DNA of 64,000 nt. Origin: Lota lota. Taxonomy: Eukaryota; Chordata; Actinopteri; Gadiformes; Lotidae. Positions 1 through 64,000 of the stretch are shown in pieces. The translations under genes were made by a program, and so were the position numbers. The stretch lies in assembly GCA_026745465.1 (NCBI GenBank), contig JACYXH010000359.1:1489556-1553555 (forward strand), read 5' to 3'. How positions within the stretch are numbered: the stretch's first letter is position 1; each line of letters begins with the position of its first letter. Below the pieces are notes generated by a model that was not told the DNA's origin, ran no database searches, and worked only from the letters and a program-made list of their open reading frames with translations.

Positions 1-240
1 TAAAAACAGTGCTTATTTCTTATTGATAAAACAAAACAGTGCTTATTTCTTATTACTAAAACAGTGCTCGTTAACATTAATACCTCCAGTGCTCTTTTAT
101 AGACGCAGTTACATTGGATTACTAAAACAGTGCTCATTAACATTAATACCTCCAGTGCTCTTTCATAGAAGCAGTTGCTGTTGTATCAGTGCACAGACTA
201 TATTGGATAACAACAGACTATAGTAACATCCTTTTTTTAT
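1..240. repeat. Short tandem repeats at window edge
   Basis: The first 60 bases repeat a motif built around AACAGTGCTTATTTCTTATT. A 66-bp unit then occurs twice head to tail (55-120 and 121-186), with a partial third match downstream. No coding potential is convincing here. The region may be the edge of a longer minisatellite continuing outside the window. Confidence 0.7.
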
Positions 241-271
241 GACTCATGTCTATCTTCTGGTTCTATCTGGG

Positions 272-898
272 TCACGATGAATCAACCTTACTTGACAGTT
301 CTCTGTGAGTGATACAGTAGTTATTCTCTGGCTTATCGAGGGTGCGACTATGGTAAGCAACTACACGCTCGCCCTCCGAGGTCAGCTGCGAGAGTACAGC
401 ACCAAGGCCTGTGTTGCTGGCATCCGTGTTAAGGATAAATGGCAGCTCTGTGTTGGGTGCAACCAGCACCGGGTCCTTGCATAAGGCCTGTTTCAACTGG
501 TTGAAGGCTGCATCCTGATCTGGTCCCCACTCGTAGGGTGTGTCTGCGCAGTAAGTTGAACAAGCGTGCAACCACAGTAGAGAATCCAGCCACAAAATGC
601 ATGTAGTAGGATGCCAATCTTAAGAAGGATCTCAGGTGGTGGACATCAGTGGGGATAGGCCAATCCCGGACAAAGCCGCTACCTTTTCTGGTTCTGTCAT
701 GATGCCAGCTCCACTTACTCTGTGACCCAGGAAGGAGACCTCCAGCTGCAGAAAGCTGCACTTCCCAGGATGAAGCATCAGGCCTGCACACTTGATCCGC
801 TCCAGTAGCTCTCTCAGGCTCTCGAGTGCTGAGTCAAAACTGGGTCTGTGGGTCAGCAAGCAGGACTTGTTGGCATAATGGGAGGGGTAGAAGGCCAC
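272..898 (-). pseudogene. Ty3/gypsy pol remnant (RT thumb and RNase H)
   Basis: Minus-strand reading frames match the end of a Ty3/gypsy reverse transcriptase and the start of its RNase H. The segment near 640-890 carries the post-catalytic RT part (LHPGKCSF, then FLGHRVS). The segment near 290-590 carries the RNase H start with NTDASNTGLGAVLSQ and YHSRTLDKPENNY. The two parts are in different frames, so at least one frameshift separates them. The catalytic RT core, protease and integrase are absent. Upstream the pol remnant joins directly to gag near 890-905, so the missing sequence was lost by internal deletion. The end at 272 is a truncation: no second LTR follows before the window edge. 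Confidence 0.8.
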
Positions 899-899
899 G

Positions 900-2060
900 A
901 ATGAATGGCTGTTTGGTTAGCACCAAGCGCGTTTTATCATCAAATCCTCTTTGAGCAAGATAGCGCAGCTCTGCCGCAAACACTCCTAGCTTTTCTCCAG
1001 CTGCCCGCACTCGTTCGTTGAACCTCTGCCGCATCACAACTGCGGGGGTGGTGTCCCCAAAGCGTCTCTCTAGCTTATGGGTTCTCCAGGTCGGCCGCAG
1101 TCACATTTAGCAGTACTTTCCTAGCCTCACCTTCCAATGCTGAGATCAAATGGACAGCTCTCTCAGCAGGGGACCAGCCATTGGCTGTTGCTAGAAGACC
1201 AAACTGGGCTCAGTATGTTTCCATGAAGTGAGTCCGTCATAGCACCCAACCTTCAAGTGGCCATCACTGGGGCTGGGGCTGTTTTTTGCACATTCATCAA
1301 GGCTGTAGTTAGCGCGGTAGTCAGAGCAGGTACCAGGTCACCTGGTTGGTTGCAGCAGCAGGTGGACTAACTGGGGTCGCAGTAAGAGAGCTACACTTTC
1401 CAAGTCTCCCCACAGGGTAGGTGTCTGCACTGGCGCCCTCACCTGAATGGTGGGTGGGTTGTGAATACAGAACATCAAGTGCTGCATACCCATCATCATT
1501 AGTGTTAGCCTGGTTAGCATTAGGTTCATGAGATTTAGTCACACAACACTGTGGTTCTCCTCCCACCATGGGCATAGTGCTGTCTCTAGAGCTATTCAGG
1601 AAATGTCCAAAGCATGCTCCAATGCAATGCTCATACTCTGGATAAAGCCATCCTCTATTCTAGCTGTAATGTCTTTCTCTAACTCTGGGATAAAACTTGG
1701 TTGGCCACCCATTCTACCTTCTAAATATGTCAGAGGGGTGACATCATCGCTGACTGATTGGCCAATGCGAGGTCTGCATGTGTCTGGGTTGTTTACCTTT
1801 ATTACTCCGGAGCATGGTCTGGCGGGTGCGGCAAACTGAAACAGACTTATCATAATATCCGGGATGTCCGTCAGCAATGTGGCGAGCAGTGAGTCAGTTG
1901 TTTTTCCCGTCTTTCTCCTTACAACTTGACCATCATCCGTTGGCTTTTTCATCTGTGTTTCTGGGGCGGTGTATAGGGCATAGAGGTCCGACTTTTCGAT
2001 ACGCTCAGCCATCTCGTTCCTTCGGTGGTGGTTAGCAGTGGTAGCTAGCTGTTGTTCGGG
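900..2060 (-). pseudogene. Ty3/gypsy gag remnant
   Basis: On the minus strand, 1100-1250 reads as a typical gypsy gag core (HFMETY, then ATANGWSPAERAVHLISALEG, ending ARKVLLNV), and 834-1037 continues it (MRQRFNERVRAAGEKLGVFA). Further upstream, open stretches at 1321-1575 and 1596-2019 are probably the gag N-terminus; I do not recognise a domain in them. Frames change between segments, so the gene is broken. It lies between the primer-binding site at 2081-2095 and the pol remnant, the expected order for a minus-strand LTR element. Confidence 0.7.
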
Positions 2061-2080
2061 AAATGGGAACGTGGTTGATC

Positions 2081-2095
2081 CCACTTCTGACACCA
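2081..2095 (-). other. Primer-binding site, tRNA-Leu-like
   Basis: Minus strand reads TGGTGTCAGAAGTGG one base inside the LTR. Its complement ends in TTCTGACACCA, which fits the 3' end of a vertebrate tRNA-Leu as I recall it. The position and the CCA complement are direct observations; the tRNA identity is from memory. Confidence 0.75.
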
Positions 2096-2096
2096 A

Positions 2097-2455
2097 TGTA
2101 GCGCTCGCGACTCCGCCGCACGGCTTGCTAGCTAGCTGAATGATGAGGAAACCGTGGCTGAAGTTTAACCGGAGAACCAGGTTTTATTACCCTAAAATAC
2201 AGTTAATAATGGGATTGGAAGAGTGCCCAAAACAACAAAAAGGCTGGTAGCCGAAACTAGCTAGTTAGGTAAATAATTGGGAGTAACGTTTGAGATCTCT
2301 CTCTTCAGGCTCTGCTCTTAGTCCCTCCCCCTCTCTGTTCCCTTCTCAGCCCCCTCCCCTTTTCTGAACCTGACCTATCAGCTGAACTAGGGAAACATCT
2401 TCCCCCATGAACTCCCCAAGAGTCTCTCCCATTTTAGTCCTGCAGGGTCGCTACA
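2097..2455 (-). repeat. 5' LTR of the Ty3/gypsy remnant
   Basis: The LTR is 359 bp, starts TGTAGCG and ends CGCTACA on the plus strand, so the ends are perfect 7-bp inverted repeats with the usual TG...CA. It sits one base from the primer-binding site. The partner LTR is missing, so the target-site duplication cannot be checked. Confidence 0.75.
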
Positions 2456-2849
2456 ATATAAACGTAGCTATCTATGTAGCATGACTGGCTATGAGGGGGG
2501 GCTTAGCCGAGCAACACCATCTCAAAAGGCATAAACAGTGTAACCGTATAAAATGGTTTAGTTCACTGCTCTAATGGTACACAGAACAACAGGCTTTAAT
2601 ATTGTTAGCCTAGCTAGTAGCTAAGCCAATTAGCAAACATATCTAATGAATCTCACGGAGATACAATGACCGGAATGTATTTACTTCACCAGGTCACCAG
2701 GGTAAGTAGCAGTAGCAAACAAGCACACACCTACATAAATACTTTACCAACATCTGTCATTTACACACAACTTCCCCCAAAACAGCAGAAAGTAACGCAG
2801 CTCCAAGGTTAACAACCCGCGATAGATTGGCGGTTCTAATCAGAGATGG
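2456..2849. other. Unassigned spacer
   Basis: No coding sequence or repeat recognised. It is the left flank of the retrovirus insertion; its last bases are restored by joining to 10381 onward. Confidence 0.5.
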
Positions 2850-2853
2850 AAAC

Positions 2854-3410
2854 TGTCGTAGCAAATTATACAACTCGTGGCTGGGCTGATTCAAAAGGCT
2901 AAGACAAATGGATATCCGTAGTTGGTTTATTTCATACGCTGCAGCATACAAAAGACGCAGTTTCAAAGGCAACTCCACACTGGGCAGAGTTCTCGAGAAA
3001 AAGCGCGCTGAGCAAAGGAAGGAGGGCCTTTTGTAGGGTAAAACAAACAATCATTTAAACGTAACACTAGATGGCGTCCTGTACCATCTATAACTGGTTC
3101 AATGCACAGCTAAAGCCAGACCTCTGGTCGTATCTTATCATATATGGCGCCACCTAGATTTTATGGCGGGTCCTCTGTGCGGTCAGGGCAACAGGCACAT
3201 AATAGGTGAGAGAACTTGCTCTGGAGTTTCTCTCATAGAACAAAGCACCATGCAGGAATGCAAGGACAGGCAACTGTGAGGAGGTAGATAATTAAAAGAA
3301 AACAAATAGGACACTATAATGTGCTCACAACAACTTGAGTGCCTAAACCAAACCAACTAGTTAAAGCGAGTTAGCTTTGGAATAGGGCCTGAGGTCATTT
3401 TTCCATCACA
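2854..3410 (-). repeat. ERV 3' LTR
   Basis: 557 bp, TGTCGTAG at the plus-strand left edge and CATCACA at the right edge. On the minus strand a TATA-like stretch (ATATATGATAAG) lies near 3127-3140, and a polyadenylation signal AATAAA (plus TTTATT) is at 2926-2931. It differs from the copy at 9824-10380 at two positions. Confidence 0.95.
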
Positions 3411-3423
3411 AGTCCCCCCTTTC
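3411..3423 (-). other. ERV polypurine tract
   Basis: Minus strand AAAGGGGGGACT directly abuts the LTR, the expected plus-strand primer site for a retrovirus. Confidence 0.85.
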
Positions 3424-3566
3424 GATCATATATGATCGACCAAAAGGAAAAAATGACGAAGAAAATAAAAACAACGCAGTACAGTACAATCAAACAAAAT
3501 CATACAACAAAAAGATAGTTAAATGCTGGTTGAAAAACCCCATAAGGTCAGGACTTTAAACCCGCC

Positions 3567-4202
3567 TTACTGATGGGGAAAAAGGTGCGTTATGCTTGCA
3601 CAGCCAGTGGACCGTACACTCCAAACAAAGTCATCATCAGGGGAGATGGCATAGTCTGAGAAAGTGTAAGGAGGTGGACGGTCGGTACGGGACGAGGTAG
3701 TGGACAACAGAGGAAAGGACTCGAGCTGGGCAAATGTGTGAGCCGTCGGAGGTGCAGAGGGTAATTGGCCCACTGTGCGCTCGATGGTGCGGATGACGAG
3801 GCTGTGAACACAGGGAACAATACAACAACCGCACGTGGCGAGGATGGCTGCACCAATGCCATCTATATACACATGGTTGTCGAAACTACCGCCTGGGTTT
3901 GAGCGACGGGCACGATGTAGAATGGAGGGGTCCATACGTTGTAACAAGCAAAATAAACAAAGAAGTATAATAGTCAGACCCATAAGCCACGCCCATGGTC
4001 CCGGCGTCGCCTTTCTAAACCAGGTGCACGTTGTAGCCATCGGACAGTCAATGTGGCAGGTGGGCACTGATGATGGGTCTCCTGACTTCAGATCACAGCA
4101 AAACCACTGGATGTCAGGTGCTGTGTAGGGAGGTGATTCTTCATCCCTGGAGTCCGATGATGGATAGAGGCCCGTCCTTGTTGGAACGGCTACAGGCGTC
4201 AA
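3567..4202 (-). pseudogene. env: ERV env remnant with large internal deletion
   Basis: One open frame of 211 codons runs on the minus strand between integrase and the polypurine tract. Its N-terminal part has a hydrophobic stretch (AWLMGLTIILLCLFCLLQ) like an envelope leader peptide. After about 110 residues it passes to a Cys-rich membrane-proximal segment (ILATCGCCIVPCVHSL) like the tail of a transmembrane subunit, followed by a Pro-rich end with PPPYTFSDY. A normal envelope is 500-650 residues. The surface domain, cleavage site, fusion peptide and heptad repeats are absent, so an in-frame deletion has joined the two ends. Frame and hydrophobicity are observed; domain names are inferred from position and pattern. 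No entry or fusion function is expected. Confidence 0.65.
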
Positions 4203-4292
4203 TTTATGATTTTTTTTTTTGGAGGCAGAGCACGTCGTACACCTCCTTTGTGTTGGGTGTGGGAGTGTGTGTGCATGGGCAAATCAGTTTTG

Positions 4293-5228
4293 TTAAGGGG
4301 CTGGTGTGGGTGTCTGGACCGCTCCTTTGTACTTCTTGCAGTGGGAGGCATGGACCCATGACTGTCGCTCCCCCACCTTCACCGCCGTGTGTGTGGTAAG
4401 GAGGACTTGGAAGGATCCCAGCCATTGTGGTGATTTCCACGTTTTCCGTCTGAAATCCTTGATAACTACCAGGTCTCCTGGCTGGATGGAGTGCAGCGGG
4501 TGCTCATCTTTCTGGGGCAGCGCTGCTTTCACTTGGAGCCGTACCTGTGAGAGATTCATTAGACAAGGAGACACAATATCGTAACATTTCATCTTCACAC
4601 AGTGTAGTGGAAGGAATCGCCCGCTTTCCTGGTGCCGCTGTACCTACAGGAGGTGGGTTAGCAAACAAAACTTCAAAGGGCGAGAGTTTGGTCCTTGTTC
4701 TGACTCTCATTCTCATGTACATCAAAGCAAGAGGGAGCGCCTTCGTCCAGGGTAGGCCTGTCTCTGTGCCGATTTTCGCGAGCTTTGCTTTTAATGTGCC
4801 GTTCTCACGTTCCACTGCACCACCGCTCTGTGGATGGTACGAGCAACGGTATTTGAGATCGATGCCGAGGTAGGTGCCGATCTCTTTGATGGCCTGGTTA
4901 ACAAAGTGTGAGCCGTTGTCGCTAGATAGTTTTGCGGGAATGCCCCATCGTGGCACAATTTCCGTTAGTAGTGCTTTTGCAACTACTCCTGCCGTTGCCT
5001 TTGAGGCAGGGAACGCTCCAACCCATTTAGACCACATGTCGACCATCACAAGGCAATAGCGTTTGCCTTCCGATGGTCCTAGTTCGACAAAATCCATCAT
5101 GACGTGTTCGAATGGGCGTGTTGGGCTGTCGTGTGCTGCGTATTCGATCCTCTGTCCTCGGCCTATGTTATGATTGGCACAAATGACGCATGCCTGGCAA
5201 GATTTTTGTGCGTATGTAGAAAACCCTA
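4293..5228 (-). pseudogene. pol: ERV integrase, frameshifted
   Basis: The minus strand carries a gamma-type integrase. The zinc-binding region is split: the His pair is in the preceding frame (LTHGVDHVS, 5280s) and the Cys pair CQACVIC at about 5185 is in a shifted frame past a stop at 5226-5228. The catalytic core at 4504-5100 has the three acidic residues in MVDMWSKW, SSDNGSHF and AVERENG. The C-terminal SH3-like part at 4293-4598 (GDLVVIKDFRRKTW, then WVHASHCKKY) needs another frame change near 4550. All three domains are present, but at least two frameshifts break them. Confidence 0.88.
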
Positions 5229-7106
5229 TGGTGTACCAATCCTGTTGGATAAGATCATCATCCCCCCTTTTGACACGTGGTCTACCCCATGTGTCAAATT
5301 AGCATAAGCGAGGAACATGGCCACCGGGAGACATGGCTTCCCTGTAGGGCCTTTCCAAGGGCCATCGACAAACACCGCCCCCCTTTTGTGCCACCGTGCA
5401 CGCTCGTCCGATGTGGAGAGGTCCTGGACCTCTGCGATGGACGCTGCCACATGACCGAACGGAGTAGAAACGAGTGCGGTGTCAGCAGGTGGAGGTCGGG
5501 AAGCCGCGGCCTTAGCTTCTGCGTCCGCCCTATCATTACCCAGGGACACAGTGTCAGTACCGCACGTATGTGCTGAGCATTTAACAACTGCAATCTGGGT
5601 GGGCAGGAGAATGGCATCGAGTAACGCAGATATTTTGTCATGGTGCAAAATGTGTTTGCCGGAGGACGTGAGGAAACCCCCGTGCCGCCAGAGGGCCCCG
5701 AAGTCATGGACGACGCCGAACGCGTATTGGGAGTCGGTGTAGATGGGGACAGAGGCGCCTGCTGCCGCACGGCAGGCGTCGACGAGGAAGACGAGTTCAG
5801 CAGCCTGCGCAGAGTATTGAGAGGGGAGAGAGCCAGAACAAACCGTCTCATAATCAGATACCACAGAAAACCCCGCGCGCGCCAAACCTGTTTCCGGGTG
5901 TCTGGAGGCAGAGCCGTCGACGTAGAAGACATAGTCGGGGTTAGGAAGGGGAACTTCCCCTAGATCAGGACGCGGCTTACAGACCAACTGTAATTCAGCC
6001 AAACAGTGGTGTGGCTCGCCCTCTCCCTCAATAGGAAGCAGGGTGGCAGGATTGAGAACATTGCAACGTCTAATATGTATATTGGGCAGGTCAAGGAGGA
6101 TGGTATGATATTTCAACCATCGTGCCGCAGATAAATGGGACGTTTTCTGTTCTAAGAGGATCATAGAGACCGCATGTGGAACAAGCAGTGTGAGGTCGCC
6201 GTACCCCACCAAGTCTCTTGATGCCAGAACAGCTTTCTCCGCAGCCGCCACTGCTCGTAAGCAATGGGGCAGCCCCGCTGCTACGGGGTCTAATTTCGAG
6301 GAGAAATCGGCAACCGGGCGTAACCTGTTCCCATGTTGTTGGAGGAGGACTGACGTCATGCAGCCCCCTCTTTCATCCACAGTCTGGGTAAAGGGTCGCG
6401 TTGGGTCTGGAATGCCAAGTGTTGGGGCGCGCTGGAGCACCAGTTTGAGGTCTCTAAACGCACGTTCAGCGTCCGCGGATCAGAGAACGTGGTCCGAAGC
6501 CCGGAGTCCCTTGCCCTGGACGATAATCTATAGGGGACCCTCCAGGAGTGAGTAGTTGGGAATGAACGTTCTGCAAGAAGAACACATACCAAGAAAAGAC
6601 ATGAATTTTTCCATAGTTACTGGCCGTGGAATGTTGGCAATAGCGTCCACACGCTTGGATGAGAGGGCTGTGCCCTCTACTGTGAGGTTGTGGCCTAGGA
6701 AGACAACGTCCTGGCAGACCCACTGAAGCTTCGAGAGGCTGACTTTGTGCCCCTCAGACGCCAGGTGGTGCAAGAGTCGCAGAGAATCACTGCGACACTG
6801 GTCCTTAGTTGGGGAACAAACTAACAGATCATCAACATACTGTAACAATGCAGAGCCCGCTGTAACTAAAGTGATTCTAGGCTTAACCACAACAGGGTGT
6901 GCATTTTGTTTAACTAAGCCAACATAAAATTTGCTGGTCGCCCACAGTCGTGTGGGTACGTCTCGTAAGTCAGGATGGTTTGTCGAGGCCCTGGTCGCGG
7001 TCACGTCGTTTACCATGGTAGTGGTGGAGTCAAGTCGTGGTAGAACATGCAATTGGGGACGTGCAGGCATCATGAATGAATGGCAACTGTTAGCATAGGA
7101 AGACAA
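5226..7106 (-). pseudogene. pol: ERV reverse transcriptase C-half and RNase H
   Basis: One minus-strand frame holds the end of RT and all of RNase H, interrupted by stops at 6528-6530 (TAG) and 6480-6482 (TGA). RT shows the catalytic YVDD at about 6835 and VFLGHNLTVEG, but the N-terminal fingers and the first catalytic Asp are gone; the 80 residues before YVDD do not match RT well. RNase H is well kept, with acidic residues in YVDGSASR, SAQAAELVF, YTDSQYAF and GNDRAD. The frame ends in the integrase zinc region. Confidence 0.88.
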
Positions 7107-8259
7107 ACAATGTAAAAGACGAATTTGGCCATAATATGATCATCTGGCTGACTTTTAACAAGTTAGTAATTGTTAGACACAAAGGTAATTGTAATAGAAA
7201 GCAATCATAGTAAAAGCCATATCCTTATCAACCCTATTGTGTCATCTGTAGTCAGAGACTAGTCCTCTCTCGTGTAGTCAACCACTCTGAGTGTGGGAGT
7301 GGCCTCCCTTATCTCAAGGGCCCTAAAACACGAGAAGACAGGCTCAGCACACACACATTCACACATGGCTGTTCCTCCCCCCAATTTCTTTCTTTCCCAA
7401 ACCCCTAGTATGGTCATTGCAGACAATATCATTGAACATTGGGACCCTTGTTAATTTAGTACTGAATGTTCATAATAATTTATCTGCGGTTTTTTATCGC
7501 TCAATTATTATCTAAAAATTATTTTATAACTTTTAATATAAGTTAGATTCGTAGTCCCTCAGGAAGGTTTTTATTTTTATTGCCTGTGTTGTTATTTTAG
7601 TAGTTAACCTCCATGTCTAATTTTAACCATCCCAGTTTTCTGACACTGGAGCTTACAACCCAACCAGTGTCTAACACTCGTGTCAAAATACACAACACAT
7701 AAACACACAGACAGACATTTGGGCCCAACAAGCTAGCTCTAAACACATAGACAATAGTTATAGACCTTTGCTCAGAATCTATTGGATGAACTAAGACTTC
7801 ATCAGGTTTGTTGGACAGTACATCCACCACCGCGCTCCCTCAGGGTCCTTTAGGGCGGGTCCCACTTCCTCACTTTAGTGAGATGGGAATTTCCCTGAAC
7901 TCCGAAGAGTCCCCAGCGCTGGTTAACCCCTGGACTTCTGTGGACGAGCGGTAGCGGTGATATCTGTCCCAATCTTTTATGGCGGAGGCAGAGGAACTTT
8001 GTATATTAACTCTCCCCTGGATGTTCATCTAATATCCTGCCTATGTCCCTCTCTCTCTCGGCTACTTTCCTCAAACCTTTCTATCGTTCTAACAATCTGT
8101 GTATGCATGTCAGTGGGTGTTGTCAGTGGGTTAGGGTGTGTGTGTGGTTTTAGCAAGCAGTTCTTCATTGCGGTGTGCGTGTGGGTGTTTGTTACCGCCG
8201 TTCGGAACGTTGTCGTCCAGTCGCACCATCGCCTCTCCGCATGTCCACCCGATCGCCAG
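7107..8259 (-). other. ERV internal region without recognisable genes
   Basis: Protease and the first half of RT should lie here, but I find no DTG-type protease motif and no RT fingers. Both strands are full of stops except short chance frames. The sequence is either heavily decayed pol or filler captured during deletion. Confidence 0.5.
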
Positions 8260-8832
8260 TCAATCAGCCTGTTCTGGTCTCCGTCTCCTCCCCCAGCCGT
8301 CTCCCTGTCTGTTCCTCTTTGGCTGTGGGCAGTCTCTCATCCAATGGTCACTGGCTCCACAGACAAAGCACCTTTGGTCTCTCCTGCCGGTTCCTTGATA
8401 GTCTCTGGTGTTCTCGCCGTGAGGCCCTCCACGTCGTGGATAATATGAGTCTCTTGGTGGCCCCCTCTGCTGATATCGGGAGTGCCAGTCTTGATCTTTA
8501 GGCTGGGCCCCTTGATTGCGGCCTAAGCCTGTGGCTGTCTGCATCAAGGAGAGTTGGACATGTTCTGTCCTTGGGCTCCTCCCCTTTTTCGGCTGCTCTT
8601 CTCTTCCTTTAGCTTCTGGGTGTGCTCCTCCCTGTCTGGGAAGAACTACAGCCTGTTGGAGAGATTCCAAGGGAGGGTAGATGGGCTGAGATTGTTCTCC
8701 GGCTGGGGTGTGGGGTGGTGGTTGTTGTTGGGCCTGGTCCTGGGCAGTGGGTGGTGGACACGCGTCGAGGTCCGGGCGTACCTTCAGAAACGTAGGAGCA
8801 GTAACAAAGGATGGGTCACTGTACTTCACCAT
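8260..8832 (-). pseudogene. gag: ERV gag fragment (Pro-rich part and nucleocapsid)
   Basis: A 190-codon minus-strand frame starts with a Pro/Gln-rich region and ends with a basic nucleocapsid. The single zinc knuckle reads CFVCGASDHWMRDC (C-x2-C-x4-H-x4-C) and is followed by GRRRRPEQAD. One knuckle is typical of gamma-type retroviruses. The capsid domain with its major homology region is not present between the Pro-rich part and nucleocapsid, so an internal deletion is likely. The ATG used is only the first in the frame; the true gag start was further upstream. Confidence 0.8.
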
Positions 8833-9800
8833 CTCTTTCCATACTTTCTTTCTCGCTCTCTGAATTTTGAGTGTCTGTTCATCAATTTGTCCTTATCCGC
8901 CCCTAATTTATTATCTAATTTATTTATTTGATTTACTGAAAAACTTCCCCCTTGGGGAAAAACACAATGTTTATACCAATATTCGTACTTTCATACCATA
9001 AATTCCTCGATGTTCCCTGAAGCCTCTCGCGGCTGACCATTGTTATTACCCATGCTTTATATAGATATTTAGTAATGATCCCCTGTTGTTTCTTCCCGCA
9101 CAACAGTAACGTTAGTGAGATAATATTAGTCCGGATAATATTTCACCACTTTTAAATTGTTACACAGATATTTATTTATTTATTATTCAATTGCTAAAAA
9201 ATTTAAAAAATAAAAATTCTCTACTGTTTCCTCCAGTAAAGGAGTGACACTATGAAGACGATATTAAAACTTTTCAGGATAATATGTCACTGCTTCGCTA
9301 TTTTTCCACTGGCGTAATAGTAACCTTATCAAGCAATGCTTCGTTATTTTTCCACTGGCGTAATATTAACCATATCTTGCAATATTAAATCATGCGAAAT
9401 AATACTACAACGCCTTATAATTGGTTTCTTCCACTGTTTCCCCTGGTACAGGACCGACCGTGTTATGATAATATTAAATCTTTCAAAATAATATTTCAAC
9501 GCCTTAAAATTGTTCCGCAAATATTTTTTCAACTGTTTTCCCAGGTACAGGACCGACCTTCAACTGTATTCCCTGATACAGGACTTTATCAAAAAAAAAA
9601 TTAAACAAATTGCGTTAGCCACCTAAACAGCCCACCGTGAGTTGTGTTTTGAGTTCGTTGGATCCCGGTGGCGATAGTCGTCCGGAGATCAGGGACGTGG
9701 TCCTCTCGTCACTCGACTTAATGCTCTGTGGTAGAGACACGTTTTCCGTGGAGTGCAACTCTCCCCTCCGTCCCGTCCTTCCTTCCGACGATCAACCTCG
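8833..9800 (-). other. ERV leader region with internal repeats
   Basis: AT-rich, with no gag matrix recognised. Contains a 46-bp direct repeat (TTTTTCCACTGGCGTAAT at 9301 and 9347) and two copies of CAGGTACAGGACCGACC-like sequence near 9447 and 9542. Packaging signals may lie here but cannot be identified by eye. Confidence 0.5.
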
Positions 9801-9820
9801 GAATCCTGTTCGTGACGCCA
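9801..9820 (-). other. ERV primer-binding site, tRNA-Ser-like
   Basis: Minus strand TGGCGTCACGAACAGGATTC three bases inside the 5' LTR. The complement ends TGTTCGTGACGCCA, which I recall as the 3' end of a vertebrate tRNA-Ser. The tRNA assignment is from memory; the position and the CCA complement are direct. Confidence 0.7.
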
Positions 9821-9823
9821 AAT

Positions 9824-10380
9824 TGTCGTAGCAAATTATACAACTCGTGGCTGGGCTGATTCAAAAGGCTAAGACAAATGGATATCCGTAGTTGGTTTAT
9901 TTCATACGCTGCAGCATACAAAAGACGCAGTTTCAAAGGCAACTCCACACTGGGCAGAGTTCTCGAGAAAAAGCGCGCTGAGCAAAGGAAGGAGGGCCTT
10001 TTGTAGGGTAAAACAAACAATCATTTAAACGTAACACTAGATGGCGTCCTGTACCATCTATAACTGGTTCAATGCACAGCTAAAGCCAGACCTCTGGTCG
10101 TATCTTATCATATATGGCGCCACCTAGATTTTATGGCGGGTCCTCTGTGCGGTCAAGGCAACAGGCACATAATAGGTGAGAGAACTTGCTCTGGAGTTTC
10201 TCTCATAGAACAAAGCACCATGCAGGAATGCAAGGACAGGCAACTGTGAGGAGGTAGATAATTAAAAGAAAATAAATAGGACACTATAATGTGCTCACAA
10301 CAACTTGAGTGCCTAAACCAAACCAACTAGTTAAAGCGAGTTAGCTTTGGAATAGGGCCTGAGGTCATTTTTCCATCACA
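9824..10380 (-). repeat. ERV 5' LTR
   Basis: 557 bp, near-identical to 2854-3410. On the minus strand it would drive transcription toward lower coordinates. AATAAA is at 9896-9901. Its outer edge abuts the AAAC target duplication. Confidence 0.95.
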
Positions 10381-10384
10381 AAAC

Positions 10385-10705
10385 TCTATTCCCCTTAAAG
10401 TGCCAGTGGCCTAATACAGGTACACTCAATTAAATGTGCGATACTTTTTAATTCTACTTGGAGCATGATGTGATATGAAGTGATTTCTTGCCGATGATCC
10501 ATGGCTGCCTTTGTGAATGTTGGCACAAATCGATTATTCGTTCATGCCATAAAGTGATTATTCGACCATGAAAATGTTTAGTAATTCACATCCCTACTTC
10601 AAAACATGTAAGAATGTTTTGATCATAATCCCCTCATCAGCGAACTGCCCTTCGCTACACTGTTTTAAACTTGGATAAAAAATCAAACTCCATAATAATT
10701 GAATT
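10385..10705. other. Unassigned spacer
   Basis: Right flank of the ERV and left flank of hAT-1. No genes or repeats recognised. Confidence 0.5.
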
Positions 10706-11512
10706 TTCTAAACCAGGGGTGTCAAACTCGTTTTCACCCTGGGCCACATCAGCATTATGGTTGCCCTCAAAGGGCCGGTTGTAACTTAACTGTAAGACTA
10801 CGTAAATACTCCTTAACATATTGTTAAAAAACTAATAAAGCACATTGCTCTGTGTTATTATAACATAAATCCCTTTAATTTATCAGGTTAAGAAATCACA
10901 TTACTCAAAGATCAAACTTTTCAAGTGAATAACAAAAACAAATATTATCAAACACATGTTATTACATCAACTTCATTCAAAACTTTTTGGTCACAGATGA
11001 GAGTGGTAAAACTATGGTACAACAAATAACTGTGCGCTGCTAAGAACATGTATGACAGATGTGGCATTTTACCTAAACAAATGGCTGCAGACAGAGCCTG
11101 GGGGCATACATCCAACTAATGAGAGATGGTTTTGATTACAGTAAACATTTGGCTGCATGAACACATACACCTGTAAACACACTGAATACATTGCTACACA
11201 TACAAAGTAGTATATGTAATTGACTCAAAATAACAATAATGGTTGTCTCAGTTCACAACTAAATTTGTCACGTTCTGGGTGAAGTTGATGAGGTGATGCT
11301 ACTTGGCCTTGAATTGTAGGCCAAGTAGATCCTTCCTCACCCTAGGACACCATATCACACACCATTCTCATCCATTGATTATGTTCTGAAAATAACAAAC
11401 ACAAAACAAAATGCAAGCACAATCATTAAATTGCACACATATGACACTGTACTTATTCTTGGTTGAAATACATTTTATTATATTTTTGATTCAGGTTTTT
11501 AAAAATGCTTAC

Positions 11513-12575
11513 CTATTTGTTCTCTGGCCGAATGTCTGACACCGTTTTTCCGTGGTCAGTCCGTCAATGTCTGGCTTTAGGTCTTGTGCTGTAGCGATCC
11601 GTAAAACAGCGTGGAGGTTCTCATTGGTGATGCGTGATCAGTGCTTCGTCTTGTTTAGATTCATTATTGAAAACATCTGTTCGCACAGGTAGGTGCTCCC
11701 AAACATGGACAGAACACTGTCCATGTTGTCCACTGTCCATGTTGACAGTTGTCCACTGTCCACTGTCCATGAAGTCGGAGCTGTGGCATCAAAGCAGGGG
11801 GCAGTAGACGGTAAAAGTCCTCGATTGCAGCATCCTGGAACTTTGCTCTCAGGCCACTATTGCTTTGAAGCTCTATTAACTCTATCTGAAGGAGATGGGG
11901 CGCACTGCCGACGTCGGCGGTGAAAGGATTGGCAAAGATGGCAAAGCCTGAGCGCTGTGTTCTAAAGTCAGAGAAGCGCCGATCAAATTCATTAATTAAC
12001 CGGTTCACTTTGGTAGCCAACCGAGTGCATGAAAAAGCACCGGGAACTGAGGCTGAGATGCTCTGACAGACAGGAAAGTGGGCAAGATTGTCCTGTTCCA
12101 GTTGGGACTTCCATAGGTGCAGTTTACGCTGGAAAGCTGTGATCATGTCGGACATCTGCGTGATGACTTGTTTGCGTCCCTGCAGCCTCTGATTCAGTTG
12201 GGCGAGATGGTCCGTTATCACACAACATAGCAAAATCACACAGCCAGTTTGGATCCGACACTTTTTACTTTGCATGAAAATAGCAATTTCTTCCCTAAGC
12301 TCAAAGAATCGTTTGAGGACCACGCTCCTACTCGGCCACCTTACTTCTGTATGGTACGGCACATCTCCATGCTCTGACCCCACGTCCTTCAAAAACAGCT
12401 GGAACTGGCGGTGATTCAGGCCACACGCCCGAATGAAGTTTACTGTTTTAATGACCGTGGTCATTATATCATCCAGTTCCAGAACCTTTCCACAGAGCTT
12501 CTTGGTGGACAATACAATGATAAGTTATCAGAGGTGTGTGGCAGTTATGTTTTTGCATTTTCTCCTTCACTAGTC
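11513..12575 (-). pseudogene. hAT-1 transposase, C-terminal part
   Basis: The minus strand reads from about 12575 ([20 protein letters not shown], then [14 protein letters not shown]) through a long hAT transposase frame ([20 protein letters not shown]) to the dimerisation region at 11690-11513 ([18 protein letters not shown]). It resembles vertebrate GTF2IRD2/ZBED-type hAT transposases. A small tandem repeat of TCCACTGTCCATG at 11718-11772 shifts the frame just before the dimerisation motif, and an in-frame TGA follows the KTKH. The hAT sequence stops at 12579 where an LTR begins, so the upstream catalytic half is missing here. Confidence 0.85.
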
Positions 12576-12579
12576 CAAC

Positions 12580-12744
12580 TGTTACGACACCCTCTGCCTC
12601 CACCTAGCTGCGCCGGCTGCCACTACACCATGTGCTTTTGTTTACATTCCTGTCACCAATTTACCACGTGCACTCCGCTCTCCACTCCTGTCATCAATCT
12701 ACAATCAACGCACCCTACTTCTTCCCCGTTCAACAAGCAGCCGG
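12580..12744 (+). repeat. Gypsy LTR fragment, left part (split by Ginger-like element)
   Basis: Begins TGTTACGACACCCTC right after hAT-1 coding sequence and resembles the LTRs at 28499-29007 and 40355-40871 (shared ACACCATGTGCTTTTGTTTA with 28560s). It continues at 21653 on the other side of the Ginger-like element. The last four bases (CCGG) are the Ginger target duplication. Confidence 0.75.
12741..12744. other. Ginger-like target-site duplication, left
   Basis: CCGG directly before TGTTACACCG; the same CCGG follows the right end at 21653-21656. Confidence 0.85.
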
Positions 12745-13630
12745 TGTTACACCGTATTCTGTGACCCACCGTATTGTGACCCCAGGGGTCGCTGTTGCAC
12801 ATTTTCTGCAACATGCACGAGTTTGAAGGCATAAAGTCGTTCATGTGCGTAAACATGCACGAGCTTCAAAGTAAACTTCGTATCGTCATCGCGCACTCGG
12901 GATGGGTTAGTTCGTTTTGTAAAGCCCGTTGAGTGGATAAAGCAAAAAGGTTGATTTGGCTCTGTGGTGGCACGATGATGACGGGTCCTTCTTTCTTGAC
13001 ACAAACGTGAATATAGAAACGGTGTTAGTCAATTCTAAACAGCATTTTACACAGTAGCCTATAGTAGGAAACACTCAAAGGTAAATCAACGTAATTAAAC
13101 ACTGATTGTTGCTTCTTATGTGGAAGAAGCAACGTTGGTGGATCGTAGTAAACGCCCCGTCCATAGTATGTGATTGTAAAATGATAATCAAAGCAAATGT
13201 ATTTATAAAGCACATTTAATTACAAGGGGATGGGGGAGAGATGTTTCTTCATTACGAGACCCTCTCTAATTGCTCAAACTGTGGTTGTTTTTGTTATAAT
13301 GCCCACCGTTTTTTGATTACTGCAGTTTATGAAATAAACTTTGAACTAATGCCTGTATGGGCGTGATGTGTGCGTGATTGCAGTGACTTGGGTGGATTTG
13401 CAGCGTAATGGTGATTTTAGTGACCTAAGAGCACAATTTTTTAAAAGCCGACAGTATTGCGCCCTGAGTATGGTGGCCACTAAAGAGGCAGTAGCCTATA
13501 GTTCCAGTGGAAGCAGGACGAAGCACCCGACAGCAACCTGTTTTTCATTTGTCATCCTGTATAATTATTCATGTCTGCGATCCTCACAGAGTCCACACGC
13601 AACAGGAAACAATCCACGGTGGGTCACAAT
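12745..13630. repeat. Left long terminal inverted repeat
   Basis: Reverse complement of roughly 20760-21652, with scattered differences. The outermost part carries two near-copies of CCGTATTCTGTGACCC; the right end has three or more. No protein-coding signal beyond chance frames. Confidence 0.85.
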
Positions 13631-14460
13631 CCATGATAGCTGGCCGTCGTATTCTGTGACCCCACCGTAAATGTGATTTTATTTTACTTAAACCCCAACC
13701 AAATGGCTTCAGGTCATTTGGCATCCTCATATCTGTATGTGTACAAAATTATTCATGTCTGTGATCATCACATAGTCGACACGCAACAGGAAACCATCCA
13801 CGGTAGGTCACAATCCATGATAGCTGGCCGTCGTATTCTGTGACCCCAATGTAAATGCGATTTTATTTTACTTAAACCCCAACCAAATGTGTTCAGGTCA
13901 TTTGGCATCCTCATATCTGTATGTGTACAAAATTATTCATGTCTGTGATCATCACAGAGTCCACACGCAACAGGAAACCATCCACGGTGGGTCACAATCC
14001 ATGATAGCTGGCCGTCGTATTCTGTGACCCCACTGTAAATGCGAAAAACATGTAGTTAAACCCCAACCAAATGTGTTCAGGTCATTTGGCATCCTCATAT
14101 CTGTATGTGTACAAAATTATTCATGTCTGTGATCATCACAGAGTCCACACGCAACAGGAGACCATCCACAGTGGGTCACAATCCATGATAGCAGGCCGTC
14201 GTATTCTGTGACCCCAATGTAAATGCGAAAAACTTGTAGTTAAACCCCAACCAAATGTGTTCAGGTCATTTGGCATCCTCATATCTGTATGTGTACAAAA
14301 TTATTCATGTCTGTGATCATCACAGAGTCCACACGCAACAGGAAACCATCCACGGTAGGTCACAATCCATGATAGCTGGCCGTCGTATTCTGTGACCCCA
14401 ATGTAAATGCGAAAAACATGTAGTTAAACCCCAACCAAATGTGTTCAGGTCATTTTATGC
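13631..14460. repeat. Left subterminal array, 184-bp unit
   Basis: About four and a half copies of a 184-bp unit: CCATGATAGC occurs at 13631, 13815, 13999 and 14183 (the last with one change), and again at 14367. Units 3 onward replace GATTTTATTTTACTTAAACC with a GAAAAACATGTAGTTAAACC form. Each unit contains CGTCGTATTCTGTGACCCC, nearly the terminal inverted repeat motif, and the palindrome-like TGATCATCACA. Confidence 0.95.
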
Positions 14461-14529
14461 ATCCATTTTATGACTCTTTTTTTTAAACAAATTTTTATTC
14501 AAGTGTTCATACAATTAACATTAACATTT

Positions 14530-15088
14530 TTAAGACTCTTGAGCCTGGGGGCATGCAGGACAGCTGTACAGATGATCTCGGTCTGGTCTCCCAACACAAC
14601 CCTCGTGGTACCACCTCGCACAGTGGTCACACTGGACCTGAAACACAACAATTTCCCTTAGTATGAATAAAGTACACTGATATATGTCTTATCTTAAACC
14701 GAGGTCATGTTAAATGTGACAAAGGTTCTGTGTAAATATCTATGTGAAACATGTGTCTTCTCCAGTACCAGACAAGTCGGCAAGAGCAGGACAACACCAT
14801 GGTTCATTAGTATTTTGTTAATTGAATACATGTGTGCATGTCAACAACACATGGTTTAATGAATATATCACAATCCATTGTTACATTTATCACTGCTTTT
14901 TAACAACAACCGAGCCAACAACTCAGGCTAGACTCGATGAGCTCTAAATGAGCAAAGACACTAGAAAACCATGGTGTTATTTTTCAACAAATAACTTACC
15001 CAGTCCGTGGTAACAGGTCTGTCTTGAGACCCTCCTTCTCGCTGTTCTTCTCCCTCTCCACAGCTGTGACACAGCTCACTAAGATCAT
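14530..15088 (-). pseudogene. Exons 15-16: C-terminal PHD finger
   Basis: Exon 15 supplies CHSCGEG and exon 16 supplies CDHCARWYHEGC and YSCPAC, giving the C4-H-C3 ligand order of a PHD finger with the usual Trp before the His. The intron splits the domain between zinc ligands 2 and 3. Stop TAA at 14530-14532. PHD fingers often bind histone H3 tails, so a chromatin-targeting role is a reasonable inference. Confidence 0.85.
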
Positions 15089-15381
15089 CTGGTTAACATT
15101 TGGTATTGATTATAATAATCATTTCTTCTTATTGCACACAAAATGTGGTGTCAACTGTCCACTGACTTCAAAGATGTCAATGCATCTATAAGACCTTTCA
15201 CTGCACTACACTCTGTACAATGTCATTTACAGCTATCCTTGTGAAAATATACCATGAGTGATACATAGTCACTTTCTACACTTCATTATATTAATTTCAG
15301 AATTAATAATCCACATTCTTTACGATATTTGAAATCCTCATGGTGTTAATAGAAATCAAAGTTTGAAATGTGTAAACATAC

Positions 15382-16886
15382 CAATCTCATTGAGTAGTTT
15401 GATAGCTACTTCCCTCCTGTATTGATCCACCGCCTTTGCAGAGTTTGGGAAAATAAGAGACTCCTCTGCCAGGACTTTCTCAGCATACTAAGAACATGTT
15501 TGATAAAATGAATGGTCAAACAATACTGGCGTAGTTTAACTTAACCAAAAAGCTTCAACTTGATGTCTCTGTATAGGAGTTCAAATGTTAAAAAAGAGAC
15601 CTTTTCAAAATCATCTTCATGTTTCCATAATGAAACTTGCAATGCAAAAGCTTACTTTGATGGCAAATATTCCACATGAAGTGGAATCCTTCTGTAGGCT
15701 ATGTGGTACAGTGTTGGCTGTCCACCTGGACACCGTACAGCCTCTCGCTCTCATGAATGCTGTGAAAAGTTGACAAAAAGTAACAATTGATTATGCAATT
15801 TTGACACCTTCAGCTGTTGTACACATACTCCAATGGTTAAATACCAGCATTCCCCTCAGTTCCCTGTGAAGTCTTGTTGTTACTTACCTGCATTTCCAAG
15901 CTCTTGTGTTCCAGTACTGGATACCCGTGTCTTGCTTTTATACCCCGACTACGATTCCTGCCTGACCCTTTGTATTACCATGCGGATCACCTGACCCCTG
16001 CCTGCCTCGACCAAGTCCTTTGCCTGACCCTTCCAACCAGTCTGCCTTAAGTCCTGCCACTGGGTTCACCCTGCTCCTTGTGCCTGAGTCTTTGTTACAG
16101 TAATACACTAACAGAAAAATGACAGTGGCCTACATAAGGGGACATCATACAACTGTTACCTTGTGGATTCCAGACATCTCTTCACCCTGGAGCCATCATT
16201 ACCGAGTGGATCCAGTACAAGTTTCCTCTGTTCTGAGGGGAAGATGACCTAGACAATTTTGGATAAACCCATTGTGCATGTGTCACATATGCAAATTAAA
16301 TCATGGGTGTGCCTTAGAAATTCTAATAGAAATAGATAGGGTAAGGTAATGTTTAACTTACTGTGAGTATCCAATGATTCCGCTCATTCACTACCCCCAG
16401 AATCACTCCATACAATGATGGATCACTCTTCTAAAATAACACACAATTCACCGTTTAAAAACAACCCCAATTTACAGTAAATCATCAAAGCACAATTTAT
16501 TTTGTTGAACATCACGACAAAAATACCTGTACTGTGCCTACCTTAAGAATTGCCGTCTTCCCTTGCCAAATTTGTGTTATTGCATGCGTATCAATAAAGG
16601 GTGCCTGTTTGCCCCCTTGGCAATTATGCTTGTGGACCATTTTGTGGAAGTAGGCATTGATCACCTGAGGAAAGGAAATTAATTTAAGTTAACTTAACGT
16701 GTCTTAGCTTTTGGAGATTTACTTGTTCAATATAATAAATAAAATTAAAATAAATACTTCAGCTTACCTCACTCTCGAGGTCCTGACCCGGACTTGTCCT
16801 ACTAATGTCCCAATAAAACAATTTGTAGGGTCCGATTCTGGACAGCAGAACATGGACTTTTTTGCCCTTCCAAGCGTCTGTAATAT
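15382..16886 (-). pseudogene. Exons 8-14: C48/Ulp1-type cysteine protease domain
   Basis: Exons 8-9 read WKGKKVHVLLSRIGPYKLFY and VINAYFHKMVHKHN, the N-terminal part of a Ulp1/SENP fold. Exon 10 has the catalytic His in VNERNHWILT. Exon 11 has the catalytic Asp in LVLDPLGND. Exon 13 has the oxyanion Gln and nucleophile Cys in LQKDSTSCGIFAIK. Exon 12 is only 29 nt (STGTQELGNA) and is the least certain. Exon 14 continues with a helical tail (YAEKVLAEESLIFPN). The full H-D-Q-C set is in order with no stop in these exons. C48 proteases remove SUMO-like modifiers; a role in transposition is inference. Confidence 0.82.
15917..16105. other. Intron 11 with LTR-like CCTGCCTGACC sequence
   Basis: The intron between exons 11 and 12 contains repeated CCTGACCCTT/CTGCCTG phrases like the 3' halves of fish gypsy LTRs (compare 28850-28930). 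It may be an inserted LTR fragment that the transposon's splicing removes. Family call is tentative. Confidence 0.4.
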
Positions 16887-17054
16887 CTAACATGAGGATA
16901 AAAGAAATTATCAATATTATTATTCTATCGGTTCAATATCTTCTCTCATGATCAGCCGTTTCATTTGAGTTACCTTAACTTTTAAGGTTGAACATTCACA
17001 GAAAACTGAGCAATATCACAGTGAGAATCATAGGGTTACATACATTTCTCTGAA

Positions 17055-17330
17055 GTGGAGGAGGTAGCAGCAGGTGGAGTGGAAGTAGCAGCAGCTGGAA
17101 TGGAGGTAGCAGCAGGTGGCGTGGAGGTAGCAGCAGGTGGCGTGGAGGTAGCAGCAGGTGGCGTGGAGGTAGCAGCAGGTGGCGTGGAGGTAGCAGCAGG
17201 TGGAGTGGCGGTGGCAGCAGGTAGCAGCAGGTGGCGTGGAGGTAGCAGCAGGTGGCGTGGAGGTAGCAGCAGGTGGCATGGAGGTAGCAGCAGATGGAGT
17301 GGCGGTGGCAGCAGGTGGAGTGGAGGTGAT
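17055..17330 (-). repeat. 21-bp coding minisatellite in exon 7
   Basis: About 13 copies of GGTGGCGTGGAGGTAGCAGCA (plus strand, given here as its 21-base unit in shortened form: GGTGGCGTGGAGGTAGCAGC then A). On the minus strand each unit encodes seven residues (STPPAAT). A partial 10-bp copy near 17220 shifts the frame, so downstream units read as His/Cys-rich nonsense. Confidence 0.9.
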
Positions 17331-18044
17331 GGTAGAGACTGGGGGACATCCTCTCAACCGCCGAGGTATTCTCGGGGTCTCTTGGTGGTGTAGCTTCAGG
17401 TGATCAGTGTTGACCTTGTGGATAGATTTTCCTGAACTATCCACAAGGTCAACACTTTTACCTTCAATGTTCGCTACCCTGAATGGTCCAAGGAACTCCG
17501 GATCCATCTTTCCCCCTTTCCATTGCTGGCTGCGAACGTCCTTCCTCCACACCATGTCCCCCACGTGAAGGCTCTGGCTCTTTGGTCTGAATTCCAGTCT
17601 CCCTCTGGTTCTTTCCTGAACTTTCTCCACATTGTGCTGGACAATGGTCATGATCTTGTCCTATCGCTCGATGTCCATCGCCACCTCCTCTTCAAGGTAC
17701 TGGTCCTCAAAGGACCCATCAACCTGTGAAAAAATAAAACAGTTATTTAACTTTATTACAGTTCATAAGTATGTAAGTAGTGATTCAATACTTGTTCTAA
17801 ATAGTTTTTTTAATAACAAGAGAAAATATGTAGAAATTCCAGCTAACCTCATAGTTCTCCTGCACCTGAGATGGATACCTTGCTTCCCTCCCTAACATCA
17901 GGTAAAACGGAGAGAAGCGTGTTGTGAGCTGCTGTTTGGTGCGCAAACCAAACATAACTGGGTCCAGGTATCCATCCCATGTGTTCGGCCTTTCTCCGGT
18001 AAGCTTCCTCAGCGCTCTAGACAGTGATTTAAAAAAGTAGAATG

Positions 18045-18047
<3 letters not shown>

Positions 18048-18103
<56 letters not shown>
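18048..18103. repeat. (TA)n microsatellite in intron 5
   Basis: About 28 TA units in the intron between exons 5 and 6. Confidence 0.95.
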
Positions 18104-18107
<4 letters not shown>

Positions 18108-19604
18108 TTCTATTTAACATTTACAATTTTAGTATGTTAAATGCTGTTAAAAGGCATCTGTTAACCTCTGTATGGTGCCATTCAACCTCTCCACCAACCC
18201 ATTGGTCTGGGGGTTGGTATGGGGCACAGAGACTCCTTCTGATCTCCAATATTTGGCACACTTCGGTGTTGATCTGAATGAATGGTGCAGAGAACTATTT
18301 AACCCCACTGTTACATTGAATAAATAAAAAGCTGTCATTTTAAATGACTACTAATGTCCAAGTTAAAAGTTCAAACAAATACGTACTTTGTTGACAAATT
18401 CCTTTCCTTGATCCGTGAGGATTCTTTGTGGCACTTCAAATTGATACACACATTTCAATATGCACTGTGTAACCTCTGCTGCGGATTTACATTGGATGGC
18501 ATAGGCCTGTGACCATCTGGTACAGTAGTCGACCATCACACAGATGTACTGGTTTCCCTTGTCTGTCATGACCAGCTTGCCAACTAGGTCCATGCCTACA
18601 AGTTCAAATGGAACTTTAGTCTGTTTGAAAACAAAGACAAAAAGACGACACAATTACTATGTTATTCACACATTAAATATGTTGGAAATATGGTGAATGC
18701 TCCTCCCATCTACTATAAAAAGGCACTGTGATTAAAACACACAAAAATGGAATGTTTACCTTTATTGGTTTATAATCCGTGCCAACCTTGAGGTCATGTC
18801 GGTTTTGCTGACACAGTGCATTGTGTGACCTTTTGAAGATATTTTCATGAGATTTAACGTTTTTTTTTCCTCACAAGTGCGGAATCAAGTAGCAAGGTTA
18901 AATATGAAAGCTAAAACATACCCAATTATCAATGTCGGCTGACATGCCAGGCCAGTAGAACCTTCGAGAAATCACGTTCCTAGTCCGAATTTGGCCGCAG
19001 TGTGCGCCAATGTCACTGGTGTGAAATTCTTCAAATAATGAGTCGGCCGCGGCCGCCCCACAGACAACTTTCACTCGATCCTCTTTGTCAGATCCCTTAT
19101 GTCTGACATAAAACAAGTCACCATCTGAAGATAGGATAGCAATTATTGAGAGCCCTTTAAGCCTTGTCTAATTTGGCCTCTCTTACCATGAATTGCAATG
19201 CTAACATAACAGTTACGTAGGCTAATATGCAGTATTTGCTGAAAATTTTGTGCATTATTGTTAAATTATGTATTTTATGGATTAAAAATGTAGTTTAGCC
19301 CTACCATCGATGCAGTACTTTGCAGCTCGTCGCCGAATAGTGTAACGCTGTTTTTTATCAGTCTCTTTAGGAAACTCTCCTTTGATGAGGAACTCCCTTA
19401 ACTCGTCAAACATTTGTTTGTCCATAATGCAATGTCAAAAGAAAGTATGTAGACTACAGAAACTGAATGCTCAGTAGGTGTATGTTATCTGTTCGTTACC
19501 TATGGTCGTTTTGTCTGTGCTAAGAGACTTTTTAAATGCGCAATTTAAAATTGGACCAATCAGACACGTCAAAGGTCATCCTAATTTACATAATGTAGAC
19601 AGGT

Positions 19605-20760
19605 GGGGGTCACAGAATACGACGGCCAGCTATCATGGATTGTGACCCACTGTGGATGGTCTCCTGTTGCGTGTGGACTCTGTGATGATCACAGACATGA
19701 ATAATTTTGTACACATACAGATATGAGGATGCCAAATGACCTGAACACATTTGGTTGGGGTTTAAGTAAAATAAAATCGCATTTACATTGGGGTCACAGA
19801 ATACGACGGCCAGCTATCATGGATTGTGACCCACTGTGGATGGTCTCCTGTTGCGTGTGGACTCTGTGATGATCACAGACATGAATAATTTTGTACACAT
19901 ACAGATATGAGGATGCCAAATGACCTGAACACATTTGGTTGGGGTTTAAGTAAAATAAAATCCCATTTACATTGGGGTCACAGAATACGACGGCCAGCTA
20001 TCATGGATTGTGACCCACTGTGGATGGTCTCCTGTTGCGTGTGGACTCTGTGATGATCACAGACATGAATTATTTTGTACACATACAGATATGAGGATGC
20101 CAAATGACCTGAACACATTTGGTTGGGGTTTAAGTAAAATAAAATCCCATTTACATTGGGGTCACAGAATACGACGGCCAGCTATCATGGATTGTGACCC
20201 ACTGTGGATGGTCTCCTGTTGCGTGTGGACTCTGTGATGATCACAGACATGAATAATTTTGTACACATACAGATATGAGGATGCCAAATGACCTGAACAC
20301 ATTTGGTTGGGGTTTAAGTCAAATAAAATCGCATTTACATTGGGGTCACAGAATACGACGGCCAGCTATCATGGATTGTGACCCACTGTGGATGGTCTCT
20401 TGTTGCGTGTGGACTCTGTGATGATCACAGACATGAATAATTTTGTACACATACAGATATGAGGATGCCAAATGACCTGAACACATTTGGTTGGGGTTTA
20501 AGTAAAATAAAATCCCATTTACATTGGGGTCACAGAATACGACGGCCAGCTATCATGGATTGTGACCTACCGTGGATGGTCTCCTGTTGCGTGTGGACTC
20601 TGTGATGATCACAGACATGAATAATTTTGTACACATACAGATATGAGGATGCCAAATGACCTGAACACATTTGGTTGGGGTTTAAGTAAAATAAAATCGC
20701 ATTTACGGTGGGGTCACAGAATACGACGGCCAGCTATCATGGATTGTGACCCACCGTGGA
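19605..20760. repeat. Right subterminal array, 184-bp unit
   Basis: About six and a half copies, inverted relative to the left array. TCATGGATTGTGACC occurs at 19633, 19817, 20001, 20185, 20369, 20553 and 20737, exactly 184 bp apart. Each unit carries GGGTCACAGAATACGACGG, close to the element end GGGTCACAGAATACGGTG. Confidence 0.95.
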
Positions 20761-21652
20761 TTGTTTCCTGTTGCGTGTGGACTCTGTGAGGATTGCAGAC
20801 ATGAATAATTATACAGGATGACAAAAGAGAAACAGGTTGCTGTCGGGTGCTTCGTCCCGCCGTGCTTCCACTGGAACTATAGGCTACTGCCTCTTCAGTG
20901 GCCACCATACTCAGGGCGCAATACTGTCGGCTTTTTAAAAATTGTGCTCTTAGGTCACTAAAATCACCCTTACGCTGCAAATCCACCCAAGTCACTGCAA
21001 TCACGCACACTTCACGCCCATACAGGCATTAGTTCATAGTTTATTTCAGAAACTGCAGTAATCAAAAAACGGTGGGCATTATAACAAAAACAACCACAGC
21101 AATCAGAGAGGGGCTCGTAATGAAGAAAGATCTCTCCCCCATCCCCTTGTAATTGAATGTGCTTTATAAATACATTTGATTTGATTAGCATTTTACAGAC
21201 ACATACTATGGATGGGGCGTTTACTACGATCCACCAACGTTGCTTCTTTCCCCATAAGAAGCAACAATCAGTGTTTAATTACGTTGATTTACCTTTGAGT
21301 ATTTCCTACTATAGGCTACTGTGTAAAACGCTGTTTAGAATTGACCAACACCGTTTCTATATTCACGTTTGCATCAAGAAAGAAGGACCCGTCATCATCG
21401 TGCCACCACAGAGCCAAATCAACCTCTTTGCTTTATCCACTCAACGGGCTTTACAAAACGAACTAACCCATCCCGAGTAAGCGATGACGATACGATGTTT
21501 ACTTTTAAGCTCGTGCATGTTTCCGCACATGAACGACTTTTTGCCTTCAAACTCGTGCATGTTGCGGAAAATGTGCAACAGCGACCCCTGGGGTCACAGA
21601 ATACGGTGGGTCACAGAATAGAATACGGTGGGTCACAGAATACGGTGTAACA
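20761..21652. repeat. Right long terminal inverted repeat
   Basis: Inverted copy of 12745-13630. Its outer 70 bases contain GGGTCACAGAATACGG-like sequence three times, one more than the left end, then close with GTGTAACA before the CCGG duplication. Confidence 0.85.
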
Positions 21653-21794
21653 CCGGCGCCAGTTCGTTGTATACACTCTACGTGTTAGTACCTCGTTCCA
21701 GCGTATTGAATTCCTGTCTTCCCTTCTCCTCGCTTGCTCCTAACCTTGCCTCTCCTTGTGCCCAGCTCTTCCCCGGATCCTCGCCTGTCTACCC
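21653..21794 (+). repeat. Gypsy LTR fragment, right part
   Basis: Continuation of the LTR at 12580-12744 (GCCAGTTCGTTGTATACAC, then Pro-rich CCTGTCTTCCC phrases). It lacks the AATAAA and ACA end seen in the complete copy at 28499-29007, so it is truncated where the hAT-2 end begins. Confidence 0.7.
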
Positions 21795-23120
21795 CATAGG
21801 CGGAGTTTGACATTCGAGCCAAGGGGGGCAAAAAAAATAACAAATTCATTATAGCAGCTGGGACCTGGGCTATCAATTGGGGAACACAGCACTAACACAT
21901 ATGGACACAACAAACATGCTAAATAAACACATATATTTATTTTTAACCCAAAGAAGAAGAAAAAACAGTACAACAATACAATCATTATATTAGTAAACAG
22001 GTAAGCCACTTGACTTTGCATCGCATCTTCGGACACAATTAGGATCAACGCAATAAAATGCGGACCACTTTTGTTAAAATATTATCTTCAACCAAAACGA
22101 AAAGATTTTTAAAGTTTTTCTTTCCTTTTTTCAAAACACATTGTGGCAATGAGAGCGATTAAAAAACAAGTTATATTTCGCATTTTGTTGTACTTCATGA
22201 AACATTTAAAACATTTTGAGACAAGGGGAAAAATAAAAAAGATGCCATGTGAGAGGCTACAGTATGCATAGATACAAAATTGCCTTTCTCTTATAAGTGT
22301 GACAAGACGGAACATTTTCAACTGACAGTCACACAATACTCCCCACTTTTAATTTTTATATCAGTGGGACCCCCCGTCCCCATCCCTCAAAAGACAGCAT
22401 ATTGAAAGCAGTGTGTTGAGTTTCTCTAGCTTAAAGCAGTTATTTGGCAGAGAAATCAAACTTACAGACCTAGACATTGTCCAGACTAGTGCAACAGTAA
22501 TTTTCGTTTTTTGCGTCCAGCATATGCGTCGATAATGGTCTCAGGTGAGAGCTTGGCCGTAATGTCGCTTTCGATGTGAAGGATCGCAAGAGAGGAAAAC
22601 CTGGCTGCTCCCATCGTCAACCTGCTAGCTGCTAGCTGCTAGCGATTGCTGCTGATCCAGAGCTGCTCGGTGTTCCCTCCAAGTTCACAGCGGTGTCTGT
22701 TTGCCTGTCGTCATCATCGGTTACTGTTGTTTGTGTTGTATCTTTGTTAGATCCAGAAGACTGAATATCTGTGTCATTTGGAGCTCGACGTTTTAAAAAT
22801 CTCCTTATGTCCATATTTTTGTGTAACGAGTCCGACCAGGTAACTACAACGGTATTACATGCTACCTAGCTGAGAATCGCTGGACTTACGTTACTTGTCA
22901 CATGACCCAGAGCCCTGAATTTTTTTTTTACTAAAGGAGTATATGAAATCAGATGTATTACCTACCACCATTTAGTTGTTTTGTTTTATTTAAGATATTT
23001 ATACTATATAATTTTTTTAAAGAATGCTATTTTTTTTTTGTTGAAACAATACAATTACCCGTTTCAGCCGCCGCCAGGGGGGGCAATGCTCCCCCTGGCC
23101 CCCCGCAAACTCCGCGCATG
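21795..23120 (-). mobile_element. hAT-2, deleted derivative
   Basis: Ends are 15-bp inverted repeats with two mismatches (CATAGGCGGAGTTTG at left, CAAACTCCGCGCATG at right), followed inward by G-rich stretches. Only the transposase start is recognisable (22632-22814). The 8 bases outside each end do not match (GTCTACCC and CTTTTATT), so I find no target duplication; one flank was probably lost by recombination. Confidence 0.6.
22632..22814 (-). pseudogene. hAT-2 transposase N-terminal fragment
   Basis: A 60-codon minus-strand frame opens MDIRRFLKRRAPND, the typical start of TTF-finger/ZMYM-type hAT transposases, then a Ser/Thr/Asp-rich low-complexity stretch. The zinc finger, catalytic and dimerisation parts that should follow toward lower coordinates are absent. 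A short CTGCTAGC repeat lies at its end. Confidence 0.6.
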
Positions 23121-23254
23121 CTTTTATTTAACATAATGGTAAGTCGTAGACCAACATTGCGTGACTAACAATACCTAGAGGGGCGCACCCACCACCGCGC
23201 ATGCTCAGTAGCCAGTACGGTGGCTGCCATGGGAGCACATTGCGAATGCTCTAC
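23121..23254 (-). repeat. Truncated 3' LTR of Ty3/gypsy element 2
   Basis: 134 bp matching 27414-27547 (for example TTTAACATAATGGTAAGTCG and the stretch ending GAATGCTCTACA), with three or four small differences by eye. The missing outer part shows that the flank was cut off. Confidence 0.85.
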
Positions 23255-23268
23255 ATCCTCTCTCTTTA
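23255..23268 (-). other. Polypurine tract of Ty3/gypsy element 2
   Basis: Minus strand AAAGAGAGAGGA immediately before the LTR start TGTAGAGC. Confidence 0.8.
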
Positions 23269-23458
23269 GCTTATAGCCCTAACACAAAACAGAACATGGC
23301 TAAGATAAATAATAACATTTGAATGTTTATCCAAACAAGCTGTTAGGTATGGAAGAAAACAAAACATGGCATGTAATCTAACTCAATACTAACATTCTTT
23401 CAGAACATTTTACAACACTGAGCATGTTGTGCTTAATGTCCACACAAATTCAAATCCC

Positions 23459-24995
23459 TCAGTCTTTGTATTTGGGGTTCGGCCTACTAACACGACCTGA
23501 GCGTGTTTGGTATGGGCTCCCACTGATGCGTGTTGGCATCAGAGCTATGGGCTCTTGAGCTGGGGTCTTTTCAGTGTCTATGCAGTTGGGCTTCTCTGCA
23601 AAGGGATGGGGAGTTTCCTCTACAGCTGGATTGAAGTGCTGCGGGTCGGTGGACAACTCTGGAGGTGGCTCGGATACAGGTAGGATGTGTCTGCGATTTC
23701 TCCTGTACTCTCTGCCTTCAGACTGGATGAGGTATGATCTTGGTTCCCTACAGACCTCTTTTACCATGCGGTTGTACCCTTGGGGGGTCTGCATCCTGAC
23801 TGCTTCACCTTCAGACAGGGCCCGTAGTGGACGCCTTGACTTGTCATAGCTCCGCTTTTCTTTAGGAGTTGAGCCTGGACTTGTTGGGTGTTACGGGCTG
23901 TAGGCTCTAGCAACTGTTTGCTGACTGGGAGTGTGGTACGTGTCTGCCTTGACATAAGTCTCTGTGCCGGTGAGCCTAGCTGTGCATCTCAAGGGATATT
24001 TCTCAGGTTTAGTAGGTTTAGAAACGTGTCTGTTCCATCTCTTTTTGACTTTTCCATCAGCTGTTTTGCACTACGGACTGCCCTTTCAGCTAAGCCATTG
24101 CTCTGTGGGAATTCTGGGCTGCTGGTGACGTGCTCAAAGTCCCACTGTGTGGCAAAGTCCTTGAACTGCTGGCTGTTGTACTGTCTAGCATTGTCTGAGA
24201 TGAGTATGTGCGGTGACCCATTTGTAATATTCATATGTGTCAGCATACTGAATTGTAATTGGATGCATTATACTGTCATACCATTACAATTGCTATGATT
24301 GGTTAAGACCACCCAGGTGGTGAGGTCATTCTAAAGATGATCATGGCCAGGGACACATGGACATGCCAGTTATAGCTAGTTAATAAAGAGCTACGTTTAT
24401 AAATATCCTGTCGTCCTGCATTTTATTATTTTGTACAAAGCATACAAAACAAGACACCATGGACCGAGAAATGTCGTTTCAGTTTTGTGATGACTGATGT
24501 TGCTGTGATGTCCTTGAGTTGGTCGATCTCATACCAACCTGAATATGAGTCTACAAGCACTTGATAGTGTTTACCATTCCATTCCAGGATGTCTGTTGCC
24601 AGTGGTTCCTTCTGTTGATGTGGTTTAGTGCTGTTACACACAGAGCATGAGAGTGTTGCATTGTCAATGTCTTTGCTCATGGTGGGCCAGAACGCTATGC
24701 CTCGGGCTCTGCATTTGGTCGACTCTGCACCTGGGTGTCCTCTGTGCATAATGTTTGTGTACTCACTCTGTAGCGACTGGGGAATGACTGTTTGGTGACC
24801 TTTCATGATGATTCCTTCCTCAATGATGAGCTCGTCTCGGAAGGGGAAGAAAGGACTGACGGCTGATGGAGCACTGCGCTGTTTGGTAGGCCACCCATGT
24901 TTGATAACAGAGGTGAGTTTCTGCAGCGTTGCATCCTTTGCTGTGTGTCTCCTCAGTTCCTCCAGGTGGGTGGATGAGATGTGACTGACCACCAT
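23459..24995 (-). pseudogene. Ty3/gypsy element 2 integrase, interrupted by a solo LTR
   Basis: The N-terminal part (24995-24457) has the H2C2 finger (HRGHPGAESTKCRARG, then CSVCNSTK) and the first catalytic Asp (VLVDSYSGWYE). The frame is then cut by an insertion at 24223-24456. The core resumes at 24222 with ILISDNARQYNS and the Glu in NGLAERAVRSAK. The C-terminal part (23955-23459) continues in shifted frames and ends with a basic RSGRVSRPNPKYKD tail. So the triad is present but is physically split, with at least one frameshift near 23780-23990. Confidence 0.85.
24223..24456 (-). mobile_element. Solo LTR inside integrase
   Basis: 234 bp, TGTAATATTC at the left and AACAAGACA at the right (TG...CA on both strands). 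Flanking 5-mers CCATT (24218-24222) and CCATG (24457-24461) look like a target duplication with one mismatch. Removing it rejoins the integrase reading across SVHG and SPHILISD. On the minus strand it has a TATA-like TTTATAAA and an AATAAAATG stretch. Family not identified. Confidence 0.75.
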
Positions 24996-25236
24996 GACGT
25001 CAAAGTCATTTTTCTCATTTGTGTGCTGAAAGGTGGATGTCCTGGGCGCTCATGACAGAGTGTCGGCCAGGTACATGTGTTTCCCTTTCTTGTAGATCAG
25101 GTCGATGTTGTATTTCTGCAACTGTAGCATCATACGTTGGAGTCGGGCTGGTGCTGTGGAGATTGGCTTTCTTATGATTGTGACTAGGGGTTGGTGGTCA
25201 GTTTCAACGGTCACCGGCTTTCCATATATATAGTCA

Positions 25237-26343
25237 TTAAATTAAAGTCATTAAAACTCTCATTAAAAACACAACTGCTAGGAGTTCCTTCTCTATTTGT
25301 GCGTAGCGTGTCTCAGTCTGTGTCAGCGTTCGCGATGCGTAGGCAATTGGTCTGCCATCTTGCAAGCATGCTGCGCCAAGTCCGTGTTGTGAAGCGTCGC
25401 AGGTGAGTGTGACTGGTCGATCGACGTTGTAATATGACAAGACCGGTGGGCTTGATATGCATTTTTTCAAAACGTCATATGCGTCCTGGTGCTGCTTCAG
25501 CCAGCACCACACTGTGTCCTTACGTGTGAGCTGTTTTAGTGGAGCTGAAAGTTCACTGAAGTTCGGGATAAACTTCCCGAGATAATTTATCATGCCAAGG
25601 AAGCGCTGGAGTGCTGTGACGTCCTCGGGGGCTGGCATTTCGGTGACTGCTTTGGTCTTGGATGGATCTGCTTTTAGGCCAATGATGGCACAGGGGTATC
25701 CAGCAAATAACTGCTCCATTGAGCGTTGGAACACCTCGCTGGCTGCATTTATTCCAAATGGCATCCTGAGGAATCTGTAATGGCCAAAAGGTGTGCTGAA
25801 AGTTGTTAGCAGCGATGACTTACTGTCCAAGGAAATTTGCCAGAAAGAGCTCTTGGCGTCCAGCACTGAAAAGACTGTTGAGTTTGACATTTGTGAGGCA
25901 ACCTCCTCGACAGTACGCATAGGGTGGTGGGGACGCTTCAATGCTATGTTGAGATCCCTGGGGTCGATGCAGATTCTTATGTCATCGGTCTGCTTTTTGT
26001 TTGCCACCATGGATGATACCCATTCAGTTGGTTCCGAAACGGGAGCGATGACGCCTAGGTCTTTCATTCTTTCAAGCTCAGCCCTAACTCTGTCCTGCAT
26101 GGCTACCGGAATGCGGCGTGCTGGACGGACGACGGGCTGTACATCTGGATCTAGTTTCATGGAGTATGTGACTGGTAGCTTACCAAGTTTGTCCTTGAAT
26201 AGATCAGCATATTTCGTGAAAATCTGGTGGCGCATGTTGGCATTGTCATTCACGCTGAGTTGATGAACTTCCTTGTTCAGTGTTACTAACTCCATGCGTA
26301 TGCATGATGGTAAGCCTAGCAGTGGCTGGACGTTTCTCTCCAC
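25237..26343 (-). pseudogene. Ty3/gypsy element 2 RT/RNase H, missing the YxDD core
   Basis: A 368-codon minus-strand frame without stops. RT blocks are present up to FGINAASEVFQRSMEQLFAG (palm start, first Asp in FSVLDAKSSFWQI), then the sequence jumps from YPCAII directly to GLKADPSKTKAV. The intervening stretch with the YxDD catalytic motif and the primer-grip region, normally 45-60 residues, is deleted in frame. Thumb (ALQRFLGMINYLGKFIPNFS) and RNase H start (LTCDASQHGLGAACL, ASRTLTQTETRYAQIEKELL) follow. The protein could be made but cannot polymerise DNA. Confidence 0.9.
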
Positions 26344-26375
26344 AATGTAGAACTGTAGTGCATATGGCTGGCCTG

Positions 26376-26591
26376 CTAGGTGACATGACAGGACAACTGA
26401 ACCCCATATGCCACCAAGTTGGTGATTCTTGAACAGTCTATTTCTTCCCTGTTCTTCACACGTTTGAATATATCATGTGACATGACGTTGCATTTTGCCC
26501 CTGTATTGACTTTCATTTTGATGGGCTTGCCATTGACGTGGACAGTGGTGAGCTTCACTTTTCTCCGTAGCATGAGAGTATACTGTGTCAA
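26376..26591 (-). pseudogene. Ty3/gypsy element 2 protease, active-site Asp replaced
   Basis: Minus-strand frame with a retropepsin-like core: KMKVNTGAKCNVMSHDIF. The expected DTGA is NTGA, so the catalytic Asp is Asn. The same change is in the duplicated copy at 29450-29665, so it predates the duplication. Confidence 0.8.
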
Positions 26592-26649
26592 TGTTCTCCA
26601 GCGTTATTCCATCCACATCCACACAATCATCATCGCAACCACTCGTGGC

Positions 26650-27218
26650 TCAGGGAACTTCTAGTTGATTGACAGATTTCCCATGTCTCTGTGTGCTATG
26701 GTGCTGTTGTGTTGATCTGCAACACGTTTTGTAATGGTTCCATTTCTTACATGTGTGACACTGTTGACCATGTGCTGGGCAATTTTCTCTCTTGGCTGCG
26801 TGGCTACCTCCACAATTGTTAAAATTTGTGATAGGCTGTGCATTCCTCTCTGACTGTGATGTTAGTCTTGTATCAAATCTCTGCGTCCTTGTAAATCTGT
26901 GCTGTACAGCGTTTGAGGACTGCAAATCTCCCGAAATTTCCTCTTCAGACATATTGGGTCTTCTTTTGACTCGGCCGGCGTGATGACGCCTCCGTCCCAG
27001 GGAGCTCTCACCTCCGTCGCGTATACAAATGACCTCTCTCGTTCAATGGCTTCCGATCCTGCTAGATTGAGGAGAATATATGCCTGTGTGCGGGCTGGCT
27101 TGTCAAAGTGTGCCGCCGCAATGAAAATGTCGTACTCTTGTTCGAACACACGCCAGTTTTCTGCGACGTTTCGATCAAAGAGTACAGGTTCGAGTCTGCG
27201 AAATCCGTCAGCCATCAC
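26650..27218 (-). pseudogene. Ty3/gypsy element 2 gag
   Basis: The N-terminal frame (27218-26862) starts MMADGFRRLEPVLFDRNVAE and has the gag core WRVFEQEYDIFIAA. The second frame (26952-26650) carries a nucleocapsid with two Cys/His clusters (NCGGSHAAKRENCP and CHTCKKWNHYKTCC). The two frames overlap, so a frameshift lies near 26870-26950. Start chosen as first ATG after the primer-binding site. Confidence 0.8.
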
Positions 27219-27352
27219 GATGGTGCACGTGGTGCTAGTGCTAGCACGCGGCGTTAGCTTGTTAGGTACGTAACGTTGGGTGTCCTCGCTCGATCGGTGA
27301 GTTGATCTTCGTACTCATTTTCAAGACTCGTGTAGTCCATTATGTCCGTGTT

Positions 27353-27366
27353 CACTTCTGACACCA
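27353..27366 (-). other. Primer-binding site, tRNA-Leu-like
   Basis: Minus strand TGGTGTCAGAAGTG directly abuts the 5' LTR. Same primer type as the element at 2081-2095. Confidence 0.75.
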
Positions 27367-27547
27367 TGTTGAATGACCTGACACGGAGGAAATACTTTGT
27401 AACAGTATTACTTTTATTTAACATAATGGTAAGTCGTAGACCAACATTGTGTGACTAACAGAATACCTAGAGGGGCGCACCCACCACCGCGCATGCTCAG
27501 TAGCCAGTACGGTGGCTGCCATGGGAGCACATTGCGAATGCTCTGCA
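27367..27547 (-). repeat. 5' LTR of Ty3/gypsy element 2
   Basis: 181 bp, TGTTGAATGACC at the left edge and GCTCTGCA at the right edge. It interrupts hAT-1 transposase sequence, which resumes at 27548. Copied at 30441-30621. Confidence 0.85.
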
Positions 27548-27802
27548 GACAATTTGATGTTTTTCTTGGAGGCAACATTTAGCTGGGCTGGTGTCAAAAT
27601 GCAGACGTAAATTGTATTCCTTCATCGCTGACACTGCCTCGTAGCACAGAAGACATACCGTTTTTTCTACTTGAAGCACAAACACTTTCCCATCTTTCAT
27701 AAAATTGCCTTCCCTCTGAATTTTGTTTTCTCTTGTTGGACATTTTGGGATTATTCGTAGATCTTTTTCAACTGTTATAGTTAAACTTCGATATGGAAAC
27801 AC
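27548..27802 (-). pseudogene. hAT-1 transposase, N-terminal fragment with BED-like finger
   Basis: The minus-strand frame reads KVFVLQVEKTVCLLCYEA and KEYNLRLHFDTSPAK, the zinc-finger start of the same GTF2IRD2/ZBED-type transposase whose C-terminus is at 11513-12575. The Cys pair is intact but the second His of the finger seems to be replaced (TSPAK for T-K-H). Upstream basic residues KCPTRENKIQREG follow the start codon. Cut by the LTR at 27547. Confidence 0.75.
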
Positions 27803-28009
27803 TGAAAGCAGGATGTCATAATTTCGCGGGTCGCAAAATCGAAATGCATTGTGGGAGATGTAGTCACTGGGAGCATGGTCACTGTTCGCTGTAAAGCCGC
27901 ATTGACTTTTATGTTAAGACATGCCTTTTAAGCTCTCGCGGGCCACATAAAATGACATGGCGGGCCGGATTCGGCAGGCGGGCCTAGTGTTAACACATGT
28001 GCTCTAAAC

Positions 28010-28385
28010 CATCCTCAGCAACCTTTCAATATCAAAAGAGCAATTTTTGGTCCCTCTCCCACCAAATAAAATTAATCTAGAGCCACAAAACCAATTTGAC
28101 CCCTAAAATGAAGATAACAGCATATAATGTTTGATATATAGTTATACTATGTGTAAAACAACTAATAGCCTATAGTTTGTTGCATTTATGAAATTTGTAG
28201 TTGTAGGATGTGACGTTTATTTTGGTTGACAAAATATTGACACTTTATTTTGTTATTTTGGTGTCACAGCATCACCTTGATCTCCAAAATACGAGGTGTC
28301 CTGAAAGAAAAAAGAAAAATAGCCATTATTTAGTTTTTTCAAAGCTACTGGGAGCCACTGCAGAGCCACGGGTTGCTGACCCCTG
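28010..28385. mobile_element. hAT MITE
   Basis: 376 bp with no coding capacity. The right end reads GGTTGCTGACCCCTG and the left end CATCCTCAGCAACC, an imperfect inverted pair. It is flanked by a perfect 8-bp duplication CTCTAAAC at 28002-28009 and 28386-28393. The left 8-mer is also the right target duplication of hAT-1. The copy at 31085-31459 comes from the tandem duplication. Confidence 0.75.
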
Positions 28386-28498
28386 CTCTAAACACATAGG
28401 ATATTTTGATAATTCTTCGGGTCACGTTAGAATGTCTTGGACAAGGAGGACTTCAGTGGGAAACCTGCACAAGTGTCTGCAGTGACGGAGCAGCAGCC

Positions 28499-29007
28499 AT
28501 GGTATCACACCTTCGCCCCTTTCCGTCCAATTCCGCCATCTAGTGGCACCCAACCTCACTACACCATGTGCTTTTGTTTACTTCCCGTCAATTAACCACC
28601 ACGTGCACTCCCTCTGTCCACACACTCCTGCCGGCAATCAGACCAATCACCCTCCACAGTATTTTAGCACTGGCTCCCCACAGAGCCTCTCATGGTAACT
28701 ACGTCCCCGCGTTTTAGACTCTCCAGTTTTCGGGTTCCACTCCCGTTCCTGTTCCTGCTCCCCGTTCTCTTTCTGTTACGGGTTCCGCTCCCGTTCCTGT
28801 TCCTGCTCCCGTTCCTGTTCCTGTTCTTGCTCCCGTTCCTGTTGCCTACGTCCCTTTGCCTGCCTGACTCCCCGCCTGCCTACTGCCTGCTGGACTACTC
28901 GCCTGCCTTGCCCTTGCCTGTACCTGAGTACCAAATAAATCCCTTTTCAACCCGCTCCCTTCTCGTCTCCGTGTCTTGCGTTTGGGTCCTAGTTCCGTAA
29001 CCCTAAC
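28499..29007 (+). repeat. Gypsy-type LTR upstream of gag
   Basis: About 509 bp, from TGGTATCACACCTTCG to CCGTAACCCTAACA. Contains a TATTTTAGCACTGGC stretch, repeated CCGTTCCTGTTCCTGCTC, CCTGCCTG phrases and AATAAA near 28935. Same family as the solo LTR at 40355-40871 (minus) and the split LTR at 12580/21653. Start is uncertain by a few bases. Confidence 0.65.
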
Positions 29008-29024
29008 AGTACGAACTAGCCCAG

Positions 29025-29414
29025 ATGGACCCAGCAGACACGGATTCCATACGCCAGGCTTATTCCCGCCTAGGAATACCGTACATTTCGGTTTCCTCTG
29101 CCGACCAGACTCGGACGGCGATCCTTTCCTCCCTTCGAGAGCTTACGTCAGCTATCCATGGGAAGCTAATCCCGGTTCCAGCCCCCGCTGCAGCCGCAGT
29201 CTCGTGGCCACCAACCCCCGCTGCAGCCGCAGTCTCGTGGCCACCAACCCCCGCTGCAGCCGCAGTCTCGTGGCCACCAACCCCCGCTGCAGCCGCAGTC
29301 TCGTGGCCACCAACCCCCGCTGCACCAGCAGTCTCGTGGCCACCAGCCCCGCTGCAACCGTGGTCTTCTGTCTCCAAGTCCATGCAGCCGTGGTCTCCTG
29401 TTTCCAAGAACTAA
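29025..29414 (+). pseudogene. Gypsy-type gag N-terminus, copy 1, truncated
   Basis: ATG lies 17 bp after the LTR. The frame opens [20 protein letters not shown], typical of the coiled gag start in fish gypsy elements, then enters a minisatellite whose 33-bp unit encodes [11 protein letters not shown] four to five times. The duplication junction at 29414 ends the frame. No capsid or zinc knuckle is present. Confidence 0.65.
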
Positions 29415-32400
29415 CACAATGTAGAACTGTAGTGCATATGGCTGGCCTGCTAGGTGACATGACAGGACAACTGAACCCCATATGCCACCAAGTTGGTGAT
29501 TCTTGAACAGTCTATTTCTTCCCTGTTCTTCACACGTTTGAATGTATCATGTGACATGACGTTGCATTTTGCCCCTGTATTGACTTTCATTTTGATGGGC
29601 TTGCCATTGACGTGGACAGTGGTGAGCTTCACTTTTCTCCGTAGCATGAGAGTATACTGTGTCAATGTTCTCCAGCGTTATTCCATCCACATCCACACAA
29701 TCATCATCGCAACCACTCGTGGCTCAGGCAACTTCTAGTTGATTGACAGATTTCCCATGTCTCTGTGTGCTATGGTGCTGTTGTGTTGATCTGCAACACG
29801 TTTTGTAATGGTTCCATTTCTTACATGTGTGACACTGTTGACCATATGCTGGGCAATTTTCTCTCTTGGCTGCGTGGCTACCTCCACAATTGTTAAAATT
29901 TGTGATAGGCTGTGCATTCCTCTCTGACTGTGATGTTAGTCTTGTATCAAATCTCTGCGTCCTTGCAAATCTGTACTGTACAGCGTTTGAGGACTGCAAA
30001 TCTCCCGAAATTTCCTCTTCAGACATATTGGGTCTTCTTTTGACTCGGCCGGCGTGATGACGCCTCCGTCCCAGGGAGCTCTCACCTCCGTCGCGTATAC
30101 AAATGACCTCTCTCGTTCAATGGCTTCCGATCCTGCTAGATTGAGGAGAATATATGCCTGTGTGCGGGCTGGCTTGTCAAAGTGTGCCGCCGCAATGAAA
30201 ATGTCGTACTCTTGTTCGAACACACGCCAGTTTTCTGCGACGTTTCGATCAAAGAGTACAGGTTCGAGTCTGCGAAATCCGTCAGCCATCACGATGGTGC
30301 ACGTGGTGCTAGTGCTAGCACGCGGCGTTAGCTTGTTAGGTACGTAACGTTGGGTGTCCTCGCTCGATCGGTGAGTTGATCTTCGTACTCGTTTTCAAGA
30401 CTCGTATAGTCTATTATGTCCGTGTTCACTTCTGACACCATGTTGAATGACCTGACACGGAGGAAATACTTTGTAACAGTATTACTTTTATTTAACATAA
30501 TGGTAAGTCGTAGACCAACATTGTGTGACTAACAGAATACCTAGAGGGGCGCACCCACCACCGCGCATGCTCAGTAGCCAGTACGGTGGCTGCCATGGGA
30601 GCACATTGCGAATGCTCTGCAGACAATTTGATGTTTTTCTTGGAGGCAACATTTAGCTGGGCTGGTGTCAAAATGCAGACGTAAATTGTATTCCTTAATC
30701 GCTGACACTGCCTCGTAGCACAGAAGACATACCGTTTTTTCTACTTGAAGCACAAACACTTTCCCATCTTTCATAAAATTGCCTTCCCTCTGAATTTTGT
30801 TTTCTCTTGTTGGACATTTTGGGATTATTCGTAGATCTTTTTCAACTGTTATAGTTAAACTTCGATATGGAAACACTGAAAGCAGGATGTCATAATTTCG
30901 CGGGTCGCAAAATCTAAATGCATTGTGGGAGATGTAGTCACTGGGAGCATGGTCACTGTTCGCTGTAAAGCCGCATTGACTTTTATTTTAAGACATGCCT
31001 TTTAAGCTCTCGCGGGCCACATAAAATGACATGGCGGGCCGGATTCGGCCGGCGGGCCTAGTGTTTAACACATGTGCTCTAAACCATCCTCAGCAACCTT
31101 CACTATCAAAAGAGCAATTTTTGGTCCCTCTCCCACCAAATAAAATTAATCTAGAGCCACAAAACCAATTTGACCCCTAAAATGAAGATAACAGCATATA
31201 ATGTTTGATATATAGTTATACTATGTGTAAAACAACTAATAGCCTATAGTTTGTTGCATTTATGAAATTTGTAGTTGTAGGATGTGACGTTTATTTTGGT
31301 TGACAAAATATTGACACTTTATTTTGTTATTTTGGTGTCACAGCATCACCTTGATCTCCAAAATACGAGGTGTCCTGAAAGAAAAAAGAAAAATAGCCAT
31401 TATTTAGTTTTTTCAAAGCTACTGGGAGCCACTGCAGAGCCACGGGTTGCTGACCCCTGCTCTAAACACATAGGATATTTTGATAATTCTTCGGGTCACG
31501 TTAGAATGTCTTGGACAAGGAGGACTTCAGTGGGAAACCTGCACAAGTGTCTGCAGTGACGGAGCAGCAGCCATGGTATCACACCTTCGCCCCTTTCCGT
31601 CCAATTCCGCCATCTAGTGGCACCCAACCTCACTACACCATGTGCTTTTGTTTACTTCCCGTCAATTAACCACCACGTGCACTCCCTCTGTCCACACACT
31701 CCTGCCGGCAATCAGACCAATCACCCTCCACAGTATTTTAGCACTGGCTCCCCACAGAGCCTCTCATGGTAACTACGTCCCCGCGTTTTAGACTCTCCAG
31801 TTTTCGGGTTCCACTCCCGTTCCTGTTCCTGCTCCCCGTTCTCTTTCTGTTACGGGTTCCGCTCCCGTTCCTGTTCCTGCTCCCGTTCCTGTTCCTGTTC
31901 TTGCTCCCGTTCCTGTTGCCTACGTCCCTTTGCCTGCCTGACTCCCCGCCTGCCTACTGCCTGCTGGACTACTCGCCTGCCTTGCCCTTGCCTGTACCTG
32001 AGTACCAAATAAATCCCTTTTCAACCCGCTCCCTTCTCGTCTCCGTGTCTTGCGTTTGGGTCCTAGTTCCGTAACCCTAACAGTACGAACTAGCCCAGAT
32101 GGACCCAGCAGACACGGATTCCATACGCCAGGCTTATTCCCGCCTAGGAATACCGTACATTTCGGTTTCCTCTGCCAACCAGACTCGGACGGCGATCCTT
32201 TCCTCCCTTCGAGAGCTTACGTCAGCTATCCATGGGAAGCTAATCCCGGTTCCAGCCCCCGCTGCAGCCGCAGTCTCGTGGCCACCAACCCCCGCTGCAG
32301 CCGCAGTCTCGTGGCCACCAACCCCCGCTGCAGCCGCAGTCTCGTGGCCACCAACCCCCGCTGCAGCCGCAGTCTCGTGGCCACCAACCCCCGCTGCACC

Positions 32401-32488
32401 AGCAGTCTCGTGGCCACCAGCCCCGCTGCAACCGTGGTCTTCTGTCTCCAAGTCCATGCAGCCGTGGTCTCCTGTTTCCAAGCCCCAG
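29415..32488. repeat. 3,074-bp tandem duplication, copy 2
   Basis: Second copy. Contains protease fragment 29450-29665, gag 29724-30292, LTR 30441-30621, hAT-1 N-terminal fragment 30622-30876 and hAT-1 5' end to 31076, MITE 31085-31459, gypsy LTR 31573-32081 and gag start at 32099. All breaks seen in copy 1 are shared. Confidence 0.95.
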
Positions 32489-32590
32489 CCCCAGCCCCCG
32501 CAGCCGTTCCCTCCTGTTTCCAAGCCCCAGCCCCCGCAGCCGTTCCCTCCTGTTTCCAAGCCCCAGCCCCCGCAGCCGTTGCCTCCCGCA
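32099..32590 (+). pseudogene. Gypsy-type gag N-terminus, copy 2, fused to hAT
   Basis: Same start as 29025. The [11 protein letters not shown] repeat is followed by three copies of a 36-bp unit (CCAAGCCCCAGCCCCCGCAG within it) encoding [12 protein letters not shown]. The frame then runs without a stop into the hAT-3 fragment and ends at 32899, 266 codons in all. The fused frame is a by-product of truncation and I see no sign that it is a working gene. Confidence 0.65.
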
Positions 32591-32599
32591 TTTAGAATT

Positions 32600-33565
32600 T
32601 ACCAGCAGACCTTTGTGTTGGATCATGTCGCGCGCATGGTAAGCTTTGTAAAGACAAGACCTTTAAAAAGCCGCATATTTGCATCTTTATTTGAGGAAAT
32701 GGGAGCGAAGCATAAAGCCTTTTTGCTCCATACAGAGGTCAGAAGGTTGTCATGCGGCAAAGTGCTGGCCCGTGTGTATGAGCTGTGGGAGGAACTGAAA
32801 GTGTTTTTGACTGATGGAGGTGTGATGACGCAAAGCTGCTTGCGAGGGATGAGTGGTGTGCTAGGCTGGCATACATGGCAGATATATTTCAGCATCTGAA
32901 TGAACTGAACACACGAATGCAATGCCGACATTGAAAACCTGCTCACAAGCAGCACAGATCAAATAAATAAATTCCGTTCAAAGGTGTACCTCTGGCAACA
33001 ACATCTGGAAAGTGCCAACGTTTACATGTTTCCACTTACCCAGAAATGGCAAGGAGACGTCAACTGTGTGAGATAATAGATAAACATAACATGATAATAG
33101 ATAAACATTTGAAAGCTCTTGAGGAGAAGATGAAGTTTTATTTCCCCTCAACCTTTACTGAATGCCTGATGCAGGAGGAACTATATGAACTGAGACAAGA
33201 CCGTGGTTTAAAGCTAAGCTTTGCTGATCTACCGACCGTTTTTGGCTGGCTGCTGCCAAGGAGTTCCCCATTCTGGCAGACAGAGCTATTTCAACATTGC
33301 TCCCATTTTCCACAACAGAAAAGCTGAGCTTTTCAAGCACAACTGCTATAAAAACTAAAAACAGAGAAAGACTGAGAGCTGTTGAGGAAGAGCTTTGTGT
33401 GTGCGCCTTTCTTCAGGTTTCACACTGAGTAGGATAAACAAATGGAGAGACTAAATTGTCATTATATATACTGTATTAGGCTACAATGGGTCATTTTGTA
33501 AAAATTGGTGGTGGTGTGCCGCGGGATTAAAAAATGTGCCGTGGCTCAAAAAAGGTTGAAAAACA
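32600..33565 (+). pseudogene. hAT-3 transposase C-terminal fragment and 3' end
   Basis: Plus-strand hAT sequence in broken frames: [20 protein letters not shown], then [20 protein letters not shown], then from 33046 a second frame (FYFPSTFTECLM). It resembles ZBED5/SCAND3-like transposases and is a different lineage from hAT-1. The end at about 33480-33565 has the Charlie-like phrase AAAAAGGTTGAAAAACACTG. At least two frameshifts. The 5' half is missing. Confidence 0.75.
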
Positions 33566-33640
33566 CTGCTCTATCGCCACACAAGAGTCCCATGGAAAGA
33601 GGTCTCACTTTGCATTGCATGTTTAATGTATTTACAGCAC

Positions 33641-33719
33641 TTGCATTGAACTTATACAACATTTGCATTGAACTTATACAACATTTGCATTGAACTTATA
33701 CAACATTTGCATAGAACTT

Positions 33720-33751
<32 letters not shown>

Positions 33752-33752
33752 G
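33641..33752. repeat. 22-bp tandem repeat and (AC)n
   Basis: TTGCATTGAACTTATACAAC repeats with a 22-bp period at 33641, 33663, 33685 and 33707 (last copy altered), followed by about 14 AC units to 33752. Confidence 0.95.
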
Positions 33753-34489
33753 CAGAACATGCTTGGCTTTATTGGCCAACAAAAGCGTTCCAATAGGCCA
33801 TGCCCTTCTTGTGGTGTGAGGTCTTTGTCGTTGATTGTGATTGTGTCCAAGAAGACCTCCGTTTGTATGACTGAAAGCAGAGTGGTTGCACACTTTGGAT
33901 ACGTAAGGTGTAGGGAACAATAGTAGGCCATAGGGTATCCCGCACCCTCAGTAACCTTTTCTTTTGGGAACACAGTTATCGGCACATCTCCTACAGCCAG
34001 GAGGCAAGTTGGACGTACTCACAATCAGGACTGGACAGGAGGGGGCCCTTCTTCAAGTAGGTATTGGGGTCTTCTTTGTCCTTGAACACATAACACAGAC
34101 ATTATTCAATCAGGATAATGCACTTTTGTTTAAAGGATCTTTTATTTAATTTTTTACATAAGCCCCTTTTAGAAGGTTGTTTACAATCAAATAACTTTCC
34201 AATGCAGAAATCTGACGAAAAGAGTAGCTCTAACTAGAAAGTTAGAGCTGAAGTTGCTGCTTTTAAACTGTCCTCACGATGCATTTCCTGTTCACATGTT
34301 ATACACAAGCACTTGTCCACGCGACAACCTTTGTGTGTAACAGCAGTGTTTGATGTGCTTCATCCTCACACAGTTGTAAATGAAGTTTACAACTTTAAAA
34401 ACAGTTGCCAGGGTGTCACTGAGGTCTTCTGAAAGTTTTTTTACTGGCTAAGGCTTGGCTTGGCGACATACAGTGAAAGATTGCGCATT
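33753..34489. other. Unassigned sequence
   Basis: No gene or repeat recognised. Probably decayed element sequence between two hAT fragments. Confidence 0.4.
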
Positions 34490-35022
34490 CCAGGACTTTT
34501 TCCTTCAATCTGCTGTTAAAATCCCTTGTTTTTTCCCATCATCGGCAGCGCCATCAGTGCAGCATGCAACAAAATTCTCGTAGGGCAGGTTGTTTGATGA
34601 GAGGTAAGAGTCAACAGCCATAAAAATATATTGTCCTGTTGTTGTGGTGGTTAGATTGGTAGACATAATAATTTCTTGTTTCAAGTCCTCACTGTGAATA
34701 TATTGCACATAAACGATGAGCACGGACTCGTCTGACACTGTTGTCGTTTCATCCAACTGAATGGCAAAGGGAACATTTATAAGTGTCTTTTGCAGCTGGT
34801 TTTGACAATCTCCAGCCATTTGATCAATTCTGTGTTTGACAATGTTGTCAGAGAGTGGGACGGTTTTCCACCACCTGTGGGCTACACAGTCTCTAACATT
34901 TTCAGGCAGGCGGGTTTGATTAGCTGCTCTCAATAGTGTGTTTTTAGCCGTGGCAATTAATAGCGAACACTCAAATGACGCCTCCGTGGCTCTGTGTAAA
35001 TCACTGCCAGCTCTTTCAAATG
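34490..35022 (-). pseudogene. hAT-4 transposase internal fragment
   Basis: The minus-strand frame holds the catalytic region start of a ZBED/SCAND3-like hAT: KHRIDQMAGDCQNQLQKTL, then FAIQLDETTTVSDESVLIVY and ENFVACCTDGAAD. Sequence upstream of the ATG at 34933 continues the same protein (FECSLLIATAKNTLLRAANQ) to about 35020. The hAT-type first Asp is in QLDETTT. Truncated at both sides; a LINE tail starts at about 35023. Confidence 0.8.
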
Positions 35023-35634
35023 CTTTTCAAAATCAAAATCAGAATCAGAAAAGCTTTATTTACAAGTACGTTTTTTACACATACAAGGAATTTGTCTTGG
35101 TGATGTAGATGCACGTCACATTCTCTAAAATAAGTTAAACAGGTTAAACAGAACAAACAATAAGTATAAATATATACACACACAACGTATAAAATATGTG
35201 ATAGTAAGAATTAAGATTAAAAGAGCAGATTTAAGTACAGTGGCATGTAGAGCCAGAGGTGGGGTGTGGTCAGGGTGGTTTCCGGGCCTTGTTAATAAGG
35301 CTAGTGGCGGAGGGGAAAAACTGTCCTTGTGACGAGAGGTTTTGGTCCTGATGGACCTCAGCCTCCTGCCAGAGGGAAGTGGCTCAAAGAGTTTTTGCCG
35401 GGGTGGGAGGGGTCAGCCACAATCTTTCCTGCACGCTTCAGAGACCGGGTGGCGTAAAGGTCCGGAGCGGCGGCAGATTGCAGCCAATCACCTTCTCAGC
35501 TGAGCGAATGACACGCTGCAGTCTGCCCCTGTCCTTGGCTGTGCTAGCCATCCTCACATCCTCCATTACCATCTGGTACAGATGGTGATGGAGGATGTGA
35601 GGATGGACTCAATGATGGCTGTGTAGAAGTGCAC
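35023..35634 (-). mobile_element. LINE 3' end (CR1/Rex-like), 5' truncated
   Basis: The minus strand ends with an A/T-rich tail (TTCTGATTTTGATTTTG), and above it reads the C-terminal end of a CR1/L2/Rex-type RT: FYTAIIESILTSSITIWY near 35600, and further downstream FEPLPSGRRLRSIRTKTS-like sequence near 35370. Frames are broken, partly by the hairpin at 35548-35606. The clade is from memory. Confidence 0.65.
35548..35606. repeat. 28-bp inverted repeat, 3-bp loop
   Basis: CCATCCTCACATCCTCCATT (arm start) pairs with its inverted copy ending GGAGGATGTGAGGATGG; one mismatch in 28 bp and a 3-base centre. It lies in the LINE coding end. Confidence 0.95.
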
Positions 35635-36268
35635 TGTTACGGCTGCCGTCGGACCCTCATGTGTTGGTCAACAGGTTGTGATAAAGGAGACGCAAGCTGA
35701 GGATTCGTGGGACAAAGCCCAAAGTCCCGCCCGGTTTCTGGAGGCGGCATGCCAACACTGTCTGGCAAATTGAAGAAGGCCTGATTGATTGCAGCTGAGG
35801 GCAGCTGCCAGACAAGATTCATTTTGTACATGGTTTGTGAGAGTAAGGAAGGGCCAAGGCTAGAGCAAAATCTCTTTGTATTTAAGACATGTGTGTAGAC
35901 TCATTAGGTTCAGGGGTGCTGTGAGTATTGTGTTTTGTTTTACCAAGTACCTTAGTGAGAGAGGATTTTTGTTTAACCCTTTGTTTTCTTATGAAGTTAG
36001 CTACAGTTCCTTTTCAGGATCTTTTGTTATATTCTGTTTTGATTTCCGCAGCACCCATCGGCCTTATCTTCCGTTTGTAAACTCCTTTGTTAAATTTGTC
36101 TTTGAGCTAGACAGTTTCAGAAAATAAAAACATTTATACAGTTTATTAATATAAGTTGGTTTCTCAATCTGTCTAGAAACCTTCCCTGAACTTGGCTGTG
36201 CTGATTTGTCATTTTTGCTATTTGCCATTTGTCCTTTATATATGACAACCCAAGAAAACAGTCATAAC
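35635..36268 (+). other. Possible solo LTR
   Basis: Starts TGTTACGGCTGCCG where the LINE stops, has TATTTAAG-like sequence near 35879, AATAAA at about 36122 and could end at CATAACA (36268). No matching target duplication, so this is weak. Confidence 0.3.
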
Positions 36269-36819
36269 AAAATAACATAACAAAACATGTGTTTTTAAGA
36301 GAAAATAATTGAATATCTTCTGTTATAAATATATTTGATTAAATAGCTCACACATCTCTGTTCAAATTTGTAATTTATAAATTTTTCAGAAATGTAACTG
36401 CAAAGATTTTACCATGTTTACACAAAAAAACACCTAAAACTAGGTCACTGGAACATTTCATTCGCTTATCATAGCTCAAAATCATGTATTTCTCAAAGTG
36501 TATACACATATCTTAACCCCTAACTGCACAATTATCAACACCACTGAATATAGTAGGTTTGATTGTATGTTTTCTATATGTTTTACTTTAAAATATGTGT
36601 TGTGTTGGAAATGACATGGCATGACGGAAATGACATAGATAGGCAACTTCCAATTAAAAACTAATTTTGTACTGCTCTGTGGTGAACCAGAGCAAATCAA
36701 TAAGCAACAGCATTAGTGAACAAAAACATATCACCAATATTTTTTAATTGAAAACAATCCAAAAAATTTAAAACCATGAATTTGTGTTAAAATCGGCAAA
36801 AAAAACTCTTCACCGTTTT
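36269..36819. other. AT-rich sequence with two GGAAATGAC sites
   Basis: No genes. GGAAATGAC occurs at 36607-36615 and 36626-36634, the same 9-mer that clusters at 39286-39649 on the far side of the adjacent gene. Confidence 0.5.
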
Positions 36820-39131
36820 CTACATGTCAAGAACAGAGCATATTTCCTTCCAAACTGTTGGCTCCACCATCACTTGCCTCTTTGTTACTGGTTGAGGCTC
36901 TGGAACCAGCCTGATCACATCTTCTGGCTGGTACCAAATAACATCGTCTCTCATAGGCCAGAAGAACTTGTTTATGCCAATATGACTCATGGTTCTCACC
37001 AGAGCACAACCCTCAGGGTCCACATCCTGTATAATGCCAGGGTAAGGATCCACGTCATACCGTACCACACACCAACTTCCAATCAGTCCCTCATGCAGGT
37101 CTATGATGGGTTGAGATGTGCTGGTAAGTGTGCTTGAAGTTGGTGATCCCAATGTAGTCTCCATTGTTCTGTGCTCCCAGTATGTTGACTTTTTTGAGAC
37201 CAAAACACTGGCAAGGATTGGGATCTGCACAAAAGCAGCTGAGCACTCGCCAAGAAATCTCCCCCGGACTTGTAGAGACAATCTAAAATAACAAAATGCA
37301 TTTAAACACTGTGGAGATATAAATTGAAACATGTTCAACTCTCATTACAAAGGTGACGTGTGATACCTGATGTATCTGCATGATTCCTTTGATGGTCAGC
37401 AGGCCATCAGGAAGGAGACTATCCATCTCTTCAATTTCCCCCTCAGTGATGTACATTAACTTCACAGTCGATGGCTGGTTAAGCAGTTGTTCATACAACA
37501 CTTTTCCAGTTGGAAGGTCAATGCCCTTGGCCACAAGTGAGTCTGCCTGGCACTTAACAGCCGCACCAATTCCATCAGCTGGGCCCTTCCCATGTCCGGC
37601 CTCCAGAAAAATCCAGGTCACCTTTTGGAATCCCAGCTCATATGGTACTTTGCTCTGGAAAGAAAAGTTCTTTTTTGACCTATACTGAGTGGTTGGGCCA
37701 TCACTTATGACATGCAGGGTGGTTGCAGCTGTGTTTAGTTTTTTGAGGTAGGGAAGCACTTTTTTGAGGTGAGCCCAGATTGCAGGTGGGTCATGGCGCA
37801 TTGAGGAACTAATTGTGCAAACAGACGCAACACCATTCTTAGTGTGAGCCACACCAGTATGGAGGCTTACCTGCTGGTGGGAATCGCCAAGGTGGACCGC
37901 TTGGATTTCATTGTAAAATGTGCACATGTAATTTTCCGCGAAGTCAATTTGTAGAACAATACTGTCTTCGTCAATCATTTATTTTAGTGCTCTCAAAGAC
38001 AGATATTGGTGTTTTATGTTGTGAATGTGCTTTCCCATCTTTTTTTTCAGTTGGTCCGAAAAGTAATCCAAAAGTGTTTTCAAAGTCCCATATACTTTTT
38101 CCTTCGTTGTGTAGTGAACTTTAATCATTTCTTTGGAGCCATCTTTTTTATTTTTTTTCTCTGTCTTCCACAGAGCTTCTCCATTCAAACCACCAGGTTT
38201 GCTCCCCAGCATTGAAGGCAGAGGTTTAGAGGTCATTGTCTTTACAATCCAGACACTCCATGTACATGCATTCTTTTGTCACATTTTTGCATGCAATTGA
38301 ATACATGAGATCGGTGACTTTGAAAGTTTTAATGACTTTGTGAAAGAAAAGTTTGTTTGCCATGAACAGTATGTTTGAGTGTAGCTTACACAGACATGTG
38401 TCTCTGTCTTTGATCGATGGTGTAACAATCCAAAAGGGTCGCAATTTGCAAAACTCTGCATAGGAGAGTCTGACTTCAGGATTCTCGTGTCTAAACTTCA
38501 GGTGCAGTGTCTGCATTTTTGTAAGATCTTGCCAGCAGCAAGTTTCGATCAGTTGCCAAGCTTTACGATTGTCAATGTACTGATACTTTTTTCTTATTTC
38601 TGACATAATGGTGATATGGAATAGGAGTGTCTTCTTTAATTGCTTGCTTCCTTGCTGCAGCTGTTGCTTTGTTTTCATTTTAGATGACTCTAGGGTCCCC
38701 AGGTTCTTCTTAAGTCGATTACTTCTTTTTTAGTATTTTTCAACTTTTCTGAGGGCATCCTCAAGCTTTTTGTTAATGTCATTAAGATCTCTGTACACCT
38801 TTGCTCTTGCCTTCCCAACGTTTTTTTTACCTCTTTTCCTCTGCTCTGGTCTGCTGATTTGTGGTGGTGTATCTACCATGAAACTGTTCACTGCTGAGAC
38901 CATTTTCAATTTCCTACGTCTGTTTTGTTGAGAAATTCGCCACTGTCTTCTCATTTTTCGTTGTTTTCTTTTTGGCATTTCTGTCACAGATTTAACAACA
39001 CCTTGTTGCTTTTTCTTTACGTATCTTTCTCTGTCCTTCTTGAGGGACTCTGCATATTTTATTCTTTCTCTGTATGATCTTGATCTCTGTGCTGTGGTAT
39101 TGCATGCCATCTTAAAGAACATAGAGAACAT
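36820..39131 (-). pseudogene. Unassigned DDE-like gene, broken
   Basis: One long minus-strand exon runs from 39131 or the ATG at 39107 (MACNTTAQRSRSYRERIKYA) to a donor at 37368 (CATCAG|GTATCA). A 3' exon starts at 37282 after TTTTAG. In-frame TAA stops occur at 38730-38732 and 37979-37981, with a frame change near 38230 and another in the 3' exon. Parts in order: a Lys/Arg-rich coiled region (KRKQRKMRRQWRISQQNRRR); RLSYAEFCKLRPFW with later Cys pairs (DTCLCK, CLDCKD); a DDE-like core with Asp in LQIDFAENY, Asp in VISDGPTTQYRSKKNF and Glu in WIFLEAGHGKGPADG, spacing 80 and 32; CFCADPNPCQCF; and a C-terminal GSWCVVRYDVDPYPG module. I have a memory of similar uncharacterised fish proteins but cannot name a superfamily. 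Confidence 0.65.
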
Positions 39132-39285
39132 CTTAAATCTATTGTTCTCTTATTTACCAACAATATTGTAATAATAACAAATAATAAAATACTTCCTTAC
39201 TACCTTAACTGTTTTTAAATTAAAAAGAAATACTTTAACGTTTTAGTATTATAGCCCAAATAATTTCCTGTTTAGCACGAAAAAT

Positions 39286-39649
39286 GTCATTTCCGCCACA
39301 ACCTGTCTTTACCACTACAATGAACACCGTGGTGGAAATGACTGTGGTGGAAATGACATTTACCCCCTTTCAGTCCAAAATCTCGTGCTATGTTAGCCTG
39401 CTAATATTAGTTTTAGAGTTAGTATTAAATATACACAAATTACAGATTATTAAATTAAATGTATCCGTTTATTTTTACGTCCATGTGAAATATGAGCTGT
39501 TTGGAAATGACGACCAATAAACATACTCTCAGTTTTACTCATATTTACCTTGATTTTTCTTCTTTTCATTACCCCCTGTAGAGGACACCACTTCATCCAG
39601 CCAAGTGCTCCACTGTGGAGTTTCTGTTGCTATGGTTACTGTCATTTCC
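39286..39649. repeat. Cluster of GGAAATGAC sites, both orientations
   Basis: GGAAATGAC or its complement at 39286-39294, 39334-39342, 39349-39357, 39503-39511 and 39641-39649, several in the longer form GTGGTGGAAATGAC. With 36607 and 36626 this makes seven sites flanking the DDE-like gene. They may be subterminal transposase-binding sites; this is inference. Confidence 0.6.
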
Positions 39650-39651
39650 AC

Positions 39652-39749
39652 CACACTGTACAAAATAGAATCCTGAGATCATTGTTTTAGATTTGTATAT
39701 GTATACAAATCTAAAACAATGATCTCAGGATTCTATTTTGTACAGTGTG
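39652..39749. repeat. 98-bp palindrome
   Basis: Arms of 48 bp (39652-39699 and 39702-39749) are perfect inverted copies around a 2-base centre. Left arm starts CACACTGTACAAAATAGAAT. Beyond the arms the match resumes (TTACTGTCA at left, TGACAGTAA at right) after a 9-base gap on the left side that contains one of the GGAAATGAC sites. Confidence 0.97.
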
Positions 39750-40305
39750 ACAGTAAACCCAAGGGACAAGGGATCTACTTATGAAAAATACAGGAAATGT
39801 GAATAATTTTCGCAGTATATAATATGTATAATTTAAATAGACATTATTTTATCATTTGTACTTTAAATCTACATTATTTAAATATTTAATTTTGAAATAA
39901 GCAAGGTTGAAGATACAAAGTCTGGCTTAGGGACAAAGGGAAAACACTAGAAACCATGCATAAAAGGCCTCATATTATATAATAAAAAGAATGATTGGGC
40001 CATGATACATTTTTTATAAGTTCCCCTTAGGGTGAAGTAAGTGTGACAAAAACAAAAAAGAAGAAATGTTTTTTAGTTTTTATCATTTCATCCAGGGACA
40101 ACAAAAGTACCATAGTTAAAGAATCACCCTATTGCTAACTTGGTACAGAGTGGGTTGATTGTGTTACCTGTGTCAGGAGCGTTAACAACGCTTCGTGTGG
40201 CTGTCTCAGCAGAGACAAAGGTTGTGCAGACCCTTCAGCTACAAGCAGTATCACAGTTTGGGAGTTATATGTACTTTCATGTTATATTTTTGATGGAATA
40301 GTTTT
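39750..40305. other. AT-rich spacer
   Basis: No genes or repeats recognised between the palindrome and the first satellite homology. Confidence 0.5.
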
Positions 40306-40354
40306 ATTTAGCTTGTGAATGGTTTTGTTAAACAAGACAACATAATGTCCTTAT
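40306..40354. repeat. Satellite edge stub left of the solo LTR
   Basis: TTTAGCTTGTGAATGGTT and the closing CTTAT match the satellite monomer; about 20 bases in between do not. This places the LTR insertion inside an old edge monomer. Confidence 0.6.
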
Positions 40355-40871
40355 TGTTACATGAACGGCAGAACAAGCGGACCCAAATGCCGGACACAGA
40401 ACAGGCAGAGACAAATAAAGGGGCCAAGGAGTTTATTTGGCAGGCTAAGAGGAGTCAGGCAGGCAATGTTCGGCAACGGGGAGAAAGGCAGGCAGGCAGG
40501 GACTCGGCGACAGGTGGGTGGTCAGGAAGGCAGAGGTTTGGCAAAGGGCAGACAGGCAGGCTGAGTTCAGCATAAGCTGAGGGTCCGGGGCAGGAACAGG
40601 AACGGGAGCAGGAATCGGATTAGGAACAGGAACGGGAGCAGGAATAAGAACTGGAACTGAGGAGATACAGAATCTAAAGGCGGGGACGAAAATACAGACG
40701 AGTGTGAGGCAAACAACGAACTAGCACTTGTGTGAAAAGTCAGTGCTGAAGTACTGTGGGGGGTGATTGGTTATTGCCTGCAGGTCTGGGTAATCAGAGG
40801 GAGCATGTGGGGTAATGGAGGCAGGGTGTCACTAGGTGGTGGAATTGGATTCGACGGGAGAGGGTGTGACA
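40355..40871 (-). mobile_element. Solo gypsy LTR with target duplication
   Basis: 517 bp. Minus strand starts TGTCACACCCTCTCCCGTC and ends CGTTCATGTAACA. Target duplication CTTAT at 40350-40354 and 40872-40876, perfect 5 bp. Contains AATAAA (plus TTTATT at about 40433) and repeats of GGAACAGGAACGGGAGCAGG. Same family as 28499-29007. Confidence 0.88.
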
Positions 40872-42060
40872 CTTATACCATCATCAAGAAGCACCTTCGT
40901 TTTTAACACAACGTGAAAAACCACGTTTATTCTCAGAAAGACATTGTGGTCAAAAAGTGATTCTCTCGCCCTGAAAAGAATTTTCTGCACATACAAAAGT
41001 GGTATGTTGATTTTTTTCCCGCTTTAAATGGAAAAGTGTAACTAAGCTTGTTAATGTTTGTATATACCTTATACCATCATATAGGGGTGAAGCACCATCA
41101 TTTGTAACACAACATACCATGTTTATGCTCAGAAACACATTGTGGTCAAAAAGTGATTCTCTCGCTCTGAAAAGCATTTTCCGCACATAAAAAAGTTGTA
41201 TGTTGCTTTTTTCCCACTTTAAATGGAAAAGTGTAACTAAGCTTGTTAATGGTTGTTTAGACCTTACATCAACATCAACTGGTGAAGCACCATCGTTTTT
41301 AACACAGAAAAGCATGTATATGCTCAGAAACACATTGTAGTCAAAAAGTGATTCTCTCGCTCTGAAAAGCATTTTCCGCACATAAAAAAGTGGTATGTTG
41401 CCTTTTTTCCCACTTTAAATGGAAAATTGTACCTAAGCTTGTTAATGGTTGTTTAGACCTTATACCAACATCAAATGTTGAAGCACCATCGTTTTTAACA
41501 CATAAAACCATGCTTATGCTCAGAAACACATTGCGTTCAAAAAGTGATTCTCTCGCTGTGAAAAGCATTCTCCGCACATAATCAAAGTTGAATGTTGCTT
41601 TTTTCCCACTTTGAATGGAAAAGTGTAACTAAGCTTGTTAATGGTTGTTTAGACCTTATACCAACATCAAATGTTGAAGCACCATCGTTTTTAACACATA
41701 AAACCATGCTTATGCTCAGAAACACATTGCGTTCAAAAAGTGATTCTCTCGCTCTGAAAAGCATTTTCCACACATAAAAAAGTTGTATGTTGCTTTTTTC
41801 CCATTTTAAATGGAAAAGTGTAACTAAGCTTGTTAATGGTTGTTTAGACCTTATACCAACATCAACTTGTGAAGCACCATCGATTTTAACACAAAAAAAC
41901 ATATTTATGCTCAGAAACACATTGTGTTCAAAAAGTGATTATCTTCATCTGAAAATCATTTTCCGCACATAAAAAAGTGGTATGTTGCTTTTTTCCCACT
42001 TTAAATGGAAAAGTGTAACTAAGCATGTTAATGGTTGGTTAGACCTTAATAACAACATAA
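40872..42060. repeat. Satellite, proximal edge monomers
   Basis: Six monomers of about 195 bp; AGTGATTCTCTCGC recurs near 40956, 41152, 41347 and 41542. These share a form with TTGCTTTTTTCCCACTTTAA and GTGTAACTAAGCTTG that is rare further in. No insertions other than the LTR. Confidence 0.95.
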
Positions 42061-45000
42061 ATTGGTTTTTAACACAAAAAACATATTTATGCTCAGAAAC
42101 ACGTTGTGTTCAAAAAATGATTCTCTCGCTCTGAAAAGCATTTTCCGTATATAGAAAAGTGGTATTTTGCTTTTTTCCAACTTTACATTGAAATGTGTAA
42201 ATAAGCTTGTTAATGATTGTTTAGACCTTATGCCATCATCAAGTGGTGAATCACCATCGTTTTTGAGAAAAAAAACATATTTATGCTCAGAAACACATTG
42301 TGTTCAAAAAGTGATTCTCTCGCTCTGAAAAGCACTTTCCGCACTTAAAAAAAACCAATGTTGCTTTTTTCCCCCCACTTTTAATTGAAATGTATAACTA
42401 AGCTTGTGATTAGTTGTTGAGGCCTTATGCCATCATCAAGTGGTGAATCAGCATCGTTTTTGAGAAAAAAAAACATATTTATGCTCAGAAAAAACATTGT
42501 GTTCAAAAAGTGATTCTCTCGCTCTGAAAAGCATTTTCCTTATATAGAAAAGTGGTATGTTAATGTTTTCCCACTTTCAATGGAAAAGTGTAACAAAGCT
42601 TGTGAATGGTTGTTTAGACCTTATACTAACATCAACTGGTGAAGCACCATCGTTTTTAACACCAAAAACCATGTTTATTCTTAGAAACACATATTGTGGT
42701 CAAAAAGTGATTCTCTCGCTCTGATAAGCATTTTCCGCACGTAAAAAAAACCAATGTTGCTTTTTTCCACCCACTTTTAATTGAAATGTATAACTAAGCT
42801 TGTGATTAGTTGTTTAGGCCTTATGCCATCATCAAGTGGTGAATCACCATCGTTTTTGAGAAAAAAAAACATATTTATGCTCAGAAACACATTGTGTTCA
42901 AAAAGTGATTCTCTCGCTCTGAAAAGCATTTTCCGCATAAAAAAAAAGTGGTATGTTAATGTTTTCCCACTTTCAATGGAAAAGTGTAACAAAGCTTGTG
43001 AATGGTTGTTTAGACCTTATACCAACATCAACTGGTGAAGCACCATCGTTTGTAACACAAAAAACCATGTTTATGCTTAGAAACACCTATTGTGGTCAAA
43101 AAGTGATTCTCTCGCTCTGATAAGCATTTTCCGCACGTAAAAAAAACCAATGTTGCTTTTTCCCCCCCACTTTTAATTGAAATGTATAACTAAGCTTATG
43201 ATTAGTTGTTTAGGCCTTATGCCATCATCAAGTGGTGAATCACCATCGTTTTTGAGAAAAAAAAACATATTTATGCTCAGAAACACATTGTGTTCAAAAA
43301 GTGATTCTCTCGCTCTGAAAAGCATTTTTCCGCATAAAAAAAGTGGTATGTTAATGTTTTCCCACTTTCAATGGAAAAGTGTAACAAAGCTTGTGAATGG
43401 TTGTTTAGACCTTATACCAACATTGAAATGTGGTGAAGCACCATCGTTTTTAATACAAAGAAAAAACATGTTTAGAAACACATATTGTGGTCAAAAAGTG
43501 ATTCTCTCGCTCTGAAAAGCATTTTCCGTTTCTAGAAAAGTGGTATTTTGCTTTTTTCCAACTTTACATTGAAATGTGTAAATAAGCTTGTTAATGATTG
43601 TTTAGACCTTATGCCATCATCAAGTGGTGAATCACCATCGTTTTTGAGAAAAAAAAAAACATATTTATGCTCAGAAACACATTGTGTTCAAAAAGTGATT
43701 CTCTCGCTCTGAAAAGCATTTTCCGCACGTAAAAAAAACCAATGTTGCTTTTTTTTCCCCCACTTTTAATTAAAATGTATAACTAAGCTTTTGATTAGTT
43801 GTTTAGGCCTTATGCCATCATCAAGTGGTGAATCACCATCGTTTTTGAGAAAAAAATCATATTTATGCTCAGAAACACATTGTGTTCAAATAGTGATTCT
43901 CTCGCTCTGAAAAGCATTTTCCTTATATAGAAAAGTGGTATGTTAATGTTTTCCCACTTTCAATGGAAAAGTGTAACAAAGCTTGTGAATGGTTGTTTAG
44001 ACCTTATACTAACATAAACTGGTGAAGCACCATCGTTTTTAACACCAAAAACCATGTTTATTCTTAGAAACACATATTGTGGTCAAAAAGTGATTCTCTC
44101 GCTCTGATAAGCATTTTCCGCACGTAAAAAAAACCAATGTTGCTTTTTTCCACCCACTTTTAATTGAAATGTATAACTAAGCTTGTGATTAGTTGTTTAG
44201 GCCTTATGCCATCATCAAGTGGTGAATCACCATCGTTTTTGAGAAAAAAAAAACATATTTATGCTCAGAAACACATTGTGTTCAAAAAGTGATTCTCTCG
44301 CTCTGAAAAGCATTTTCCGCATAAAAAAAAGTGGTATGTTAATGTTTTCCCACTTTCAATGGAAAAGTGTAACAAAGCTTGTGAATGGTTGTTTAGACCT
44401 TATACCAACATCAACTGGTGAAGCACCATCGTTTGTAACACAAAAAACCATGTTTATGCTTAGAAACACCTATTGTGGTCAAAAAGTGATTCTCTCGCTC
44501 TGATAAGCATTTTCCGCACGTAAAAAAAACCAATGTTGCTTTTTTCCCCCCACTTTTAATTGAAATGTATAACTAAGCTTATGATTAGTTGTTTAGGCCT
44601 TATGCCATCATCAAGTGGTGAATCACCATCGTTTTTGAGAAAAAAAAACATATTTATGCTCAGAAACACATTGTGTTCAAAAAGTGATTCTCTCGCTCTG
44701 AAAAGCATTTTTCCGCATAAAAAAAGTGGTATGTTAATGTTTTCCCACTTTCAATGGAAAAGTGTAACAAAGCTTGTGAATGGTTGTTTAGACCTTATAC
44801 CAACATCAACTGGTGAAGCACCATCGTTTTTAACACAAAGAAAAAATATGTTTAGAAACACATATTGTGGTCAAAAAGTGATTCTCTCGCTCTGAAAAGC
44901 ATTTTCCGTACATAGAAAAGTGGTATTTTGCTTTTTTCCCACTTTCAATTGAAAAGTAAGCTTGTTAATGGTTGTTTGGGTCTCATATTAACATCAAATG

Positions 45001-48000
45001 GTGAAGCATCATCTTTTTTAACACGAAAAACCATGTTTATTGCTAAGAAACACATTGTGTTCAAAAAGTGATTCTCTCGCTCTGAAAAGTATTTTCAGCA
45101 TATAAAAAAGTGGTACGTTGCTTTTTTCCAACTTTAAATTGAAAAGTGTAACAAAGCTTGTGAATGGTTGTTTAGACCTTATACCAACATCAACTGGTGA
45201 AGCACCATCGTTTGTAACACAAAAAAACCATGTTTATGCTTAGAAACACATATTGTGGTCAAAAAGTGATTCTCTCGCTCTGATAAGCATTTTCCGCACG
45301 TAAAAAAAACCAATGTTGCTTTTTTCCCCCCACTTTTAATTGAAATGTATAACTAAGCTTGTGATTAGTTGTTTAGGCCTTATGCCATCATCAAGTGGTG
45401 AATCACCATCGTTTTTGAGAAAAAAAACATATTTATGCTCAGAAACACATTGTGTTCAAAAAGTGATTCTCTCGCTCTGAAAAGCATTTTCCGCATAAAA
45501 AAAAGTGGTATGTTAATGTTTTCCCACTTTCAATGGAAAAGTGTAACAAAGCTTGTGAATGGTTGTTTAGACCTTATACCAACATCAACTGGTGAAGCAC
45601 CATCGTTTTTAACACAAAGAAAAAACATGTTTAGAAACACATATTGTGGTCAAAAAGTGATTCTCTCGCTCTGAAAAGCATTTTCCGTACATAGAAAAGT
45701 GGTATTTTGCTTTTTTCCCACTTTCAATTGAAAAGTAAGCTTGTTAATGGTTGTTTGGGTCTTATATTAACATCAAATGGTGAAGCATCATCTTTTTTAA
45801 CACGAAAAACCATGTTTATTGCTAAGAAACACATTGTGTTCAAAAAGTGATTCTCTCGCTCTGAAAAGTATTTTCAGCATATAAAAAAGTGGTACGTTGC
45901 TTTTTTCCAACTTTCAATGGAAAAGTGTAACAAAGCTTGTGAATGGTTGTTTAGACCTTATACCAACATCAACTGGTGAAGCACCATCGTTTGTAACACA
46001 AAAAAACCATGTTTATGCTTAGAAACACATATTGTGGTCAAAAAGTGATTCTCTCGCTCTGAAAAGTATTTTCAGCATATAAAAAAGTGGTACGTTGCTT
46101 TTTTCCAACTTTAAATTGAAATGTGTAAATAAGCTTGTTAATGATTGTTTAGACCTTATATTAACATCAAATGGTGAAGCATCATCATTTTTAACACAAA
46201 GAAAAACAGTTATGCTCAGAAACACATTGTGTTCAAAAAGTGATTCTCTCGCTCTGAAAAGCATTTTCCGCATAAAAAAAGTGGTATGTTAATGTTTTCC
46301 CACTTTCAATGGAAAAGTGTAACAAAGCTTGTGAATGGTTGTTTAGACCTTATACCAACATCAACTGGTGAAGCACCATCGTTTGTAACACAAAAAACCA
46401 TGTTTATGCTTAGAAACACATATTGTGGTCAAAAAGTGATTCTCTCGCTCTGATAAGCATTTTCCGCACGTAAAAAAAACCAATGTTGCTTTTTCCCCCC
46501 CCCACTTTTAATTGAAATGTATAACTAAGCTTGTGATTAGTTGTTTAGGCCTTATGCCATCATCAAGTGGTGAATCACCATCGTTTTTGAGAAAAAAAAC
46601 ATATTTATGCTCAGAAACACATTGTGTTCAAAAAGTGATTCTCTCGCTCTGAAAAGCATTTTCCGCATAAAAAAAAGTGGTATGTTAATGTTTTCCCACT
46701 TTCAATGGAAAAGTGTAACAAAGCTTGTGAATGGTTGTTTAGACCTTATACCAACATCAACTGGTGAAGCACCATCGTTTTTAACACAAAGAAAAAACAT
46801 GTTTAGAAACACATATTGTGGTCAAAAAGTGATTCTCTCGCTCTGAAAAGCATTTTATGTACATAGAAAAGTGGTATTTTGCTTTTTTCCCACTTTCAAT
46901 TGAAAAGTAAGCTTGTTAATGGTTGTTTGGGTCTTATATTAACATCAAATGGTGAAGCATCATCTTTTTTAACACGAAAAACCATGTTTATTGCTAAGAA
47001 ACACATTGTGTTCAAAAAGTGATTCTCTCGCTCTGAAAAGTATTTTCAGCATATAAAAAAGTGGTACGTTGCTTTTTTCCAACTTTAAATTGAAATGTGT
47101 AAATAAGCTTGTTAATGATTGTTTAGACCTTATATTAACATCAAATGGTGAAGCATCATCATTTTTAACACAAAGAAAAACAGTTATGCTCAGAAACACA
47201 TTGTGTTCAAAAAGTGATTCTCTCGCTCTGAAAAGCATTTTCCGCATAAAAAAAAGTGGTATGTTAATGTTTTCCCACTTTCAATGAAAAAGTGTAACAA
47301 AGCTTGTGAATGGTTGTTTAGACCTTATACCAACATCAACTGGTGAAGCACCATCGTTTTTAACACAAAGAAAAAACATGTTTAGAAACATATTGTGGTC
47401 AAAAAGTGATTCTCTCGCTCTGAAAAGCATTTTCCGTACATAGAAAAGTGGTATTTTGCTTTTTTCCCACTTTCAATTGAAAAGTAAACTTGTTAATGGT
47501 TGTTTGGGTCTTATATTAACATCAAATGGTGAAGCATCATCTTTTTTAACACGAAAAACCATGTTTATGCTAAGAAACACATTGTGTTCAAAAAGTGATT
47601 CTCTCGCTCTGAAAAGCATTTTCCGCACGTAAAAAAAACCAATGTTGCTTTTTTTCCCCCACTTTTAATTAAAATGTATAACTAAGCTTTTGATTAGTTG
47701 TTTAGGCCTTATGCCATCATCAAGTGGTGAATCACCATCGTTTTTGAGAAAAAAACCATATTTATGCTCAGAAACACGTGTTCAAATAGTGATTCTCTCG
47801 CTCTGAAAAGCATTTTCCTTATATAGAAAAGTGGTATGTTAATGTTTTCCCACTTTCAATGGAAAAGTGTAACAAAGCTTGTGAATGGTTGTTTAGACCT
47901 TATACCAACATCAACTGGTGAAGCACCATCGTTTGTAACACAAAAAAACCATGTTTATGCTTAGAAACACATATTGTGGTCAAAAAGTGATTCTCTCGCT

Positions 48001-51000
48001 CTGATAAGCATTTTCCGCACGTAAAAAAAACCAATGTTGCTTTTTTCCACCCACTTTTAATTGAAATGTATAACTAAGCTTGTGATTAGTTGTTTAGGCC
48101 TTATGCCATCATCAAGTGGTGAATCACCATCGTTTTTGAGAAAAAAAACATATTTATGCTCAGAAACACATTGTGTTCAAAAAGTGATTCTCTCGCTCTG
48201 AAAAGCATTTTCCGCATAAAAAAAAGTGGTATGTTAATGTTTTCCCACTTTCAATGGAAAAGTGTAACAAAGCTTGTGAATGGTTGTTTAGACCTTATAC
48301 CAACATCAACTGGTGAAGCACCATCGTTTTTAACACAAAGAAAAAACATGTTTAGAAACACATATTGTGGTCAAAAAGTGATTCTCTCGCTCTGAAAAGC
48401 ATTTTATGTACATAGAAAAGTGGTATTTTGCTTTTTTCCCACTTTCAATTGAAAAGTAAGCTTGTTAATGGTTGTTTGGGTCTTATATTAACATCAAATG
48501 GTGAAGCATCATCTTTTTTAACACGAAAAACCATGTTTATTGCTAAGAAACACATTGTGTTCAAAAAGTGATTCTCTCGCTCTGAAAAGTATTTTCAGCA
48601 TATAAAAAAGTGGTACGTTGCTTTTTTCCAACTTTAAATTGAAATGTGTAAATAAGCTTGTTAATGATTGTTTAGACCTTATATTAACATCAAATGGTGA
48701 AGCATCATCATTTTTAACACAAAGAAAAACAGTTATGCTCACAAACACATTGTGTTCAAAAAGTGATTCTCTCGCTCTGAAAAGCATTTTCCGCATAAAA
48801 AAAAGTGGTATGTTAATGTTTTCCCACTTTCAATGAAAAAGTGTAACAAAGCTTGTGAATGGTTGTTTAGACCTTATACCAACATCAACTGGTGAAGCAC
48901 CATCGTTTTTAACACAAAGAAAAAACATGTTTAGAAACATATTGTGGTCAAAAAGTGATTCTCTCGCTCTGAAAAGCATTTTCCGTACATAGAAAAGTGG
49001 TATTTTGCTTTTTTCCCACTTTCAATTGAAAAGTAAACTTGTTAATGGTTGTTTGGGTCTTATATTAACATCAAATGGTGAAGCATCATCTTTTTTAACA
49101 CGAAAAACCATGTTTATGCTAAGAAACACATTGTGTTCAAAAAGTGATTCTCTCGCTCTGAAAAGCATTTTCCGCACGTAAAAAAAACCAATGTTGCTTT
49201 TTTCCCCCACTTTTAATTAAAATGTATAACTAAGCTTTTGATTAGTTGTTTAGGCCTTATGCCATCATCAAGTGGTGAATCACCATCGTTTTTGAGAAAA
49301 AAACCATATTTATGCTCAGAAACACGTGTTCAAATAGTGATTCTCTCGCTCTGAAAAGCATTTTCCTTATATAGAAAAGTGGTATGTTAATGTTTTTCCA
49401 CTTTCAATGGAAAAGTGTAACAAAGCTTGTGAATGGTTGTTTAGACCTTATACTAACATCAACTGGTGAAGCACCATCGTTTTTAACACCAAAAACCATG
49501 TTTATTCTTAGAAACACATATTGTGGTCAAAAAGTGATTCTCTCGCTCTGATAAGCATTTTCCGCACGTAAAAAAAACCAATGTTGCTTTTTTCCACCCA
49601 CTTTTAATTGAAATGTATAACTAAGCTTGTGATTAGTTGTTTAGGCCTTATGCCATCATCAAGTGGTGAATCACCATCGTTTTTGAGAAAAAAAATACAT
49701 ATTTATGCTCAGAAACACATTGTGTTCAAAAAGTGATTCTCTCGCTCTGAAAAGCATTTTCCGCATAAAAAAAAAGTGGTATGTTAATGTTTTCCCACTT
49801 TCAATGGAAAAGTGTAACAAAGCTTGTGAATGGTTGTTTAGACCTTATACCAACATCAACTGGTGAAGCACCATCGTTTTTAACACAAAGAAAAAACATG
49901 TTTAGAAACACATATTGTGGTCAAAAAGTGATTCTCTCGCTCTGAAAAGCATTTTATGTACATAGAAAAGTGGTATTTTGCTTTTTTCCCACTTTCAATT
50001 GAAAAGTAAGCTTGTTAATGGTTGTTTGGGTCTTATATTAACATCAAATGGTGAAGCCTCATCTTTTTTAACACGAAAAACCATGTTTATTGCTAAGAAA
50101 CACATTGTGTTCAAAAAGTGATTCTCTCGCTCTGAAAAGTATTTTCAGCATATAAAAAAGTGGTACGTTGCTTTTTTCCAACTTTAAATTGAAATGTGTA
50201 AATAAGCTTGTTAATGATTGTTTAGACCTTATATTAACATCAAATGGTGAAGCATCATCATTTTTAACACAAAGAAAAACAGTTATGCTCAGAAACACAT
50301 TGTGTTCAAAAAGTGATTCTCTCGCTCTGAAAAGCATTTTCCGTTTCTAGAAAAGTGGTATTTTGCTTTTTAACAACTTTACATTGAAATGTGTAAATAA
50401 GCTTGTTAATGATTGTTTAGACCTTATGCCATCATCAAGTGGTGAATCACCATCGTTTTTGAGAAAAAAAACATATTTATGCTCAGAAACACATTGTGTT
50501 CAAAAAGTGATTCTCTCGCTCTGAAAAGCATTTTCCGCACGTAAAAAAAACCAATGTTGCTTTTTTCCCCCCACTTTTAATTGAAATGTATAACTAAGCT
50601 TGTGATTAGTTGTTTAGGCCTTATGCCATCATCAAGTGGTGAATCACCATCGTTTTTGAGAAAAAAAACATATTTATGCTCAGAAACACATTGTGTTCAA
50701 AAAGTGATTCTCTCGCTCTGAAAAGCATTTTCCGCATAAAAAAAGTGGTATGTTAATGTTTTCCCACTTTCAATGGAAAAGTGTAACAAAGCTTGTGAAT
50801 GGTTGTTTAGACCTTATACCAACATCAACTGGTGAAGCACCATCGTTTTTAACACAAAGAAAAAACATGTTTAGAAACACATATTGTGGTCAAAAAGTGA
50901 TTCTCTCGCTCTGAAAAGCATTTTCCGTACATAGAAAAGTGGTATTTTGCTTTTTTCCCACTTTCAATTGAAAAGTAAGCTTGTTAATGGTTGTTTGGGT

Positions 51001-54000
51001 CTTATATTAACATCAAATGGTGAAGCATCATCTTTTTTAACACGAAAAACCATGTTTATTGCTAAGAAACACATTGTGTTCAAAAAGTGATTCTCTCGCT
51101 CTGAAAAGTATTTTCAGCATATAAAAAAGTGGTACGTTGCTTTTTTCCAACTTTAAATTGAAATGTGTAAATAAGCTTGTTAATGATTGTTTAGACCTTA
51201 TATTAACATCAAATGGTGAAGCATCATCATTTTTAACACAAAGAAAAACAGTTATGCTCAGAAACACATTGTGTTCAAAAAGTGATTCTCTCGCTCTGAA
51301 AAGCATTTTCCGCATAAAAAAAAGTGGTATGTTAATGTTTTCCCACTTTCAATGAAAAAGTGTAACAAAGCTTGTGAATGGTTGTTTAGACCTTATACCA
51401 ACATCAACTGGTGAAGCACCATCGTTTTTAACACAAAGAAAAAACATGTTTAGAAACATATTGTGGTCAAAAAGTGATTCTCTCGCTCTGAAAAGCATTT
51501 TCCGTACATAGAAAAGTGGTATTTTGCTTTTTTCCCACTTTCAATTGAAAAGTAAACTTGTTAATGGTTGTTTGGGTCTTATATTAACATCAAATGGTGA
51601 AGCATCATCTTTTTTAACACGAAAAACCATGTTTATGCTAAGAAACACATTGTGTTCAAAAAGTGATTCTCTCGCTCTGAAAAGCATTTTCCGCACGTAA
51701 AAAAAACCAATGTTGCTTTTTTTCCCCCACTTTTAATTAAAATGTATAACTAAGCTTTTGATTAGTTGTTTAGGCCTTATGCCATCATCAAGTGGTGAAT
51801 CACCATCGTTTTTGAGAAAAAAACCATATTTATGCTCAGAAACACGTGTTCAAATAGTGATTCTCTCGCTCTGAAAAGCATTTTCCTTATATAGAAAAGT
51901 GGTATGTTAATGTTTTCCCACTTTCAATGGAAAAGTGTAACAAAGCTTGTGAATGGTTGTTTAGACCTTATACTAACATCAACTGGTGAAGCACCATCGT
52001 TTTTAACACCAAAAACCATGTTTATTCTTAGAAACACATATTGTGGTCAAAAAGTGATTCTCTCGCTCTGATAAGCATTTTGCGCACGTAAAAAAAACCA
52101 ATGTTGCTTTTTTCCACCCACTTTTAATTGAAATGTATAACTAAGCTTGTGATTAGTTGTTTAGGCCTTATGCCATCATCAAGTGGTGAATCACCATCGT
52201 TTTTGAGAAAAAAAAAACATATTTATGCTCAGAAACACATTGTGTTCAAAAAGTGATTCTCTCGCTCTGAAAAGCATTTTCCGCATAAAAAAAAGTGGTA
52301 TGTTAATGTTTTCCCACTTTCAATGGAAAAGTGTAACAAAGCTTGTGAATGGTTGTTTAGACCTTATACCAACATCAACTGGTGAAGCACCATCGTTTTT
52401 AACACAAAGAAAAAACATGTTTAGAAACACATATTGTGGTCAAAAAGTGATTCTCTCGCTCTGAAAAGCATTTTATGTACATAGAAAAGTGGTATTTTGC
52501 TTTTTTCCCACTTTCAATTGAAAAGTAAGCTTGTTAATGGTTGTTTGGGTCTTATATTAACATCAAATGGTGAAGCATCATCTTTTTTAACACGAAAAAC
52601 CATGTTTATTGCTAAGAAACACATTGTGTTCAAAAAGTGATTCTCTCGCTCTGAAAAGTATTTTCAGCATATAAAAAAGTGGTACGTTGCTTTTTTCCAA
52701 CTTTAAATTGAAATGTGTAAATAAGCTTGTTAATGATTGTTTAGACCTTATATTAACATCAAATGGTGAAGCATCATCATTTTTAACACAAAGAAAAACA
52801 GTTATGCTCAGAAACACATTGTGTTCAAAAAGTGATTCTCTCGCTCTGAAAAGCATTTTCCGCATAAAAAAAAGTGGTATGTTAATGTTTTCCCACTTTC
52901 AATGAAAAAGTGTAACAAAGCTTGTGAATGGTTGTTTAGACCTTATACCAACATCAACTGGTGAAGCACCATCGTTTTTAACACAAAGAAAAAACATGTT
53001 TAGAAACATATTGTGGTCAAAAAGTGATTCTCTCGCTCTGAAAAGCATTTTCCGTACATAGAAAAGTGGTATTTTGCTTTTTTCCCACTTTCAATTGAAA
53101 AGTAAGCTTGTTAATGGTTGTTTGGGTCTTATATTAACATCAAATGGTGAAGCATCATCTTTTTTAACACGAAAAACCATGTTTATGCTAAGAAACACAT
53201 TGTGTTCAAAAAGTGATTCTCTCGCTCTGAAAAGCATTTTCCGCACGTAAAAAAAACCAATGTTGCTTTTTTCCACCCACTTTTAATTGAAATGTATAAC
53301 TAAGCTTGTGATTAGTTGTTTAGGCCTTATGCCATCATCAAGTGGTGAATCACCATCGTTTTTGAGAAAAAAAACATATTTATGCTCAGAAACACATTGT
53401 GTTCAAAAAGTGATTCTCTCGCTCTGAAAAGCATTTTCCGCATAAAAAAAAAGTGGTATGTTAATGTTTTCCCACTTTCAATGGAAAAGTGTAACAAAGC
53501 TTGTGAATGGTTGTTTAGACCTTATACCAACATCAACTGGTGAAGCACCATCGTTTTTAACACAAAGAAAAAACATGTTTAGAAACACATATTGTGGTCA
53601 AAAAGTGATTCTCTCGCTCTGAAAAGCATTTTCTGTACATAGAAAAGTGGTATTTTGCTTTTTTCCCACTTTCAATTGAAAAGTAAGCTTGTTAATGGTT
53701 GTTTGGGTCTTATATTAACATCAAATGGTGAAGCATCATCTTTTTTAACACGAAAAACCATGTTTATTGCTAAGAAACACATTGTGTTCAAAAAGTGATT
53801 CTCTCGCTCTGAAAAGTATTTTCAGCATATAAAAAAGTGGTACGTTGCTTTTTTCCAACTTTAAATTGAAATGTGTAAATAAGCTTGTTAATGATTGTTT
53901 AGACCTTATATTAACATCAAATGGTGAAGCATCATCATTTTTAACACAAAGAAAAACAGTTATGCTCAGAAACACATTGTGTTCAAAAAGTGATTCTCTC

Positions 54001-57000
54001 GCTCTGAAAAGCATTTTCCGCATAAAAAAAAGTGGTATGTTAATGTTTTCCCACTTTCAATGGAAAAGTGTAACAAAGCTTGTGAATGGTTGTTTAGACC
54101 TTATACCAACATCAACTGGTGAAGCACCATCGTTTGTAACACAAAAAACATGTTTATGCTTAGAAACACATATTGTGGTCAAAAAGTGATTCTCTCGCTC
54201 TGAAAAGCATTTTCCGCACGTAAAAAAAACCAATGTTGCTTTTTTCCCCCCACTTTTAATTGAAATGTATAACTAAGCTTGTGATTAGTTGTTTAGGCCT
54301 TATGCCATCATCAAGTGGTGAATCACCATCGTTTTTGAGAAAAAAAACATATTTATGCTCAGAAACACATTGTGTTCAAAAAGTGATTCTCTCGCTCTGA
54401 AAAGCATTTTCCGCATAAAAAAAGTGGTATGTTAATGTTTTCCCACTTTCAATGGAAAAGTGTAACAAAGCTTGTGAATGGTTGTTTAGACCTTATACCA
54501 ACATCAACTGGTGAAGCACCATCGTTTTTAACACAAAGAAAAAACATGTTTAGAAACACATATTGTGGTCAAAAAGTGATTCTCTCGCTCTGAAAAGCAT
54601 TTTCCGTACATAGAAAAGTGGTATTTTGCTTTTTTCCCACTTTCAATTGAAAAGTAAGCTTGTTAATGGTTGTTTGGGTCTTATATTAACATCAAATGGT
54701 GAAGCATCATCTTTTTTAACACGAAAAACCATGTTTATTGCTAAGAAACACATTGTGTTCAAAAAGTGATTCTCTCGCTCTGAAAAGTATTTTCAGCATA
54801 TAAAAAAGTGGTACGTTGCTTTTTTCCAACTTTAAATTGAAATGTGTAAATAAGCTTGTTAATGATTGTTTAGACCTTATATTAACATCAAATGGTGAAG
54901 CATCATCATTTTTAACACAAAGAAAAACAGTTATGCTCAGAAACACATTGTGTTCAAAAAGTGATTCTCTCGCTCTGAAAAGCATTTTCCGCATAAAAAA
55001 AAGTGGTATGTTAATGTTTTCCCACTTTCAATGGAAAAGTGTAACAAAGCTTGTGAATGGTTGTTTAGACCTTATACTAACATCAACTGGTGAAGCACCA
55101 TCGTTTTTAACACCAAAAACCATGTTTATTCTTAGAAACACATATTGTGGTCAAAAAGTGATTCTCTCGCTCTGATAAGCATTTTCCGCACGTAAAAAAA
55201 ACCAATGTTGCTTTTTTCCACCCACTTTTAATTGAAATGTATAACTAAGCTTGTGATTAGTTGTTTAGGCCTTATGCCATCATCAAGTGGTGAATCACCA
55301 TCGTTTTTGAGAAAAAAAAAACATATTTATGCTCAGAAACACATTGTGTTCAAAAAGTGATTCTCTCGCTCTGAAAAGCATTTTCCGCATAAAAAAAGTG
55401 GTATGTTAATGTTTTCCCACTTTCAATGGAAAAGTGTAACAAAGCTTGTGAATGGTTGTTTAGACCTTATACCAACATCAACTGGTGAAGCACCATCGTT
55501 TGTAACACAAAAAACCATGTTTATGCTTAGAAACACATATTGTGGTCAAAAAGTGATTCTCTCGCTCTGATAAGCATTTTCCGCACGTAAAAAAAACCAA
55601 TGTTGCTTTTTCCCCCCCCCACTTTTAATTTAAATGTATAACTAAGCTTGTGATTAGTTGTTTAGGCCTTATGCCATCATCAACTGGTGAAGCACCATCG
55701 TTTGTAACACAAAAAACCATGTTTATGCTTAGAAACACCTATTGTGGTCAAAAAGTGATTCTCTCGCTCTGATAAGCATTTTCCGCACGTAAAAAAAACC
55801 AATGTTGCTTTTTTCCCCCCACTTTTAATTGAAATGTATAACTAAGCTTATGATTAGTTGTTTAGGCCTTATGCCATCATCAAGTGGTGAATCACCATCG
55901 TTTTTGAGAAAAAAAAACATATTTATGCTCAGAAACACATTGTGTTCAAAAAGTGATTCTCTCGCTCTGAAAAGCATTTTTCCGCATAAAAAAAGTGGTA
56001 TGTTAATGTTTTCCCACTTTCAATGGAAAAGTGTAACAAAGCTTGTGAATGGTTGTTTAGACCTTATACCAACATCAACTGGTGAAGCACCATCGTTTTT
56101 AACACAAAGAAAAAACATGTTTAGAAACACATATTGTGGTCAAAAAGTGATTCTCTCGCTCTGAAAAGCATTTTCCGTACATAGAAAAGTGGTATTTTGC
56201 TTTTTTCCCACTTTCAATTGAAAAGTAAGCTTGTTAATGGTTGTTTGGGTCTTATATTAACATCAAATGGTGAAGCATCATCTTTTTTAACACGAAAAAC
56301 CATGTTTATTGCTAAGAAACACATTGTGTTCAAAAAGTGATTCTCTCGCTCTGAAAAGTATTTTCAGCATATAAAAAAGTGGTACGTTGCTTTTTTCCAA
56401 CTTTAAATTGAAATGTGTAAATAAGCTTGTTAATGATTGTTTAGACCTTATATTAACATCAAATGGTGAAGCATCATCATTTTTAACACAAAGAAAAACA
56501 GTTATGCTCAGAAACACATTGTGTTCAAAAAGTGATTCTCTCGCTCTGAAAAGCATTTTCCGCATAAAAAAAAGTGGTATGTTAATGTTTTCCCACTTTC
56601 AATGGAAAAGTGTAACAAAGCTTGTGAATGGTTGTTTAGACCTTATACCAACATCAACTGGTGAAGCACCATCGTTTTTAACACAAAAAACCATGTTTAT
56701 TCTTAGAAACACATATTGTGGTCAAAAAGTGATTCTCTCGCTCTGATAAGCATTTTCCGCACGTAAAAAAAACCAATGTTGCTTTTTTCCACCCACTTTT
56801 AATTGAAATGTATAACTAAGCTTGTGATTAGTTGTTTAGGCCTTATGCCATCATCAAGTGGTGAATCACCATCGTTTTTGAGAAAAAAAAAACATATTTA
56901 TGCTCAGAAACACATTGTGTTCAAAAAGTGATTCTCTCGCTCTGAAAAGCATTTTCCGCATAAAAAAAGTGGTATGTTAATGTTTTCCCACTTTCAATGG

Positions 57001-60000
57001 AAAAGTGTAACAAAGCTTGTGAATGGTTGTTTAGACCTTATACCAACATCAACTGGTGAAGCACCATCGTTTGTAACACAAAAAACCATGTTTATGCTTA
57101 GAAACACATATTGTGGTCAAAAAGTGATTCTCTCGCTCTGATAAGCATTTTCCGCACGTAAAAAAAACCAATGTTGCTTTTTCCCCCCCCCCACTTTTAA
57201 TTTAAATGTATAACTAAGCTTGTGATTAGTTGTTTAGGCCTTATGCCATCATCAACTGGTGAAGCACCATCGTTTGTAACACAAAAAACCATGTTTATTC
57301 TTAGAAACACATATTGTGGTCAAAAAGTGATTCTCTCGCTCTGATAAGCATTTTCCGCACGTAAAAAAAACCAATGTTGCTTTTTTCCCCCCACTTTTAA
57401 TTGAAATGTATAACTAAGCTTATGATTAGTTGTTTAGGCCTTATGCCATCATCAAGTGGTGAATCACCATCGTTTTTGAGAAAAAAAAAACATATTTATG
57501 CTCAGAAACACATTGTGTTCAAAAAGTGATTCTCTCGCTCTGAAAAGCATTTTCCGCATAAAAAAAAAGTGGTATGTTAATGTTTTCCCACTTTCAATGG
57601 AAAAGTGTAACAAAGCTTGTGAATGGTTGTTTAGACCTTATACCAACATCAACTGGTGAAGCACCATCGTTTTTAACACAAAGAAAAAACATGTTTAGAA
57701 ACACATATTGTGGTCAAAAAGTGATTCTCTCGCTCTGAAAAGCATTTTCCGTACATAGAAAAGTGGTATTTTGCTTTTTTCCCACTTTCAATTGAAAAGT
57801 AAGCTTGTTAATGGTTGTTTGGGTCTTATATTAACATCAAATGGTGAAGCATCATCTTTTTTAACACGAAAAACCATGTTTATTGCTAAGAAACACATTG
57901 TGTTCAAAAAGTGATTCTCTCGCTCTGAAAAAAGTATTTTCAGCATATAAAAAGTGGTACGTTGCTTTTTTCCAACTTTAAATTGAAATGTGTAAATAAG
58001 CTTGTTAATGATTGTTTAGACCTTATATTAACATCAAATGGTGAAGCATCATCATTTTTTACACCAAATATGCTCAGAAACATTGTGTTCAAAAAGTGAT
58101 TTCTCGCTCTGAAAAGCATTTTCCGCATAAAAAAAAGTGGTATGTTAATGTTTTCCCACTTTCAATGGAAAAGTGTAACAAAGCTTGTGAATGGTTGTTT
58201 AGACCTTATACCAACATCAACTGGTGAAGCACCATCGTTTGTAACACAAAAAAACATGTTTATGCTTAGAAACACATATTGTGGTCAAAAAGTGATTCTC
58301 TCGCTCTGATAAGCATTTTTCGCACGTAAAAAAACCAATGTTGCTTTTTTCCCCCCACTTTTAATTGAAATGTATAACTAAGCTTGTGATTAGTTGTTTA
58401 GGCCTTATGCCATCATCAAGTGGTGAATCACCATCGTTTTTGAGAAAAAAAACATATTTATGCTCAGAAACACATTGTGTTCAAAAAGTGATTCTCTCGC
58501 TCTGAAAAGCATTTTCCGTTTCTAGAAAAGTGGTATTTTGCTTTTTAACAACTTTACATTGAAATGTGTAAATAAGCTTGTTAATGATTGTTTAGACCTT
58601 ATGCCATCATCAAGTGGTGAATCACCATCGTTTTTGAGAAAAAAAACATATTTATGCTCAGAAACACATTGTGTTCAAAAAGTGATTCTCTCGCTCTGAA
58701 AAGCATTTTCCGCACGTAAAAAAAACCAATGTTGCTTTTTTCCCCCCACTTTTAATTGAAATGTATAACTAAGCTTGTGATTAGTTGTTTAGGCCTTATG
58801 CCATCATCAAGTGGTGAATCACCATCGTTTTTGAGAAAAAAAAACATATTTATGCTCAGAAACACATTGTGTTCAAAAAGTGATTCTCTCGCTCTGAAAA
58901 GCATTTTCCGCATAAAAAAAAGTGGTATGTTAATGTTTTCCCACTTTCAATGGAAAAGTGTAACAAAGCTTGTGAATGGTTGTTTAGACCTTATACCAAC
59001 ATCAACTGGTGAAGCACCATCGTTTTTAACACAAAGAAAAAACATGTTTATGCTTAGAAACTCATATTGTGTCAAAAAGTGATTCTCTCGCTCTGAAAAG
59101 CATTTTCCGTACATAGAAAAGTGGTATTTTGCTTTTTTCCCACTTTCAATTGAAAAGTAAGCTTGTTAATGGTTGTTTGGGTCTTATATTAACATCAAAT
59201 GGTGAAGCATCATCTTTTTTAACACGAAAAACCATGTTTATTGCTAAGAAACACATTGTGTTCAAAAAGTGATTCTCTCGCTCTGAAAAGTATTTTCAGC
59301 ATATAAAAAAGTGGTACGTTGCTTTTTTCCAACTTTAAATTGAAATGTGTAAATAAGCTTGTTAATGATTGTTTAGACCTTATATTAACATCAAATGGTG
59401 AAGCATCATCATTTTTAACACAAAGAAAAACAGTTATGCTCAGAAACACATTGTGTTCAAAAAGTGATTCTCTCGCTCTGAAAAGCATTTTCCGTTTCTA
59501 GAAAAGTGGTATTTTGCTTTTTCCACTTTACAATGGAAATGTGTAACAAAGCTTGTTAATGGTTGTTTAGACCTTATGCCAACATCAAGTGGTGAATCAC
59601 CATCGTTTTTAGAACAAAAACATATTTATGCTCAGAAACACAATTGTGTTCAAAAAGTGATTCTCTCGCTCTGAAAAGCATTTTCCGCACGTAAAAAAAA
59701 CCAATGTTGCTTTTTTCCCCCCACTTTTAATTGAAATGTATAACTAAGCTTGTGATTAGTTGTTTAGGCCTTATGCCATCATCAAGTGGTGAATCACCAT
59801 CGTTTTTGAGAAAAAAAACATATTTATGCTCAGAAACACATTGTGATTCTCTCGCTCTGAAAAGCATTTTCCGCATAAAAAAAAGTGGTATGTTAATGTT
59901 TTCCCACTTTCAATGGAAAAGTGTAACAAAGCTTGTGAATGGTTGTTTAGACCTTATACCAACATCAACTGGTGAAGCACCATCGTTTTTAACACAAAGA

Positions 60001-63000
60001 AAAAACATGTTTAGAAACACATATTGTGGTCAAAAAGTGATTCTCTCGCTCTGAAAAGCATTTTCCGTACATAGAAAAGTGGTATTTTGCTTTTTTCCCA
60101 CTTTCAATTGAAAAGTAAGCTTGTTAATGGTTGTTTGGGTCTTATATTAACATCAAATGGTGAAGCATCATCTTTTTTAACACGAAAAACCATGTTTATT
60201 GCTAAGAAACACATTGTGTTCAAAAAGTGATTCTCTCGCTCTGAAAAGTATTTTCAGCATATAAAAAAGTGGTACGTTGCTTTTTTCCAACTTTAAATTG
60301 AAATGTGTAAATAAGCTTGTTAATGATTGTTTAGACCTTATATTAACATCAAATGGTGAAGCATCATCATTTTTAACACAAAGAAAAACAGTTATGCTCA
60401 GAAACACATTGTGTTCAAAAAGTGATTCTCTCGCTCTGAAAAGCATTTTCCGCATAAAAAAAAGTGGTATGTTAATGTTTTCCCACTTTCAATGGAAAAG
60501 TGTAACAAAGCTTGTGAATGGTTGTTTAGACCTTATACCAACATCAACTGGTGAAGCACCATCGTTTTTAACACAAAGAAAAAACATGTTTAGAAACACA
60601 TATTGTGGTCAAAAAGTGATTCTCTCGCTCTGAAAAGCATTTTCCGTACATAGAAAAGTGGTATTTTGCTTTTTTCCCCACTTTCAATTGAAAAAGTAAG
60701 CTTGTTAATGGTTGTTTGGGTCTTATATTAACATCAAATGGTGAAGCATCATCTTTTTTAACACGAAAAACCATGTTTATTGCTAAGAAACACATTGTGT
60801 TCAAAAAGTGATTCTCTCGCTCTGAAAAGTATTTTCAGCATATAAAAAAGTTGTACGTTGCTTTTTTCCCACTTTCAATGGAAAAGTGTAACAAAGCTTG
60901 TTAATGATTGTTTAGACCTTATATTAACATCAACTGGTGAAGCACCATCGTTTTTTAGACACAAAAAAAACAGTTATGCTCAGAAACACATTGTGTTCAA
61001 AAAGTGATTCTCTCGCTCTGAAAAGCATTTTCCGCATAAAAAAAAGTGGTATGTTAATGTTTTCCCACTTTCAATGGAAAAGTGTAACAAAGCTTGTGAA
61101 TGGTTGTTTAGACCTTATACCAACATCAACTGGTGAAGCACCATCGTTTTTAACACAAAAAAACCATGTTTATGCTTAGAAACACATATTGTGGTCAAAA
61201 AGTGATTCTCTCGCTCTGATAAGCATTTTCGCACGTAAAAAAAACCAATGTTGCTTTTTTTCCCCCCACTTTTAATTGAAATGTATAACTAAGCTTGTGA
61301 TTAGTTGTTTAGGCCTTATGCCATCATCAAGTGGTGAATCACCATCGTTTTTGAGAAAAAAAAACATATTTATGCTCAGAAACACATTGTGTTCAAAAAG
61401 TGATTCTCTCGCTCTGAAAAGCATTTTCCGCATAAAAAAAAGTGGTATGTTAATGTTTTCCCACTTTCAATGGAAAAGTGTAACAAAGCTTGTGAATGGT
61501 TGTTTAGACCTTATACCAACATCAACTGGTGAAGCACCATCGTTTTTAACACAAAGAAAAAACATGTTTAGAAACACATATTGTGGTCAAAAAGTGATTC
61601 TCTCGCTCTGAAAAGCATTTTCCGTACATAGAAAAGTGGTATTTTGCTTTTTTCCCACTTTCAATTGAAAAGTAAGCTTGTTAATGGTTGTTTGGGTCTT
61701 ATATTAACATCAAATGGTGAAGCATCATCTTTTTTAACACGAAAAACCATGTTTATTGCTAAGAAACACATTGTGTTCAAAAAGTGATTCTCTCGCTCTG
61801 AAAAGTATTTTCAGCATATAAAAAAGTGGTACGTTGCTTTTTTCCAACTTTAAATTGAAATGTGTAAATAAGCTTGTTAATGATTGTTTAGACCTTATAT
61901 TAACATCAAATGGTGAAGCATCATCATTTTTGAGAAAAAAAAAACATGTTTATGCTCAGAAACACATTGTGTTCAAAAAGTGATTCTCTCGCTCTGAAAA
62001 GCATTTTCCGTTTCTAGAAAAGTGGTATTTTGCTTTTTAACAACTTTACATTGAAATGTGTAAATAAGCTTGTTAATGATTGTTTAGACCTTATGCCATC
62101 ATCAAGTGGTGAATCACCATCGTTTTTGAGAAAAAAAACATATTTATGCTCAGAAACACATTGTGTTCAAAAAGTGATTCTCTCGCTCTGAAAAGCATTT
62201 TCCGCACGTAAAAAAAACCAATGTTGCTTTTTTCCCCCCACTTTTAATTGAAATGTATAACTAAGCTTGTGATTAGTTGTTTAGGCCTTATGCCATCATC
62301 AAGTGGTGAATCACCATCGTTTTTGAGAAAAAAAACATATTTATGCTCAGAAACACATTGTGTTCAAAAAGTGATTCTCTCGCTCTGAAAAGCATTTTCC
62401 GCATAAAAAAAAGTGGTATGTTAATGTTTTCCCACTTTCAATGGAAAAGTGTAACAAAGCTTGTGAATGGTTGTTTAGACCTTATACCAACATCAACTGG
62501 TGAAGCACCATCGTTTTTAACACAAAGAAAAAACATGTTTATGCTTAGAAACACATATTGTGTTCAAAACGTGATTCTCTCGCTCTGAAAAGCATTTTCC
62601 GTACATAGAAAAGTGGTATTTTGCTTTTTTCCCACTTTCAATTGAAAAGTAAGCTTGTTAATGGTTGTTTGGGTCTTATATTAACATCAAATGGTGAAGC
62701 ATCATCTTTTTTAACACGAAAAACCATGTTTATGCTAAGAAACACATTGTGTTCAAAAAGTGATTCTCTCGCTCTGAAAAGTATTTTCAGCATATAAAAA
62801 AGTGGTACGTTGCTTTTTTCCAACTTTAAATTGAAATGTGTAAATAAGCTTGTTAATGATTGTTTAGACCTTATATTAACATCAAATGGTGAAGCATCAT
62901 CATTTTTTACACAAAGAAAAACAGTTATGCTCAGAAACACATTGTGTTCAAAAAGTGATTCTCTCGCTCTGAAAAGCATTTTCCGCATAAAAAAAGTGGT

Positions 63001-64000
63001 ATGTTAATGTTTTCCCACTTTCAATGGAAAAGTGTAACAAAGCTTGTGAATGGTTGTTTAGACCTTATACCAACATCAACTGGTGAAGCACCATCGTTTT
63101 TAACACAAAGAAAAAACATGTTTATGCTTAGAAACACATATTGTGTTCAAAACGTGATTCTCTCGCTCTGAAAAGCATTTTCCGTACATAGAAAAGTGGT
63201 ATTTTGCTTTTTTCCCACTTTCAATTGAAAAGTAAGCTTGTTAATGGTTGTTTAGGTCCTTATATTAACATCAAAGTGGTGAAGCACCATCGTTTTTTAA
63301 CACGAAAAACCATGTTTATGCTAAGAAACACATTGTGTTCAAAAGTGATTCTCTCGCTCTGAAAAGTATTTTCAGCATATAAAAAAAGTGGTACGTTGCT
63401 TTTTTCCAACTTTAAATTGAAATGTGTAAATAAGCTTGTTAATGATTGTTTAGACCTTATATTAACATCAAATGGTGAAGCATCATCATTTTTTACACAA
63501 AGAAAAACAGTTATGCTCAGAAACACATTGTGTTCAAAAAGTGATTCTCTCGCTCTGAAAAGCATTTTCCGTTTCTAGAAAAGTGGTATTTTGCTTTTTA
63601 ACAACTTTACATTGAAATGTGTAAATAAGCTTGTTAATGATTGTTTAGACCTTATGCCATCATCAAGTGGTGAATCACCATCGTTTTTGAGAAAAAAAAA
63701 TAATTTATGCTCAGAAACACATTGTGTTCAAAAAGTGATTCTCTCGCTCTGAAAAGCATTTTCCGCACGTAAAAAAAACCAATGTTGCTTTTTTCCCCCC
63801 ACTTTTAATTGAAATGTATAACTAAGCTTGTGATTAGTTGTTTAGGCCTTATGCCATCATCAAGTGGTGAATCACCATCGTTTTTGAGAAAAAAACATAT
63901 TTATGCTCACAAACACATTGTGTTCAAAAAGTGATTCTCTCGCTCTGAAAAGCATTTTCCGCATAAAAAAAAAGTGGTATGTTAATTTTTCCCACTTTCA
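42061..64000. repeat. Satellite array with higher-order repeats
   Basis: About 110 head-to-tail monomers of 193-198 bp, all in one orientation, AT-rich, with the conserved core GTGATTCTCTCGCTCTGA. At least five monomer classes differ in the segment after this core: CCGCATAAA, CCGTACATAG, CAGCATATAA, CCGCACGTAA and CCGTTTCTAG. The class with TATTTTCAGCATAT falls at 45090, 45869, 46067, 47041, 48590, 50140, 51109, 52659, 53817, 54788, 56359, 57935, 59291, 60249, 60830, 61805, 62782 and 63367. These gaps are about 4, 1, 5, 8, 8, 5, 8, 6, 5, 8, 8, 7, 5, 3, 5, 5 and 3 monomers. The array runs off the window end. Confidence 0.97.

Follow-up and report, generated by a model that had tools for sequence, protein, structure and literature searches.

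The Ginger1 group of DNA transposons has an integrase with YPYY, H2C2, DDE and GPY/F components, TGTNR termini, a C-terminal OTU or Ulp1 domain, and 4 bp target site duplications (TSDs) of CCGG or CCGT/ACGG, as described by Bao, Kapitonov and Jurka in 2010 (PMC2836005). In that account the families have terminal inverted repeats (TIRs) of 40-270 bp and 0-4 introns, all of the transposases but one have extra C-terminal domains, and a role for Ulp1/OTU in transposition is already proposed. Its Table 1 lists Ginger1-9_HM of Hydra magnipapillata, a 3,758 bp element with a 120 bp TIR and two introns, as carrying Ulp1 plus PHD; the combination of integrase, SUMO-type protease and PHD is thus already known from Hydra, and the suggestion in an initial annotation of the present locus that the combination and its order were new is not supported. 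The same paper describes the host genes GIN1 and GIN2, which have introns, as domesticated genes of Ginger1 origin. In 2022 Repbase listed 23 entries for autonomous Ginger1 elements (PMC10045372), and fish Ginger1 elements may thus be published already; the main text of the Imagin paper (PMC12863088) has no word starting with PHD or OTU.

A Ginger1-type element in Lota lota

The window, the whole stretch of 64,000 nucleotides of Lota lota DNA that was analysed, contains a complete Ginger1-type element with the following features.

12745..21652, minus (gene) strand: complete element, 8,908 bp, defined by its ends, TSD and TIRs
12741..12744, no strand: left CCGG TSD, read directly
21653..21656, no strand: right CCGG TSD, from the sequence and comparison with other copies
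12745..14455, no strand: left TIR, beginning TGTTACACCG, matching the right arm at 94.9% across ~1.7 kb
19606..21652, no strand: right TIR, terminating in CGGTGTAACA, from arm-to-arm comparison
13563..14455, no strand: 184 bp tandem array of 4.9 units within the left TIR
19606..20810, no strand: 184 bp tandem array of 6.5 units within the right TIR, upstream of the gene start
12753..12766, plus strand: terminal motif CGTATTCTGTGACC, the first of 15 counted in the window

The termini of the window element and of other copies read TGTTA...TAACA, in agreement with the TGTNR ends of Ginger1, and the CCGG duplication is likewise that of the group. CCGG adjoins all other full-length copies with readable ends, in five or six independent insertions; three are readable at both ends (the window, L021, and the set formed by L022, L023, L024 and L027), and L025, L028 and L029 at one end only. 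L025 and L028 may be a single insertion, because they are read at opposite ends and the same 3′ part is missing. The five full-length copies are each 7.5-8.9 kb, and their arms match over ~0.93 to 1.7 kb, or at least 2.0 kb when the arrays are counted, which lies outside the range of the 2010 families; we read that range as the span of the known members and not as a criterion for membership. The right-arm array was found in all five full-length copies measured, and the left-arm array is not listed in the four measured besides the window. The motif CGTATTCTGTGACC occurs 15 times in the window against 0.01 expected, six times in the left TIR (plus strand) and nine times in the right (minus strand), every one pointing inward, and these repeats are candidate transposase-binding sites.

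Gene-less copies of 2.0-3.0 kb are also present in the genome (511 TIR candidates were seen at first look and 40 were scored). Five of the six with two ends have a target duplication (CCAC, CCGG or GGGG, and in two cases the 5 bp CCTGC and ACCCG), and the sixth has none.

The integrase is Gypsy-like and has a GPY/F motif, as would be expected had the locus descended from a Gypsy LTR retrotransposon of which only the integrase survived. The repeats are inverted, however, and are flanked by a CCGG TSD, no reverse transcriptase (RT) match was found in the 10 element ORFs scanned, and all 15 RT-bearing rows fall apart from the window group (100/99) in a 44-row integrase tree, which makes a Gypsy origin extremely improbable. 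That tree, which includes neither a Hydra Ginger1 sequence nor P0021 (a fish protein in which RT-RNase H marks accompany the integrase), places the window in a 17-row group (100/98) with 15 fish-named rows and one other. Nor do the features of Ginger2/TDD (no GPY/F, no YPYY and the AT-rich target RTATAY) match, as LGPF, YPYY and CCGG are found here.

The family gene and the disabled window copy

The gene lies on the minus strand between the two arms, and its exons, together with one defect of the window copy, are as follows.

19305..19425, minus: exon 1, ATG and first part of the YPYY motif
18922..19124, minus: exon 2, remainder of YPYY and first half of H2C2
18760..18829, minus: exon 3, second half of H2C2, 70 nt, acceptor AAAAG; frame change in the window copy
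18387..18620, minus: exon 4, rve, first two catalytic D
18166..18273, minus: exon 5, catalytic E; frame change in the window copy
17848..18016, minus: exon 6
17044..17723, minus: exon 7, GPY/F as LGPF, then a PPAATST-type repeat linker
17661..17663, minus: in-frame TAG within exon 7, found in the window copy alone; all nine sister copies have a sense codon
16768..16886, minus: exon 8, start of the C48 region
16542..16664, minus: exon 9, C48
16362..16430, minus: exon 10, C48, catalytic H
16160..16248, minus: exon 11, C48, catalytic D
15656..15761, minus: exon 12 in the family model, bearing Q and C of the C48 catalytic set; AG acceptor mutated in the window copy
15382..15487, minus: exon 13
15000..15088, minus: exon 14, PHD, first two Cys
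14530..14637, minus: exon 15, remaining PHD and stop

Sixteen exons had been proposed, with GT-AG borders and matching phases giving a single protein from the window itself. The 16-exon join of the window sequence gives no continuous translation, and the family model, derived from the window and its sister copies, has 15 exons and 14 introns, again outside the range of the 2010 families. With the exon 12 acceptor lost in the window copy, another exon near 15888-15957 was needed to keep phase, but in the eight sister copies that have exon 12 its AG allows a direct join from exon 11 to exon 12, and related proteins likewise run straight from one to the other; the additional exon is therefore rejected. 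Phases agree across the family model, with exon 7 judged by length. The GT-AG borders stand in the sister copies apart from a few deviations (in L021 the usual exon 3 acceptor is lost; the deviating sites are in L023 the donors of exons 3 and 14, in L024 the exon 3 donor, in L025 the exon 8 donor and the exon 11 acceptor, in L027 the exon 8 acceptor, and in L029 the exon 7 donor and the exon 8 acceptor); the window fails in having no AG before exon 12.

The window copy has accumulated several private lesions. Its exon 3 differs by a 2 nt length change from that of all nine sister copies, and its exon 5 has a frame change before PQTNG, with eight of the nine sister copies 1 nt shorter and the ninth 4 nt shorter; these breaks interrupt H2C2 and DDE. 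Exon 7 is 680 nt long (2 mod 3) against 1 mod 3 in all eight copies measured, one of which, L029, has a doubtful donor. An alternative acceptor just past the TAG is possible in the window copy, and was rejected, as all nine sister copies carry a sense codon there. The AG lost before the exon with Q and C is kept in all eight sister copies having that exon. The window copy cannot encode the whole protein.

In the sister copies too the protease and PHD exons lie downstream of the integrase exons, with exon 10 missing from L023, L024 and the partial L026. One of the four complete sister copies is open throughout, for 826 codons from the integrase half into the C48-PHD half, when a different acceptor is used for exon 3. 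The long repeat linker that separates the halves could be taken to divide two adjacent genes, one for the integrase and one for C48-PHD; given that open copy, the matching family phases and the joining of the halves in other fish predictions, we consider two genes very unlikely. The family most likely has one spliced gene predicted to encode a single transposase of ~800 residues.

A multi-exon gene with a Ginger1-like integrase also recalls the Ginger1-derived GIN1 and GIN2, which share with this family an integrase and introns but are described as domesticated (PMC2836005). That the locus is a host gene of this kind is contradicted by the TIRs, the TSD, the many copies at different sites and the private disabling mutations, and is highly improbable.

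Three loci of other families in the same genome (L036, L038 and L040) have pieces that match each of the three domains, arranged in the order seen here, at 24-65% identity per piece. Five further loci (L030, L031 and L033-L035) were rejected as fusion genes; they match only exons 1-5 and their contigs share long near-identical stretches, and we therefore read them as duplicated truncated copies.

The protease and PHD finger

The domain order is YPYY, H2C2 finger, DDE integrase, GPY/F, repeat linker, Ulp1/C48 protease and PHD finger. Pfam searches of 10 separate window ORFs found H2C2 (E 1.3e-12), rve (3.2e-12) and PHD (3.2e-6) and no C48 match; with the pieces joined by X at the breaks, H2C2 (5e-15), rve (4e-13), Peptidase_C48 (5e-7) and PHD (3e-5) are all found, bearing out the domains and order first claimed. 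The C48 H, D, Q and C and the eight PHD ligands, also as first reported, are present in the joined pieces, so that the residue set of a predicted active C48 deSUMOylase is in place. As to the D-58-D-35-E spacing of the integrase, D-58-D stands, and the 35 holds in relatives by hand count, the window having a frame break between the second D and E. Across the window and 11 relatives the integrase residues are conserved (D 12/12, D 11/11, E 11/11), as are H, Q and C of C48 (12/12) and its D (11/12), and the PHD ligands are retained in most aligned rows with letters. The best solved chain for C48 is Sentrin-specific protease 2 (E 8e-8), a sequence kinship with the Ulp1 peptidase family in which the H-D-Q-C set is common to both; host deSUMOylases are not known to carry an integrase. 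The nearest matches of the PHD finger are PHF2, BPTF and KDM5.

The related proteins number 33, all predictions, and 22 have a fish name. In five fish proteins among those listed, integrase marks (rve and/or H2C2) stand alongside marks of C48 and PHD: P0006 (Triplophysa dalaica), P0007 (Oreochromis niloticus), P0013 (Danio rerio), P0020 and P0037. P0003 of Astyanax mexicanus, which is annotated as gypsy retrotransposon integrase-like protein 1, shares integrase and C48 with the window family. Proteins such as P0003, P0006, P0007 and P0013 are 43-58% identical over aligned columns, and P0001 (Merluccius polli) 80%. These relatives, known here as protein predictions alone, are annotated as uncharacterized or under different gene names.

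C48 and PHD could be passengers, host exons captured without a role in transposition. Both show lower conservation than the integrase does, with identities to P0002 of 59% (C48) and 49% (PHD) as opposed to 69%, a recognisable PHD is absent from the aligned relatives P0003 and P0005, and that of P0014 and P0020 is partial. Against this, the C48 catalytic residues and most PHD ligands are kept, the three-domain order recurs in the other families noted above, and extra C-terminal domains are the rule among the 2010 transposases (PMC2836005). Variable sites among the nine sister copies (32, 49 and 52 at codon positions 1, 2 and 3, out of 571-572 per position over the exons other than exon 7) have no clear position bias, nor do substitutions in the integrase exons relative to the L032 subfamily (20, 12 and 21); the comparable C48 exons, with exons 12 and 13 left out as they matched nothing, have a third-position excess (6, 9 and 17), which also argues against passengers. 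We regard a passenger status as rather unlikely.

We conclude that the window very probably holds a degenerate copy of an autonomous fish Ginger1-type DNA transposon family, as the TSD, termini, sister copies and five fish proteins indicate for the single integrase-C48-PHD gene first proposed, whose 15 exons would encode one ~800-residue transposase acting as follows. The N-terminal YPYY and H2C2 part would bind the inward-pointing motif repeats in the long TIRs; the DDE domain would cut at the TG/CA ends and join them with a 4 bp stagger into CCGG-like targets, and GPY/F would support multimerisation. C48 probably strips SUMO, or a modifier akin to it, either from the transposase itself or from repair or silencing factors of the host, and the PHD finger probably keeps the complex on nucleosomes, perhaps at H3K4me3. 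The first suggestion, of an element dealing with SUMO and host chromatin marks as it transposes, may fairly be supposed from the conservation of its domains. A more specific proposal, that the PHD finger reads H3K4-methylated nucleosomes while the CpG-containing CCGG is cut, so that insertions would land in open promoters where C48 de-SUMOylates silencing factors, we consider unlikely; insertion flanks have no clear CpG bias in a small test (o/e 0.70 over 1,448 bp from 14 insertions against 0.62 at 44 window CCGG sites).

Shared with Ginger1-9_HM are the Ginger1 integrase and the Ulp1 and PHD that follow it; the present family differs in its fish host, its 7.5-8.9 kb length and its 184 bp arrays. 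Beyond the family descriptions in PMC2836005 it adds 14 introns, TIRs of ~0.9-2 kb in which the terminal motif recurs, facing inward, and derivatives that lack the gene but have target duplications of their own. The integrase-SUMO protease-PHD transposase known in Hydra is therefore carried by fishes too, here encoded by a gene rich in introns and set between long inverted repeats with arrays. A single vertebrate genome that has both sister copies and derivatives lacking the gene provides a tractable system for asking why SUMO-type proteases and chromatin readers are found on transposases.

The transposon and its gene

The window very probably holds a degenerate copy of an autonomous fish Ginger1-type transposon, the family gene of which has 15 exons and encodes one transposase of about 800 residues. 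The two features are:

12745-21652; gene on the minus strand; complete DNA transposon, 8,908 bp
19425 to 14530; minus strand; exons of one transposase gene

Read directly, the element begins with TGTTACACCG and ends with CGGTGTAACA, CCGG adjoins both ends, and its terminal inverted repeat (TIR) arms are 94.9% identical across ~1.7 kb. A 184-bp unit is arrayed in tandem in both arms (4.9 units at the left, 6.5 at the right); four further full-length copies that were measured have the array listed solely on the gene's upstream arm, and their two arms match across ~0.93-0.98 kb. The 14-base motif CGTATTCTGTGACC, derived from the terminus, is found at 15 places in the window (0.01 expected), with six in the left repeat and nine in the right, all oriented inward, a pattern that would suit an array of candidate transposase-binding sites.

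A 286-codon open frame (11667-12524) closely adjoins the element. Positions 26865-32586 are a local duplication, a stretch present twice ~3,074 bp apart, with nested tandem repeats and an open frame common to both that looks like a gag-like candidate. A satellite array with a 195-bp unit in ~119 copies fills 40888-64000, reaching the window end.

Pfam detects Integrase_H2C2, rve (the integrase catalytic domain) and PHD on separate open frames, of which ten were scanned, and the Ulp1/SUMO-type protease domain C48 solely after short exons are joined. Among PDB chains, the C48 part has a match to Sentrin-specific protease 2 (E 8e-8) and the PHD part to PHF2, BPTF and KDM5, which are H3K4-methyl readers.

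The initial annotation had assembled these domains into a single gene of 16 GT-AG exons, but a plain join of the 16 gives no through translation. It had also proposed looking for other copies in the same genome (575 Mb). Among 20 stretches fetched, nine are sister copies (L021-L029), and exon-by-exon comparison of these with the window yields a family exon model. The remaining 11 are a diverged subfamily copy (L032), truncated copies (L030, L031, L033-L035) and members of other families (L036-L040). Coverage of the sister copies is uneven: L026 has the first exons only, exon 10 is lacking from L023 and L024 as well, and L025 and L028 are without exon 15. The five truncated copies contain exons 1-5 only; their contigs have long, nearly identical sections in common, and they look like segmental duplication or unplaced repeats.

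Compared with L021-L029, the window copy has a private frame change in each of exons 3 and 5 and a private TAG in exon 7, and the exon 7 repeat, out of frame in the window, has an in-frame length in all eight copies measured (one with a doubtful donor). This repeat is a coding 21-bp unit (PPAATST-like; 17060-17327); exon 7 runs from 439 to 859 nt in the eight sister copies in steps of 3, with the window out of step. The window copy also has a mutated acceptor ahead of the exon encoding Q and C of the protease; given the acceptor seen in sister copies, exon 11 joins exon 12 directly and an extra exon is unnecessary. The resulting model comprises 15 exons separated by 14 introns, and its phases agree (for exon 7, judged from the length). 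Several sister copies carry damage of their own at splice borders or in exons, and complete joining is possible for four of the nine: L021 is open for 826 codons, though via an alternative exon 3 acceptor, and L022, L027 and L029 contain internal stops. The family gene is thus well supported, and the copy in the window is dead.

Relatives and conservation

At E <= 0.001 there are 33 related proteins, 22 with a fish name; a profile search returned 755, and ~100 of the 120 matches listed are fish-named. Among the fish matches listed, integrase marks (rve and/or H2C2), C48 and PHD occur together in P0006 (Triplophysa dalaica), P0007 (Oreochromis niloticus), P0013 (Danio rerio), P0020 and P0037. 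The closest protein is from Merluccius polli (80% across aligned columns; 61% by BLASTP). When the window is aligned with 11 of the 33 proteins, the integrase catalytic residues are retained in every row with a letter (D 12/12, D 11/11, E 11/11), as are H, Q and C of C48 in 12/12 rows and its D in 11/12. The PHD ligands are retained in most rows with letters, although the finger is not recognisable in P0003 (Astyanax mexicanus) and P0005 and is partial in P0014 and P0020. Integrase, C48 and PHD matches also occur in unchanged order in L036, L038 and L040, which belong to other, more distant families of this genome.

In an integrase tree of 44 rows (the window and 43 proteins selected from 130, Hydra sequences being absent), the window falls with fish proteins in a 17-row group (support 100/98) that includes one unnamed row; a branch with support 100/99 separates it from all 15 rows bearing reverse transcriptase.

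Variable sites among the sister copies show no clear bias by codon position (32, 49 and 52 at positions 1, 2 and 3). Substitutions relative to the diverged copy L032 number 20, 12 and 21 in the integrase exons and 6, 9 and 17 in the comparable C48 exons (L028 row), and within these codon-position data it is the C48 figures alone that hint at coding constraint. Conservation of the active residues across fishes is stronger evidence than these counts.

Target sites and gene-less derivatives

CCGG adjoins every full-length copy whose end was readable, at both ends in the window, L021 and L023/L024/L027, and at the one readable end in L025, L028 and L029. L022, L023, L024 and L027 have identical flanking bases at readable ends, and were either duplicated along with their surroundings or are assembly duplicates. 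These four copies are therefore counted as one insertion, and because L025 and L028 may also be one, there are five or six independent CCGG insertions. No clear bias towards CpG-rich sites is seen in a small sample of insertion flanks.

When the genome was probed with 556 bases from the outer part of the TIR, 511 first-look candidates emerged, of which 40 were scored, all matching at 94-100%, plus two short matches; these counts include some pairs that are two ends of one element. None of the eight fetched stretches of 2.2-3.1 kb (L041-L048) has a gene-part match. Both ends are present in six, as elements of 2.0-3.0 kb, and one end only in L045 and L047. By eye, three of the six are flanked by 4-bp duplications (CCAC, CCGG, GGGG) and two by 5-bp duplications (CCTGC, ACCCG), with none recognisable in the sixth. 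Two-ended elements with target duplications indicate that the gene-less derivatives have moved, presumably mobilised by transposase in trans. The six (L041, L042, L043, L044, L046, L048) resemble foldback elements in that TIR sequence of the window covers them.

Comparison with Ginger1 and a proposed mechanism

Bao, Kapitonov and Jurka (2010, PMC2836005) describe Ginger1 elements as having CCGG or CCGT targets, TGTNR ends, and an integrase with YPYY, H2C2, DDE and GPY/F, with OTU or Ulp1 after it, and the window element has these target, end, integrase and protease features. The combination of integrase, protease and PHD finger, highlighted in the initial annotation, was already recorded there, since Table 1 gives Ginger1-9_HM both Ulp1 and PHD. 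The fish element differs from the 2010 families, as given in that paper, in its host, its TIRs (0.9-2 kb against 40-270 bp), its introns (14 against 0-4) and its overall size (7.5-8.9 kb, compared with roughly 2.6-7 kb).

A role for the OTU and Ulp1 proteases in transposition has already been proposed (PMC2836005). From the ends, target duplications and conserved residues we infer that the transposase would bind the inward motif array and then pair the element ends, cutting at TG/CA and inserting with a 4-bp stagger. Close to the transposition complex the C48 domain would likely cleave SUMO or a related modifier, and the PHD finger would likely provide a tether to histone H3.
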